DNA from: an uncultured Pelagibacteraceae bacterium
GTDB taxonomy: Bacteria > Pseudomonadota > Alphaproteobacteria > Pelagibacterales > Pelagibacteraceae
Direction: 5' to 3'
Assembly (NCBI GenBank): GCA_902518185.1
Contig: CABYFG010000005.1
Location: 1 to 64,000, forward strand
Length of the DNA: 64,000 nt
Below the pieces are notes generated by a model, which saw only the letters and a list, made by a program, of their open reading frames with translations, was not told the DNA's origin and ran no database searches. Within the stretch, counting starts at the first letter, position 1; every line of letters starts with the position of its first letter. A program made the translations under genes and the position numbers. Below, piece by piece: positions 1 through 64,000 of this stretch.

Positions 1-1445
1 TTACTACCATTACTACCAACATCGATGTGGTTTTTACCAAATCTAAACGCAAGCCCCTTAACACTACTCTCATTGCTAAGTTTATCCATACCAACAGTAA
101 TTGCATTTGTCCCTATTTTTCTACTTGAAGCAATGTCTGCGTCTCCTACTTTTCCAACTGCAATACTTCCTTCGCTCCAGTAAAATATATCCTTATCTTT
201 ATTTGCTGAGTTTTTTTCAACAGCTGATGCTTTAATCGCTTGAGTAAGTGATGCTAATTTTTGGTTAGTAAAGTTAATATCAATATTAAAATTTGTTAAA
301 TTTTGTTTATCTTTGTTTCTTCTGATCCATTTTAATCGATTTAAAACAGTATCTGTTGAGTGACCGATTGTTCTTGTTGCAAGTTCCATTTGAGCAATTG
401 CCATCCCAGTTCTAACGCTATTTTCTGTGATTGAAGAACATTTGCCAGTTACAACACTAAATGCACAAGCTAAATTATATTCAAATACTATCTCATCATT
501 ACGATTTATTGAAAACATTTTAGATCCATCTTTACTAAATGTAATATCATTTAGATCATCCTGATCTGAGTCGATAGCCTGCAAGTCTATTTGACCATCT
601 GAAGTTGCTGTAGATATATCAAATGCAACGTTAAGAGAATATTGTTCTACAAAAGAGTTAGCGCTATTTCCTTTATAAGATACAAATAGTCTTTTTCCAT
701 CGCTGGTAAATGTTATCCCAAAAGGGTTATGTGCTTGAAGTGAAATTGCTGTAGATGAGGCAAGAGTCAATGTGCTTAAATCATATGGAGTTGATAAACT
801 GTATTGTTTAATAGACTGGGGGTTCCCTGTCTCCCTTTCATTCATGGTCAGAAACATTTTTGTTCCATCATTAGTTATAAACATACCTTGGAGATTGTTA
901 TTATCATCAGTTGATCGATCCCCTATATTCGTACCGTTTTGAAGCGCATTTGTATCAACATCAACATCAGAGTGATATGTGCACGTTGAAATATCGTATG
1001 CAGTTGTTAGGTCTAATCTGTTAACGAAAGAAGTTTGTTTATCATTTAAGCCACGCTGCATCGTAAATATTTTCATTCCATCATTAGCGAATTTAAAACC
1101 TAGAGTGGCTCCAGTCGATCGATGGGAGCTAGAGTGATCTGGATCAACAACTGAACAACGTTCATCGTTACCAGCATAAGTCGCTGTTGAAATATCATAA
1201 GGTACAGAAAGCGTATACTCGTTTATTTTATCATCTGATCTATGAGCAGCAGTGTTATTTAGACCATTATGAAACGTTAAAAACATTTTTGTACCATCAT
1301 CGTTGAATTGAACAGTACCCATTTTATCTGCAGAACCAGGATCATTGAAAGTTCTTTTATCAATCTGTGTTACCATCGCAGCAAATGAATTAGAAAATGA
1401 TATTAGAAAGAAAAATATTATTAATATTTTTTTTACTAACATCAT
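1..1445 (-). CDS. Autotransporter-like surface protein, partial (3' end beyond window start); signal peptide, beta-propeller-like repeats, start of an outer-membrane beta-domain-like region
   Basis: Open minus frame from ATG at 1445 (MMLVKKILIIFFFLISFSNSFAAMVTQ...) to position 1 in the same frame. Repeats such as 'YTLSVPYDISTATY', 'YSLSTPYDLSTLTL', 'YSLNVAFDISTATS', each preceded by 'DGTKMF'-type strings; end reads '...KGLAFRFGKNHIDVGSNGS'. Not in ORF track because it is open at the edge. Confidence 0.75.
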   Translation of the reverse strand, partial: MMLVKKILIIFFFLISFSNSFAAMVTQIDKRTFNDPGSADKMGTVQFNDDGTKMFLTFHNGLNNTAAHRSDDKINEYTLSVPYDISTATYAGNDERCSVVDPDHSSSHRSTGATLGFKFANDGMKIFTMQRGLNDKQTSFVNRLDLTTAYDISTCTYHSDVDVDTNALQNGTNIGDRSTDDNNNLQGMFITNDGTKMFLTMNERETGNPQSIKQYSLSTPYDLSTLTLASSTAISLQAHNPFGITFTSDGKRLFVSYKGNSANSFVEQYSLNVAFDISTATSDGQIDLQAIDSDQDDLNDITFSKDGSKMFSINRNDEIVFEYNLACAFSVVTGKCSSITENSVRTGMAIAQMELATRTIGHSTDTVLNRLKWIRRNKDKQNLTNFNIDINFTNQKLASLTQAIKASAVEKNSANKDKDIFYWSEGSIAVGKVGDADIASSRKIGTNAITVGMDKLSNESSVKGLAFRFGKNHIDVGSNGS

Positions 1446-1461
1446 AAAACTGAAATTTAAT

Positions 1462-1872
1462 TTATCCTATTATAGCGTCAAATATTTTAGGTGCCCATTT
1501 TTTAGCATCTTGAGAAGTGACGTGAAAATCAAATTTATCAGGTTTAACAAACATTTTATTTGTATCATCAAATCTACCTTCCTCAATTGTATCCACCCAA
1601 ACAACATAATCAGCTGGAAAAAGTTTCCTTGCCTCAGGAGTTGGACAAATAAAATCTGCAACAACATAATTTCCCCCCTCTTTTAATTTAAGGGCAAAAT
1701 CTGCCATTCTCTTTGCTTGTCTTTTTCTACCTTCCTCAGAAAAATCCCAATCATTAGCTGCTTTTCTAACCTCGTCAGCATTTAATCTTTTTGCCTTAAT
1801 CATAGGAGCTAACTCATTTGCTAATGTTGTTTTACCTGCTCCGGGTAATCCCATTATCAAAATTATTTTCAT
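1462..1872 (-). CDS. P-loop kinase, adenylylsulfate kinase/AAA-like
   Basis: Walker A GLPGAGKTTLA near N-terminus; start probably Met6 of the ORF (MKIILIMGLPGAGKTT). Confidence 0.7.
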   Translation of the reverse strand: MKIILIMGLPGAGKTTLANELAPMIKAKRLNADEVRKAANDWDFSEEGRKRQAKRMADFALKLKEGGNYVVADFICPTPEARKLFPADYVVWVDTIEEGRFDDTNKMFVKPDKFDFHVTSQDAKKWAPKIFDAIIG

Positions 1873-1952
1873 GTAAGTTTGTGACAATAAAAATCGATTC
1901 TATCAAGCTGAATTTCTTTGACAGCCTTTCCTAAAAGGATAATTATCATCAA

Positions 1953-2681
1953 ATGAAATTTTCATTAGAAATTGGCCCTCAAACTGACCTTGATACAGTT
2001 CCAGATGTAAGAGATATTTATATAACAATGTTACCTGGTGGAGATTATAGAGAAACAGCTCAACAGGCAGTTGAGTTAGTAAAAAAAGGCTTCAATCCAG
2101 TACCCCATTTTCCTGCTCGTTCAATGCAAGATGAAAAACAGCTTAAAGATTATGTTTCTAGATGTAAAGATGGGGGTGTAAAAAAAGTTTTGGTAATCGG
2201 AGGTGGCAGAGAGCCAATGGGAAAGTTTGATAGCTCTTTCCAACTTTTGGAGACAGGTTATTTTGATAAGTTAACTATAGGAATAGCTGGACACCCAGAG
2301 GGGAGTCCTGATATATCGGATTCAGATTTAGAAAAAGCTATGAATGATAAAAAGCCTTATGCTGACTATATAGTAACTCAATGGTTACTTGATCCTCAGC
2401 CAATCATAGATTTTATTTCTAAACAAAGTATTCCAGTTCATGTGGGAATTACTGGTCCTCTAAAAATATCAAGCTTAATAAAATTTGCAAATATTGTTGG
2501 AGCAAAAAATTCTCTAAATTTTCTAAAGTCTAATTTTACTAAGGCATTGGACTTATTAAAACCTAAAGACCCTAATGATTTGATTGGAAAAATAAAATCA
2601 CATACTGAATTTTTCCATATTTATACATTCGGCGGCTTGAAGGAAACTAACAAGTGGTTGAAGGAGAATAACTATGTCTAA
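1953..2681 (+). CDS. Methylenetetrahydrofolate reductase (MetF)-like protein
   Basis: Protein pattern (FNPVPHFPARSM...VLVIGGGREPMGKF...GIAGHPEGSPD) typical of MTHFR family; overlaps the start of a GcvT-family gene by 8 nt. Confidence 0.75.
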   Translation: MKFSLEIGPQTDLDTVPDVRDIYITMLPGGDYRETAQQAVELVKKGFNPVPHFPARSMQDEKQLKDYVSRCKDGGVKKVLVIGGGREPMGKFDSSFQLLETGYFDKLTIGIAGHPEGSPDISDSDLEKAMNDKKPYADYIVTQWLLDPQPIIDFISKQSIPVHVGITGPLKISSLIKFANIVGAKNSLNFLKSNFTKALDLLKPKDPNDLIGKIKSHTEFFHIYTFGGLKETNKWLKENNYV

Positions 2682-4032
2682 AGAATTTGATTATACAAAA
2701 TTAAAACACTTTACTTCAGTTGATCAATCAGATCGTGCAGTACCATATAACTTAAGACAAAGTGGACCAACTAAAGTTGAAATGCTTATTTCTACAAGAG
2801 TTAGAAAGTCTCCGTATTGGCATTTATCGATGCAAGCTGGATGTTGGAGAGCAACAGTATATAATCGTATTTATCATCCCAGAGGTTATGTAAAACCTGA
2901 GGATGGTGGAGCAATGGTCGAGTATGATGCAATTGTTAATCACGTTACAATGTGGAACGTAGCTGTTGAAAGACAAATAAAAGTTAAAGGCCCTGATGCG
3001 GAAAAGTTTGTTGATTATGTAATTACAAGAGATGCAACTAAAATTTCTCCAATGAGAGCGCGTTACGTTATTTTATGTAATGCTTACGGCGGTGTATTAA
3101 ATGATCCAATCCTTCTTAGAATTTCAAAAGATGAGTTTTGGTTTTCATTGTCAGACTCTGATATTGGTATGTATTTGCAAGGCGTAAATGCTGATGGAAA
3201 ATTTAATTGTAAAATAGAAGAAACTGACCATTGTCCTGTTCAAATTCAAGGACCAAAATCAAAAGCTTTAATGAAAGATCTTTGTGGAGATCAGTTTGAT
3301 TTAGATAATATGCCCTTCTATGGACTAGCTGAGGCAAAAATTGGTGGTAGAAGTTGTGTAATATCCCAATCTGGTTTTTCTGGTGAAGCTGGATATGAAA
3401 TTTATTTAAGAAATGCAACTCTATATGCAGATGACATGTGGAATGCAGTTCTCGAGGCTGGTAAAAAACATAACTTAATGGTTATTGCACCAGCACATCA
3501 TAGAAGAATTCAAGCTGGAATTCTTTCATGGGGACAGGATATGGATCAACAACATAATCCTTTTCAATGTAATCTTGGATATCAAGTTTCATTATCTGGA
3601 AAAGGTGAATGGAATAAAAAAGCAGATTACGTTGGTAAAGAAGTTTTAGAAAAAATGGGTAAAGATATAAAAGCTGGCAAAAAACCATACAAACTACAAC
3701 TTGTTGGGTTTGAACTTGGTGGAAAACCAATTGAAGATTATGCTCCAGATTTTTGGCTTGTATCGAGTGAAAATGGTGGTGAACCAATAGGTTTTTTAAC
3801 CTCTCCTTGGTATCATCCAGAAAAAAAAATAAATATAGCAATGGGATATGTTCCTTTTGATGGAAGTTTAAATCCTAATGGTTTTCCTAAAAATAAAGTT
3901 GGAACTAAATTTAAAGTTCACCTACCTGAAAAATACTCTGAAACTCCAGGTAAACCTGTGGATGCTGTAACAGTAGACATACCGTTTAAAGAGTCTTATA
4001 ACGCAAATACTAGAGAAGTAGTTAAAGGTTGA
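2674..4032 (+). CDS. GcvT/DmdA-family tetrahydrofolate-dependent methyltransferase (aminomethyltransferase-like)
   Basis: 452 aa; motifs TVYNRIYHPRGY, WNVAVERQIKVKGPDAEKFVDYVITRD, VQIQGPKSKALM, SGFSGEAGYEIYL characteristic of the DmdA/GcvT superfamily. Confidence 0.8.
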   Translation: MSKEFDYTKLKHFTSVDQSDRAVPYNLRQSGPTKVEMLISTRVRKSPYWHLSMQAGCWRATVYNRIYHPRGYVKPEDGGAMVEYDAIVNHVTMWNVAVERQIKVKGPDAEKFVDYVITRDATKISPMRARYVILCNAYGGVLNDPILLRISKDEFWFSLSDSDIGMYLQGVNADGKFNCKIEETDHCPVQIQGPKSKALMKDLCGDQFDLDNMPFYGLAEAKIGGRSCVISQSGFSGEAGYEIYLRNATLYADDMWNAVLEAGKKHNLMVIAPAHHRRIQAGILSWGQDMDQQHNPFQCNLGYQVSLSGKGEWNKKADYVGKEVLEKMGKDIKAGKKPYKLQLVGFELGGKPIEDYAPDFWLVSSENGGEPIGFLTSPWYHPEKKINIAMGYVPFDGSLNPNGFPKNKVGTKFKVHLPEKYSETPGKPVDAVTVDIPFKESYNANTREVVKG

Positions 4033-4059
4033 AAGTATATACTCCTCACATAGGAGATC

Positions 4060-4164
4060 ATGACTAAAGGATTTTTAATAGCTATTTGCATTATCATAGC
4101 TATTGCTTTATTAATCTTTCCATTAATTGTTTCTTATAAAGAACAAAAAAATAAAAAAAAATAA
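4060..4164 (+). CDS. Small single-pass membrane protein (34 aa)
   Basis: ATG at 4060 preceded by 'taggag'; MTKGFLIAICIIIAIALLIFPLIVSYKEQKNKKK; stop abuts ATG of next gene at 4165. Not in ORF track. Confidence 0.6.
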   Translation: MTKGFLIAICIIIAIALLIFPLIVSYKEQKNKKK

Positions 4165-4707
4165 ATGTTTGGTGAATTTCTTAATATTGTATTTAAGTCC
4201 ATTAAGTTAGATAAATCTCTTTATACTGATAATAGAAATTTTGGTGAGGCATCAATATATTTTGCAGGATTGATAATGATTTTAGATGGAGTAGCTGGAG
4301 CTGTTGCTGCTAATACAATTATGAAAACTGCAATAGGCATGTCTGGTTTAACTGCGATCCTTACATGGTTTGTTTGGGCCATTTTTATTTATGTAATTGG
4401 TGTAAAACTTTTTCCAGATAAACAAACTAAAGTTCCATTTAAAAAAGTTTTGACTGCGGTTGGTTATGCTCATGCTCCAGGACTATTAAGATTTTTTGCT
4501 GTCACTCCAGAATTGATGATACCTATTATTTTCCTTACACAATTTTGGATTTTTGCTGCTTTGATAATTTCAATTAAACAAATATTAAACTTAAAATCAA
4601 ACTTAAAATCTTTTGGTATTGTATTCCTATCCTTTTTAATTATTGCGTTTCTATCAATATCGTTTGTCATGAGCAGAATGAATATGATGCCAGTTAATCA
4701 CATCTAA
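4165..4707 (+). CDS. Yip1-family-like integral membrane protein
   Basis: Multiple hydrophobic segments; overall Yip1-like pattern. Confidence 0.6.
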   Translation: MFGEFLNIVFKSIKLDKSLYTDNRNFGEASIYFAGLIMILDGVAGAVAANTIMKTAIGMSGLTAILTWFVWAIFIYVIGVKLFPDKQTKVPFKKVLTAVGYAHAPGLLRFFAVTPELMIPIIFLTQFWIFAALIISIKQILNLKSNLKSFGIVFLSFLIIAFLSISFVMSRMNMMPVNHI

Positions 4708-4865
4708 ACTGGAAATATTGTTTTCGAAATTCTGCAAGACTCACAAATTTTAAATCCTATCAATATAAGATTTTGTGAAACACTCTTATGTTCTTTTTTA
4801 CATTCAGAGCAAATATCGTTTAATTCATCAAAAACTTTTTTTTTTATTTCTTTATTTTCAGTCAT
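4704..4865 (-). CDS. Small protein with two CxxC pairs (53 aa, zinc-ribbon-like)
   Basis: MTENKEIKKKVFDELNDICSECKKEHKSVSQNLILIGFKICESCRISKTIFPV; convergent 4-nt overlap with preceding gene. Not in ORF track. Confidence 0.6.
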   Translation of the reverse strand: MTENKEIKKKVFDELNDICSECKKEHKSVSQNLILIGFKICESCRISKTIFPV

Positions 4866-4905
4866 GACTTATTGTATTGAAATAATAATTATATGAAAAT
4901 AAATC

Positions 4906-5397
4906 ATGAATAAAAATAAAAATCTCAAAGTTTCTGTGATTATGGGAAGTCAGTCTGACTACAAAACGATGAAATTAACCATTAAGGTTTTGAAAATAAT
5001 GGGTATTAAATTTGAAACCAAAATAATATCAGCTCACAGAACGCCACAAAGAATGTACGATTATGCTATATCTGCGTTAAGAAATAATATTGGGGTAATA
5101 ATAGCTGGAGCAGGTGGATCAGCTCATCTTCCTGGAATGATTTCAGCGCTCACGTCACTTCCAGTTTTGGGTGTGCCCATAGAGAGTAAAAAGTTAAAAG
5201 GCATTGATAGTTTACTCTCCATTGCTCAAATGCCTAAAGGAATACCGGTAGGCACCCTAGCTATCGGAGAAGATGGGGCGATTAATGCAGGACTACTCGC
5301 AGCATCAATTATTGCAAATCATGACCATAAAGTAAAAAAAAAACTTAATAAGTGGCGTTTATCTCAAACTAAATCTGTTAAAAAGAAGCCCAAGTAA
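4906..5397 (+). CDS. purE: N5-carboxyaminoimidazole ribonucleotide mutase
   Basis: VIMGSQSDYKTM, SAHRTPQRM, AGAGGSAHLPGM, LPVLGVPI motifs; followed by purK. Confidence 0.97.
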   Translation: MNKNKNLKVSVIMGSQSDYKTMKLTIKVLKIMGIKFETKIISAHRTPQRMYDYAISALRNNIGVIIAGAGGSAHLPGMISALTSLPVLGVPIESKKLKGIDSLLSIAQMPKGIPVGTLAIGEDGAINAGLLAASIIANHDHKVKKKLNKWRLSQTKSVKKKPK

Positions 5398-5410
5398 ATA
5401 TTATCAAGTA

Positions 5411-6448
5411 ATGAAATTAGGTATCATAGGTGGTGGTCAATTAGGTAGCTTACTTTGTCAAGCTGCAAAAAAATTAAATATAAAAACTATAGTTTTTTGT
5501 GACGATATAGATGCACCTGCACAAAATTTCTCAGATGAGTTTATATTTGCAAAATATAATGATAAAATAAAGATTAAAGAATTTGTTAGTAAAGTTGATG
5601 TAATTACATTTGAATTCGAAAATATTCCTTACGATACTTTAAATGAGATGAATAAATCAAAAAAAGTTTTACCAAAACCATCCGTAAACAGACTTATCCA
5701 ACATCGACTAGCGGAAAAAGATTTTATCAATAAGTTAAATATTAGAACTACAAGATATGTATCTATAGAGAAAAAATCTGATTTAGAAACTTTAGAGGAT
5801 TTTTTTCCGGGCATACTTAAAACAACTACAATGGGTTACGATGGTAAGGGCCAATATCCCATAAACAAAATGGAAGATTTAAATTTACTAAATATTGATT
5901 TTTCAAAAGAATACATTTTAGAAAAAATTGTAAAACTTAAAAAAGAAATATCAGTTATTATTACTAGATTTGGAAATAACAGCTATGAAATTTATGAGCC
6001 TATCGAAAATACTCACGAGGAACAAATATTAAAATATTCTCAAATACCAGCTCAGATAAATGAAAAAATATTTAATCTGTCTAAAGAATGGGCAACTACC
6101 ATTGCAGAAGAATTAAAATTTGTTGGTACATTATGTGTTGAATTTTTTATTGACAGAAATGATAATCTATATGTGAATGAAATTGCACCTAGAGTTCACA
6201 ATTCTGGTCATTTAACCATCAATGCATATAATGTAAGTCAATTTGAAAACCACATAAGAGCTATTTGCTCACTTGAAAAAATAGAATTAAAAAAATTATC
6301 AAATGCAAAAATGGTAAATTTAATTGGAAATCAAATTTTACCTTACAGAGAAAATTTAAGTCTAAAACAGAATGAATTTTTTTTTGATTATCTTAAAAGA
6401 GAGGTCAAAACTAAAAGAAAAATGGGTCATATAACAACTTTGATATAA
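5411..6448 (+). CDS. purK: N5-carboxyaminoimidazole ribonucleotide synthase
   Basis: GIIGGGQLGSLL, ATP-grasp pattern, NEIAPRVHNSGHLT. Confidence 0.96.
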   Translation: MKLGIIGGGQLGSLLCQAAKKLNIKTIVFCDDIDAPAQNFSDEFIFAKYNDKIKIKEFVSKVDVITFEFENIPYDTLNEMNKSKKVLPKPSVNRLIQHRLAEKDFINKLNIRTTRYVSIEKKSDLETLEDFFPGILKTTTMGYDGKGQYPINKMEDLNLLNIDFSKEYILEKIVKLKKEISVIITRFGNNSYEIYEPIENTHEEQILKYSQIPAQINEKIFNLSKEWATTIAEELKFVGTLCVEFFIDRNDNLYVNEIAPRVHNSGHLTINAYNVSQFENHIRAICSLEKIELKKLSNAKMVNLIGNQILPYRENLSLKQNEFFFDYLKREVKTKRKMGHITTLI

Positions 6449-6916
6449 ATGATTACATCAATTGAGGGAAATTTTGATAACTTGGAAGTCAATAATCTTT
6501 TAAAAAAACATTTCATTGAATTAAGAGCTGCTTCACCAGAGGGAAGTGCACACGTATTAGATATACCTGGTTTAAAAGAAAGTTCGATTAAGTTTTGGAG
6601 TTTGTGGGAGAATGAAAAACTTATTGGTTGTGGAGCGTTAAAATTACTTAGTGATGAGCATGGTGAATTTAAATCTATTCGAGTACACGATAGATTTAGA
6701 AAAAAAGGATATGGTATAAAAATTATCGAACATCTTATTAATAAAGCAAGGAAGCTCAATGTGAAAAGATTAAGTATTGAAACAGGAGCAGGGGCATTCT
6801 TTAATCCTGCTAGAAAACTCTTTAAAAAATGTAATTTTAAGCCTTGTAAACCTTTCGCCCATTATAAAGAGGACATAAATTCAATTTATTTAACTAAGTT
6901 TATAAACCACGATTGA
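6449..6916 (+). CDS. GNAT-family N-acetyltransferase
   Basis: SIRVHDRFRKKGYGIKIIEHLI acetyl-CoA-binding motif A. Confidence 0.88.
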   Translation: MITSIEGNFDNLEVNNLLKKHFIELRAASPEGSAHVLDIPGLKESSIKFWSLWENEKLIGCGALKLLSDEHGEFKSIRVHDRFRKKGYGIKIIEHLINKARKLNVKRLSIETGAGAFFNPARKLFKKCNFKPCKPFAHYKEDINSIYLTKFINHD

Positions 6917-6981
6917 GATAAAAATTTAATAAAATCTCTAATTTTGTTGACAAAACCCAATAAATTCTAAAGAAAGCTAAG

Positions 6982-7001
6982 ATTACTTAATTATAAGTAA
7001 T
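6982..7001 (+). promoter_or_regulatory. Perfect 8-bp inverted repeat (ATTACTTA-ATTA-TAAGTAAT) in the cold-shock gene leader
   Basis: Direct reading; lies between a TTGACA-like -35 (6947-6952) and the ATG at 7031. Confidence 0.5.
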
Positions 7002-7030
7002 TAATTAACTAACAAATAATAAGAAAAAAT

Positions 7031-7237
7031 ATGAGTCTACAAGGAAAAGTAAAATGGTTCAATCCAACTAAAGGTTTTGGTTTTATTGAGCGTGATGATA
7101 AAGAAAAAGATGTGTTCGTACATGTCTCTGCTGTTAGAGACGCGGGTATGAATGGTTTAAATGAAGGTCAAGCATTGACTTTCGATGTTGAAGATGGTCC
7201 AAAAGGTCCTTCAGCAGTTAATCTAAAAACTGCATAA
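7031..7237 (+). CDS. Cold-shock protein, CspA family
   Basis: [19 protein letters not shown]...[12 protein letters not shown]1/RNP2 cold-shock domain. Confidence 0.97.
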
Positions 7238-7253
7238 TTTTCATTAATAATTT

Positions 7254-7312
7254 ATTGGCTAAAATAATTTAAATTCTTAGATAGAAAATTTACATACCTT
7301 TTTTTAGCCAAT
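7254..7312 (+). repeat. Inverted repeat with perfect 11-bp arms (ATTGGCTAAAA / TTTTAGCCAAT) between the csp gene and the racemase
   Basis: Direct reading; arms 7254-7264 and 7302-7312. Confidence 0.6.
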
Positions 7313-7334
7313 ATTTTATTAAAATATTAATATT

Positions 7335-8072
7335 ATGATTGGTATTCTTGGAGGAATGGGGACACAAGCTGGTCTTGATTTTTGTAACAAGCTTGCTGTT
7401 TTAAATCGAGGTAAAATTGACCAAGAATATCCACTATTTATTTTATATAATAAATCTAATATTCCAGGTCGCCCAGAGTCTATTGGTGTACATACTAGTA
7501 GAATATTAGATAAGTCATATAAAAATAAGAAATATAAAATAGTTCTCAAAAGTTTACTTAAAGGTTGTCAACTACTCAGGAAAAGTAACTGTAAGTTTAT
7601 AGTTATACCATGTAATACAGCTCACTACTGGTATGATGATCTTAAGAAAAAAATTAATTTACCTTTTATAAATATGCCTAAAGAAGTTTTCAAACACACA
7701 ATTAAAAAATGTAAAAAGAATTCTTCAATAGGTTTATTGGCAACTGAAGGGACCTTAAAAACTGGAGTTTATAATAAATATTTTGATCAAGATTATGTTT
7801 TAATATCTCCAAGCCCAATATTGCAAAAAAATTCAGTAAATAAAGCAATTAAATTTGTAAAAATGGGTAATGTCAAAAAAGCGAGTAAAATCATTCAGCC
7901 AGCTATTAAATATTTAATTAAAAAAAAATGTAAAAAAATTATTTTGGGTTGCACGGAGCTACCAATAGCTATTTTTGCTTTTAGATCATTTAAAGAAATT
8001 AAAACTTCTAAATTATTTTTAGATCCCAATTTAATTTTGGCTCAATCTGCTATGAGAAGATATAACAGATAA
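7335..8072 (+). CDS. Aspartate/glutamate racemase family protein
   Basis: IGILGGMGTQAGLDF, VIPCNTAHYWYDDL, ILGCTELPIA motifs with both catalytic Cys. Confidence 0.9.
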   Translation: MIGILGGMGTQAGLDFCNKLAVLNRGKIDQEYPLFILYNKSNIPGRPESIGVHTSRILDKSYKNKKYKIVLKSLLKGCQLLRKSNCKFIVIPCNTAHYWYDDLKKKINLPFINMPKEVFKHTIKKCKKNSSIGLLATEGTLKTGVYNKYFDQDYVLISPSPILQKNSVNKAIKFVKMGNVKKASKIIQPAIKYLIKKKCKKIILGCTELPIAIFAFRSFKEIKTSKLFLDPNLILAQSAMRRYNR

Positions 8073-8075
8073 ATA

Positions 8076-8516
8076 ATGAAGCCTATAGAAAGACCATATG
8101 TTCTATATGTTGCTGAAACTATTTACTCTGATATTTGCCAGATCAAAAAAAAAAATCCAAATTTTTCAAATGAAGATGCAATTAATGCATTTATCGAAAC
8201 GAAAAGATATAATGAAATTAGCCGTGGTGAATATCATGATGATTGGCTGAGAGATTTGAAAGAGAATGGTTTTGTAGATAAAAAAACTAAAAAAAAGATT
8301 CCAGAAGAGACAATAAATTTACTTAAAATCCAAAAGGATTTGATGATTAAACAATTAATCAAATTCCCAGATCTGTATTACACCAAAAATAATACTTCTC
8401 TTGATGTTTCAAGAAGAGCTTTTGATCATCTTTGGCGACTCTGTGAAAGTTACGAGTTATGGTGTAAAGAAACTAAGCAAAATGAATTATTAATATTGAA
8501 TATTTGTAAAACTTAA
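8076..8516 (+). CDS. Hypothetical protein
   Basis: Open frame in a tightly packed plus-strand run; no recognised family. Confidence 0.6.
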   Translation: MKPIERPYVLYVAETIYSDICQIKKKNPNFSNEDAINAFIETKRYNEISRGEYHDDWLRDLKENGFVDKKTKKKIPEETINLLKIQKDLMIKQLIKFPDLYYTKNNTSLDVSRRAFDHLWRLCESYELWCKETKQNELLILNICKT

Positions 8517-8517
8517 A

Positions 8518-9369
8518 ATGGTAAAAATATTTCCTATAATATTTGTTTTACTTTGGTCATCTGCTTTCATCACAACAAAGCCTATTGTTGATAATAGTGA
8601 TCCATTTGCTGCTTTAGCATTTAGATTTTTTTTTGTAGCAGTAGGCTTTTATTTATTTTCTATATATTCAAAATTATCCATTTTAATTAAAAAAAAAAAT
8701 TTAATAGAGTCTTTAGTCAGCGGTGTCTTATTTCATGGATTGTATCTGGGAGGTGTTTTTTACTCCATTTCAATCGGCATGCCTACTGGGATTGCAGCTC
8801 TAATAGTCACACTTCAACCTATATTAACAAACATTTTGTGTGGACCAATTTTAGGGGAAAGAGTCTCTTTAAGACAATGGAGTGGAATTTTTTTGGGTTT
8901 TGTGGGAGCAGTAATAGTTTTGGGATGGGATCTTGGTTCAAAAATTCCTATTCTCGGCTTAATTTCAACCATAATAGCTTTAATTGCTATTACAAGTTCT
9001 ACTATTTGGCAAAAAAAAATAAGTTTAAACTTACCATTGCCAGTAAGCAATCTATATCAAGCAATTGGTGGATGTTTATTTCATTTAGTAATGGTGATAT
9101 TTTTTTCAGAGCCATATATAAATTTTTCAAAAACTTTTTTAATCGCAATGAGCCATCAAGTATTTTTAGTTTCATTCGGAGCTTTTACAATTTTAATGTT
9201 TTTGATAAAAAAGAATTCAGCAAGCAAAACTGTTTCTGTATTTTTTTTAATACCTTCTACTTCTGCTCTAATGGCTTGGCTTTTTTTAGATGAGTCTTTA
9301 ACACGTTTAGATTTAATGGGTTTTTTAATAACTACAATCGGTGTCTATATTGCAACAAGAGAAAAATGA
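8518..9369 (+). CDS. EamA/DMT-superfamily transporter
   Basis: Around ten hydrophobic segments; 'LLWSSAFITTKPIVD...AFRF' and EamA repeat layout. Confidence 0.85.
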   Translation: MVKIFPIIFVLLWSSAFITTKPIVDNSDPFAALAFRFFFVAVGFYLFSIYSKLSILIKKKNLIESLVSGVLFHGLYLGGVFYSISIGMPTGIAALIVTLQPILTNILCGPILGERVSLRQWSGIFLGFVGAVIVLGWDLGSKIPILGLISTIIALIAITSSTIWQKKISLNLPLPVSNLYQAIGGCLFHLVMVIFFSEPYINFSKTFLIAMSHQVFLVSFGAFTILMFLIKKNSASKTVSVFFLIPSTSALMAWLFLDESLTRLDLMGFLITTIGVYIATREK

Positions 9370-9471
9370 TTAACAATTTAATTATAATTCAATTTTTTAA
9401 TTAAATTTACTTTTTATATATGCTCAGGCTCTTGAAAAAACGATATTTATCCTTTACTTTAAATTTTTTTA

Positions 9472-11157
9472 ATGAGTGAAATAAAATCAGATATCCAAAT
9501 AGCAAGAGAAGCTAAAATGCAGCCCATTAAAGATATTTTAGCTAAAGTTGATGTGCCAGATGAAACTTTCGCATTCAGTCCAATGGGAAGACATATTGCC
9601 AAAATTAATTTAGAATATTTAGACACATTAAAAGATAAGCCTAATGGAAAGCTAATATTAGTAACTGCAATTACACCAACACCTGCTGGTGAAGGCAAAA
9701 CCACGACCTCTGTTGGTTTAAATGATGGTTTGAACAAAATAGGTAAAAAGTCTATTGTCTGTTTAAGAGAACCAAGTCTTGGACCTTCATTTGGTATGAA
9801 GGGTGGTGCCGCTGGTGGTGGATTTGCTCAAGTAGTTCCTATGGAACAGATAAATTTACATTTCACTGGTGATTTTCATGCAATTACTTCTGCTCACAAT
9901 CTTCTTTCAGCTTTAATAGATAACCATATTTACTGGGGAAATAAGTTAGATATTGATCCTGATAAAATTGTTTGGAAAAGAGTTTTAGATATGAATGATA
10001 GATCACTTAGGTCTGTCAAAATAAATTTAATGAAAAGCTCCAAAGTTTCACCAAGAGAAGATGGATTTGATATTACGGTTGCATCAGAAGTTATGGCCAT
10101 TTTTTGTTTAGCTAATGACCTTGAAGATTTAGAAAAAAAAATAGGAAATATTACAATTGCATACTCAAAAGAAGGTAAGCCGATTTTCGCGAAAGATCTT
10201 AATGCACATGGTCCAATGACTGTTTTACTTAAAGAAGCTATTAGACCTAATATTACTCAAACACTTGAAAATAACCCTGCAATAATTCATGGTGGACCTT
10301 TTGCAAATATTGCACATGGATGTAACTCAATTATTGCAACTAAGGCAGCATTAAAACTTGCTGATTACGTCGTTACCGAAGCTGGTTTTGGAGCAGATTT
10401 AGGAGCAGAAAAGTTTTTAAATATAAAATGTAGAAAATCGAATCTTAAACCAAATTGTGTTGTAATTGTAGCAACTATCAGGGCTTTGAAAATGCACGGA
10501 GGTGTTGAGAAAGATGACTTAGGAAAAGAAAACCTTGATTCTCTTAAAAAAGGTCTCATTAATCTACAAAGACATGTAGAAAATATTAAGAAGTTTGGTT
10601 TGCCCGTAACAGTTTCTATAAATCATTTTATAAAAGACACAAATAAAGAAATAGAATTATTATCAAAATTTTGTGAGGATTTAGGAATTAAAGCTCATCT
10701 AAGTACACATTGGGCTAATGGAGGAGAAGGCACAAAAGATTTGGCAGCACATGTTTCAAAATTGTGTGAGGAAAAAAAGACAAATTTTAAATACCTATAT
10801 GAAAGTAATATACCTTTAATTAAAAAAATTGAGACTATAGCAAAAGAAATTTACAGGGCAGATAAAATAATTTTAGAGCCTGAAGTAAAAAATCAATTAG
10901 AAATTTTTCAAAAAAATGGTTATGAAAACTTACCAATTTGTGTCGCAAAAACCCAATATAGTTTTTCTACTGATCCAAAATTAAAAGGAGCTCCGATAGG
11001 TCATGAATTGCCAATTAGAGAAGTTAGACTTTCATCTGGTGCTGAATTTATTGTTGTAATTTGTGGATCTATCATGACGATGCCTGGTTTACCGAAAATC
11101 CCGGCTGCTGATTCAATCAAATTAAATAGTGATGGAGAGATTGAGGGGCTCTTTTAA
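9472..11157 (+). CDS. fhs: Formate--tetrahydrofolate ligase
   Basis: [65 protein letters not shown] motifs. Confidence 0.98.
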
Positions 11158-11616
11158 TTAATTTTCAGGTTTAAAAATTAAACACAGTCCATTGTTGCAA
11201 AATCTTTTTCCTGTAGCACTGGGACCGTCGTCAAATACATGTCCATGGTGAGCACCACAATTAGCACAATGATACTCTATCCTCCTCATTCCAAAAGAAT
11301 AATCTACTTTAGTTTTAAAGGCTCCTGGAAGTGCCTCTGAAAATGATAGCCATCCAGTACCACTATCAAATTTTGCAGTTGATGAAAATAATTTATTTCC
11401 ACAATTAGCACAATGATAAAATCCTTTTCTTTTTTCTTTAAGTAAATTGCTAGAAAAAGGTTTTTCTGTGCCTTCATTAAACATTATGTTTTTTTGAGCT
11501 TCAGAAAGTTCTGGATTTAGAATTTTTTTTGTTGCTGAAATTAAAAGTTTGTATGGTAATGATAAAAAAAACAAACAAGAAAAACTTAGTAATTTTAAAA
11601 AACTTTTTCTATTCAT
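11158..11616 (-). CDS. msrB: Peptide-methionine (R)-S-oxide reductase with N-terminal signal/anchor
   Basis: YHCANCGNKLF, GTGWLSF, RIEYHCANCGAHHGHVFDDGP, GKRFCNNG; hydrophobic N-terminus. Confidence 0.92.
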   Translation of the reverse strand: MNRKSFLKLLSFSCLFFLSLPYKLLISATKKILNPELSEAQKNIMFNEGTEKPFSSNLLKEKRKGFYHCANCGNKLFSSTAKFDSGTGWLSFSEALPGAFKTKVDYSFGMRRIEYHCANCGAHHGHVFDDGPSATGKRFCNNGLCLIFKPEN

Positions 11617-11686
11617 AATTGTAATGCTAAATTAGTTGCTTTAACCAACTATAACAACCAACATTATTGTCCCTCTGTATTTTAGT

Positions 11687-12301
11687 TTAGAGAAGATATA
11701 ATGTCTCCTTAATTATATAAATTGTCAGTAATGACATGAAGCTAATTATAAATAAATTAATAGATCCCCATGTATCTCTTTTTTGAGCATATTTAGATAA
11801 ATAATTCGACAAATAGCCAAGAAAGAAAAAAAAAATAAAAGATGCAGTGGACGCACCTATGCCAAAATATATTTTTTCATCTAATAAAAAATTTTTTGAA
11901 AAATTGCCTAAAAAAAAAACTGTGTCTGAATAAACATGTGCATTAAGATAAGTAAAGCCAAGCGTTTTTAAAAAAATTTTAAATCGAGTGGTTTCTTTTA
12001 AATCATTATCAAAATTAGTACTTTTTTTATAAACTTTAATTTTTGAATAGATAAAAAAAATCAAAAAAATTATTAATAGAACATTTAATAAAATTTCTAT
12101 AGGTGTATTAAAATATTTTTGAAAATAGTGGAACAATATAATACCAAGAAAAATTAATAATAAATCAGACAAAGAACAAACTAAACAGACTAAAAATACA
12201 TATTGATTTTTTAAGCCTTGCTCAATAACAAAAATATTTTGGGCTCCAATAGCAAGAATTAAACTTAATCCCATAAAAAAACCAAGAATTAAAAATTCCA
12301 T
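11687..12301 (-). CDS. LysE-family exporter
   Basis: GFFMGLSLILAIGAQNIFVIEQGLK plus transmembrane pattern. Confidence 0.82.
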   Translation of the reverse strand: MEFLILGFFMGLSLILAIGAQNIFVIEQGLKNQYVFLVCLVCSLSDLLLIFLGIILFHYFQKYFNTPIEILLNVLLIIFLIFFIYSKIKVYKKSTNFDNDLKETTRFKIFLKTLGFTYLNAHVYSDTVFFLGNFSKNFLLDEKIYFGIGASTASFIFFFFLGYLSNYLSKYAQKRDTWGSINLFIISFMSLLTIYIIKETLYLL

Positions 12302-13017
12302 TCCTTTTTTTTTCTTAAAGTAACAACAAAAAGCTTTCTTGGAAAACTTCCTTCATGTAATTCAAAAATATCCTCAACCTTAAATCCTTTAGAAATTTGT
12401 CCTATCTTTTCTTTGCTAAAAAAATGAACAATAAATCCATCATTTTGATATAAATCTTCTCCGATATGCTTTCCTTTTTTATAATCACCATCACCAGTAT
12501 GCCTGGCAGTAAAAATATTAATCCCATCGGGCTTTAAAACTCTGTGAACCTCTTGATTAAGCTTAATAATTTCTGATGTAGTTAAGGCCATACAGTAAAG
12601 CATGTGGGAAAAGCAACCATCAAAAGAATTATTCTCGTAAGGAATTCCATTTCGAACATCCCAAACTTTTGTGGTAATTTTATCTGCAGCAGATCTACTA
12701 CTCATAATCGTTGAGTCAGAATAATAATTTATTTTTTTTTTATTAATCATTTTTATTGCTTCAGAGCTATAATCTAAGGCTGTAACCTGAATTAGGTTTG
12801 AATTAGATGCAAAATAAGTTGTATCTCTTCCTAAACCAGCGCCCAATTCAAGAATATCGATTTTTTTTTTATTTAAAAAGTTTTTAACTTTTTGATTTTC
12901 AAATATTTTTTTTGCGTGTCTTGCAGCTTCACTTGGATCTAAACCAAACATCTCAGGCTTGCTTGAGAAACTATTTTCCCAGTGCTGAGCTTGCTGGTCT
13001 AAATCTTTTTTATTCAA
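12289..13017 (-). CDS. SAM-dependent methyltransferase
   Basis: DILELGAGLGRDTTYFA motif I; RVLKPDGINIFTARH. Confidence 0.88.
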   Translation of the reverse strand: MNKKDLDQQAQHWENSFSSKPEMFGLDPSEAARHAKKIFENQKVKNFLNKKKIDILELGAGLGRDTTYFASNSNLIQVTALDYSSEAIKMINKKKINYYSDSTIMSSRSAADKITTKVWDVRNGIPYENNSFDGCFSHMLYCMALTTSEIIKLNQEVHRVLKPDGINIFTARHTGDGDYKKGKHIGEDLYQNDGFIVHFFSKEKIGQISKGFKVEDIFELHEGSFPRKLFVVTLRKKKEWNF

Positions 13018-13018
13018 T

Positions 13019-13681
13019 TTATTTTGAAGGATCTGGTACTTTTCTTAAATATGGCTTTACAGCATTCCATCCATCTGGAAATAACTTTTTAGCCTCATCA
13101 TCCTTTACTGCGGGAACAATAATTACTTCCTCACCTTTTTTCCAATCAGCTGGTGTAGCAACTTTATGTTTTGCAGTTAATTGCATGGAGTCTATCGCTC
13201 TTAAAAGCTCCATGAAATTTCTACCAGTAGCCATTGGATAAGTTAAAAAAAGACCAATTCTTTTGTCCGGTCTGATTATAAAAACTGTTCTTACTGTTTG
13301 ATTATCTACCGCAGTTCTCCCCATTGAAGTAACTCCAGCATCTCCTTCAAGCATATTATAAAGTTTTGCAACCTCCAAATTTTCATCTGCTATTATTGGA
13401 TAGCCTGGTTTATTTCCAGTAACATCTTTAATATCTTCTAGCCATTTCACATGATCAGATACCGGATCAACACTCAAACCTATAACTTTTACATTTCGTT
13501 TATCAAATTCTGGTTTCATTTTTGCTAAGGAGCCCAATTCGGTTGTACATACTGGAGTAAAATCTTTTGGATGTGAAAACAAAACGCCCCAACTGTCACC
13601 TAACCACTCATGGAATGATATATCCCCTAGTTGTGTCTTAGCTTTAAAATCTGGAGCTATACTATTTATTTTTAAACTCAT
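13019..13681 (-). CDS. 1-Cys peroxiredoxin (Prx6-like)
   Basis: HPKDFTPVCTTELGSLAKM and GLSVDPVSDHVKWLEDI. Confidence 0.95.
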   Translation of the reverse strand: MSLKINSIAPDFKAKTQLGDISFHEWLGDSWGVLFSHPKDFTPVCTTELGSLAKMKPEFDKRNVKVIGLSVDPVSDHVKWLEDIKDVTGNKPGYPIIADENLEVAKLYNMLEGDAGVTSMGRTAVDNQTVRTVFIIRPDKRIGLFLTYPMATGRNFMELLRAIDSMQLTAKHKVATPADWKKGEEVIIVPAVKDDEAKKLFPDGWNAVKPYLRKVPDPSK

Positions 13682-13759
13682 TAAACCTCCTATTTCTATA
13701 TAAAAATTATATGCAAGATTGATTTGCTATGCAAACTTTTGTAATAATATGAAAATTGT

Positions 13760-14461
13760 ATGATATTTAAACAACTTTTTGATAATAAATCTTCAACTTA
13801 TACTTACTTGATTGCAAGCGATAAGGGAAGAGAAGCGCTTATCATTGACCCAGTATTAGAAAATATAGATGATTACATTAGTTTGCTTGCAGAATTAAAT
13901 TTAAAACTTGTCAAAGTAATAGATACTCATATTCACGCAGATCATATTACTGCTTTAAATGAATTAAATAAAAGAACCAACTGTACAAGGATAATGGGGG
14001 AAAGGTCTAAATCTGAGGTAATAGATTTAAAGGTAAAAGAAAACGATAATATTAAAATTGATAAAATTAATTTTAAAGCAATTTATACACCTGGTCATAC
14101 TGATTGTTCTTATAGTTTTTTAATGAAAGATCGTATATTTACTGGTGATACTTTGCTTATTAATGGCACAGGAAGAACTGATTTTCAAAATGGAGACCCA
14201 TATCAATCTTACGACTCTATTTTTAATAAAATATTAAAACTACCAAACCAAACTTTAATTTATCCTGCTCATGATTATAATGGTAAAAGATCATCAACAA
14301 TCCAAAATGAAAGAGAGAATAACCCAAGACTACAAGTCGGCTCTGCTAATGAATATGCAGATATCATGAATAACTTAAATCTCTCAAATCCTAAGATGAT
14401 GGATATTGCTATACCCGCTAATGTGCAAGGAGTGACATTAGACCAAATTAAAAGTATTTAA
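13760..14461 (+). CDS. MBL-fold hydrolase, persulfide dioxygenase (ETHE1)-like
   Basis: DTHIHADHITAL, TPGHTDCSYSF, GDTLLINGTGRTDFQNG, YPAHDYNG. Confidence 0.88.
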   Translation: MIFKQLFDNKSSTYTYLIASDKGREALIIDPVLENIDDYISLLAELNLKLVKVIDTHIHADHITALNELNKRTNCTRIMGERSKSEVIDLKVKENDNIKIDKINFKAIYTPGHTDCSYSFLMKDRIFTGDTLLINGTGRTDFQNGDPYQSYDSIFNKILKLPNQTLIYPAHDYNGKRSSTIQNERENNPRLQVGSANEYADIMNNLNLSNPKMMDIAIPANVQGVTLDQIKSI

Positions 14462-14491
14462 ATTTTAGAAAAAACTACTATATAGCCATCG

Positions 14492-15058
14492 ATGGATAAT
14501 TTTTTACAATCAATTATAGATAGAGATCCAGCTGCAAAATCAAAATTAAGTTTGATTCTGACTTATCCTGGTGTCAAAGCAATTTTTTTTCATAAAATTG
14601 CTAATTTTTTTGCAATTGCAAAATTTGATTTAATCGCAAGAATGATTTCACAATTTTCAAGATTCCTAACAGGAATTGAAATTCATCCCAAGGCAAAGAT
14701 TGGAAAAAATTTATTTATTGATCACGGTATGGGTGTTGTTATAGGAGAGACTTCTGAAATAGGAGATAACGTAACCATATATCACAATGTAACATTGGGT
14801 GGTATATCACCCAGTATTAATGCAAATGACCAGAGAAATTTAAAAAGACATCCAACTTTACAAGAAAATGTAGTTGTAGGTTCTGGAGCACAAATATTAG
14901 GTCCAGTGCTTGTTGGAAAAAATTCTTTGATCGGTGCTAACGCAGTTGTCACAAAAGATGTTCCAGAAATGTCTATAATGGTTGGTATACCAGCTAAAAG
15001 AGTTGGTGATGCTACTAAAGGATTCAAACCTTACGCTGTAACTGATAAAGAAAATTAA
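14492..15058 (+). CDS. cysE: Serine O-acetyltransferase
   Basis: IHPKAKIGKNLFIDHGMGVVIGETSEIGDNVTIYHNVTLGG hexapeptide repeats; followed by cysK. Confidence 0.96.
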   Translation: MDNFLQSIIDRDPAAKSKLSLILTYPGVKAIFFHKIANFFAIAKFDLIARMISQFSRFLTGIEIHPKAKIGKNLFIDHGMGVVIGETSEIGDNVTIYHNVTLGGISPSINANDQRNLKRHPTLQENVVVGSGAQILGPVLVGKNSLIGANAVVTKDVPEMSIMVGIPAKRVGDATKGFKPYAVTDKEN

Positions 15059-16059
15059 TGTCTTATATTAGAAATACTTTTGTAGACTCAATCGGAAACA
15101 CCCCTTTAATCAAGCTGAAAGCTGCTTCTGAAATTACAGGATGTAATATTTATGGAAAGGCTGAATTCATGAACCCAGGTGGTTCTGTAAAAGACAGGGC
15201 CGCGCTCGCATTGCTTAAAGATGCACAAGAAAAAAAATTAATTTCTAAAGGTGGTATTGTAGTAGAGGGAACTGCAGGTAATACTGGTATTGGATTGGGT
15301 TTGATAGGTAATTCTTTAGGTTACAAAACCATTATAATTATGAATGACAATCAAACTCAGGAAAAAAAAGATACAATCAGAAATTTAGGAGCAGAACTGA
15401 GATTAGTTCCAGCCAAACCTTATAAAGATGAAAATAATTTTGTAAAAATTGCTAGACGCTTAGCTGATGAATTAAGACCTTCAAATAATAACGGAGTGGT
15501 ATGGGCAAATCAATTTGATAATATTGCTAATGCAAAGGGTCATTATGAAGGGACAGGAAAAGAAATCTGGGAGCAAACTGATGGTAAGGTTGATGGTTTT
15601 ATATGTTCATCAGGAACTGGAGGAACTATTTCCGGAGTAAGTAATGCTTTAAAAGAAAAAAATAAGGATATAAAAATATTTCTTTCTGATCCAAAAGGTT
15701 CGGCGCTTTATAATTATATTAAAAATGGACAACTAAAAGCAGAAGGAGGATCAATCACTGAGGGTATTGGTTCAAGTCGTATAACAAAAAATTTTGAAAA
15801 TGCAAAAATTGATGATGCATATTCCATCGATGATCACGAAGCTCTACCTATTCTTTACGATTTAATCCAAAATGAGGGATTAAGTTTAGGCACAAGTTGT
15901 GGAATAAATATTGCAGGTGCTATAAGGTTAGGAAAGGAACTTGGCCCAGGTAAAACAATTGTGACAATTCTTTGCGATAAATCTGATAAATACAACTCAA
16001 AGATGTTTAATAAATCATTCTTAAAGGAAAAAAACCTTCCAATTCCTAGCTGGCTATAG
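15058..16059 (+). CDS. cysK: Cysteine synthase
   Basis: MNPGGSVKDRAAL PLP-Lys motif, GTAGNTGIGL, SSGTGGTISGV; 1-nt stop/start overlap with cysE. Confidence 0.95.
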   Translation: MSYIRNTFVDSIGNTPLIKLKAASEITGCNIYGKAEFMNPGGSVKDRAALALLKDAQEKKLISKGGIVVEGTAGNTGIGLGLIGNSLGYKTIIIMNDNQTQEKKDTIRNLGAELRLVPAKPYKDENNFVKIARRLADELRPSNNNGVVWANQFDNIANAKGHYEGTGKEIWEQTDGKVDGFICSSGTGGTISGVSNALKEKNKDIKIFLSDPKGSALYNYIKNGQLKAEGGSITEGIGSSRITKNFENAKIDDAYSIDDHEALPILYDLIQNEGLSLGTSCGINIAGAIRLGKELGPGKTIVTILCDKSDKYNSKMFNKSFLKEKNLPIPSWL

Positions 16060-16075
16060 TAACGCATACCAGGCA

Positions 16076-16098
16076 TGTAACAAAACAGTTACATTTTT
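16076..16098 (+). terminator. Weak hairpin TGTAAC-AAAACA-GTTACA followed by T5
   Basis: 6-bp inverted repeat then TTTTT between cysK and the next gene. Confidence 0.35.
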
Positions 16099-16127
16099 AT
16101 ATTAATATTATTTAACTTAGAGGTTCT

Positions 16128-16499
16128 ATGAAAAAAATTATTATAATTTTATCTTTTTTTATTTTTACTTCTGCAAATGCAGGAATGAGTGACAAAGATA
16201 AATCAAAAGCATGGGATTGTGTTGGTATTTATATGGCTAACTACTTTCTTCCGTCAGGTGAGAAATTTGAGTATGGTATGAAAGAAAAATCCATTTCAAC
16301 TGTGAAAGTTTTAAAAACTTACGCCCTTGAAATAGGAATACCAGAAAAAGAGTGGGATGATGGAGTAAATAAAGCAGTAGATAAGCATTACGGTTCAAAA
16401 TATGATAAAGATAAAACTGACAAATGTCATACCTTTGTTGAAGCTTTAGTTCCTAATGGAGCTGAAAGAGTGAAAAAAGTGGTTCAAACTTTATATTAA
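16128..16499 (+). CDS. Hypothetical secreted protein
   Basis: Signal peptide MKKIIIILSFFIFTSANAG; no known family recognised. Confidence 0.75.
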   Translation: MKKIIIILSFFIFTSANAGMSDKDKSKAWDCVGIYMANYFLPSGEKFEYGMKEKSISTVKVLKTYALEIGIPEKEWDDGVNKAVDKHYGSKYDKDKTDKCHTFVEALVPNGAERVKKVVQTLY

Positions 16500-16509
16500 G
16501 GAGAAAAAA

Positions 16510-16794
16510 ATGGAAAAAGAAATGTTAGTAGTGGCTAAATTAAAAGAGGGTATGTTTGAAAAATTTATGGGTTTTATGCAATCACCTGAAGGTTTAGCAG
16601 AAAGAGCAAAAGTTGCTGTAGTGGAAAAAACAATTGGAACAGTAACACCAGATAAAAGCACAGTTATGTTTAAAATTTTTTGTACTGATGAGGCAGCTCT
16701 ATATAAATTTATAGATGGAACTGAGGTATCAAAACCTATTATGTCAGCAGTATTAGATAGTTACTCAGTTTATCACTTAACCAAAGCAAAATAA
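16510..16794 (+). CDS. Small alpha/beta protein, possible dimeric alpha-beta barrel (DABB-like)
   Basis: 94 aa, good RBS (aaggagaaaaa); alternating beta/alpha pattern. Confidence 0.65.
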   Translation: MEKEMLVVAKLKEGMFEKFMGFMQSPEGLAERAKVAVVEKTIGTVTPDKSTVMFKIFCTDEAALYKFIDGTEVSKPIMSAVLDSYSVYHLTKAK

Positions 16795-16807
16795 TTGAAA
16801 GGGAAAA

Positions 16808-17095
16808 ATGAAAAATTACATGGTAACTCACACTTTCAAATCTAAAGAAATGAAAGACAAATTTTCAGAAACAGTAGCTTCAATGAAAATGGAAGATATT
16901 GTTAAATCAATGACAAGTGATAAAGCAGCATGCCAAATGACTTGGAACACGCCAGGGGACACAATGCAAATGTTTTGCTGGTGGAAAGCTAATAGTGAAA
17001 CGGATATCAATAATCAATTAGGTCAAATGAATGATTTCTTTGAGCCTCATAAATTTACTGAGTGTACTGACCAAGTGATGGACTATAACGCTTAA
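16808..17095 (+). CDS. Small alpha/beta protein, possible DABB-like
   Basis: 95 aa, RBS 'gaaaggg'; YMVTHTFKSKEMKDKF... ferredoxin-like pattern. Confidence 0.65.
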   Translation: MKNYMVTHTFKSKEMKDKFSETVASMKMEDIVKSMTSDKAACQMTWNTPGDTMQMFCWWKANSETDINNQLGQMNDFFEPHKFTECTDQVMDYNA

Positions 17096-17106
17096 GAGTA
17101 AAATTA

Positions 17107-17421
17107 ATGAAAGCAATCTATACAAGAACCATTGGTGTTTACGATGATAAACTTACTGAGGCTATGGAAATTTCTAAAGGCTTAGCAAAAGTTAGAAAAA
17201 AGCATTATCCAGATCATGAAGTTTACTTTTCATTTCAAATTGGTGGAAACCCAAGGACGGTAAGAGAAACACTTGTGGGAGAGCAGTTTACTGATAAAGC
17301 ATTTGAAAATGATACAAACATGTCTGCTGATCCTGAATTTATTGAACTTCAAAAAAAGATGAAAGGTGTTTTTAAAGAGGGTACAATTCAAGATGAAATG
17401 AGAATGGTATTTAATGACTAG
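17107..17421 (+). CDS. Small uncharacterised protein, possible DABB-like
   Basis: 104 aa in the same packed run. Confidence 0.62.
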   Translation: MKAIYTRTIGVYDDKLTEAMEISKGLAKVRKKHYPDHEVYFSFQIGGNPRTVRETLVGEQFTDKAFENDTNMSADPEFIELQKKMKGVFKEGTIQDEMRMVFND

Positions 17422-17429
17422 GAAATAAT

Positions 17430-17846
17430 ATGGTAGAAAAATTTAATGGAGCGTTTTATTTAATAATTTATTTAGTTCACTTTTTAGGTGTTGGTGTTTA
17501 CGCTTTTCAAACTATTTTTGGTACTAAAAACTTCATGGCAAGATTTGGTATAGATCCTAGTGGCGCAATAATGATTAGGATGGCAGGAGCATTTATGCTT
17601 GCTGTTTTTTTAATGTCTATCTATGTAGCTTTTATTAGGCCTGGAGGATTAGAAAATACCTGGGGATTTTTAAATTTAGTTTTTATAAATAATTTATGTA
17701 TTTTTCTATGTAATTTCTATTCGATTAAAATTAATAAAACAGGAGTGAATGAGAAAACCACAAATGAAGGTATTATTGCACCCTTTGTATTTACAGTTAT
17801 GAGTGCAATCCTAATTTATGGTCTATCTGATAGAATTTATACTTAA
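17430..17846 (+). CDS. Small integral membrane protein
   Basis: 138 aa with about four hydrophobic segments. Confidence 0.68.
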   Translation: MVEKFNGAFYLIIYLVHFLGVGVYAFQTIFGTKNFMARFGIDPSGAIMIRMAGAFMLAVFLMSIYVAFIRPGGLENTWGFLNLVFINNLCIFLCNFYSIKINKTGVNEKTTNEGIIAPFVFTVMSAILIYGLSDRIYT

Positions 17847-18133
17847 TGTCTGGATTTGCGATATTCAACATAGACATAAAAAAACCAGAGGAATATAAAG
17901 AGTACGTAGAAAAAGTTAAGCCGATTGCTGAGAAATTTGGTGGTGAATATATTGTTAGAGGTGGTGAAACTAAAGTATTAGAGGGAACCTGGACATATCC
18001 TAGAACAGTAGTAATTAAATTTCCAAGTTATGAAAAAGCTTTGGATTGGTATAACTCTGATGAGTATAAGCCAGTAAAACAAATCCGTTTAGAAAACTCA
18101 GTTGGTAACGGAATAATAATTAAAGGAGTATAA
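17846..18133 (+). CDS. DUF1330 family protein
   Basis: FAIFNIDIKKPEEYKEYVEKVKPIAEKFGGEYIVRGGETKVLEG...WYNSDEYKPVKQIR is typical DUF1330. Confidence 0.92.
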   Translation: MSGFAIFNIDIKKPEEYKEYVEKVKPIAEKFGGEYIVRGGETKVLEGTWTYPRTVVIKFPSYEKALDWYNSDEYKPVKQIRLENSVGNGIIIKGV

Positions 18134-18134
18134 A

Positions 18135-18455
18135 ATGTCGATATTAAAAAGATATACTGATGCAATAGACAATAAAGATGAAGCAACTATGAATGAGCTT
18201 TTACATGATGACTTCAAATTCACAATGCATAAATCTGGAAGTTCTTTAGGAAAAGCTGATGTTGTTAAATGGGCGATGAGTGGTGATATAAATCAAGAAA
18301 AAGTGAGAATTATTTATGAAAATAATGAAGTGGGTGTACATCATTCATTTGTTAAATTTAATGATGGAAACATTGAAGCAGTGATGGCAGTTTATAAATA
18401 TAAAGATGGAAAGATTATAAGTTTAGAAACTGGTGCAACTCCTATGCCAAAATAA
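18135..18455 (+). CDS. SnoaL/NTF2-like protein
   Basis: LKRYTDAIDNKDEATMNELLHDDFKFTMHKSG...; NTF2-like pattern. Confidence 0.78.
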   Translation: MSILKRYTDAIDNKDEATMNELLHDDFKFTMHKSGSSLGKADVVKWAMSGDINQEKVRIIYENNEVGVHHSFVKFNDGNIEAVMAVYKYKDGKIISLETGATPMPK

Positions 18456-18461
18456 GAGTAA

Positions 18462-19046
18462 ATGATTGACTTTTATTTTTCGATTGGAAGCACTTATACT
18501 TATTTAGCTGTCACTAGAATACTTGATGTCGAAAAAAAACATCAAGTCCAGTTTAATTGGAAACCATTTAGTGTTCGGTCAATCATGAGAGAAATGAATA
18601 ATATTCCATTTCCTAAGGACAAGCTTAATAAGGTAAATTACATGTGGAGAGATATTGAAAGACGAGCTGAAGGTTATGGTTTTTTTGCAAAAACACCTGT
18701 ACCTTACCCATTATCTGAATTTGACTTAGCAAATCAAATTGCGATTCTTGGATTGGATAAGGGATGGGGTATAGATTATATTAAATTGACTTATAAAAAA
18801 TGGTTTCAAGAAGGAAAAGAACCAGCGATAGAACCAAGTATTTCTGAGATATGTAAAGAATTGAAAATGAACAAAGATGATATAATTTCTGAGGCAAAAA
18901 CAAAATTAATTGAAGATAAATATCTAGCTAATACAAATTCTGCAAGAGAGAATAAAATCTTTGGTAGTCCAACTTTTGTTGTTAATAATGAAATATTTTG
19001 GGGTGATGATAGAATGGAAGATGCAATCAAATTTTTTAAAAAATAA
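18462..19046 (+). CDS. 2-hydroxychromene-2-carboxylate isomerase-like (DsbA/kappa-GST family)
   Basis: MIDFYFSIGSTYTYLAV and FGSPTFVVNNEIFWGDDRMEDAI. Confidence 0.9.
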   Translation: MIDFYFSIGSTYTYLAVTRILDVEKKHQVQFNWKPFSVRSIMREMNNIPFPKDKLNKVNYMWRDIERRAEGYGFFAKTPVPYPLSEFDLANQIAILGLDKGWGIDYIKLTYKKWFQEGKEPAIEPSISEICKELKMNKDDIISEAKTKLIEDKYLANTNSARENKIFGSPTFVVNNEIFWGDDRMEDAIKFFKK

Positions 19047-19267
19047 TGTTTCCTAAAAAATACTTTGATCTTATATTTATTTTAATTATGGGTTTTGGAA
19101 TGAGTTTATTAATGACTCTAATTATCACATATATCAACACTGGTATGGATAAAGATTATATCAATAGATTCTTAAGAGCATGGGTTGTTAGTTTACCTAT
19201 AGCTATAATAGCAGCATTAATTCTTGGTCCTCCAATTAAAAAATTAGTAGATAAAATTACTAAATAG
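19046..19267 (+). CDS. DUF2798 family small membrane protein
   Basis: Two TM helices; FILIMGFGMSLLMTLIITYIN...RAWVVSLPIAIIAAL. Confidence 0.75.
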   Translation: MFPKKYFDLIFILIMGFGMSLLMTLIITYINTGMDKDYINRFLRAWVVSLPIAIIAALILGPPIKKLVDKITK

Positions 19268-19281
19268 TCTTAGTGTGAATT

Positions 19282-19617
19282 GTGAGTAGTTTATCAGGAT
19301 ATATATTTCTTTTATTAGCTATTATACTTGGAATAACTTCAAATGGTTTTTTAAAATCTACTAATGAATTTACAATAATTGGACCAACTATTTTTTGTAT
19401 CATATCTATAGTTGCTTGTATTTTTTGTTTATCTAAAGCAATGAATATTATTCCAGTTGGTTTTACATACGCGACATATGGAGGTTTAACCATAACTGCA
19501 GTAACATTGTTTGGTATTTTTAAATATCAGCAAATTCCAAACCTTTATGGGATTATTGGAATTAGTTTGATAATTATTGGTGTAATTCTCATAAATACCT
19601 TGGGTAAAACTAGTTAG
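19282..19617 (+). CDS. SMR-family transporter (GTG start)
   Basis: Four TM; MNIIPVGFTYATYGGLTI...; SMR pattern. Confidence 0.78.
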   Translation: MSSLSGYIFLLLAIILGITSNGFLKSTNEFTIIGPTIFCIISIVACIFCLSKAMNIIPVGFTYATYGGLTITAVTLFGIFKYQQIPNLYGIIGISLIIIGVILINTLGKTS

Positions 19618-20413
19618 AAACTGGTTTTAAAATTTTAAGCATTTTTTTATGCAAACTATTATTAGCTGAGCAAATAATATTTCCAGCTTTCTTAGCGTCA
19701 TCATTCTTCCAAGTCGAGACAATCCCTTTTGCAGCCTCAATGATTGGTATTAAAGCATGAATATCCCAAATTTTATTTCCACATTGAATAACAACATCAA
19801 GTTTACCCTCAGCAAAATGAGAATAACTTAAAGCATCTGAGCAAGGAAATTGCATTCTTCTCAAAATTTGAGGAATTTTTTTTTGTTTATTTAATGACAG
19901 GCTGCCATGAAAAGCTGCTGACAATTTCATTTTAGAATAAGTTGCTTTTTGATTTACAAATATTTTCTTTTTTTTTCCATTTTCTGAAACATACGCAGAA
20001 TTAAATGAGGTATTAAAATAAAACTTTTTAAGAATTGGAAAATTTGCAAGACCTACGACTGGGTTACCTTTATAATTTAAAGATATCAAATTACTCCAAG
20101 TTGGATTTCCTATCACAAATGATCGAGTTCCATCGATAGGATCAATAATCCATGAATAATCACTTTTAGTTTTTTTATACCCAAATTCCTCACCTATAAC
20201 TTGGTGATTCGGAAACTTTTTTTTAATTTCATTTCTAATGAATTTTTCAAAAGCTTTATCTGCAGTTGTCACAGGGTCATAACCACTTCTGAGTTTATTT
20301 GATACTTTAAAAGGTTTGTTTAATCTAGAGTAATAAAATCTGGTTAATTTCTTAGCTAAATTTTCAATGAATTTAGAATAAAGTTTATAGTCTGATGATT
20401 TTAAAATTTGCAC
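19610..20413 (-). CDS. Inositol monophosphatase family protein (histidinol-phosphatase-like)
   Basis: DPVTTADKAFEKFIRN, GEEFG, IDPIDGTRSFVIGNPTW, KIWDIHALIPIIEAAKG. Confidence 0.93.
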   Translation of the reverse strand: MQILKSSDYKLYSKFIENLAKKLTRFYYSRLNKPFKVSNKLRSGYDPVTTADKAFEKFIRNEIKKKFPNHQVIGEEFGYKKTKSDYSWIIDPIDGTRSFVIGNPTWSNLISLNYKGNPVVGLANFPILKKFYFNTSFNSAYVSENGKKKKIFVNQKATYSKMKLSAAFHGSLSLNKQKKIPQILRRMQFPCSDALSYSHFAEGKLDVVIQCGNKIWDIHALIPIIEAAKGIVSTWKNDDAKKAGNIICSANNSLHKKMLKILKPVSN

Positions 20414-20478
20414 AACGCTCTAATACTATTTTATTACTATTGATTAAAGTAAAATTTTAAATAATGATTAAATAATAC

Positions 20479-21579
20479 ATGGAATTAGAATTAAAAGATA
20501 ATAAAGTATTTTTTGAAAGCAAGGGTCTTAAAAAAGAAATACACCCGTTTTGGCTAAGAGAAAGAATTAATGGAGAAAATTTTGTTGACAAGTCTACTCA
20601 GCAAAGATTGTTTGATCCAACTAAATTACCAGAAAAGATCCAAATAAAAGATCTGAAGTTAACTAGTAATTTTTTAAAAGTGAGATTTAATGATGGGACT
20701 TCTACCAAAATTACCTTGGTCGATATTTTTAAAGAATTCTCAAATATTAATGATGTTAAACAAATTGAAAAAATAAAATGGGACTCTTCATTTAAAAATC
20801 AAAATAGTTTCACATTCAAAGAAAATTTATTTGAAACAGTTGAAATGTACAATGCCTTGATTAATTTTTATCAATATGGTTTTGTAATCTTTAAAAATGT
20901 ACCAACAAAAAATAATTATATTATAAACTTTGCAAATTCTATAGGAAGTGTGAGACGTACAAACTTTGGTGAATTCTTTAATGTAAAATCAAAACCAAAT
21001 CCAAATGACTTAGCTTATACATCTTTGCCTTTGGCTCCACATACTGATAATCCATATAGAAATCCTGTGCCATGTATTCAAATGCTTCATTGTATAGAAA
21101 ATGAAGTTACGGGCGGTTTATCAACTCTAGTTGATGGATATACTGTTTCTGAGAAACTTAAAAAAGATTTTCCAGAATATTATAAAATTTTAACTGAAGT
21201 AAAAATACGTTTTCAATTTATTGATGAAAGTTTAATTTTAGAGGATTGGGCTGAAATGATTCAGTTAGATGAAAACAGCAATTTCAAACAAGTACGTTTT
21301 AGTCCAAGATTGGATTTTGTCCCATTAATTGACAAAGAAAAATTAGATCTATTTTATTCTGCAAGAAAAAAAATATCTGAACTTTATAATTCAGAAAATT
21401 ATAGAATAGAATTTAAGCTTGTTCCAGGGGATCTGTTAATGATGGATAACTATAGGTTATTGCATGGCAGAACCACTTATGATGCTAATGAAGGAAATCG
21501 TTTTCTTCAGGGATGTTATATTGATTATGATAGCACTGAGGGCAGGCTTAAACATTTAAAAAGAAAATTTAATTATTAG
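20479..21579 (+). CDS. Gamma-butyrobetaine hydroxylase / TauD-family 2-oxoglutarate dioxygenase
   Basis: APHTDNPYRNPVP iron motif; LLHGRTTYDANEGNRFLQGCYIDYD. Confidence 0.87.
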   Translation: MELELKDNKVFFESKGLKKEIHPFWLRERINGENFVDKSTQQRLFDPTKLPEKIQIKDLKLTSNFLKVRFNDGTSTKITLVDIFKEFSNINDVKQIEKIKWDSSFKNQNSFTFKENLFETVEMYNALINFYQYGFVIFKNVPTKNNYIINFANSIGSVRRTNFGEFFNVKSKPNPNDLAYTSLPLAPHTDNPYRNPVPCIQMLHCIENEVTGGLSTLVDGYTVSEKLKKDFPEYYKILTEVKIRFQFIDESLILEDWAEMIQLDENSNFKQVRFSPRLDFVPLIDKEKLDLFYSARKKISELYNSENYRIEFKLVPGDLLMMDNYRLLHGRTTYDANEGNRFLQGCYIDYDSTEGRLKHLKRKFNY

Positions 21580-22156
21580 ATAAATTTTCTATCTGTTTCT
21601 CAGCGTCTTTTATCGATTTTTCATAATCTAGGGACATTTGATCAGCACTTACTATCTCTACCTTTTCTATGCCAAAAAAATTTAAAATAAACTTCAACCA
21701 CGGAGTTAGAAAATCCTCATTGCTATTTAGCTTTGTCCCACCCGAAGTAATTACTAAATAAGCTCTCTTATTTTTTAGTAACCCTTCCCTTCTTCCATTG
21801 GGTTTAAATCTAAAAGTTTCCCCTACTCTTGCTGCAAGATCAGACCAGGCTTTTAAAGTTGCTGGAGGTCCATAATTATAAATTGGAGCAGAAATGATTA
21901 TAATATCACTCTCTTTCAATTCTTTTACAAGTGTATCTGAAAGTTTGAACATTTTTTTATGTGTCTCTGTTTGATTTTTTGGATCTATTTTCATCCCTGA
22001 CTCTGTTAAATTAGACACAAAAACCATTTCATCATTTAGATCTCTATAAATAACTTCATCATCAGGTTTTTTTATTTTATCCAAAAGTTTTTTTGCTAAA
22101 GCTCTTGAAGTTGAACCGTCTTTTCTAGCACTAGAGTCTATTTGATAAATTTTCAT
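21569..22156 (-). CDS. FMN-dependent NADH-azoreductase-like flavodoxin-fold protein
   Basis: IDSSARKDGSTSRALAKKLL; ISAPIYNYGPPATLKAWSDL. Confidence 0.87.
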   Translation of the reverse strand: MKIYQIDSSARKDGSTSRALAKKLLDKIKKPDDEVIYRDLNDEMVFVSNLTESGMKIDPKNQTETHKKMFKLSDTLVKELKESDIIIISAPIYNYGPPATLKAWSDLAARVGETFRFKPNGRREGLLKNKRAYLVITSGGTKLNSNEDFLTPWLKFILNFFGIEKVEIVSADQMSLDYEKSIKDAEKQIENLSNN

Positions 22157-22164
22157 AATTTAAT

Positions 22165-22872
22165 TTAACCAAAATTTTGTAAGAATGGAAAAATATTTAA
22201 TAAATAATATCCCAAGGCTTGCAATTGATTTGTTAATATCAAAATACCAGTAATTAATAGAATTATTCCACCTATTTTTGAAACTAAATTGATATTCTTT
22301 CTAAAATTTTTTGAAAAAATAAGGAACCTTTGTATTAAATAACCTGATAAAATAAACGGTATAGCTAATCCAATAGAGTAAAAAGATAACAATAATATTC
22401 CTTGGCTTAAACTTTCCTCAGTTGCGGCTAAAACTAAAATAGATCCTAAAATAGGTCCAATGCATGGTGTCCAACCAAATGCAAATGCCATTCCTATTAA
22501 TATTGGGCTAAATACACTTTTGTTAATATTTGTTTGAATTCTTTTTTCATAATTTAAAAATTTTAAATTTATTATTCCAATTATATGAAACGATAAGATT
22601 ATTATAACTAGTCCTGCGGCTATTCTTAATTCATAAGAATTATCCAGAAAAATTTTTCCAAGAAAAGTTGAAGCTGCTCCAAAAGTTATAAAGACTAAAG
22701 AAAAGCCAACTGTAAATAGAATAATTGGAAATAAATTGATGTTCTTTTTATCAACAAGTTCATCTATAGAACTTCCAGAAATATAAGAAATATAACCAGG
22801 TATGAGTGGTAAAACGCATGGTGATAAAAAACTTATCAATCCAGCTCCAAATGCAATAATTAATTCAATCAT
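22165..22872 (-). CDS. ccdA: Cytochrome c biogenesis protein CcdA
   Basis: GAGLISFLSPCVLPLIPGYISYISG and AFGWTPCIGPILGSIL. Confidence 0.95.
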   Translation of the reverse strand: MIELIIAFGAGLISFLSPCVLPLIPGYISYISGSSIDELVDKKNINLFPIILFTVGFSLVFITFGAASTFLGKIFLDNSYELRIAAGLVIIILSFHIIGIINLKFLNYEKRIQTNINKSVFSPILIGMAFAFGWTPCIGPILGSILVLAATEESLSQGILLLSFYSIGLAIPFILSGYLIQRFLIFSKNFRKNINLVSKIGGIILLITGILILTNQLQALGYYLLNIFPFLQNFG

Positions 22873-23717
22873 TACTTTTCTTTAACAACTTTCAATTTTT
22901 GTTCCCCAAGATTGTCTACCTTTAAAATCATTTCATCACCATCTTTTAAATAATCTGGTGGATTCATTCCCATCCCCACTCCTGCTGGTGTGCCTGTTGT
23001 GATAATATCACCTGGCATTAAAGTTATAAATTGACTTATATGTGAAATTAAAAAATTAAAATTAAATATCATTAAACTGGTATTTCCTGTTTGTCTTCTT
23101 TTTCCATTAAGATCTAAAGATAAATTTAAATTAAATAGATTATCAATTTCATCCTTTGTTACCAAATACGGACCCAATGGACCAAAAGTGTCTCCAGATT
23201 TACCTTTTACCCATTGACCACCTCTATCTTTTTGCCATTCTCTCTCACTTATATCATTACAAATACAATAACCTAGTACATGTTTCTGAGCTTCATCCTC
23301 TTTAACATATTTAGCTTTACTTCCAATAACCATTGCAATTTCTACTTCGTGATCTAAAGACTTTGAATTTTTCGGTATTACAATATTATCATTTGGTCCG
23401 ACAATACAATTTGGAGATTTATTAAAAACAATTGGCTCTTTTGGAGCATCAGAATTTGTTTCCTCAGCATGAGCCTTATAATTTAAACCTATTGCTATAA
23501 AATTTGCTGGTTTTATTACACAAGGTCCAATTCTTTTGATGCTTTCAATCAATGGAAGAGAATTTAAATCTAGCTTTTTTATTTTATCTAAATTTTCAAA
23601 ATTCAATGTGTCAGGGTTTAAATCATTAATTAATGACGATAAATCTCGGTAATTGTTTTCGCTATCAATGATTGCGGGTTTTTCTTCTCCAACACTACCT
23701 ATTCTACACAATTTCAT
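22872..23717 (-). CDS. Fumarylacetoacetate hydrolase family protein
   Basis: IAIGLNYKAHAEET, DHEVEIAMVIG, GYCICNDISEREWQ, TGTPAGVGMGMNP. Confidence 0.93.
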   Translation of the reverse strand: MKLCRIGSVGEEKPAIIDSENNYRDLSSLINDLNPDTLNFENLDKIKKLDLNSLPLIESIKRIGPCVIKPANFIAIGLNYKAHAEETNSDAPKEPIVFNKSPNCIVGPNDNIVIPKNSKSLDHEVEIAMVIGSKAKYVKEDEAQKHVLGYCICNDISEREWQKDRGGQWVKGKSGDTFGPLGPYLVTKDEIDNLFNLNLSLDLNGKRRQTGNTSLMIFNFNFLISHISQFITLMPGDIITTGTPAGVGMGMNPPDYLKDGDEMILKVDNLGEQKLKVVKEK

Positions 23718-23777
23718 ATTTCTATTCCTAAACTTTAATAATCAGCTCATTTGTAGTAAATAAATTTTATTCTCTAG

Positions 23778-24680
23778 TCAATAATTTGTGGTTCTTGCTA
23801 ATCGAGCTGCACCCCGAACACCGCTTGCGTCACCAAATTTAGGTTTTAAAAAAGTCCCCTCAAATTCACCCCCTGCCACAAATTTTTTCATTTTTTGTTT
23901 AATTTCATCTAAAAAATTTATTTCGTTAGATACCCCGCCCCCGAAAACAAACACATCTGGATCAATAATATTAACAACAGTGGCTAAAGACATAGCAAGT
24001 TGATCCTTATATTTATCAATTAGTTTTTCTGCATCTAAATCAAGTTTTCTATGCATTTCAAATATCTTTTGAGCAGATAAATCTTTTTTAAACTCGTTTT
24101 TGAACGCTTTAGAAATGCCTATACCTGCAACAAAGTTCTCTATTTCTCCAGCTCTTAAATTAGTTTTTTTTATTTGAACACCTTCAATACAAGCACTCGG
24201 TATTTGATTGTGCCCCCATTCTCCAGTAATCCCATTAGGTCCATTGACAATTCGTTTATCTATAACTAAACCGCCTCCAACACCAGATCCAAGAATTACC
24301 CCAAAAACAATTTTATAATGTTTTCCAGAACCATCTATTGCTTCTGATAAAGCAAAACAGTTTGCATCATTTTCACAATAAATTTCTTTACCAATCTCAC
24401 TCCGCAAATCTCTTTGTAAAGGTTTACCATTTATCCAAAAAGAATTAGGCGCATTTTTAACTAGTCCTGTTTGAATAGAATGAATCCCTGGATGACACAC
24501 GCCCACTGGTAATTCTTTACCAGCTTTACGCTCGAGTTCGATAACTATTTCTTTAATTATGGATAATGTATCTTTATAATTTTTTGGAACTTCGGTTCTT
24601 TCTCTATGATGCTCATTGCCAACATCATCTAATAACACATACTCTATTTTACTTGCCCCAAGATCGATACCAATCTGCAT
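23778..24680 (-). CDS. ROK-family sugar kinase
   Basis: IGIDLGASKIEYVLLD, ENDANCFALSEA, GVILGSGVGGGLV, FGGGVSN. Confidence 0.9.
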   Translation of the reverse strand: MQIGIDLGASKIEYVLLDDVGNEHHRERTEVPKNYKDTLSIIKEIVIELERKAGKELPVGVCHPGIHSIQTGLVKNAPNSFWINGKPLQRDLRSEIGKEIYCENDANCFALSEAIDGSGKHYKIVFGVILGSGVGGGLVIDKRIVNGPNGITGEWGHNQIPSACIEGVQIKKTNLRAGEIENFVAGIGISKAFKNEFKKDLSAQKIFEMHRKLDLDAEKLIDKYKDQLAMSLATVVNIIDPDVFVFGGGVSNEINFLDEIKQKMKKFVAGGEFEGTFLKPKFGDASGVRGAARLARTTNY

Positions 24681-24683
24681 ATT

Positions 24684-25844
24684 TTATCTCATTAATTTAT
24701 TTATTTCTTTATTGGTAAAAAGTTTTGGAATTTTACATGTTGTGCTAAGTCTAATTGGTTTATTTGTTTTAGCTGATTGCATAGTTGATTGTATCAAGTC
24801 AAGAACATGCAAAGATACTTCTCCATTGCATCTATGTATTTTTTTTTTATTAATACAATAAGCCATTTCTGCAAGACCAACTCCTCTGTAATTAGCATTA
24901 GTAGGTGACTCATTTGCTCTAGAACTTTGCGTTCTAATATTAATTTTTCCTAGCGGCAATTGATTTGTTTTAAATTCTTTCCATGGGCTTCCTAATTTTT
25001 TACAAACATAAACTGAGCCACCAAACATATTAGGATCTGGTACAATCATTGAACCTTTGGTTCCATAAAGTTCAATATGATTTCTTTGATGAGCAATAAC
25101 ATCAAAAGATAAAGTGAGTCTGATTATGCTTCCATTTTCAAATATGATTGTTGTAAAATATGTAGTTGGACATTCTACCTTAATTCTTTTTCCCTTTTTA
25201 GGACCAATACCAATTGTTCTAAATCTTGAACCTTTCATTAAACTTGCTGCTTTTACCTCTTTGGCTGGACCCAATAAATTTACTAATGCAGTGAGATAAT
25301 AAGGTCCCATATCGATTACTGGGCCACCTTCTTTTTTTGCAAACCATGGTTCTGGATCAGGATGATAAGATTGAACCCCTGGAAAAGCAAAAATCGCATT
25401 ACCTAAATTTACTTTGCCTATACTTTTACTTTCTAATAATTCTTTCGATTTTTGATTGCCTCCTCCTAAAAAAGTATCTGGAGCATTTCCTAAATATAAT
25501 TTCTTTTTTTTTGAAAGTTTTAGTAATTCTTTTCCGTCTTTTAAATTAATTGCTAATGGTTTTTCTGAGTATACATGTTTTCCATTTAACAATGACTTTT
25601 TTGCAATTTGGTAATGAACTTTTGGAGGGGTTAGATTTAATATTATTTCAACCTGTTTATCTTTAAGTAAATTACTTACCGAAACTGCTTTAATTTTATA
25701 AATTTTAGCACATTTCTTGGCTGCTTTTTTTTTAACATCTGCACATTTAATGATTTTAAAATTTTTGAAATATTTATGAGCTCTGAAATATGTTTCTGCA
25801 ATATGACCACAACCAATTAAGCCAACTTTAAATACTTTGCTCAT
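24684..25844 (-). CDS. Gfo/Idh/MocA family oxidoreductase
   Basis: VGLIGCGHIAETYF and KHVYSEKPLAINLKDG. Confidence 0.92.
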   Translation of the reverse strand: MSKVFKVGLIGCGHIAETYFRAHKYFKNFKIIKCADVKKKAAKKCAKIYKIKAVSVSNLLKDKQVEIILNLTPPKVHYQIAKKSLLNGKHVYSEKPLAINLKDGKELLKLSKKKKLYLGNAPDTFLGGGNQKSKELLESKSIGKVNLGNAIFAFPGVQSYHPDPEPWFAKKEGGPVIDMGPYYLTALVNLLGPAKEVKAASLMKGSRFRTIGIGPKKGKRIKVECPTTYFTTIIFENGSIIRLTLSFDVIAHQRNHIELYGTKGSMIVPDPNMFGGSVYVCKKLGSPWKEFKTNQLPLGKINIRTQSSRANESPTNANYRGVGLAEMAYCINKKKIHRCNGEVSLHVLDLIQSTMQSAKTNKPIRLSTTCKIPKLFTNKEINKLMR

Positions 25845-25849
25845 TAGGG

Positions 25850-27694
25850 TTATACTCCCTGTCTTTGTTTTGCTTTGCCTTCTTTGTGTAATTTTAGAGC
25901 TTTTTCATTTTCTTTGGTTTTAGGAATTTCTAAAGTTGGACTTTCCCAATAAGCTGATCCTTCAAGCCATTGATACGAATGAGTTTTGATTGAAATAACG
26001 TAAGTCACTTTTGATTTCTTCGCTCTTTTGAAAGCTTCCTCTAATTCACTGATAGAACTTACCTCTTCAGACTTTGCCCCCATACTTTCTGCATGTTTTG
26101 CAAAATTTACTTTTACTAAATTTGAGACATTTGAACTCTCAAATAAACAATTAAATTCTTTTCCACCTTTAAATAATTGAAGTCTATTAATGACAGCGTG
26201 ACCACCATTATCACAGACAATTACAATTAGTTTATTATTAGTTATTACAGATGAATATATATCTGAATTATAAAGTAAATATGATCCATCACCTACAAAT
26301 GTGATAACTTCTTTGTTTGGATTAGCCATTTTAATTCCTAAAGCTCCAGAAATTTCATAACTCATACAACTAAAGCCCCACTCTGTTTCATGAGTATTAA
26401 GTTCTCTTGGTCTCCAAATTTGAACAACTTCACCTACCAAACCTCCAGCTGCAGTGACAGCGATATCACTTGGATCAGAGTTTCTATAAATTGCACCAAC
26501 TGCATGAGCATAACTTGGGAGTTTTTGATTAGTTGGTCCACTTTCTTTATCAACATATTCATTCCAAGATTTAAGTTCATCTCTAGATTTTTTATGCCAT
26601 TCCTCGGATGCTTTCCAATCACCTAAAGCTTGTGATAGTTCATTTAGAGAAACTTTTGCATCTCCAATAATTGATTGTGCCATATGCTTACTAGCATCAA
26701 ATCTTGCAACATTAATTGATACTAATGAAAAATTTGGGTTTTCAAAATTGGACCATGATCCAGTTGTGAAATCTCCTAACTTAGTTCCAATAGCAATCGC
26801 TAAATCAGTTTTTTTTGCAAAGTTGTTTGCTGCTTTTCCTCCTAAACCTCCAATAGGTCCTAAAAAATGAGAATGGTCTCTTTTCATAGAAGAATAACCC
26901 ATTACAGTTTGTGTTACAGGTATATTGTGTTTAACTGCAAAAGTAGAAAGTTCCTCCATTGCATCTGAGTAAAAAACACCTCCACCAGAAATTATGATTG
27001 GATTTTTTGATTTTTTAATTTTTTCAGCTGCCTCTTTAATTTGAAAATCATCAGGTCTTGGTCTTCGTATATTATGGATTTTTTCTTTAAAAAAATCCTC
27101 AGGATAATCAAAAATTTCTCCTTGTATATCCTGACATAAAGATATGCATACTGGACCACAATCAGCTGGGTCTAATAAAACTTGTACAGCTTGGGGAAAT
27201 GTTTGTAAAATTTGTTCTGGTCTGGTTATTCTATCAAAATATTTTGTAACTGGTTTAAAAGCATCATTTTGAGTAATTCCTGGATTATTAAAATGTTCTA
27301 CTTGTTGTAAAACTGGATCAGGCATCCTGTTTGCGTAAGTATCACCTGGAAGAAATAAAATTGGTAGTCTATTACTCATCGCAACTGCTGCAGCTGTTAC
27401 CATATTTGTAGAACCAGGACCTACAGAACTTGTTGCTACAAATACTTGTTTTCTTCTTTTTGCTCTAGCGTAAGCAATTCCTGTTAAAGCCATGTTTTGC
27501 TCATGATGACCTCTATAAGTAGGAAGTTTATCTTTATTTTCCTCTAAAGCTTGTCCTAAACAAGCTACATTACCATGACCAAATATTCCAAAAGCACCAG
27601 CGAATAAAGGTTCTTTTTTACCATCGATAAGAATTTTTTGAGAAGTCAGGAACTTTACAATTGCATGAGCACATGTAAGCTTTATTTTTTTCAT
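25850..27694 (-). CDS. iolD: 3D-(3,5/4)-trihydroxycyclohexane-1,2-dione acylhydrolase
   Basis: FGIFGHGNVACLGQAL, RGHHEQNMALTGIAYARA, TPP domain GDGSYLLYNSDIYSS; IolD pattern. Confidence 0.93.
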   Translation of the reverse strand: MKKIKLTCAHAIVKFLTSQKILIDGKKEPLFAGAFGIFGHGNVACLGQALEENKDKLPTYRGHHEQNMALTGIAYARAKRRKQVFVATSSVGPGSTNMVTAAAVAMSNRLPILFLPGDTYANRMPDPVLQQVEHFNNPGITQNDAFKPVTKYFDRITRPEQILQTFPQAVQVLLDPADCGPVCISLCQDIQGEIFDYPEDFFKEKIHNIRRPRPDDFQIKEAAEKIKKSKNPIIISGGGVFYSDAMEELSTFAVKHNIPVTQTVMGYSSMKRDHSHFLGPIGGLGGKAANNFAKKTDLAIAIGTKLGDFTTGSWSNFENPNFSLVSINVARFDASKHMAQSIIGDAKVSLNELSQALGDWKASEEWHKKSRDELKSWNEYVDKESGPTNQKLPSYAHAVGAIYRNSDPSDIAVTAAGGLVGEVVQIWRPRELNTHETEWGFSCMSYEISGALGIKMANPNKEVITFVGDGSYLLYNSDIYSSVITNNKLIVIVCDNGGHAVINRLQLFKGGKEFNCLFESSNVSNLVKVNFAKHAESMGAKSEEVSSISELEEAFKRAKKSKVTYVISIKTHSYQWLEGSAYWESPTLEIPKTKENEKALKLHKEGKAKQRQGV

Positions 27695-27748
27695 AATTGT
27701 AGATATATTCTCTTAAAATTTCACTTAATTAACCATAAAATAAAAATT

Positions 27749-29191
27749 ATGTATAGTAAATTTGGGCAGTTCATTGATGGTAAGTGGCAACAAGCGGAAA
27801 AAAAAGAAACTTACGACGTTATAAATCCAGCTACGGAAGAAATTATTGGCCAAGCGTCTAAAGCTTCTTCAGCAGATGTTCAAAAAGCTCTTAAATCTGC
27901 AGTGAAAGGTTTGGAAGTTTGGAAAAACACTTTACCTTGGCAGAGATCATATATTATTAGAAAAATTGCTGATCTTTTAAGAAAAAAACAAGATGTTTTA
28001 GCAAAATGGTTAACGATTGAAGTTGGAAAACCTTTGGCAGAGGGAATTGGCGAAACTGGCGGGGCTGCTGATATTTTTGAGTGGAATGCTGAAGAAACAA
28101 AAAGAATTTATGGACAAACAGTCGAAAGTCGATTTCCAGATACGAGAGTTCATGTTTATTATCAGCCAGTTGGAGTTGTAGCAGCTTTAGTGCCATGGAA
28201 TTTTCCTTTGATTCTAGCAGCAAGAAAAATTTCAACAGCATTAGCTGCCGGATGTTCAGTAATTTGTAAGCCTGATGTAATTACTCCAGGAACAGTAATG
28301 GAGTTGGTAGATATTTGTAAAGAAGCGGGAGTCCCTCCTGGAGTTGTAAACTTATTATCAGGAGATCCTGAAAGTATTTCAAATGAGTTGTTAGAGTCTG
28401 ATATTATTAAAAAAGTTTCAATAACTGGATCAACAAGAGTAGGTAAATTAATCTTAAAAAAGGCCGCAGATAAAGTTCAAAGAGTCACAATGGAGCTTAG
28501 TGGACACTCACCTTTTATAGTTTTTGATGATGTTGATATAAATAAAGTTGCAGATATGGCAATTACTGCAAAATTTAGAAATAATGGTCAAGTTTGTATT
28601 TCACCTAACAGATTTTATATACAAGAAAATAAAAAAGACGAATTCATTAATGCGTTTATTGAAAGGACAAAAAAATTAAAAATTGGAAATGGTTTAGATG
28701 AAGGGGTTCAGTTAGGTCCTTTAACAACTGCAAAAAGATTAGGAGAAATAGAAGAATTAGTTGAAACAACTAAAAAGGAAGGAGCAAAAGTTTTATTGGG
28801 TGGAAAAAGACCTCAAGGATTTAACAAAGGATATTTTTATGAGCCAACAGTTTTTGACAATGTAAAGGACAATTTTACAATAATGAAACAAGAACCATTT
28901 GGTCCATTAGTTCCAATGTTGTCATTTAAAACTTTTGATGAAGTAGTTGAGAGAGCTAATGATAATGACTTAGGATTATGTAGTTATATTTATACAAATT
29001 CTATGGACAAAGCTCACAGAGCTTCAGAATTAATGGAAACTGGTACTGTTGCAGTAAACACTCCTGCAGTTGCGATAGCTGAGGCACCTTTTGGCGGAAT
29101 TAAACAAACTGGATATGGACGTGAAGGTGGTTCAATGGCAATTAAAGATTATCTTAATATAAAGTACACTCACCTTGGTTTGAAATCTTAA
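27749..29191 (+). CDS. Aldehyde dehydrogenase (semialdehyde-dehydrogenase-like)
   Basis: VNLLSGD, ELSGHSPFIVFDD, NNGQVCISPNRF; start set at Met38 of ORF (MYSKFGQFIDGKW); upstream part would overlap iolD. Confidence 0.93.
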   Translation: MYSKFGQFIDGKWQQAEKKETYDVINPATEEIIGQASKASSADVQKALKSAVKGLEVWKNTLPWQRSYIIRKIADLLRKKQDVLAKWLTIEVGKPLAEGIGETGGAADIFEWNAEETKRIYGQTVESRFPDTRVHVYYQPVGVVAALVPWNFPLILAARKISTALAAGCSVICKPDVITPGTVMELVDICKEAGVPPGVVNLLSGDPESISNELLESDIIKKVSITGSTRVGKLILKKAADKVQRVTMELSGHSPFIVFDDVDINKVADMAITAKFRNNGQVCISPNRFYIQENKKDEFINAFIERTKKLKIGNGLDEGVQLGPLTTAKRLGEIEELVETTKKEGAKVLLGGKRPQGFNKGYFYEPTVFDNVKDNFTIMKQEPFGPLVPMLSFKTFDEVVERANDNDLGLCSYIYTNSMDKAHRASELMETGTVAVNTPAVAIAEAPFGGIKQTGYGREGGSMAIKDYLNIKYTHLGLKS

Positions 29192-29192
29192 A

Positions 29193-29984
29193 ATGAGGCC
29201 AAATAAAATAAAAAAGATGATGAGAGATGGTGAGCAAATAATTAATGGCTGGTTACAAATTCCTAGCTCTTTTTCAGCGGAAGTAATGTCTCATCAAGGT
29301 TGGGACTCGCTTACAATTGATATGCAACATGGTGTTATCGATTATCCAAATGCATTACAAATGCTGCAATCAATTTCATCTACAGATGTTACTCCTTTAG
29401 CAAGAGTAAACTGGAATGAACCAGGACAAATAATGAAAATTTTAGATGCAGGGTGCTACGGCGTAATTTGTCCAATGGTGAGCAACAAATTTGAAGCTGA
29501 AAAATTTGTTCAAGCATGTATGTATCCCCCTAAAGGGTATAGAAGTTTTGGACCAATTAGAGGATTAATTTATGGAGGTTCAGATTATGGAGATTTTGCC
29601 AACGATGAGATTTTAAAAATGGCAATGATAGAGACAAAAGAGGCCTTGGATAAATTAGATGAAATTATGAGTACGCCTGGAATAGATGGAATTTATATTG
29701 GACCGGCTGATTTAAGTCTGGCCATAGGTCAAAAACCAGCTTTTGATAATCCTGAAGGAAGTCCAACTTATGAAAAGATTTTGAATATCTTGGAACATGC
29801 AAAAAAAAATAAAATTTTTGCAGGTATTCATAATGCTAGTCCAGAGTATGCAAAAAAAATGCTTAATTTAGGATTTAATTTGGTAACCATTGGATCCGAT
29901 CAAAGGTATATGAGTGCAGGTGCAAAAGATGCTGTATCTAAATTAAAATCAATCAAATCAAAAGAAGACTCTAAAGCTTACTAA
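29193..29984 (+). CDS. HpcH/HpaI family aldolase
   Basis: NGWLQIPSSFSAEVMSHQGWDSLTIDMQHGVIDY; GIDGIYIGPADLSLAIG. Confidence 0.93.
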   Translation: MRPNKIKKMMRDGEQIINGWLQIPSSFSAEVMSHQGWDSLTIDMQHGVIDYPNALQMLQSISSTDVTPLARVNWNEPGQIMKILDAGCYGVICPMVSNKFEAEKFVQACMYPPKGYRSFGPIRGLIYGGSDYGDFANDEILKMAMIETKEALDKLDEIMSTPGIDGIYIGPADLSLAIGQKPAFDNPEGSPTYEKILNILEHAKKNKIFAGIHNASPEYAKKMLNLGFNLVTIGSDQRYMSAGAKDAVSKLKSIKSKEDSKAY

Positions 29985-29990
29985 ATTTAA

Positions 29991-30956
29991 GTGTCAGATA
30001 AAAAAAAAATTTTGATAATTCAACCTATTCATAAAGCGGGGATAGATCTCATAAAGAATAACACAAATTATGATTATGAGATTATTGAAAATATAGATGA
30101 CAAAGATATTGAACAAAAAATTTTGGAGTGTGATGGTCTATCAATTAGAACAGCAAATTTATCTAGCGAATTAATCAATATATCAAAAAAACTTAAGATT
30201 ATATCTCGCCATGGCGTTGGGTACGACAATATTGACTTAAAATCTTCTAGAGAAAAAAATATCACCTTGGCAGTTACGGCTACAGCAAATGCTGTTGCGG
30301 TGGCAGAACATGTTATGTTTATGTTGCTCAATATATCAAAGAGAAAAAACATGTATGATGAGGCTGTTAAAACAGGAAATTTTTCTAAGAGAAATAAACT
30401 TCCAAAAACAATAGAACTTTGGAAAAAAAATATTTTAATTGCTGGATTTGGTAGAATTGGTCAATCTTTAATTAGAAGATGCAAAGGATTTGAAATGAAT
30501 GTTTTTGTTTATGATCCATTTGTTTCAAAAGATATTATTGAGGAATTGGGTGGAAAAAAAGTTGAAGATCTTACAGAAGCAGTAAAATCTATGGATGCCA
30601 TTTCTTTACATATGCCTCTTAATGAAAAAACGAAAAATATTATTAATTATGACTTACTTAAAACAATGAGGAAAAATTGTATAATTATTAATGCTGCAAG
30701 AGGTGGAATGATTAATGAGAATGACTTAGATAAAGCATTAAATGAAAGTCTTATATTTGGTGCAGGTTTAGATGTTTTTGAAACAGAACCACCTAAAGAG
30801 GATAATCCTTTGCTAAAAAACAATAAAGTTTTTTTAAGTCCTCATACCGCTGCATTTACTGAAGAATGCATGATAAGAATGGGAAAAGAAACAATACAAA
30901 ATATAATTGATTTTTTTGAAAAAAAATTAGACAAATCAAAAATTATTAAACTTTAA
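29991..30956 (+). CDS. D-isomer specific 2-hydroxyacid dehydrogenase (PGDH-like); GTG start
   Basis: ILIAGFGRIGQSLIRRCKGF, HMPLNEKTKNIIN, NAARGGMINENDL. Confidence 0.93.
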   Translation: MSDKKKILIIQPIHKAGIDLIKNNTNYDYEIIENIDDKDIEQKILECDGLSIRTANLSSELINISKKLKIISRHGVGYDNIDLKSSREKNITLAVTATANAVAVAEHVMFMLLNISKRKNMYDEAVKTGNFSKRNKLPKTIELWKKNILIAGFGRIGQSLIRRCKGFEMNVFVYDPFVSKDIIEELGGKKVEDLTEAVKSMDAISLHMPLNEKTKNIINYDLLKTMRKNCIIINAARGGMINENDLDKALNESLIFGAGLDVFETEPPKEDNPLLKNNKVFLSPHTAAFTEECMIRMGKETIQNIIDFFEKKLDKSKIIKL

Positions 30957-30958
30957 TT

Positions 30959-31459
30959 ATGCGAATAAATTTCAAAAATTTTGGACTATTAGAAGCATTA
31001 GTATTGTTATCATTAGTATATGTGGTTGGTATGTTGATCTGGACTGCAAGTACAAGGCCCGCAGTTGAAGCAAAAGCTAACTTAGTCAAAGAAAATCATA
31101 AGAAAGTAGTCGATTTTATCAATGGAGAAATAAATAATTGTGGGAATAATGATGAAGGTAAATTGACTGTTTGGGGTGATCCGTGTAATGGCGAGTGGTC
31201 CTCATCTAAAGTTGTGAATTATATAAACAAAAATCTTAATATAGAGAATCCTTTTTCAGAGGATACTAAAGTAAAAACTGATCCTGATCCTAGAATTAAA
31301 GCAGAAGGTAAGGCGGGGCAATCAGTTGAGATGGGTGTTATATTTGTGATGTCATCAAATTTTTTACCTGATCCTGGATCTGAATGGGTTGTGGGTACTT
31401 GTTTTAAATCTCCTTGTGTTGCTGCCGGAAATAATGAACTAACTTCACTCTATAGATAA
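30959..31459 (+). CDS. Hypothetical membrane-anchored protein, pilin-like N-terminus
   Basis: MRINFKNFGLLEALVLLSLVYVVGMLIW...; paired Cys in the C-terminal part. Confidence 0.7.
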   Translation: MRINFKNFGLLEALVLLSLVYVVGMLIWTASTRPAVEAKANLVKENHKKVVDFINGEINNCGNNDEGKLTVWGDPCNGEWSSSKVVNYINKNLNIENPFSEDTKVKTDPDPRIKAEGKAGQSVEMGVIFVMSSNFLPDPGSEWVVGTCFKSPCVAAGNNELTSLYR

Positions 31460-32362
31460 TCAATTTCTATAAATTTCAATTTCAGATTTTTTTAATGTAT
31501 CTGTAAGATAATTATAACCAATTTTTGCATACTCCAACGGATTTGCTTTTGCCGGATCCTGCTCTGCCTCAACCACCAACCATCCTGAATAATTATTTTT
31601 TTTTAATACATTAAATAAAGGTTGATAATCAATACAACCATCTCCAGGCACTGTAAACGCTCCCTCTAAGAAAGCACCTCTAAAACTTAAGTCCTCTTTT
31701 AAAGATTTTTCAAGAACTTGTTTTCTTATATCTTTACAATGAACGTGCAAAATTCTCTCATGATAATTTTGTAATATGGATTTTGAGTCTCCTTTTGCAA
31801 ATAACATGTGTCCTGTATCTAATGTTAATTTTACACTTTCATGAGTATTTTCTATAAGTCTTTCAGTATCTTTTTGAGTTTCAATTACTGTTCCCATATG
31901 ATGATGATATGCCAAAGGCATCCCTTCATCCTCTAAATATTTTCCTAGTTCAGAAATTTTTTCACAAAACTTCTGCCATTCGTCCCTTTCCATTTGGGGC
32001 CGAGTTGATAATTTTCTATTAGGATCTCCTTGTATAGAGCCAGAAACTTCTGCGAAAACTATACAAGGTGCATCACAATCTTTAAATAAATCTAGTTGTT
32101 CTTGAATGGATTTTTTTTCTTCCTCAACAGAATTTTTTCTTAGATTAGCACCATACCATCCTGAGCAAAGTTTAAGATTAAATTGATTTAATTTTGGAAT
32201 TAATTCCGAAGATTTCTTTGGAAATTTTCCACCAGACTCTATGCCTATATAGCCTGCTTCATTAGCTTCTTTTAAACATTGTTCTAATGTAGTTTCACCA
32301 CCTAACTCGGGCATGTCATCATTACTCCATGCAATGGGTGCAACTCCTAATTTTACTGACAT
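31460..32362 (-). CDS. iolE: myo-inosose-2 dehydratase-like sugar phosphate isomerase/epimerase
   Basis: VKLGVAPIAWSNDDMPELGGETTLEQCLKEANEAGYIGIE; LTLDTGHMLFAKGD; GDGCIDYQPLF. Confidence 0.87.
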   Translation of the reverse strand: MSVKLGVAPIAWSNDDMPELGGETTLEQCLKEANEAGYIGIESGGKFPKKSSELIPKLNQFNLKLCSGWYGANLRKNSVEEEKKSIQEQLDLFKDCDAPCIVFAEVSGSIQGDPNRKLSTRPQMERDEWQKFCEKISELGKYLEDEGMPLAYHHHMGTVIETQKDTERLIENTHESVKLTLDTGHMLFAKGDSKSILQNYHERILHVHCKDIRKQVLEKSLKEDLSFRGAFLEGAFTVPGDGCIDYQPLFNVLKKNNYSGWLVVEAEQDPAKANPLEYAKIGYNYLTDTLKKSEIEIYRN

Positions 32363-32406
32363 AAGAAATTTTTTTAGTTAAGTTATTATTTTAATACAAA
32401 TTTTAA

Positions 32407-33408
32407 ATGATTGATATAGCTTTATTTGGACTTGGTAGAATTGGTATTATGCATGGAAAAAATTTAATGCGTAGTAAAGATTTTAATCTTAAATATATTT
32501 ATGACATTGAACAAAAATTATCTAAAAAATATTCAAAAACATTAAAAACAAAAGCTATAAACAAACCATCTGTGGCTTATAAAGATAAAAATATAAAAGC
32601 TATTTTTATTGCCTCAACAACATCGACACATATTAGATTTATTTTAGATGGTGTTAAAAATAGAAAAATTATCTTTTGTGAAAAACCACTGGATTTAAGT
32701 ATTAAAAAAATTGAAACTTGCAAAAAAAAAATTAATAAATTAAATCCAAAAATACAAATAGGTTTTAATAGACGATATGATCCAACACACAATAGCTTAA
32801 GAAAACAATTACTTAGTGGAAAAATAGGTAAATTAGAAAAAATTATTATCACTAGTCGTGATCCTGCCCCGCCAACTATGAAATATCTAAAAGAATCTGG
32901 TGGTATTTTTAGAGATATGATGATCCATGATTTTGATCTTGTTAGATTCTACCTTAGTAATGATGAGCCTGCAAAAATAATAGCCTCTGGCAGCAACATA
33001 TCAGACAAAAGATTTGATAAAATAAAAGATTTTGAATTAGCATCTACCATAATTAGATCTAAAGCTGGTGTTCAGTGCATAATAACTAATTCCAGACATT
33101 GTAGTTTTGGTTATGATCAAAGAATAGAATTATTTGGATCAAAAGGTATGTTAATTTCAGAAAATAAAAGACAAAACGAGACATCTATATATTCTGCACA
33201 ATCAACTTCAAATAAATCTCCTCTGCTTAATTTTTTTATTGATAGGTATAAAGATGCTTACAAAAATCAATTAAAGGATTTTGCAAAATTTATTAGAAAG
33301 AAAATTCAACCTCTTGCAGGATTTGAAGAGGGAAGAAAAGCTCTGATAATTGCGAATGCAGCTCAAAAATCTTTAAGATCAAAAAAGTTTGAAAAACTTA
33401 ATCTTTAA
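32407..33408 (+). CDS. Gfo/Idh/MocA oxidoreductase, inositol 2-dehydrogenase-like
   Basis: IALFGLGRIGIMHGKNL, FCEKPLDLS, QIGFNRRYDPTHNSLR, GGIFRDMMIHDFDLVRFYL. Confidence 0.87.
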   Translation: MIDIALFGLGRIGIMHGKNLMRSKDFNLKYIYDIEQKLSKKYSKTLKTKAINKPSVAYKDKNIKAIFIASTTSTHIRFILDGVKNRKIIFCEKPLDLSIKKIETCKKKINKLNPKIQIGFNRRYDPTHNSLRKQLLSGKIGKLEKIIITSRDPAPPTMKYLKESGGIFRDMMIHDFDLVRFYLSNDEPAKIIASGSNISDKRFDKIKDFELASTIIRSKAGVQCIITNSRHCSFGYDQRIELFGSKGMLISENKRQNETSIYSAQSTSNKSPLLNFFIDRYKDAYKNQLKDFAKFIRKKIQPLAGFEEGRKALIIANAAQKSLRSKKFEKLNL

Positions 33409-33509
33409 TTGAATCAACCCTTAGTAGAATACAACCTGTCTGCTTTACAACTAAATGATATTTTGATTAGATTTTACTTTTAAAAGTTAACTTTAATTAA
33501 AGGGGAATA

Positions 33510-34433
33510 ATGAAAAAAATAAAAAACTTTATATTAGCTTTAGCTGCATGGGCAATGATGTCTGTATCTGCTTTAGCTGTAGATATAATTGTGGTTTCTC
33601 ATGGTCAAGCAAACGATCCTTTCTGGTCAGTTGCTAAAAATGGAGTTGATGCTGGATGTAAAGACATGGGAGTGTCTTGCAAATACACAGCACCAGCTAC
33701 TTTTGACATGGTAGAAATGGCAAAATTAATTGATAATGCTGTATCACAAAAACCTAAAGGTATTGTGATCACATTACCAGATGCTGCTGCTTTAGGAAAA
33801 TCAGTTAAAGCTGCGATTGCTGCTGGTATTCCTGTAATATCAATGAACTCTGGATCTGATGATTATGCATCTTTAGGAATTAGTGCACACGTTGGACAAA
33901 CTGAGTTTGAAGCAGGTGTAGGTGGTGGACAAAAAATGAAAGCCGCTGGTGGAAAAAAAGCATTATGTGTTAACCATGAGGTCGGAAACGTTGCACTTGA
34001 TAGAAGATGTGCTGGTTTCAAAAAAGGTTTCGGTGGATCTGTTGATATTTTAGGTACTTCAAATGATCCAACAGAAATTCAAAAAGCTGTTGCTGCAAAA
34101 TTAGGTGGTGGCTATGACACTATTCTAACTTTAGGTGCTGGATTATCTGGTGAAGCAGCTTTGAAAGCACTTGAGTCAGCTGGAAAAGTTGGTTCTGTAA
34201 GATTAGGAACATTTGATATGTCTCCAAATATGTTAAAAGCTGCTGCTGCAGGAAAAGTAGAGTTTTTAATTGACCAACAGCAATATCTACAAGGATATTT
34301 ACCAATAGCTATCTTTGGACAATATATGAGATGGGGAACAATGCCAGCAGGTGTAGTAATGACTGGACCTGGGTTCGTAACTCCTGACAATGCGTCTAAA
34401 GTAATTAAATGGGCAGCTCAAGGTTATAGATAA
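33510..34433 (+). CDS. Sugar-type ABC transporter substrate-binding protein
   Basis: Signal peptide; VVSHGQANDPFWSVAKNGVDAG; KPKGIVITLPDA. Confidence 0.93.
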   Translation: MKKIKNFILALAAWAMMSVSALAVDIIVVSHGQANDPFWSVAKNGVDAGCKDMGVSCKYTAPATFDMVEMAKLIDNAVSQKPKGIVITLPDAAALGKSVKAAIAAGIPVISMNSGSDDYASLGISAHVGQTEFEAGVGGGQKMKAAGGKKALCVNHEVGNVALDRRCAGFKKGFGGSVDILGTSNDPTEIQKAVAAKLGGGYDTILTLGAGLSGEAALKALESAGKVGSVRLGTFDMSPNMLKAAAAGKVEFLIDQQQYLQGYLPIAIFGQYMRWGTMPAGVVMTGPGFVTPDNASKVIKWAAQGYR

Positions 34434-34444
34434 AAATATGAATT

Positions 34445-34480
34445 AAAGGCCTGACTAATGTTAGTCAGGCCTTTTTTTTA
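34445..34480 (+). terminator. Rho-independent terminator/attenuator between binding protein and permease genes
   Basis: AAAGGCCTGACTAA-TG-TTAGTCAGGCCTTT followed by T-tract. Confidence 0.9.
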
Positions 34481-34505
34481 ATCATCTTTAAATTATAATT
34501 TTTTT

Positions 34506-35633
34506 ATGTCTGTAAAATCAGAGAGTATTCAATCTAAAAAAGATAGTGGACAAGATGAAAGACTTAAAAAAATTTCACCTCTTAGAGTTTTATTAAACAG
34601 ACCAGAGCTTGGTGCTTTGGGTGGCTCAATTTTAGTTTTTATTTTTTTTGGAATAGTTGCTGGTGACACTGGAATGTTTAGCGCTTATGGGACATTAAAT
34701 TTTTTAGATGTTTCGGCTAATTTAGGAATTATTGCTATTGCTGCTGCAATGTTAATGATCGGTGGAGAGTTTGATTTATCAATTGGATCAATGATTGGTT
34801 TTGCAGGAATCTGTATCGCTATACCTGCAATTTATTGGGGCTGGCCTTTATGGACGAGTATTATTTTTGCTTTTGCTATGGCAGTACTAATTGGTTATTT
34901 CAATGGTATAATGGTAGTAAAAACTGGTCTTCCATCCTTCATAGTAACTCTTGCAATGTTGTTCATTTTAAGAGGGGCAACTTTGGCTATTACGAGATTA
35001 ATTACAGGAAGAACTCAAGTACCCGGGTTAAGAGTTTTAATAGAGGATGATCCAATCGCTTGGTTGTTCGCAACAGATACTTTTCAATGGTTATTCACAT
35101 GGCTAGGATCGATGAAATTAATTGCACTGAGAACTGACGGTACACCATTAGCTACAGGTATTCCACCATCAGTAATATGGTTTATTGCCCTTACATTATT
35201 TGCGACTTGGATACTTATGAAAACTAGATATGGAAATTGGATATTTGCATCAGGTGGAGATAAAGTTGGTGCTACAAATGTTGGTGTACCTGTTGGAAGA
35301 GTAAAAATAAGTCTATTTATTGGAACAGCTGTAGCATCGACAATATTTGCTTGTATTCAAGTTTTAGATGCAGGTTCTGCAGATACTATGAGAGGAACTT
35401 TAAAAGAATTGGAAGCAATAGCAGCTGCCGTGGTTGGCGGTTGTCTTTTGACTGGAGGTTATGGCTCTGCCATCGGAGCAGCATTGGGCGCTATTATTTT
35501 TGGCACTGTATCAATGGGAATTTTTTATACAGATGTGGATACTGATTGGTTTAAGGTTTTTTTAGGCGCAATGATGTTAATTGCAGTAGTATTCAATAAT
35601 TATATTAGAAAAAAAGTTACGGAGACTAAGTAA
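34506..35633 (+). CDS. Sugar ABC transporter permease
   Basis: [68 protein letters not shown]. Confidence 0.93.
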
Positions 35634-36427
35634 TGTCTGAATATTTAGTTCAATTCAATAATATAAGTAAATTTTTTGGTAAAGTAATTGCTTTAAAAGA
35701 CGTCACCATGAAACTTAAAAAAGGCGAAATAATGTGCTTACTTGGTGACAATGGAGCTGGAAAATCTACTTTGATAAAAACTTTAGCAGGCGTTCATAAG
35801 CCTGATGAAGGTGAAATTATTTTTGAAGATCAAAAAATAGTTTTTGACTCACCACGAGATGCTTTGGATATTGGGATAGGTACTGTTTATCAAGATTTAG
35901 CATTAGTTTCCCTTATGAGTGTAACTAGAAATTTTTTTATGGGCAGAGAGCCACAAAAAGGTTTACCTTTTTTCAAAACTTTTGATATTGAAAAAGCAAA
36001 CACTATAGCTGCAGAAAGAATGGGACAAATAGGTATTGATGTGAGAGACCCATCACAAGCCGTCGGTACGATGTCTGGAGGTGAAAGACAATGTCTCGCT
36101 ATTTCTAGAGCAATTTATTTTGGGGCAAAAGTTTTGGTATTAGATGAACCAACATCAGCATTAGGTGTACATCAAGCTTCAATGGTCCTGAAATATATTG
36201 TTAAAGCAGCATCACAAGGTTTAGCTGTAATTTTAATAACACACAACGTTCATCATGCTTATCCTGTTGGAAATAGTTTTACAGTTTTAAATCGAGGAAA
36301 AAGTATGGGGACATTTCAAAAAAAAGATATATCTAGAGAAAAACTTTTAAGCATGATGGCAGGTGGTGAGGAATTAGATAAGTTAGAAGTCGAACTTAAA
36401 GAAATGGACCGAATAGAAAATAATTAG
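35633..36427 (+). CDS. Sugar ABC transporter ATP-binding protein
   Basis: Walker [10 protein letters not shown], signature MSGGERQ, Walker [12 protein letters not shown]. Confidence 0.95.
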
Positions 36428-36495
36428 ACAAATATACCACTTCTACAAACATAAATTTTGCTGTAATATTTTTTAAATAAAGAAAGGGGTAAAAT

Positions 36496-36813
36496 ATGAA
36501 AGCATATATAATGGGTAATTACACTGAAAAAGCTTTTCAGGGTTTTTTAAAAGATCCAACAAGTGATAGAAAAGCTGTGGTGGAGCAATTAACAAAAGCT
36601 ATGGGTGGAACAATGCATAGCATGGATATCGTTAGAGGTTCTTATGATTTTGTAGTTGTTACTGACGTTCCAAGTTTTGATGATTTTGCAGCAATTAAAT
36701 TGGTTGTTGAAGCATCTGGAGCTGTAAGAAATTTGACAATGCTTGAGGCAATTGATTTTACAAAAGCTACAACAAAAGCTAGTAAAATTGGTTACAAAGC
36801 CCCGGGTCAATAA
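36496..36813 (+). CDS. GYD domain protein
   Basis: MGNYTEKAFQGFLKDP...RGSYDFVVVTDVPSFDDFAAIKLVVEASGAVRNLTMLEAI. Confidence 0.88.
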   Translation: MKAYIMGNYTEKAFQGFLKDPTSDRKAVVEQLTKAMGGTMHSMDIVRGSYDFVVVTDVPSFDDFAAIKLVVEASGAVRNLTMLEAIDFTKATTKASKIGYKAPGQ

Positions 36814-36821
36814 TCTTTTGG

Positions 36822-36865
36822 TATAACTTCTGGCTGCGGACTGGAAGTTATATTAATTTTTTTTT
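36822..36865 (+). terminator. Hairpin TATAACTTC...GAAGTTATA followed by T-tract
   Basis: 9-bp perfect arms (36822-36830, 36844-36852), then ttaattttttttt; lies at the convergent junction. Confidence 0.75.
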
Positions 36866-37326
36866 AATTTTGAAGAAAATTTAAGATTCTCGTTATTAAA
36901 TTTTGAAGAATGTTTTTGGATAAAATCATCCATAATTTTTACTTTTTCATCTTCAAATTCAGAGACTTTTCTACTATTTAGATCAACATATAAAGCGAGA
37001 ACTTCTATAGTTGATGCGAGATACTTTTTTTCTTTATGAACCATTTCCATTTTATATTGTAGTCTTTTTTTATCGTGATCAAAATAAATTAGATTAACAT
37101 CAACCTCATCATCAACCTTGAGCTCTTGATTATAGGTAATATTTGACTCTACAATCATCGTACTTTTACCAGTTGTTTTTGCTGAACGCTCACCCATTTT
37201 GAATATATTGTTTAGAGTATCTGCTCCATATTTATCAAAGATCAAAAGATAATATGATACGTTCATATGATCATTATAATCTATCCAATCTTTAATGATT
37301 TTTTGAGAGCTCAAAAAGACCGACAT
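36853..37326 (-). CDS. Acyl-CoA thioesterase (4HBT-like)
   Basis: DWIDYNDHMNVSYYLLIFDKYG; hotdog-fold pattern. Confidence 0.85.
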   Translation of the reverse strand: MSVFLSSQKIIKDWIDYNDHMNVSYYLLIFDKYGADTLNNIFKMGERSAKTTGKSTMIVESNITYNQELKVDDEVDVNLIYFDHDKKRLQYKMEMVHKEKKYLASTIEVLALYVDLNSRKVSEFEDEKVKIMDDFIQKHSSKFNNENLKFSSKLKKN

Positions 37327-37347
37327 TAAATATTTTTGTACGTTTTA

Positions 37348-37701
37348 TTAATGATTTGGATTTTCGTTATCCACTACAAGACATATTTCAGATTTTGTTA
37401 AAAATCTTCTTCCCGTTCCATTGTCTAATGAAAACATGCCTCCAATTCCTTTCACAGCATCTATTGTAAGGTCTGTATGTTTCCACTTTTCATATTGATC
37501 ACCATTCATATAAAAAGGAACTCCACCAATTTCTCCCAACTTTATATCATTATCACCTAAAGGGAATTCTCCTTCTTGAAAACACATTGGTGCACTTCCA
37601 TCACAACAACCTCCTGATTGGTGAAACATCAATTTTTCCCCGTATTTCTCTTTTAATTCAGACAGTAAGTTTAATGCCGAATGTGTTGCAGATACTTTCA
37701 T
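37348..37701 (-). CDS. DUF779 family protein
   Basis: FHQSGGCCDGSAPMCF and WKHTDLTIDAVKGIGGMFSLDNGTGRRFLT; start set at Met7 of ORF. Confidence 0.92.
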   Translation of the reverse strand: MKVSATHSALNLLSELKEKYGEKLMFHQSGGCCDGSAPMCFQEGEFPLGDNDIKLGEIGGVPFYMNGDQYEKWKHTDLTIDAVKGIGGMFSLDNGTGRRFLTKSEICLVVDNENPNH

Positions 37702-37711
37702 ATTTTTTCTC

Positions 37712-37738
37712 TGGCCCATGATATCGAATCATGGACCA
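37712..37738 (-). promoter_or_regulatory. Intercistronic RNA hairpin between ALDH and DUF779 genes
   Basis: 11-bp arms; minus-strand RNA UGGUCCAUGAU/AUCAUGGGCCA pairs fully with one G-U wobble. Confidence 0.6.
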
Positions 37739-37753
37739 GTATATATTATTTGA

Positions 37754-39481
37754 TTAAAAGAAGCCTAATTTTTTCTCAGCATAAGAAACGTGAAGATTCT
37801 TATTCTGTCTGTAATGATTAAGCATCATTTTGTGAGTTTCTCTTCCAACCCCAGATTGTTTGTAACCACCAAATGGAGAGTGAGCTGGATAAGCGTGATA
37901 GCAATTAGTCCATACTATTCCAGCTTGTATAGCTCTACCCATTCTGTAGGCAATATTGCCATTTCTAGTCCAAACAGCTGCTCCTAAACCATAAAGAGTA
38001 TCATTAGCAATTTTCAATGCTTCTGCTTCATCTTTAAATTTAATTACAGATACAACAGGTCCGAAGATTTCTTCTTGAGATATTCTCATATCATTTTTTG
38101 CCTCAAACACAGTTGGTTGAATATAATTACCTTTTTCCAACCCGCTGTTAAGTTTAGCAACACTTCCACCTGTTAGGACTTTCGCACCCTCTTTTTTCCC
38201 TAGATCAAGATAAGATTTAATTTTCTCCATTTGCTCTACGGAAGCTTGTGCTCCAATCATAGTTTCCATTTTCAAAGGATTGTCTTGAACAACAGCTTTT
38301 GTTCTAGCTATAGCTCTTTCCATGAATTTATCATAGATAGACTCTTGAACTAAAGCTCTACTTGGACAAGTACAAACTTCACCTTGGTTAAGATTAAACA
38401 TAACAAAACCTTCAATACATTTATCAAAGAAATCATCATCTTTATCCATGATATCTTCAAAGAAAATGTTAGGAGATTTACCACCTAATTCCAAAGTAAT
38501 TGGAATTATGTTTTGTGCAGCATACTGCATGATCAATCTTCCTGTTGTAGTTTCACCAGTAAATGCAACTTTAGCAACTCTTTTTGAAGATGCCAAAGGT
38601 TTACCTGCTTCTAATCCAAAACCACTTACGATGTTTACAACTCCTGGAGGCAATAAATCTCCAATAAGTTCCATCATCACCATAATTGATGCTGGTGTTT
38701 GCTCAGCTGGTTTTAAAACTGAACAATTTCCTGCAGCAAGAGCTGGTGCGAGTTTCCATGTTGCCATTAACAATGGGAAGTTCCATGGTACTATCTGACC
38801 AACTACACCTAATGGTTCAGGTATATTGTACGAGTATTGAGAGTTGCTAATTTCTGCAATTGAACCCTCTTCTGCTCTAATTACGCCAGCAAAATATCTC
38901 CAATGATCAACAACCAATGGTAAATCTGCTGCCATACATTCTCTTATTGGTTTTCCATTATCTAAACATTCAGCGGTAGCTAACAAATTTAGATTTTTTT
39001 CTAAAACATCAGCAATCTTATATAAAATATTTGATCTAGTTGTGATGTCTGTCTTTCCCCATTCTGGGAAAGCTGCGTGTGCTGCATCCAAAGCAGCTTC
39101 TACGTCTTGTTCATTAGATCGTGCAACTGAACAGATTTTCTCATTAGATATCGGGCTAACATTATCAAAATATTTACCTGACTTGGGTTCTACAAATTTT
39201 CCATTTATGTAGTTTCCATATTTTGCTTTAAATGGAAATTTAACCTTTAAATGAGATGTATCTAATACAGATGACACTTTTAATGCTTCTGCACTCATTT
39301 TTTCTCCTCTTGTTTTTTTTGTTGTTTTTAGTTTAGTTGTTTTTCTAGATTTTTGAGAATGCTTCTTAGTCGCAGACTTTTTTCTCAAATTTTTTTTAAT
39401 TTTTTTTCTAGAAGATTTGACCAATTTTTTTTTCTTTTTTTTGGTCTTTGTTTTTATTGCTATTTTTTTTTTAATAGCCAT
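37754..39481 (-). CDS. Aldehyde dehydrogenase with optional Lys-rich 61-aa N-terminal extension (alternative start at 39298)
   Basis: [23 protein letters not shown]; internal ATG at 39298 has upstream GAGGAG; N-terminal extension [19 protein letters not shown].... Confidence 0.92.
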
Positions 39482-39605
39482 CTTATAATTAAACTAAATA
39501 ATTTATTAATTATCTATTCGTATTATTTTAATTTTTCTACCTAAGATTGTGTATATACAACATATTGTGTTTGTCTTTTAAATTACTAATATTTTAAAAT
39601 CAAAA

Positions 39606-40514
39606 ATGAATACGAATTTTTTTAAAAAAGTAAGAATTTTAGACGGAGGGATCGGACAAGAACTTTTAATAAGAGGAATGAAACCAAAGGGGACTTTGTG
39701 GAGTGCAAGTGCTTTGTTAAATGAAAATTATCATGATCTTTTATTAAATACACATTTAGATTTCATTAAAGCAGGCGCTGATGTAATAGTAACAACTACT
39801 TTTGCAACAAGAAGAATAAGGCTGGTAGAGAATAAAGTTCAAGACAAATTTGAGTACTTAAATCAAAAAGCCTGCGAAATAGCAAAAAAAGCAAAAAACC
39901 AATATCCAAAAATATTAATTGCAGGCGGTCTTCCACCACAAAATTTAACTTATAAAGTAGATGAGAGACCAGATCATGACATTAAAAATGATTTTTATAA
40001 TCAGGCAAAATTAATTAATCCTTATATCGATTTTTTTTATTTTGATGTTTTAAGCAGTGTAAAAGAAATTAAGATCGCAATTGAAAGTATTAATGAATTT
40101 AATAAACCTTTTTTAATAGGTTTACATATATCTAAAGGAAAAAACTTACCAAGTGGAGAAAAAATTTCAGATACAATTGAAGTTATAAAAAATAATAAAG
40201 TTCTAGGAATAATGTTATCTTGTGTTTCACCGGAGAATTTCCAATCAAATTTAAGTGAAATAAAAAAGCTTGGTATCCCATTTGGCTTCAAGATAAATGG
40301 ATACCTTAAGACCGAACCATTTCCGAAAATAAATCAAATTAAAAGCGATAGCTCTTATCTTCAACCTACTGAATTTTTAGGCAAAAGAAAAGATCTTACT
40401 CCAAAAAAAATGTTTAAATTTGTAAAAAAATTTAAATTGGAAGGGGCCACAATATTAGGTGGATGTTGTGAAGTGGGACCAGATCATATTAAAGAATTTT
40501 CATCACTTAAGTGA
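39606..40514 (+). CDS. Homocysteine S-methyltransferase family protein
   Basis: ILDGGIGQELLIRG, ADVIVTTTF, LSCVSPENF, ILGGCCEVGPDHI (zinc Cys retained). Confidence 0.92.
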   Translation: MNTNFFKKVRILDGGIGQELLIRGMKPKGTLWSASALLNENYHDLLLNTHLDFIKAGADVIVTTTFATRRIRLVENKVQDKFEYLNQKACEIAKKAKNQYPKILIAGGLPPQNLTYKVDERPDHDIKNDFYNQAKLINPYIDFFYFDVLSSVKEIKIAIESINEFNKPFLIGLHISKGKNLPSGEKISDTIEVIKNNKVLGIMLSCVSPENFQSNLSEIKKLGIPFGFKINGYLKTEPFPKINQIKSDSSYLQPTEFLGKRKDLTPKKMFKFVKKFKLEGATILGGCCEVGPDHIKEFSSLK

Positions 40515-41393
40515 TTTTTTATAATCAGATCTTCTCACAATATAAATACCTAGACTGACTGCAATTAATGAAATCAATACTTTAATTGTAATTAATTCTT
40601 TTAAAAAAATATAACTCAAGATTGTTCCAAATATTGGGATTAGATAAGATACTTGTGATTGAAAAATAAGACCATTCTTTACTAAAATTTTAAATCTTAA
40701 TAACCAAGCTATTCCAGTGGATACTAAACCAAGATAAATAACCGATATTGTTGAGTCTAAGCGTGGTGAAATTTCCCACGGTTTTTCAGTAAAAATTACA
40801 ATTGGGATCAATATTATTACCGCCCAAATCAAAATTGATCCTGTAACATTTTCATTTCTTTTTTTACTTATTTTCAAAGTTAAAACACCACCTATAACAT
40901 AACAAGTAGACCCTAAAAGTATTATCAAAGCTGAAAAAAAGTTATTATCATCTATTAATAAATTATCAGAAAATAAAAATATAATACCTGAAAATCCTAT
41001 TAAAATTCCAACTGTTTTTATAAAGTTGAATCTTTCATTTTTTAAATAAAAATGCCCAAGTACAGTTGAACTTAAGGGTGTTGTGGACATTAAAATAGCT
41101 GCTAAATTACTCTGAACCGACTGAACTCCATAAGCAATTAAAAAAAAGGGTGCAACCAAATTAATTAAACCAATCACAGCAAACCAGTGCCAATCTTTAG
41201 AGAATGCTTCAATTTTTATTTTTTTATAATAGCAAATTAACAAAACTGGTATTGCGCCCAAAAAAACTCTTAGGAAAGCAATTGTTACTGGACCAAAAGA
41301 GTATGTTGCAATCTTTATATTAAAAAAAGCCGAGGCCCATATTAATGCTAAAGTCGCAAGTAATATATAATCAATAAATGTTGGTACCTTCAT
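40503..41393 (-). CDS. EamA/DMT-superfamily transporter
   Basis: LATLALIWASAFFNIKIAT; ten TM pattern. Confidence 0.88.
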   Translation of the reverse strand: MKVPTFIDYILLATLALIWASAFFNIKIATYSFGPVTIAFLRVFLGAIPVLLICYYKKIKIEAFSKDWHWFAVIGLINLVAPFFLIAYGVQSVQSNLAAILMSTTPLSSTVLGHFYLKNERFNFIKTVGILIGFSGIIFLFSDNLLIDDNNFFSALIILLGSTCYVIGGVLTLKISKKRNENVTGSILIWAVIILIPIVIFTEKPWEISPRLDSTISVIYLGLVSTGIAWLLRFKILVKNGLIFQSQVSYLIPIFGTILSYIFLKELITIKVLISLIAVSLGIYIVRRSDYKKSLK

Positions 41394-41875
41394 TCTGCAA
41401 TATTTTTTATGGAACCATTCGTAATTTTTTTTAAATTTGAAAAGTTTATTTTAAAAACACAATTAGGATGACCCGCTGCTGCATATAAATTTTCAAATCT
41501 TTCAAGGGAGCTATCGATAATTGAAGTTAAATTATTTATATGGCCCACTGGTGATACACCTCCAATAGTAAATCCTGTAATTTTTTTTACTTCATCTGCT
41601 GAGGCCATTGATACATCTTTTTTGTTAATAATTCTCTTAAGCTTGTTTAAAGAAACTCTCTTATCTCCTGCAATCAAACACAAAGAAAAAGTATCGTCTG
41701 TTTTAAAAAGTAAACTTTTAATAATAGCTCCTACTTCACAACCTAAAGATGAAGCTGCATCTGAGGCTGTTCTTGCAGATGAATTTAGCACAATTACTTT
41801 TTGATTTTGATCAAACAACCTAATAAATTTTTCAACTCTTCTCACAGATTCATTCTCTAATAAATTCATTTTCAA
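41390..41875 (-). CDS. YbaK/EbsC (prolyl-tRNA deacylase-like) protein
   Basis: GCEVGAIIKSLLFKTDD, AGDKRVSLNKL, GFTIGGVSPVGH. Confidence 0.93.
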   Translation of the reverse strand: MKMNLLENESVRRVEKFIRLFDQNQKVIVLNSSARTASDAASSLGCEVGAIIKSLLFKTDDTFSLCLIAGDKRVSLNKLKRIINKKDVSMASADEVKKITGFTIGGVSPVGHINNLTSIIDSSLERFENLYAAAGHPNCVFKINFSNLKKITNGSIKNIAE

Positions 41876-42009
41876 CTTACAATTGATAGTTATTTTTTAA
41901 ATTTGTTATACACTCATGTTAAAAATGCATAGGTGTTATTAAGTAAAAGAACATTATTTATCAGTCTTTATTTGGTATCACAAGCGTCAGAATTACAGAG
42001 GAGATATTA

Positions 42010-43416
42010 ATGAGCGCAAAAAACGTATTAAAAACCATAAAGGATAAAGAAATAGATTATGTTGATCTAAGATTTACTGATCCTAGAGGGAAACTACAAC
42101 ATGTCACTATGGACGGAAAAGTAGTTGACGAAGAAATGTTGAATGAAGGAATATTCTTTGATGGCTCATCGATAGCAGGCTGGAAAGCAATTAATGAGTC
42201 TGACATGATCCTTAAACCAGACCTTAATAGAACTGTTGTTGATCCGTTTACATCTCATAATACGTTAAATATTTTTTGTGATATTTTAGATGCAATTAAA
42301 AAAAATCCTTACGAAAGAGATCCTAGAGGTACAGCAAAGAAAGCTGAAGCATACTTAAAAAAATCAGGTATTGGTGATAAAGCATATTTTGGACCTGAGG
42401 CAGAATTTTTTGTGTTTGATGATGTTAAGTTTAAAAATGATATGAATGAGACTGGTTTTAAAATCGATAGTACTGAAGGTCCTTATAACACTGGTCGAGA
42501 TTATGAAAACGGAAATTTAGGCCATAGACCTGGTGTGAAGGGTGGATACTTTCCTGTGCCACCAGTCGATAGTGCGCAAGATATGAGAAGTGAATATTTA
42601 AAAGCAATGAAAGATATGGGAATTAAAGTTGAAAAGCATCACCATGAGGTTGCCCCAAGCCAACATGAACTTGGAATGTATTTTGGAACTTTAGTGGATC
42701 AAGCTGATAATTTACAACTTTACAAATATGCTGTTCATATGGTTTCACAATCATTTGGCAAGACTGCAACATTTATGCCAAAACCTGTTAAAGGTGATAA
42801 CGGATCAGGGATGCATGTTCACCAATCTATTTGGAAAGGTAACACTGCTTTATTTTCAGGAAATAAATATGCAGGACTTTCAGATACAGCGTTACACTAC
42901 ATTGGAGGAATTCTTAAACATGCAAAAGCAATTAATGCTTTTTCAAATGCAACAACAAATAGCTACAAAAGATTAATACCAGGTTTCGAAGCACCTGTTT
43001 TATTAGCATACTCAGCCAGAAATAGATCTGCTTCCTGCAGAATACCTATTACTTTAAGTAAAAAGGCTGCGAGATGTGAAATAAGATTTGGTGATGCTGC
43101 GGGAAATCCATATTTAACTTTTGCGGCAATGTTAATGGCTGGTCTAGATGGAATAAAAAATAAAATAGACCCAGGTAAATCTTTTGATAAAGATCTATAT
43201 GCATTATCTGAAAAGGAAGTTAAAAAAATCCCGACCGTTTGCGGATCATTACGAGAAGCGATGGAAAACTTGGACAAAGATAGAAACTTTTTAAAACAAG
43301 GCAATGTTTTTACAGATGATCAAATAGATGCATACATTGCATTAAAATTTGAGGAAATTCATAATTTTGAACACACACCTCACCCAATTGAATTTGATAT
43401 GTATTACAGCTGTTAA
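42010..43416 (+). CDS. glnA: Glutamine synthetase type I
   Basis: [52 protein letters not shown]. Confidence 0.98.
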
Positions 43417-43419
43417 ATT

Positions 43420-43608
43420 TTACTGTCTAGTGCTGGCAATTTTATTTTTGCCTACACCTTTTTTAACAATGTAATCTTGTGTGCCATTTGCTCCTGTTTC
43501 GACAGATCTAATTAGGGATCTGAGAAAATTTTTTCTTTTCTCTCTTTTACCCTCTGCTTCAAGCAAATTTCTGTGTTCAAATATATTCATGTGTAAGTTA
43601 TAAAGCAT
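43420..43608 (-). CDS. Small hypothetical protein
   Basis: 62-aa ORF (alternative start at Met7); charged helical pattern. Confidence 0.5.
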   Translation of the reverse strand: MLYNLHMNIFEHRNLLEAEGKREKRKNFLRSLIRSVETGANGTQDYIVKKGVGKNKIASTRQ

Positions 43609-43647
43609 CTATGCAAAAATTGCAAATCAGGTATGTTCAAAATGGGA

Positions 43648-43980
43648 TCACACTTTAAAAGACTCTCCGCAACCACATCTTTCGGTTTCGTTAGGATTGT
43701 TAAACACAAAAGATGATGAAAAATCTTGTTTTTTATAATCCATTTCAGTACCCAACAAATACATAACTGCAGCAGAATCTATAAAAACCTTAACGCCTTT
43801 ATCTTCAATAACTTCATCGTTAGGATTAATTTTTTTTGAATACTCCATGACATAGGACATCCCAGCACAACCACCAGATTTTACCGAAACTCTCACACCT
43901 ATTGCCTCTTTTTCGGCATTAGACATTATTTCTTTAATTCTTGATGCAGCGTTATCACTTAATTTTAATATTGCACTCAT
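43648..43980 (-). CDS. sufA: HesB/IscA-type iron-sulfur assembly protein
   Basis: VSVKSGGCAGMSYVMEY and ERCGCGESF; in suf cluster. Confidence 0.92.
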   Translation of the reverse strand: MSAILKLSDNAASRIKEIMSNAEKEAIGVRVSVKSGGCAGMSYVMEYSKKINPNDEVIEDKGVKVFIDSAAVMYLLGTEMDYKKQDFSSSFVFNNPNETERCGCGESFKV

Positions 43981-44276
43981 TATAAATTTAACTCCAATTT
44001 AGCAGCATCTGACATCATATCTTTATTCCAAGGAGGATCCCAAACCAATTCAAGATTTACATCATCTATTCCTTCTACCTGCATAGCACCCTCTTTTACT
44101 TCTTTTGGTAAACTTTCTGCAACTGGGCAATTAGGTGTTGTCAATGTCATTTTTATTTCAGCCTTTCGCCCTTCAACTTTAATATCATAAATAAGACCAA
44201 GATCATAAACATTTACTGGGATCTCTGGATCGTAAATTTTACTTATTTCCTCTATAATTTTATTTTTTATCTCCAT
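43980..44276 (-). CDS. sufT: SufT-like (DUF59/MIP18) protein
   Basis: IYDPEIPVNVYDLGLIYDI; TLTTPNCPVAESLP. Confidence 0.9.
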   Translation of the reverse strand: MEIKNKIIEEISKIYDPEIPVNVYDLGLIYDIKVEGRKAEIKMTLTTPNCPVAESLPKEVKEGAMQVEGIDDVNLELVWDPPWNKDMMSDAAKLELNL

Positions 44277-44278
44277 AT

Positions 44279-44743
44279 TTAATTTTCTGTAGTTATTTCT
44301 TTACCATCATTTTCCATCGCAGATACTAAAGTATGCCATGATAAAGTAGCACATTTAACTCTCATTGGATATTGTTTTACTCCTGATAAACACATCAATT
44401 TTGTTTTATCATCCTCTTTTAATATATTATTTTTAAGTTTTGGATTTTCTTTAATCATCCCCAAAAAGTCCTCAATTATTTCTTTAGCTTCATTATCACT
44501 TTTTCCTTTAATCAAATCAGTCATAATCGAGGCAGATGCCATTGATATTGCACATCCACTTCCCTCAAACGAAATATCTTCTACCTTTCTTTGATTATTT
44601 AATTTTAGATACACATGTACATTATCACCACACAACGGATTATTGCCTTTTGCGTCTTTATTAAAATTTTCTGTTTTTCCTAAATTTCTAGGGTTCTTTC
44701 CATGTTCTAATATTATTTCTTGATATAATTCTTTTAAGTTCAT
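44279..44743 (-). CDS. sufU: SufU-type scaffold/transferase
   Basis: NPLCGDNVHVYL, GSGCAISMASASIMTDLIKG, RVKCATLSWHTL. Confidence 0.92.
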   Translation of the reverse strand: MNLKELYQEIILEHGKNPRNLGKTENFNKDAKGNNPLCGDNVHVYLKLNNQRKVEDISFEGSGCAISMASASIMTDLIKGKSDNEAKEIIEDFLGMIKENPKLKNNILKEDDKTKLMCLSGVKQYPMRVKCATLSWHTLVSAMENDGKEITTEN

Positions 44744-45960
44744 TTTAAATCAAAAATTTTTTTACAATTATTTATTCCATCATTTAATTTATCTAAATCA
44801 TCTTTTGTATTATAAACTCCTAATGATGCACGTGCACTTGCAGGAATACCTAATTTATCATGAAGTATTTGGCAACAATGGTGACCAGCTCTTATAGCAA
44901 CTCCAGTTTCATCTAAAATAGTTGCAATATCATGAGGATGAACTCCCTCTACAGTAAAAGATAATACTCCACCTCGCTCTTTAGGATTTCCAATTAATTT
45001 CACAGAATTGTTCTTTTTTAAAATTTCTTGACCATATTCTATTAGTTCTTTTTCGTGCTTAATTATATTTTCTATTCCAATACTTTCTAAAAACTTTATT
45101 GATTGATCAAACGCAATGACTTGTGCTGTAGCCATTGTTCCAGCTTCATACTTATTTGGAAGTTCTCCATAAGAAATCCTATCTTTTTTTACTTCATTAA
45201 TCATTCCCCCACCCCCTTGATATGGTGGAAGTTGCTCTAACCATTTCTTTTTTCCATACAAAATTCCAAGCCCTGTTGGTCCATACATTTTATGACATGA
45301 TATTGCATAAAAATCACAATCTAAGTCTTGCATATCTAATTTTAAATGTGGTCCTCCCTGACATCCATCTACTACAACGACGATACCTTTTGAGTGCGCT
45401 AATTGAGTTATCTCTTTGATTGGTAAAACTGCACCAGTAACGTTGGATAAGTGAGTTATAGCTATTACTTTAGTTTTTTCTGTAATTTCTTTCTCTATAT
45501 TTTCTATGGGTATATCTCCATCTTCATTAATCTCTGCAAACTTTATTTTAATATTTTTTGATTTTCTTAAAAAATGCCATGGAACATAATTTGAATGATG
45601 CTCTAGTTCTGTAATTAAAATCTCGTCATTTGGTTCTAAGATTGCTTGACCCAGAGTATTAGCTACTAAATTCAAGGCCTCTGTAGCACCCTTGGTAAAT
45701 ACGATTTCATTTTTATCTTTTGCATTTATATATTTTTGAACAGAAGTCCTTGTATTTTCATATAAATTTGTAGCTGCAACAGCTAAATAATGAATGCTTC
45801 TGCCTACATTTGAAAATTGTTTGGAGTAAAAATCATTTATTCTGTCCAGAACCACCTTGGGTTTTTGAGATGAATTAGCGCTATCCAAATAAACTAAATC
45901 ATTATTTTGGATTTTTTCATCAAAAATTGGGAATTCTTTTTTAATTTTATCTATATTCAT
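44740..45960 (-). CDS. sufS: Cysteine desulfurase SufS
   Basis: YLDSANSSQKP, AISCHKMYGPTGLGILYGKK, RAGHHCCQ. Confidence 0.96.
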   Translation of the reverse strand: MNIDKIKKEFPIFDEKIQNNDLVYLDSANSSQKPKVVLDRINDFYSKQFSNVGRSIHYLAVAATNLYENTRTSVQKYINAKDKNEIVFTKGATEALNLVANTLGQAILEPNDEILITELEHHSNYVPWHFLRKSKNIKIKFAEINEDGDIPIENIEKEITEKTKVIAITHLSNVTGAVLPIKEITQLAHSKGIVVVVDGCQGGPHLKLDMQDLDCDFYAISCHKMYGPTGLGILYGKKKWLEQLPPYQGGGGMINEVKKDRISYGELPNKYEAGTMATAQVIAFDQSIKFLESIGIENIIKHEKELIEYGQEILKKNNSVKLIGNPKERGGVLSFTVEGVHPHDIATILDETGVAIRAGHHCCQILHDKLGIPASARASLGVYNTKDDLDKLNDGINNCKKIFDLK

Positions 45961-47204
45961 TTTTTCAATCCGATAATATTTTTTATCAAGTCTTTTATTT
46001 CTAAGTCAGTTATTTTTTCAACAACGTCTAATAAAAATCCATTTATTAAAAGTTCTTTTGACTGTTGATAATTCAATCCACGAGACATCAAATAGAAAAT
46101 TGAATTTTCATCTAAACTACCAGATGCTGATCCATGAGAACATTTTACATCGTCAGCGTAAATTTCTAATTCTGGTTTTGCATTAAACTCAGATGTTTCA
46201 TCTAATAGTATTGCTTTACTTAATTGATACCCATCAGTTTTTTGAGCTTTTGAGTTTACAAATATTCTTCCTTGATATGCAGATTTTGAATTTTTTCCAA
46301 GAACACTTTTTATAAGCTGATAGCTTTTTGTGTTCTCCACTAAATGGTTGATTGTAGTTCTAATTTCGTGTTGTTGATTTTCTTTCAAGGAAAAAATACC
46401 ATTAATAAATGCTGAGGAATACTCACCATTTAAATTACAGTTAATTTCATTTTTAAAATAATCTGAACCAGCAGATAGTATAAATGTTTCTGAAACACTG
46501 TTATTTTCCTGTTCAATGTTGTTAAAAGAATATCTTAAATTATTGTTTCTAGATTTATCAACTTTATAGTTTTTCAGGATTGAATCTTTTTCTAAATTGA
46601 AATTGTAAAAAATATTAATAAAGTTTTTCTCTGTATTATTAGCAAAATAATCAACAAGTTTTAAACAACTATTTTCACCTAATTCAAAATCTAATCTCAA
46701 ATTGATATTTGTTGACTTTGTTTTATCATTTGTTGAATGATAAATTATCAAAGGTTTCTTTAGAGTATAATTTTTTTTAATTAAAATTTTAAAAACTTTA
46801 TCAGTAAGTGCACTATTTAAATCAATTAATGAGTTTTTATAATCAAATGATATATCTTTTTTAGTTTCGTCAATGATTTCAATTTTATTTTGGTCTTCGA
46901 AGTTAAAATCAATTTTTTCAATTCTTCCATTTATAAAGATAATCTTATTATGCTCCAAACCATCAACAAAAATAGATGGATTAATTTTATTAGGTTGTGA
47001 GTAATCATTGAAAAAAGTTAAATCATTAATATTTTTTTTAATAATCTGACTTATATCTAAAAACTTCCAATCTTCTTGCTTTCTATTTGGAAAGCCCCTT
47101 TTTATGAAATTATTCAAAAAATTTCTTTTAAAATGGATTTCTTCATTAGAAAGTTTTGAAATTTTTACTATTTTATCGAAATCTGACTGTAGTTGCTCCC
47201 TCAT
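45957..47204 (-). CDS. sufD: Fe-S assembly protein SufD
   Basis: GRIFVNSKAQKTDGYQLSKAILLDETSEFNAKPELEIYADDVKCSHGSASGSLDE. Confidence 0.95.
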   Translation of the reverse strand: MREQLQSDFDKIVKISKLSNEEIHFKRNFLNNFIKRGFPNRKQEDWKFLDISQIIKKNINDLTFFNDYSQPNKINPSIFVDGLEHNKIIFINGRIEKIDFNFEDQNKIEIIDETKKDISFDYKNSLIDLNSALTDKVFKILIKKNYTLKKPLIIYHSTNDKTKSTNINLRLDFELGENSCLKLVDYFANNTEKNFINIFYNFNLEKDSILKNYKVDKSRNNNLRYSFNNIEQENNSVSETFILSAGSDYFKNEINCNLNGEYSSAFINGIFSLKENQQHEIRTTINHLVENTKSYQLIKSVLGKNSKSAYQGRIFVNSKAQKTDGYQLSKAILLDETSEFNAKPELEIYADDVKCSHGSASGSLDENSIFYLMSRGLNYQQSKELLINGFLLDVVEKITDLEIKDLIKNIIGLKK

Positions 47205-47939
47205 TTAATTAAAACTTTCATATCCTTTTTTTTCTAATTCGATTGCTAATTCTGGACCACCAGATCTAATTATCTTTCCATTCATTAGAACGTGAACAAA
47301 ATCGGGTTTAATGTAATCTAACAATCTTTGATAATGGGTGATGATTAAAAAGGAATTATCTTTATTTCTTAAAGTATTTACTCCATCTGCAACTATTTTT
47401 AATGCATCTATATCCAATCCTGAGTCTGTCTCATCTAAAATAGATAATTTAGGAGCCAACATAGACATTTGTAAAATTTCATTTTTCTTTTTTTCTCCGC
47501 CTGAAAAGCCAACATTCAATTGCCTATTTAGTTTTTCTTCATCAAATTTTAATTCTTTAGCTTTTTCTTTTACAAGCTTCAAAAATTCAATTGCATCTAA
47601 CTCTTTTTCACCTCGTGCTTTTCTTATTGCGTTTAAAGATGTTTTTAAAAATATGTTTGTATTTACACCAGGAATTTCTAATGGATATTGGAAAGCCAAA
47701 AATATTCCTTTATGTGCTCTTTCTTCAGTTTCAAGATCAAATAAATTTTTGTTTTCAAACAAGATTTCACCTGATACCTCATATCCTTTCTTACCTGAGA
47801 GAATATTAGATAATGTACTTTTTCCTGATCCGTTGGGACCCATAATCGCGTGTACTTCACCAGGGTTTATATTCAATGAAAAACCCTTTAAAATTGATTT
47901 ATTCTCAACGTTGGCATTTAAATTACTTATTTTAAGCAT
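47205..47939 (-). CDS. sufC: Fe-S assembly ATPase SufC
   Basis: GPNGSGKSTLSNILSGKKGYEV, FSGGEKKKNEILQM, LDETDSGLDIDALK. Confidence 0.97.
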   Translation of the reverse strand: MLKISNLNANVENKSILKGFSLNINPGEVHAIMGPNGSGKSTLSNILSGKKGYEVSGEILFENKNLFDLETEERAHKGIFLAFQYPLEIPGVNTNIFLKTSLNAIRKARGEKELDAIEFLKLVKEKAKELKFDEEKLNRQLNVGFSGGEKKKNEILQMSMLAPKLSILDETDSGLDIDALKIVADGVNTLRNKDNSFLIITHYQRLLDYIKPDFVHVLMNGKIIRSGGPELAIELEKKGYESFN

Positions 47940-49399
47940 TAACCAACACTCCCCTCTAAGCTAATACCTACAAGTTTCTGAGCTTCAACTGCAAACTCCA
48001 TTGGTAATTGTTGCAGCACTTCTTTACAAAAACCATTAACAATTAATCCTACAGCTTCCTCAGGATTAAGTCCTCTTTGTTGGCAATAATGTAATTGCTC
48101 TTCACTTATTTTTGATGTCGTAGCTTCATGTGCGATATTTGAGTCAAAATTTTTATTTTTGATATAAGGCACTGTGTGTGCCCCACATTTATTTCCCATT
48201 AATAAAGAATCACATTGTGTATAGTTGCTTGAATTTTTAGCTTTTGAATTAATATCTACTAAACCTCTGTAAGTCATATCAGAGAATCCAGCACTTATTC
48301 CTTTAGAAATAATTTTACTTTTAGTATTTTTTCCTAAATGAATCATCTTTGTTCCAGTATCTGCCTTTTGATGATTATTGGTAATTGCTATAGAATAAAA
48401 TTCACCAATTGAATTATCACCTTTTAAAATACAGCTTGGATATTTCCAGGTTATAGCTGAACCTGTTTCAACTTGAGTCCAAGAAATCTTAGAATTATTC
48501 CCTTTACACAATCCTCTTTTAGTAACAAAGTTATAAATTCCTCCTTTACCATTTTCATCACCAGGATACCAATTTTGTACTGTTGAATATTTTATTTCTG
48601 CGTCGTCTAATGCAATCAATTCAACATTTGCTGCATGTAATTGATTTTCATCTCTCATGGGAGCAGTGCATCCTTCGAGGTAACTCACGTAACTCCCTTT
48701 GTCAGCAATAATTAACGTTCTTTCAAACTGTCCTGTCTCTGATGCATTGATTCTAAAATAAGTTGATAGCTCCATAGGACATTTAACACCCTCAGGAATA
48801 TAAACAAACGACCCGTCTGTAAAAACAGCAGAGTTTAGTGTGGCAAAGAAATGGTCAGTAACAGGGATTACAGTGCCTAAATATTTTTTTACTAGATCGG
48901 GATGCTTTTGAATTGCCTCTGACATTGAACAAAAAATTATTCCGTGCTTTGTTAATTCACCTTTAAAAGTAGTTGCCACTGATACAGAGTCAAATACAGC
49001 ATCCACAGCAATTCCATTCAGTCTTGCTTGTTCTTGAAGTGGGATACCAAGTTTTTTATAAGTTTCTAGAAGTTTAGGATCTAATTCATCTAAACTTTTT
49101 GGTTTATCCTTCATGCTTTTTGGTGCTGAATAATAATATAAATCTTGATAATCAATCTTAGGATATTTTGGTTTTTGCCAATTTGGTTCTTTTAAAAGTT
49201 TTAATCGCTCATAAGCCTTTAATCTAAAGTCTAACATCCATTGCGGTTCTTTTTTAATATTAGAAATAAACTTAATAACGTCTTCGTTTAAGCCTTTTGG
49301 AGCTTTAATATTTTCTATATCAGTAGTAAAACCATATTTATAATCTTTTAACTTTTCTATATCTTTTTCTCTAGTATCCATTTTAAATTCTTCTTTCAC
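47939..49399 (-). CDS. sufB: Fe-S assembly protein SufB
   Basis: [49 protein letters not shown]. Confidence 0.97.
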
Positions 49400-49808
49400 G
49401 ATTGTCTTTGATTAAATCCTCTAAACTTTTTTGTTCAAAAAAATTATTAATATGATTTTCAAGTTCATCCCAAAGATTATGTGTCAAACATTTCGTCGAT
49501 TTACCATTGCAACCTTTTTTAGACTCTTTTTTACATTGAACAGTTTTTACTTTCTCATCAACAGCATCGAATATATTGGTAAGTTTAATCTCATTAGCTT
49601 TTTTATTCAAAACGTATCCACCCTGTATTCCCCTTACACTTTGTACAATTTCCTTTTTTCTAAGTTTGGAAAAAATTTGCTCCAGGTAATCAAGAGAAAT
49701 ACCTTGTCTTAAAGAAATGTCCCTAAGAGATACTGGATTAATATTATTAAATCTTGCCAGATCTACTAAAGCCATTACCGCATATCTGCCTTTAGATGTT
49801 AGTTTCAT
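49383..49808 (-). CDS. iscR: Rrf2-family Fe-S regulator IscR
   Basis: [14 protein letters not shown], wHTH, three Cys + His; heads suf operon. Confidence 0.94.
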
Positions 49809-49835
49809 AAATCCTTATTTTACAAGGGTATATAT

Positions 49836-49860
49836 AAACCTGACTAAAATAGTCAAGTAT
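49836..49860 (-). promoter_or_regulatory. IscR type-1-like operator overlapping iscR-suf promoter
   Basis: AAACCTGACTAAAATAGTCAAGTAT fits ATASYYGACTRWWWYAGTCRRSTAT at 24/25; on minus strand TTGACT-16 nt-TATATA. Confidence 0.85.
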
Positions 49861-49942
49861 ATAGAATAAAAAAAGTTTAACAATTTGTCACGTACTTGTG
49901 GTATGTCTAATTTTTTTTTGAGAATAATAATCAATACCAATT

Positions 49943-50599
49943 ATGGATAACAAAATTGTAGAAATTTTTATTCCTGGCCCTGCTGGCAGACTTGAAGCTA
50001 AATATTTTAAAAGTAAAAAAAATACATCCCCGGTAGCTTTAGTTTTACAACCTCACCCTCAGTACGGAGGCACAATGAATAACAAAGTTGTTGTAGAAAC
50101 TTTTAACATTTTTAAAGAAAATGATTTTTCAGTTTGTAGAGTAAATTTTAGAGGAGTTGGAAAAAGTGATGGAGAATTTGATAATGGACAAGGAGAACTA
50201 GCTGACGCTGCCGCAGCCTTAGATTGGTTGGAGAGAGAAAATTTTGATAATTCACAATGTTGGGTATCAGGTTTTTCATTTGGTTCACTAATTGCTATGC
50301 AATTACTAATGAGGAGACCTGAGATAAACAGATTTATTGCAATATCACCTCAACCAAATGTTTATGACTTTTCTTTTTTATCACCATGTCCAACATCTGG
50401 ATTAATGATTTATGGAAAAAAGGATGAGTTGGTACCAGTTGAATATGTGAACGACTTAGATAAAAGATTGTCTGAACAAAAAGGAATTAAAGTTGAATTT
50501 CAGTCAGTACCAGATTCAAATCATTTTTTTACTAAAAATGAAAATTTGCTAGTAAAATATTTAGATAAGTATATTAAAAGAGAAATTGCCCTTTATTAA
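49943..50599 (+). CDS. Alpha/beta hydrolase (dienelactone-hydrolase-like)
   Basis: VNFRGVGKSDGEFDNGQGEL; WVSGFSFGSLIAMQL. Confidence 0.88.
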   Translation: MDNKIVEIFIPGPAGRLEAKYFKSKKNTSPVALVLQPHPQYGGTMNNKVVVETFNIFKENDFSVCRVNFRGVGKSDGEFDNGQGELADAAAALDWLERENFDNSQCWVSGFSFGSLIAMQLLMRRPEINRFIAISPQPNVYDFSFLSPCPTSGLMIYGKKDELVPVEYVNDLDKRLSEQKGIKVEFQSVPDSNHFFTKNENLLVKYLDKYIKREIALY

Positions 50600-51744
50600 A
50601 AATTTTTTATAACTATACCTCCAGTTAAAAATTTTTTGCATCTAGTTGTGCTAGGAAAAGATATAGGTTTCTTTTCTATTGATCTTATAGCTAAATAAGC
50701 AAATGCTTGGGATTCGACAAAATCTCCATTCACATTATATTTTTCAGATACTTTAAGGTTAATATTTTTTAAATGACTTTGAATTTTTTCAATAAGATAT
50801 TCATTTTTTCTACCCCCTCCACATACAAGCCATTCACTGTTCTTCAAAGAATATCTTGAATGAACATAATCAATTCCCTCAGATATAATTTTAGCAGTAA
50901 AATCTGTAATAGTTGACGCACCATTTTCTATAGATAAACCTTTAGCAAAAAAAATATCAAAATCACTCACATCTAATGAATTTTCGTAAGAAAAAGTTTG
51001 GTTTGAGAAATTTTCTAAAGCTTGATTTAATATGAGTTCATCTGTCTGTCCAGATTTAGCTAATAAACCTTTTTCATCATATTTTTTTTTTGAATTCTTT
51101 CTAATCCACTTATCTATCAGACAATTACCGGGACCAATATCAAAAGCAATCATATCTTTTGATTTCCATAATTTTTTTTGTTCTACTGTAATTGTAATAT
51201 TTGCTATGCCACCAATATTTATAATATTAATAGGAAATTTTTGATTAAAATCTCTCATTACTTTATTGGCTAACATATTATGGAAAATAGGAGTCAATGG
51301 TGCACCCTGACCACCATTATTCAAATCATTTTGTCTAAAGTTGAAGACCACTTTTTTTTTTGTCAATTGGGACAATAAATTTCCATCACCTATTTGTATT
51401 GACATTTTTTCAGAGGGATTATGATATATAGTCTGGCCATGAAATCCAATTACATCAACGTTTTTTGACATAGAGTTTAAGGTTTCGTTTATTATCTTGG
51501 CATTAAATAATGTAAAGTCTCTCTCGATCTCATCTAATTGATCTTTATATCTAACAATATCATTTGAATTTGAGATTTTATCTCTAATTAGTAATAATTT
51601 TTTGACTAAATGATCATCGTATTTAAAGTATTTATCAAAAATTAAAGAAAATTCAGACTCCCCATCAGAATCTATTACTGAAAGATCTATACCATCTAAA
51701 GAAGTGCCACTCATTAAGCCTAATGCTGTGTAAATTTTTTCCAT
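50596..51744 (-). CDS. anmK: Anhydro-N-acetylmuramic acid kinase
   Basis: LGLMSGTSLDGIDL, GFHGQTIYHNP, NIGGIANIT, FDIGPGNCLID. Confidence 0.95.
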   Translation of the reverse strand: MEKIYTALGLMSGTSLDGIDLSVIDSDGESEFSLIFDKYFKYDDHLVKKLLLIRDKISNSNDIVRYKDQLDEIERDFTLFNAKIINETLNSMSKNVDVIGFHGQTIYHNPSEKMSIQIGDGNLLSQLTKKKVVFNFRQNDLNNGGQGAPLTPIFHNMLANKVMRDFNQKFPINIINIGGIANITITVEQKKLWKSKDMIAFDIGPGNCLIDKWIRKNSKKKYDEKGLLAKSGQTDELILNQALENFSNQTFSYENSLDVSDFDIFFAKGLSIENGASTITDFTAKIISEGIDYVHSRYSLKNSEWLVCGGGRKNEYLIEKIQSHLKNINLKVSEKYNVNGDFVESQAFAYLAIRSIEKKPISFPSTTRCKKFLTGGIVIKNF

Positions 51745-51791
51745 TTTTATTTTTTTTTAATAAATATTGTATATTGTTTAATTATAAACTT

Positions 51792-53021
51792 ATGAATAAA
51801 TTTTTAAAAGAATTTAAAGATAGGGACTTTTTCTATCAATGTACAAATGAAAATAATCTATCTAGTTTTGTAAACAAAAACAAAATCAGAGCATATATTG
51901 GATTTGATTGTACAGCTGAAAGTTTGCATGTAGGAAGTCTGCTTCAAATCATGTGTTTGAGATTATTACAAAAGCATGGCCACCAACCAATTGTTCTACT
52001 AGGTGGTGGTACTACACGGATTGGTGATCCCTCAGGAAAAGATAAAACAAGAAAAATTTTAAATGAAATTGAGATTAAAAAAAATTCAAAAAATATAAAA
52101 AAGATACTTAAAAATTTTTTAGATACAAATAATAAAAAAGTTAGACCAATTTTTGTTGATAACTATACTTGGCTCAAAAAATTAAATTATATCTCTTTTT
52201 TGAGAGATATCGGTAAATATTTCACAATAAATAAAATGCTAACATTTGAAAGTGTTAAAACAAGATTGGATAGAGAGCAATCGCTAAGTTACATGGAATT
52301 TAACTACATGATTTTACAAGCATATGATTTTTTAGAACTAAATAAAAAAAAAAATTGTGTTTTACAGATAGGAGGTTCTGATCAATGGGGAAATATCATA
52401 AATGGAGTTGAATTAATTAAAAGGTATTTAAATAAAGACACATACGGCTTAACAACTCCTTTAATAACTTTAGCTAATGGAGCTAAAATGGGAAAAACGA
52501 ACGATGGTGCAGTCTGGCTAGATAAAAAACTTTTATCCCCCTACGACTATTGGCAGTTTTGGAGAAATACCGATGATAGAGATGTTTTCAGATTTTTAAA
52601 ATACTTTACTGATATAGATGTGAATGAAATAGATAATTTTAGAAATGAAAATATTAATAAATTAAAAATTTTACTTGCAAATGAAACAACTGCAATGCTG
52701 CATGGAAAAGATGCTGCAAAAAAATCTGAACAGATAGCTAAAGATGCGTTTGCAAATAATTCATTAGGGTCAAGTTTGCCATCAGTAATTTTAAAAAAAG
52801 TTTTGTTAAAACAAAAAATAAATATTATTGACTTAATTTTGATATCTAAACAAGAAAGTTCTAAAAGTCATATTAGAAGGTTAATTAAAGGTAATGGTAT
52901 TAAGATTAATAATAAAACAGTAAATGACGAAAACTTAATTATCAAAGACTCATTCTTTAATGGTAATTTTTTAAAACTTTCAATAGGTAAAAAAAGACAC
53001 CTCAAAATTCAGTTAGATTAA
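51792..53021 (+). CDS. tyrS: Tyrosyl-tRNA synthetase
   Basis: YIGFDCTAESLHVGSL, GGSDQWGNI, KMGKT; start at Met24 of ORF. Confidence 0.96.
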   Translation: MNKFLKEFKDRDFFYQCTNENNLSSFVNKNKIRAYIGFDCTAESLHVGSLLQIMCLRLLQKHGHQPIVLLGGGTTRIGDPSGKDKTRKILNEIEIKKNSKNIKKILKNFLDTNNKKVRPIFVDNYTWLKKLNYISFLRDIGKYFTINKMLTFESVKTRLDREQSLSYMEFNYMILQAYDFLELNKKKNCVLQIGGSDQWGNIINGVELIKRYLNKDTYGLTTPLITLANGAKMGKTNDGAVWLDKKLLSPYDYWQFWRNTDDRDVFRFLKYFTDIDVNEIDNFRNENINKLKILLANETTAMLHGKDAAKKSEQIAKDAFANNSLGSSLPSVILKKVLLKQKINIIDLILISKQESSKSHIRRLIKGNGIKINNKTVNDENLIIKDSFFNGNFLKLSIGKKRHLKIQLD

Positions 53022-55204
53022 TTTTTTTTAATCTTTTCTAAAGTTCTTGTTATAAATCTTGGGGTGAGTGTTTTAATTGGATTTACAGTTGTTTCAAGTT
53101 TTTTGGGAGGTCCTTTAATTTTAAAGCTTACTCCAAAAACACCTTCGCCAGTTTTAGAACCGACTAGTATTTTACCCAATACAGGTATAGATCCAATGGC
53201 ATTGTTTATTGTTGTAGCTGGTACAAGAGTGCCTCTTAAGCTTATTAACTCATTTTTCTCAACATACCCACTCATCAGTATAGATATGGCTGGCCCTATT
53301 GCATAAATTTCATCTATAGTCATTAAATTTCCATTGTTTCTAAACTTCATTTCAAACTCTTCAAAACCTATGCCTTCACCGGATAAAATATCAGCTATTC
53401 CTTGAAGTGATGCTAAAGTCAGTAATTTAGTGAGTGCTGGCAACTCTTTTAATTTAAAATCATAAATTTTTAGCGTTGATATCGTCTGATCATTTTTTTT
53501 AGTTGAATAAAAATCAAGTATTCCACGTTCAAATCCTTTAATAAATTTATATCTGCTAACTATTACTTTTGCTTTATCTAAAAATAATGTTTTAATCACT
53601 TGTCCATCCTTGGATCTGACAGTAAATTCAATTTTCTTATCTTTAGAAAAAAATCCAATTAAATTTCCTTTGATTATCTTTTGGTTTTTGAAAGATAAAT
53701 TACCATTGAAATTACTTAGAATATGATTTTTGTCTAAAATAACTTTTTCAATATCAATATCTAACTTTAAATTTTCATTTTTGAAATAAGTCTTATCATT
53801 AGTATTATTAATTAAGTTATCTATAATATTATTTGCATTAAAAATTGACCCTTTTAAATAAAACACATTTTTTTTTTTATTTATATTAAATGAGTTTTTT
53901 TTGTCCTCTCTATCCAAAAAATTAGCTCTCACTGTCTTTAAATCATTTATATTCTTATTTTTATCTAAAACTAAATCAGTAATAATAATCTGATTTTCTT
54001 TTTCATTCAAAGAAATGGTATCAAACCTTATTAGATTATCTGAACTTATATTTCCCTCTAATTTTATAGTTAATTCATTTTTTTCTTTTTTTTTGTAATT
54101 TAAGAAATTTATTATTAGCGGATTTTTTAATACTTTATATAATGTTTTAAACTCCAATTTATTATTGTTTTTAATTATTGAATAATCTAAATAATCCACT
54201 TCATTTTGAATTAACAATTTTCCATTTCCTTGAACTTTTATTTTTTTTTTGGAATAATTAATATTTATTTTATGATTTAAAAAATTTATATTATCTTTAA
54301 TATTTGGAAATAAAGATTTTAAATCTTGTGTATTTTTAATCACCAGTTCATCAAATAAAATTTCAGAGTTAAAAATTAAATCATTAAATTCAAACTTTTT
54401 ATTTAAGATAAAAGAAAATTTATTTTTTGACTTGAATAATATTTTATCTATATTTAAGTTCTTTAAATATGGTTTAAGAAATAAATCTATATTTTGCTTT
54501 TTTAAGTTAATGTTATTGTTTTCTAAAGACCCTTTTACAGTTAAGTCATTATTCAAACTTATAAGATTTATACTTTCAGAAAAAAATTTTAAATCGTTTA
54601 AAACAAAATTAATTTGACTTAAACTTAAATTATTTTGTCTAAAATCAAATAATAAATTTACTCTATTAAGATTGTATTTTTTTGAAATATTTAAAGCTGT
54701 ATCTCTTAAAATGCCCTTAACCTTATAATTATTTCTTATTTTTCCGTCCTTGTTAAACTCCAATTTTATATCAGCTATCACATACCCTTTTTTAATTATT
54801 CTTTCAAAAAAAAATATTTCAGGCTTATAAGATATACCTTTATAAAATGATAATATTTCCTGAATTTCAAGAGCCTTCGTTGAAATTTCCAAATCTTTAA
54901 TTAAAAAATTTTTTGAAAATAATAATCTTAGAGGAATTTGTGTTTTTATATACTCTAATTCAATAATGCCATCTTTATTTTTTAATTTTGGGGCTAAAGT
55001 TCTTATATTTAGCTTAAAATTAAGTGGATCTAAAACTATCTTAATTTTTTGCAATTCAATAATAAGATCTTTATTTATCTTATTAATATTTTTTAATATT
55101 TGATTATTAAATCTTTGTGTTTCAAAGCCAATTAAGCTGCTATAAAAGATTAAAATTAAAATAAGTGTTAACAAAATAGTAGAAAATTTTAATATAAATC
55201 TCAT
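53018..55204 (-). CDS. AsmA-like (YhdP/DUF3971-type) large envelope protein
   Basis: N-terminal TM; C-terminal region GIADILSGEGIGFEEFEMKFRNNGNLMTIDEIYAIGPAISILMSGYV. Confidence 0.82.
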   Translation of the reverse strand: MRFILKFSTILLTLILILIFYSSLIGFETQRFNNQILKNINKINKDLIIELQKIKIVLDPLNFKLNIRTLAPKLKNKDGIIELEYIKTQIPLRLLFSKNFLIKDLEISTKALEIQEILSFYKGISYKPEIFFFERIIKKGYVIADIKLEFNKDGKIRNNYKVKGILRDTALNISKKYNLNRVNLLFDFRQNNLSLSQINFVLNDLKFFSESINLISLNNDLTVKGSLENNNINLKKQNIDLFLKPYLKNLNIDKILFKSKNKFSFILNKKFEFNDLIFNSEILFDELVIKNTQDLKSLFPNIKDNINFLNHKININYSKKKIKVQGNGKLLIQNEVDYLDYSIIKNNNKLEFKTLYKVLKNPLIINFLNYKKKEKNELTIKLEGNISSDNLIRFDTISLNEKENQIIITDLVLDKNKNINDLKTVRANFLDREDKKNSFNINKKKNVFYLKGSIFNANNIIDNLINNTNDKTYFKNENLKLDIDIEKVILDKNHILSNFNGNLSFKNQKIIKGNLIGFFSKDKKIEFTVRSKDGQVIKTLFLDKAKVIVSRYKFIKGFERGILDFYSTKKNDQTISTLKIYDFKLKELPALTKLLTLASLQGIADILSGEGIGFEEFEMKFRNNGNLMTIDEIYAIGPAISILMSGYVEKNELISLRGTLVPATTINNAIGSIPVLGKILVGSKTGEGVFGVSFKIKGPPKKLETTVNPIKTLTPRFITRTLEKIKKN

Positions 55205-56296
55205 CTGTTTTGATGTAATGATTTTTCAAGGAAATCATCTATATCTCCATTCAATATTTTATCTGGGTTTGTGCTCTCGAAGTTTGTTCTATTATCTTTT
55301 ACCAACCTATAAGGTTGCAAAATATAAGATCTTATTTGATGACCCCATCCTATATCTGATTTAGTAGACTCCAGATTTTCATTCTCTTTTTCTTTTTTTT
55401 TAATCTCAAAATCATAAAGCCTTGCTTTAAGCATATTAATACAAGTTTCTTTATTTTTATGTTGTGACCTTTCGTTCTGACATTGAACAACAATTTTTGA
55501 GGGTAAATGAGTAATTCTTACTGCACTATCTGTAGTATTGACATGTTGACCGCCTGCACCACTCGATCTATAAGTGTCAATTCTCAAATCTTTCTCCAAA
55601 ATTTCAATCTTAATATTTTCATCAATTACAGGATAGATCCAGACACTTGCAAAGCTAGTGTGTCTCCTAGCTCCCGAATCGAAAGGTGAAATCCTTACCA
55701 GTCTGTGTATACCTGACTCGCTTTTAAGCCAACCAAAAACATATTCTCCCTCTATCTTTACTGTAGAAGATTTTATACCTGCCTCATCTCCTTTGTGTTC
55801 AGAAATTAAACTACTTTTAAAATTTTTTTTATCTGACCATTTTAAGTACATTCTTCTAAGCATATCTGCCCAATCCTGACTTTCTGTGCCTCCAGCCCCA
55901 GCATGAATTTCAATATAACAATCTAATGTGTCAGACTCATTTGATAAAAAACACTTAATCTCATTTTTTTTTACCTCATTTTTTAATTTCTCAACACTTA
56001 CTAGTATATCATTTTGGATTTTATTATTTTTTTCTTCCTCTGCTAGTTGATATAAATCATCTAAATCTCTCAATTTTATAACTGAGGTCTTAAATGAATT
56101 AACCATATCCTCCAATAATTTCTTATATTTAAGGATTTTTTTTGAATCTATTTTGTTTTTCCAAAAATTTGGTTCAACAATTTTTTTATTTAATTCTTCT
56201 AATTGAGTATAAATCTTATTATTTTCAAAGATACTCCTTAATTCTTTGATTTACTTTTTCTATTTCTTTTTTGAGAATTAAATATTTATTATCCAT
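55201..56296 (-). CDS. prfB: Peptide chain release factor 2 expressed via programmed +1 frameshift
   Basis: Frame 1 MDNKYLILKKEIEKVNQRIKEYL-TGA at 56225-56227 preceded by AAGGAGTATCTT; +1 frame continues ENNKIYTQLEELNKKIVEPNFWKNK...; SGAGGQHVNTTDSAVRI GGQ motif; about 364 aa in total. Confidence 0.95.
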
Positions 56297-58632
56297 TAAT
56301 AAAATCTTAATATATTATTTGAGTCGAATCTATTATTATTTGAATATAAAACTTTTCCTTCTACAACATTTTTTTCTTTATAAGCTTCAATAATTGTATC
56401 TTTTGAGGAAAATTTTGCTTTTGAACCTGTTAATGTGTCTATTACCATCATTGTGATTCCATCCGCTACCTTAAAAGGTCTTGCATCAGATTTTTTGATT
56501 GCTTCTTTGATAAAATCTCTAAATATAGGAAGTGCAACTTTCGAGCCTGTTTCAAATTTACCAAGCGGCTTGGGATTATCCATCCCCACATAAACGCCCA
56601 CTAATAAATTTGATGTAAAACCTATAAACCAAGTATCAGTGTTGTCATTAGTCGTACCAGTTTTGCCTGCAATATTAATATTTAGATTTTTTAATTTTTT
56701 ACCTGTTCCCCTTTGAACAACTCCTTCCAAAAGAGAGGTAATTTGATAGGCTGTTTGAGGTGAGAAAACTTCTTTATACTCATCTTTTATAGAGGGAAAA
56801 TCTTTACTAGTGAATGATATCTCATCACAGTTTAGGCATGATCGTTTATCATCTCTCATAATAGTGTTTCCTTCGCTATCTTGAATCCTATCAATTAAAA
56901 TTGGTTTTACTAATTTTCCACCATTAACAAATGATGAATAAGCGCTGGTTAATTTTAACAATGTTGTTTCAGCTGATCCAAGTGACATGGATAGTAATTT
57001 TTCTGGGTTTTCATAAATTCCAAGCTCTTTTGAAAATTTAGTAATTTTCTCAATACCCAAATTCTGGGCTATTCTAACAGTCATTAAATTTCTTGATTTT
57101 TCTAAACCTGTTCTAAGTGTAGACAATCCATAGAATTTTCTACCGTAATTTTCCGGCTTCCACATTTTTAAGTCTGAACCTTGTTCCAAAACTAACGGTG
57201 CATCTAGAATTAATGAGGAAGGAGTATAATTATTTTCTAATGCCAAAGCATATACAAAAGGTTTAAATGCTGAACCTGGTTGTCTCAATGCTTGAGTCGC
57301 TCTGTTAAATTCGCTATTCTTAAAACTAAATCCACCAGTGAGTGCTAAAACTCTTCCTGTATAAGGATCCATAACAACTATTCCACCATTAATTTTTGGA
57401 ATTTGTTTTAACGAATATTTTTTTTTATCTATCTTCTCAACATAAACAATGTCACCTTTTTGAAGTATTTCATCAAAATTTTTTTTTGTCCATGAAATAT
57501 CAGAATAATCTAAAGTACCCTCAATATTATTTTCAGTCTCAATAATTGATGAAAATTTATCTACTTTTCTAATAATAGCTAATTTCCAATTAATTGATTT
57601 TTCTAACTTATATTTTTCTAAATTTTTTACCCAATTAGAATTATATTTTTTATTCTCTAAGACTCCATGCCAACCTTTTCTTCTATCATATGAAATTAAA
57701 CCTTTTCTCAATGAATTTGTGGCAATTTTTTGTAAATTTAAATTTATGGGAGTATTTATATTAAAACCTTGTTTATAAACTTTTTCATATGTGAGTTTTT
57801 CAATTATTTTTTTTCTTACATCCTCAATATAATATTGAGAGTCTTCTAAGAAAACTTTTTTGATTTTTTTTAACTTAATTTTATTTTTTTTTAAGTTTTG
57901 ATATTCATCATAACTTAGAAAATCATTTTCATATAAGTTTTTTAAAACTAAATTTCTTCTAAATTTTGCAAGATCAATATTTTTGTAAGGATTATATTTA
58001 CTCGGCGCTTTAGGTAAAGCTGCTAATAAAGCAGCCTCATGATAATTCAATTCTTTTATTGATTTATCGAAATACTCTAAACTAGCAGCAGCAACTCCAT
58101 ATGCACCGCTTCCCAAATAAATCTGGTTTAAATATAGTTCTAAAATTCTTTCTTTGGATAAAGCCCTCTCTATCCTGAAGGCTAAAATTGCCTCTTTAAT
58201 TTTTCTATTCAAGCTTACTTCATTTGTTAATAAAAAATTTTTTGCAACTTGCTGAGTAATAGTAGATGCTCCCTCCAATCTTTTTGATTTTATAAGATTG
58301 CCAATGTTATTAAGGGTTGCTCTGACCACCCCTTTTGCATCAACACCAGGATGAGTAAAAAAATTTTTATCCTCTGCCGATAAAAAAGCATGCACAACTG
58401 TCTTTGGAATAGATTTATATGGAACAAAAATTCTTTTTTCTGTTGAAAAATTGGCAACCAAATCTCCATTCCCAGAATAAACTTTGCTTGAAACAGAAGG
58501 TTTATAATTTTTCAAAAATTTATAATCTGGTATTTTGTTAGAAAAATTCCATAATAGTACCAAAATACATAAAGAGAAAAACAACGAAAAGCCTAGAAAA
58601 ACTAGTAATAATTTTTTAATTATCCTATTCAT
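56296..58632 (-). CDS. mrcA: Penicillin-binding protein 1A
   Basis: FLSAEDKNFFTHPGVDAKGVVRA, EGASTITQQVAKNFL, KPFVYALALE, AGKTGTTND. Confidence 0.94.
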   Translation of the reverse strand: MNRIIKKLLLVFLGFSLFFSLCILVLLWNFSNKIPDYKFLKNYKPSVSSKVYSGNGDLVANFSTEKRIFVPYKSIPKTVVHAFLSAEDKNFFTHPGVDAKGVVRATLNNIGNLIKSKRLEGASTITQQVAKNFLLTNEVSLNRKIKEAILAFRIERALSKERILELYLNQIYLGSGAYGVAAASLEYFDKSIKELNYHEAALLAALPKAPSKYNPYKNIDLAKFRRNLVLKNLYENDFLSYDEYQNLKKNKIKLKKIKKVFLEDSQYYIEDVRKKIIEKLTYEKVYKQGFNINTPINLNLQKIATNSLRKGLISYDRRKGWHGVLENKKYNSNWVKNLEKYKLEKSINWKLAIIRKVDKFSSIIETENNIEGTLDYSDISWTKKNFDEILQKGDIVYVEKIDKKKYSLKQIPKINGGIVVMDPYTGRVLALTGGFSFKNSEFNRATQALRQPGSAFKPFVYALALENNYTPSSLILDAPLVLEQGSDLKMWKPENYGRKFYGLSTLRTGLEKSRNLMTVRIAQNLGIEKITKFSKELGIYENPEKLLSMSLGSAETTLLKLTSAYSSFVNGGKLVKPILIDRIQDSEGNTIMRDDKRSCLNCDEISFTSKDFPSIKDEYKEVFSPQTAYQITSLLEGVVQRGTGKKLKNLNINIAGKTGTTNDNTDTWFIGFTSNLLVGVYVGMDNPKPLGKFETGSKVALPIFRDFIKEAIKKSDARPFKVADGITMMVIDTLTGSKAKFSSKDTIIEAYKEKNVVEGKVLYSNNNRFDSNNILRFY

Positions 58633-58728
58633 TTTATTTCCATTCTATATAGGAATTTGTTAAAGATAAGGCATGAAAACTAACAAAATTTATCAAATAG
58701 CTTAAATGAGTCAATCAAACAAAAAACT

Positions 58729-60516
58729 ATGGAAAAAAATTTATATATTGATGCTACGCATCCAAATGAAACACGAGTCGTGCTTAAGTCTAATAACAAG
58801 ATTGAAGATTATGAGTACGAGGGCTTAAAAAATAATTTAATTAAAAACAATATTTATTTAGGTAAAGTAAGTAGAATTGAACCATCTCTTCAAGCAGCTT
58901 TCGTAGATTTCGGTAGAGAAAGGCATGGATTTTTATCATTTAATGATATTCAATCAGACTATTATCAAATACCCAAAAATGATATTGAAATAATAAAAAA
59001 AGAAGAAGAGAGAGCAAGAGAAGAGCTCTCAAAAAAAGTAGAAGCTAAAGAAGAAGAAAATATTGCTGAAGGAAAATTAGAAATTGATGATCCTTTAGAA
59101 AATAAAGAAATTGAAAATGAGAATAAAGAAAATTTTGAAGAAATAGAAAAGAGAGAATTTAAACCTAAATTTAAAAGATATAAAATTCAAGAGGTAATCA
59201 AACCTAACCAGGTAATATTAGTACAAGTAATTAAAGATGAGAGGGGGCAGAAAGGAGCAGCTCTAAGTACTTTTATATCCATAGCGGGAAAATATATTGT
59301 TTTAATGCCAAATACTCCAAAAGGTGGGGGAATTTCGAGAAAAATTTTTAATCCAGCTGATAGAAAGAAAATAAGAATTATTTTGAATGAAATTGAAATT
59401 CCAAAAGAAATGGGATTGATAGTTAGAACAGCAGGGAGTAATAAAACTAAAAATGAAATTAATCAGGATTTAAATTCACTTATTAATTCATGGAATCAAA
59501 TTAAAGAAAATGCCATTAATTCAATTGCACCTGCTTTAATTCATCAAGAAAGTGAGATCATAAAAAGAACTATAAGAGATATGTACGATGATAGCACAAA
59601 AAATATTATAGTTGAGGGTAGTGAGGGATTTAAAAGAGCTCAAAATTTCATGAAAACAATGATGCCTTCTCATGTTAAGAAAATAAAAAAGTATAGAGGA
59701 AAAACATCATTATTTATTGAAGAAGGTATAGAGGAGAAACTAAATCAAATTTTTGAATCAGAAATAAAACTAAACTCTGGTGGATATTTAGTAATAAATC
59801 CAACTGAAGCTTTAGTTTCTATCGATGTCAATTCTGGTAGTTCAATTAAACAAAAAAATGTTGAAAACACTGCTTTGGATACAAATCTCGAGGCAGTAGA
59901 CGAAATAACAAGACAAATCAAAATAAGAGATCTATCAGGTCTTATAATAATTGATTTTATAGATATGCTAAGTTTTGGAAATAGAAAAACAGTTGAACGA
60001 AGATTAAAAGAAAAATGTAGGGCAGATAGAGCACGTATTCAAATTGGAAGAATTAGCAATTTTGGATTACTTGAAATGTCTAGGCAAAGGTTAAGAGAAA
60101 GTGCTGTTAAATGGAAAGTAGGGCTAACAGATGAATCTTTCGCACAAAAGTTGTTAAAGTTGGTTGAAATTAAAACAGTATTAAACAAAGCTAAGTTTGT
60201 TGATGTAAAAGTTTGTGAAAAAATATCGGATTTTTTAAAAGAAAATTTTATTGGAGATTTAACTCATTTTGAAAAGAAAAATAAAATAAAAATAGATATA
60301 ATCATAGACAAAAATTTAGTCATACCAGAATATATTATTGATCTTAAAAATAAGTCGAAAAAAACTATTCAATTAATAGAACATTACGAAAAATTGAAAA
60401 ATTTAGAATTACAAAAAGTTAATGATAACATAATAAACTTAAAAGCTAAAAAAAAATTTAAAAAAAAATCTGTGAAAAAAAAAATTTTTATAAAAAAACT
60501 AAATAACCCCTTGTGA
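58729..60516 (+). CDS. rne: Ribonuclease E/G
   Basis: [69 protein letters not shown]. Confidence 0.94.
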
Positions 60517-61272
60517 AGGTGAAGAGGCTTCTCCCATTAAGTTTTTAGAAATTCTTCCAGATAAATAAGATTTTCTTCCAGCTAATACTGCATGTTTAAA
60601 AGCTTGCGCCATCTCAAATGGTTTTTTGGCCTTTGCGATAGCAGTGTTAACTAAAACACCGTCACATCCTAATTCCATAGCGATTGCTGCATCTGATGCT
60701 TGACCTAGACCAGCGTCAATAATTAGAGGTAGTTTAGTTTGAGCTCTTATGATTTTAATATTTACTTTGTTTTGTATACCTAAACCAGAACCTATCGGGG
60801 CAGCTAAAGGCATAATAGCTTTGGCCCCAGAGTTCTCAAGTCTTTTAGCCATCAATGGATCATCAGTGCAATATACCATTACCTGAAAACCTTCTTTTGA
60901 TAAAATCTCAGTAGATTTAAGTGTCTCTATCATTTCAGGATACAAATTTTTTTTATCTCCTAAAACTTCTAACTTAACTAATTTCCATCCACCAATTTCT
61001 CTCGCCAACCTCAGTGTTCTCAATGCCTGTTGGCTAGTGAAACAACCAGCAGTGTTAGGAAGATAAGTTATTTTTTTTGGATCAATAAAATCCATTAACA
61101 ACGGCTTTTTTTTATCAGAAATATTTACTCTTCTTACTGCCACTGTCACTATTTCTGCCCCAGATAACTTTACTGCCTTAGCACACTCATGCATATTTTT
61201 ATATTTTCCGGTACCAACTATGAGTCTTGATGTAAATTTTTTATTTGCTATCACAAATTTACTTTTTTCCAA
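60499..61272 (-). CDS. thiG: Thiazole synthase
   Basis: [20 protein letters not shown]-type motif ([11 protein letters not shown]), [28 protein letters not shown]. Confidence 0.96.
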
Positions 61273-61274
61273 AA

Positions 61275-61493
61275 CTAACCTCCTCCAATAAAATGGACAA
61301 TTTCAATTTTATCATTTTGTCTAATTTTTATTTTGTTAAGCTTTTTTTTATCTATAATTTCTTGATTGATTTCAATAGCCACTTTATTAATAGGTATTTT
61401 CATTTTTTTTATTAAGTTGTATATTTTGTAATTATTAGGAATAAGCTTATATTTTCCATTTATTTTAATTTTTATTTTTTTTATATTTTTCAT
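61275..61493 (-). CDS. thiS: Sulfur carrier protein ThiS
   Basis: Ubiquitin-like, C-terminal ...IVHFIGGG; start at the ATG at 61493, because the longer ORF would overlap divergent aroQ. Confidence 0.9.
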
Positions 61494-61509
61494 CGTATAT
61501 AAAGTGTGA

Positions 61510-61956
61510 ATGAATAATAAAATAATTATTATCAATGGTCCAAATCTTAATCTATTAGGAGAAAGAGAACAATCACAATATGGCACAATAACTTTCGAAA
61601 AATTAAAACATAATTGTTTAGATAAATCAAAAGAATTAGGTCTTGACGCTGAATTTACCCAATCTAATCTTGAGGGAGACATAGTGAATTTAATTCAAGA
61701 TGCTAGAAAAAAATATGATGGAATAATTATCAATGCGGCAGCTTTTACACACACATCAGTAGCGATAAGAGATGCTCTTAGTATTTTCAAGAAACCGATT
61801 ATTGAAGTCCATATTTCTAATATTTATAAAAGAGAGGAATTTAGACAAAAATCATTAATTAGTGATATAGTTACTGGTGGAATATTTGGATTGAATGATA
61901 ATGGTTATATTTTAGCCATAATTGCAATTCAAAAGCTTTTAAAAAATGAAAATTAA
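61510..61956 (+). CDS. aroQ: Type II 3-dehydroquinate dehydratase
   Basis: IIINGPNLNLLGEREQSQYG; INAAAFTHTSVAIRDAL; IEVHISN. Confidence 0.97.
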   Translation: MNNKIIIINGPNLNLLGEREQSQYGTITFEKLKHNCLDKSKELGLDAEFTQSNLEGDIVNLIQDARKKYDGIIINAAAFTHTSVAIRDALSIFKKPIIEVHISNIYKREEFRQKSLISDIVTGGIFGLNDNGYILAIIAIQKLLKNEN

Positions 61957-62368
61957 CAAAAAAATTATTAAAGAATTAAGTGACTATCTCAAAGAGTTTG
62001 GGCTAACAGAATTAGAGTATACTGATAAAGACACAAAGATAAAAGTCTCTAAAAATAATTTTTCTGTAAATAATCCTGCACCATCAGGGTATGAGTCAGA
62101 TCCAAAATCAAAAATCCAAAAAAAAACTAAATCAGGTTCAGATATTACTTCGCCAATAATTGGTACTGCTTACCATGCGCCAGAGCCTGGGGCAAAAAAA
62201 TTTGTTGAGATAGGTAAGAAAATTAAAAAAGGAGATACTGTAATGATTGTGGAGGCAATGAAAACTATGAATCATGTACCCTCAACAATTGATGGTGTTG
62301 TCAAAGAGGTGTGTGTTGAGGATGGTCAGCCAGTAGAATTTGGACAAACATTAATTGTTCTAGAGTAA
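61946..62368 (+). CDS. accB: Biotin carboxyl carrier protein of acetyl-CoA carboxylase
   Basis: SPIIGTAYHAPEPGAKKFVEIGKKIKKGDTVMIVEAMKTMNHV. Confidence 0.96.
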   Translation: MKINKKIIKELSDYLKEFGLTELEYTDKDTKIKVSKNNFSVNNPAPSGYESDPKSKIQKKTKSGSDITSPIIGTAYHAPEPGAKKFVEIGKKIKKGDTVMIVEAMKTMNHVPSTIDGVVKEVCVEDGQPVEFGQTLIVLE

Positions 62369-63705
62369 TGTTCAAAAAAATATTAATCGCAAATCGCGGA
62401 GAGATCGCAGTCAGAATTATTAGAGCTTGTAAAGAGTGGGGAATTTCAACTGTTGCAGTTCATTCCGATGTGGACAGGGAAAGTATGCATGTTAAGTTGG
62501 CAGATGAAAGTGTTTGTATCGGATCACACCTACCTGAAAATAGTTACTTAAATATACCAGCATTGATGTCAGCAATAGAACTAACTAATGCAGAGGCTGT
62601 TCATCCTGGTTATGGATTTTTATCTGAAAATACAAGTTTTGCAAAAATCTTAGAGGAAAATAAAATTAGTTTTATTGGGGCATCATCTAAACATATTCAA
62701 ATGATGGGTGATAAAATACAAGCAAAAAAAATAGCAAAAGAAAACGGATTACCAATTATCGAGGGATCAGAAGGAGGGATTAGTAACCCAAGAGATGCCA
62801 AAGAACTTTGTAAAAAAATTGGTTTTCCAGTATTAATTAAAGCGTCTGGCGGCGGAGGTGGAAAAGGAATGAAAATTGTCAACAATTTAAATGATTTTGA
62901 TGTACTTTTCTCAACAGCAAAATCTGAAGCAAAAAAATATTTTGGAAACGACGAAGTTTATATTGAAAAGTTTTTTCAAAATCCTAGACATATTGAGGTT
63001 CAAATTTTAGCTGGGAAAAATAGAGTTGTTCATTTACATGAAAGAGATTGCTCGGTTCAAAGAAGACATCAAAAATTGATAGAGGAAACTCCTAGTCCTG
63101 TTCTTAATGATGAAATTAGGAAAGATTTATTTGAGAAAACAGTAAATATGGTCAAAAAAATTGGATATCAGGGAGCGGGAACAGTAGAATTTATTTACGA
63201 GGAGGGAAAATTTTATTTTCTTGAGATGAATACAAGAATTCAAGTAGAACACCCAGTATCAGAAATGGTCACTGGAATTGATATAATCAAAGAGCAAATT
63301 TGGATAGCCTACTCTGGTGAAACTGCACTTAAGCAATCAGATATTAATCCAAGAGGTCATGCAATTGAATGTAGAATAAATGCTGAGGATCCAAGTAAAA
63401 ACTTTCAACCTTCTCCTGGTATTATAAATATGTGTCATCAACCTTCGGGTTTTAGAACAAGAGTTGATGGGGCCATATTCCAAGGCTATAAAGTTACTCC
63501 TTATTATGATAGTATGATCTGTAAGTTAATCTGTCATGGCCGAAATAGAGTTGAAGCAATTCAAAGAATGAATAGATCGTTAGATGAATTTGTTATTGAG
63601 GGAATCACAACGACCATACCTTTGCATAAAAAGCTATTAAATCACGAAAAATTTCTTAAATCTGAATTTAATGTTAGTTGGCTTGATAAAGAAAAGATAG
63701 TTTAA
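62368..63705 (+). CDS. accC: Biotin carboxylase
   Basis: KILIANRGEIAVRIIRACKE; GGGGKGMKIV; EMNTRIQVEHPVSEMVTGID. Confidence 0.98.
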   Translation: MFKKILIANRGEIAVRIIRACKEWGISTVAVHSDVDRESMHVKLADESVCIGSHLPENSYLNIPALMSAIELTNAEAVHPGYGFLSENTSFAKILEENKISFIGASSKHIQMMGDKIQAKKIAKENGLPIIEGSEGGISNPRDAKELCKKIGFPVLIKASGGGGGKGMKIVNNLNDFDVLFSTAKSEAKKYFGNDEVYIEKFFQNPRHIEVQILAGKNRVVHLHERDCSVQRRHQKLIEETPSPVLNDEIRKDLFEKTVNMVKKIGYQGAGTVEFIYEEGKFYFLEMNTRIQVEHPVSEMVTGIDIIKEQIWIAYSGETALKQSDINPRGHAIECRINAEDPSKNFQPSPGIINMCHQPSGFRTRVDGAIFQGYKVTPYYDSMICKLICHGRNRVEAIQRMNRSLDEFVIEGITTTIPLHKKLLNHEKFLKSEFNVSWLDKEKIV

Positions 63706-64000
63706 TAACATCCAACTAGCCATATATCATAAACTGGATGGTCAAATGGTTTTATTGATGGGCTAGATGAAAACATCCATCCATTGAAAACAAAAACATC
63801 ATCTTTATTTTGGTCAATTAAATCCTCAACTTGAAGATAAGCTGTAATTTCAGGATTATCATCAAATTGAGAATTTTTACATTTAATACTTTTAATTAAA
63901 AGATCTTTATATTTGATTTCCTTGCCATTTGAAAGTTTAAGCAAAATATTTTTTGAACTTATCTTATCTAAAATTTTTATATGTGTTGATTTTCCCTCCA
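63702..64000 (-). CDS. DUF2155-like protein, partial (5' end beyond window)
   Basis: Frame is open past the ORF-track start to 64000 (...EGKSTHIKILDKISSKNILLKLSNGKEIKYKDL...); NGWMFSSSPSIKPFDHPVYDIWLVGC. Confidence 0.8.
   Translation of the reverse strand, partial: EGKSTHIKILDKISSKNILLKLSNGKEIKYKDLLIKSIKCKNSQFDDNPEITAYLQVEDLIDQNKDDVFVFNGWMFSSSPSIKPFDHPVYDIWLVGCY

What the first reader, a model, noticed from the sequence alone, without database searches (positions are those of the whole stretch)
23778..24680. ROK kinase with erased zinc motif
ROK kinases usually carry GH...CxCGxxGCxE. Here the equivalent stretch is GHNQIPSACIEGVQIKKTNLRAGEIENFVAG: the flanking GH and EN(F/Y) are kept but the CxCGxxGC cysteines are gone, while the Asp/Gly catalytic motifs remain. 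It sits next to iolD and a Gfo/Idh gene, so its substrate may be an inositol-derived keto-sugar rather than GlcNAc or glucose.
Basis: partly seen in the sequence, partly recalled or inferred. Interest (0 to 1): 0.6.

Follow-up and report, generated by a model that had tools for sequence, protein, structure and literature searches.

The report
Zinc-less sugar kinase of SAR11 bacteria
This is a working-looking sugar kinase from the ocean bacterium SAR11 that lost the zinc-binding loop most of its relatives keep; the loss happened once in an ancestor of a SAR11-only branch, and the gene is not tied to inositol breakdown as first suggested.

Summary
ORF 23778-24680(-), 300 aa, is a ROK kinase (PF00480, E 7e-62) with intact catalytic and sugar-binding residues (D6, K11, N104, D105, E154, H157, E181) but no CxCGxxGC zinc loop. 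The organism is SAR11 (Pelagibacteraceae). In a tree, all 26 zinc-less sequences form one SAR11-only clade (100/100) nested among zinc-bearing proteins of the E. coli Mak (fructokinase) type, near SAR11 homologues that keep CYCGKKGC. So the motif was most simply lost once. Purifying selection is strong (dN/dS 0.01-0.05 among close relatives), and the model folds as a ROK kinase, closest to NagK (TM 0.89). Zinc-less ROK kinases are already known (NanK of Fusobacterium, Staphylococcus, Listeria), so this is a new variant of a known kind. The inositol-substrate idea is weakened: adjacency to iolD is real, but 8 of 8 genomes of another zinc-less branch and a complete SAR11 genome carry the kinase without iolD, zinc-bearing SAR11 homologues also sit in iolD islands, and the upstream partner gene changes between lineages. 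Best reading: an ATP-dependent hexose-type kinase without structural zinc, carried in a variable SAR11 sugar-catabolism island; substrate unproven. Side finding: SAR11 iolG/E/D clusters lack iolB and iolC.

The parts
23778..24680 (-). ROK-family sugar kinase, 300 aa, Mak (fructokinase) type, zinc loop absent
   Evidence: PF00480 E 6.8e-62; best NCBIfam PRK09557 281 bits (below its 443 cut-off); tree
24138..24212 (-). stretch from H157 (of GH) to E181 that replaces the zinc hairpin
   Evidence: alignment; lowest-confidence part of the model, residues 161-180 pLDDT 54-62
24366..24368 (-). codon of catalytic base Asp105 (ENDAN)
   Evidence: 26 of 26 conserved in the zinc-less clade; D105 shown essential in PsNagK (PMC10031466)
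24684..25844 (-). Gfo/Idh/MocA oxidoreductase, 3 bases upstream of the kinase
   Evidence: PF01408, PF22725; no NCBIfam equivalog reached (best iolG 60 of 355 bits)
25850..27694 (-). iolD, 5 bases upstream of the Gfo/Idh gene
   Evidence: TIGR04377 807 bits, cut-off 715
22872..23717 (-). fumarylacetoacetate-hydrolase family gene downstream, 60 bases from the kinase; commonest downstream neighbour
   Evidence: PF01557; neighbour table

Best explanation
A functional ATP-dependent sugar kinase of the ROK family that descends from zinc-bearing Mak-type (fructokinase-like) kinases and lost the structural zinc hairpin once, in the ancestor of a SAR11-only clade. The active site is kept, so it most likely moves the gamma-phosphate of ATP onto the primary (C6-type) hydroxyl of a hexose-like sugar, with D105 as base and N104/E154/H157/E181 holding the sugar, while the region after GH folds without metal. 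It is carried as an exchangeable module of a variable SAR11 carbohydrate-catabolism island that in this genome also holds an inositol cluster. Shown: sequence, phylogeny, selection, residue conservation, predicted fold, context. Inferred: kinase activity, zinc independence in vitro, hexose substrate.
For: Pfam/NCBIfam: Mak 281 bits, NagK 212, glucokinase 125. Tree: zinc-less clade 100/100, nested with zinc-bearing SAR11 homologues and Mak-type sequences of other Alphaproteobacteria. Catalytic and sugar-contact positions conserved 26/26 (H157). dN/dS 0.009-0.049 against relatives at 89% protein identity or more (dS of the more distant pairs is near saturation). Model pLDDT 88, pTM 0.87; best PDB match PsNagK with GlcNAc and ADP, TM 0.89. 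Zinc-less NanK of F. nucleatum keeps the same active-site residues (PMC5458393). Context.
Against: No activity data. The clade lies on a long branch (0.94) and carries active-site differences from Mak (G9A, T132S, C102-E103 before N104-D105, one extra residue at P78 in the loop before W82), so the Mak substrate may not be retained. Cysteine mutants of B. subtilis glucokinase are inactive (Mesak 2004, as cited in PMC5458393), so zinc loss could impair a ROK enzyme.
Confidence: 0.6

Rival explanations
1. One reading: the kinase works in inositol breakdown, standing in for the missing IolC by phosphorylating a keto-sugar acid such as 2-deoxy-5-keto-gluconate (DKG).
For: iolD-Gfo/Idh-ROK spacing of 5 and 3 bases, with Gfo/Idh directly upstream in over 40 loci; in L065-type loci it overlaps the inositol-type ABC ATPase gene; co-occurrence with iolD 10/14 versus 1/23, p 3e-5; in single-contig G267 the only full-length PfkB looks like an adenosine kinase, so no IolC was found.
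Against: Zinc-less ROK without iolD in 8/8 L059-type genomes and in complete G012. iolB absent everywhere, so DKG has no known source. The cluster's aldolase is HpaI-type, not IolJ-type. Co-occurrence is confounded by sharing one island and by relatedness.
Confidence: 0.12
2. A neofunctionalised kinase whose substrate is the product of the dehydrogenase/reductase encoded just upstream (Gfo/Idh, SDR or AKR), i.e. a sugar, keto-sugar or polyol-derived sugar other than fructose.
For: Clade-specific active-site changes and long branch; an oxidoreductase gene lies directly upstream in most loci; neighbouring transporters are sugar-type ABC or TctABC.
Against: In L059-type and L065-type loci the upstream gene is an aldolase or an ABC ATPase, not an oxidoreductase; no substrate can be read from the sequence.
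Confidence: 0.22
3. A decaying or non-catalytic relative (pseudo-kinase or regulator).
For: Loss of a motif reported as essential in B. subtilis glucokinase (PMC5458393, citing Mesak 2004).
Against: dN/dS 0.01-0.05, intact catalytic residues, no DNA-binding domain (the ROK domain fills the 300 aa), operonic position kept.
Confidence: 0.05

Closest known systems
E. coli Mak (YajF) fructokinase, ROK family
   Same: Best-scoring NCBIfam family (281 bits); GEWGHN(P/Q)xP and NDANCxAxSEAxDG stretches shared; falls in the same part of the tree
   Different: Mak keeps CYCGKQGC; the window protein has none of the ligand cysteines, plus G9A, T132S and one extra residue in the sugar loop; below the family cut-off of 443 bits
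SAR11 ROK proteins L011/L012 (G010, G018)
   Same: Same genus, same kind of island, sister side of the tree
   Different: Keep CYCGKKGC; neighbours are an aldo/keto reductase and a HIBADH-type dehydrogenase
Zinc-less N-acetylmannosamine kinases (F. nucleatum NanK 5NCK, S. aureus NanK 6Q26, L. monocytogenes 4HTL)
   Same: ROK fold and active site without the cysteine zinc motif (PMC5458393)
   Different: Only 20-24% identity and another ROK subfamily; the motif loss is independent
Plesiomonas NagK (7P7W/7P7I)
   Same: Closest solved structure, TM 0.89, 32% identity; sugar contacts N104, D105, E154, H157 line up (PMC10031466)
   Different: Carries the structural zinc; GlcNAc kinase

Membership tests
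ROK family (PF00480) | Family profile over the gathering score | tested here: met
   210 bits versus 22.9
ROK family kinases | DxGxT ATP motif, catalytic Asp, ExGH sugar motif | tested here: met
   D6-L-G8-A-S10, D105, E154-W-G-H157; D6, G8, K11, D105 and E154 26/26 in the clade, G156 and H157 invariant; S replaces T at position 10 in 11 of 26
ROK family kinases | CxCGxxGCx(E/D) zinc motif | tested here: not met
   All three cysteines absent, final Glu (E181) kept; the motif is already known to be absent in some NanKs (PMC5458393)
Mak fructokinase (NCBIfam PRK09557) | Score over the curated cut-off | tested here: not met
   281 versus 443 bits
Mak fructokinase | Phylogenetic placement among Mak-type sequences | tested here: met
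   Nested with zinc-bearing SAR11 and alphaproteobacterial Mak-type rows (98/95, 98/87); deep forks weak and outgroup sparse
Mak fructokinase | Fructose 6-phosphorylation | not testable with these tools
   needs enzyme assay
IolC (5-dehydro-2-deoxygluconokinase) | PfkB-family fold / TIGR04382 | tested here: not met
   ROK, not PfkB; no TIGR04382 match over cut-off in 61 genomes
Inositol pathway membership | Present only where iolD is present | tested here: not met
   8/8 L059-type genomes and complete G012 have the ROK but no iolD over cut-off; the L059-type genomes are partial single-cell assemblies, G012 is complete

The most novel reading that the evidence does not exclude
The zinc-less SAR11 clade is a neofunctionalised ROK kinase: losing the zinc hairpin, together with the extra residue in the sugar loop and the changed phosphate-loop residues, opened the active site to a sugar or sugar-acid that other ROK kinases do not use, possibly also sparing zinc in metal-poor surface water.
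Probability: 0.25. Interest if true: 0.5.

Novelty: new variant of a known kind. Interest (0 to 1): 0.27.

Why it matters
It places a single clean loss of a textbook ROK signature inside one genus-level group, with zinc-bearing sister sequences available in the same group, so the role of the structural zinc can be tested by comparing close relatives. [quoted passage not shown] It is not a new kind of enzyme.

Tried and rejected
Inositol-specific role: tested by iolD, iolB, iolC and iolE searches across genomes and by neighbour tables; weakened, not excluded. Clustering with known zinc-less NanKs: only 20-24% identity, rejected as close kin. Several independent losses (the three loop types looked like it at first): the tree puts all in one clade, so one loss suffices. 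Sequencing error or pseudogene: rejected by 26 distinct sequences and dN/dS. PfkB gene in related islands as an IolC stand-in: it scores as ribokinase (TIGR02152 312 bits over cut-off). Zinc-economy explanation: a paper on SAR11 metals (PMC4771312) says SAR11 minimises metal uptake but keeps high-affinity zinc uptake in half of the genomes, so no clear support. Literature: no paper found on SAR11 inositol islands or this kinase in the held library.

Full report
The finding was checked first. ORF 23778-24680 on the minus strand encodes 300 aa and matches PF00480 over its whole length with 210 bits. NCBIfam ranks it nearest to the Mak fructokinase model (281 bits), then NagK (212) and ROK glucokinase (125), all below their cut-offs. 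In alignment with E. coli Mak, NagK, NanK and AlsK and 28 alphaproteobacterial relatives, the stretch after GEWGH lacks all three zinc-ligand cysteines, while H157 and the Glu that ends the CxCGxxGCxE motif (E181) remain.

The source is SAR11. Near-identical copies (89-100%) occur in about 40 Pelagibacteraceae single-cell genomes and MAGs and in a single-contig 1.2 Mb genome of the same genus (G267, 99% complete, 99% identical). More distant zinc-less relatives (47-69%) are all SAR11, while the best non-SAR11 matches (40-44%) keep three cysteines. Four sequences, one of them SAR11, carry a shifted Cx5Cx4C version.

A maximum-likelihood tree of 61 sequences puts all 26 zinc-less rows in one clade (100/100) on a long branch, together with zinc-bearing SAR11 rows L011/L012, L127 and the shifted-motif rows in a supported group (98/95), among Mak-type sequences. 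The three kinds of replacement loop, including a near-complete deletion in L065-type sequences (GHIPIGKPDSETNIEEY), are therefore most simply later divergence after one loss. Deep forks are weak and the outgroup is small.

The protein looks functional. D6, G8, K11, N104, D105, E154 and E181 are conserved in 26 of 26, and H157 is invariant in alignment A1. Pairwise dN/dS against relatives at 89% identity or more is 0.009-0.049. The AlphaFold model has pLDDT 88.4 and pTM 0.87, with the weakest confidence at residues 161-180, the replaced hairpin. Its best solved match is Plesiomonas NagK with GlcNAc and ADP, TM 0.89. In that enzyme N104, D105, E154 and H157 contact the sugar and D105 is the essential base (PMC10031466). 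Clade-specific differences from zinc-bearing Mak-type rows are G9A, T132S, C102-E103 before N104-D105, and one extra residue at P78; the resulting NAPN stretch resembles the APN stretch of ROK glucokinase-type sequences. These could mean changed specificity.

Zinc-less ROK kinases are known. F. nucleatum NanK lacks the motif yet keeps the active site, and the same paper reports the lack in S. aureus and L. monocytogenes enzymes, while noting that cysteine mutants of B. subtilis glucokinase are inactive (PMC5458393). The window protein is only 20-24% identical to these, so this is an independent loss in another subfamily.

The context was then tested. In the window the order is iolD, Gfo/Idh, ROK with gaps of 5 and 3 bases. 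Across loci, however, the gene directly upstream of the ROK is Gfo/Idh, SDR, AKR, HpaI aldolase or an ABC ATPase, and the downstream gene is most often an FAH-family gene, otherwise a CUT1 sugar-binding protein or others. The surrounding region is a variable carbohydrate island with ribokinase, RbsD/FucU, mandelate-racemase-type dehydratase, PdxA, TctABC, CUT1 ABC transporters, IlvD/EDD and lactonase genes in different combinations. ROK and iolD co-occur in the genus (10 of 14 versus 1 of 23 genomes), but eight of eight L059-type genomes and the complete genome G012 carry the zinc-less ROK without iolD, and zinc-bearing L012 sits in an iolD island (L115). Inositol is therefore an association of this lineage's island, not a fixed property of the kinase.

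The inositol clusters themselves are unusual. iolD (11 of 61 genomes) and iolE (7 of 37) pass their cut-offs, iolB is absent from all 61 genomes and from G267, and no iolC match passes its cut-off. The only full-length PfkB in G267 looks like an adenosine kinase (judged from its sequence, no family scan was completed). A published survey treats iolB, C, D and E as essential (PMC9430895). An aldehyde dehydrogenase, an HpaI-type aldolase and a 2-hydroxyacid dehydrogenase accompany iolD, and a methylmalonate-semialdehyde dehydrogenase homologue is present (708 bits in G267). One speculative route would oxidise 5-deoxyglucuronate and cleave it to hydroxypyruvate and malonate semialdehyde, needing no sugar kinase. 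The IolD product carries no primary hydroxyl, which argues against a C6-type kinase acting on it (pathway chemistry, inference).

Conclusion: a real, SAR11-specific, zinc-less variant of a Mak-type ROK sugar kinase; the most likely substrate is a hexose-like sugar; the inositol reading is possible but not favoured.

Noticed in passing
window 25850-34433 and L113, L065, L119, L176: SAR11 inositol clusters (iolG, iolE, iolD, rhizopine/inositol-type ABC transporter) lack iolB and iolC in every genome searched; an aldehyde dehydrogenase, an HpaI-type aldolase and a 2-hydroxyacid dehydrogenase accompany iolD, suggesting a different lower pathway (perhaps to hydroxypyruvate plus malonate semialdehyde).
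   Followed up: partly
window 30959-31459: Small protein with an N-terminal hydrophobic helix (pilin-like look) conserved between the 2-hydroxyacid dehydrogenase gene and iolE in many SAR11 inositol clusters; no family assigned.
   Followed up: no
L015, L126, L129, L131: A separate ROK branch with a shifted cysteine motif (C-x5-C-x4-C, e.g. CNVGNCKRPLC) and DWGH instead of EWGH, in one SAR11 genome and in another alphaproteobacterial family.
   Followed up: partly
L105 12108-18979, L113 7602-14460: MR-type dehydratase, PdxA-like dehydrogenase, TctABC transporter, SDR and the ROK lie together in several SAR11 genomes; whether the ROK serves as the kinase for the PdxA-like step was not tested.
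   Followed up: no
window 27638-29191: The listed TTG start of the aldehyde dehydrogenase ORF overlaps iolD; the Pfam Aldedh match starts at residue 50, so the real start is probably a downstream ATG near 27740.
   Followed up: no
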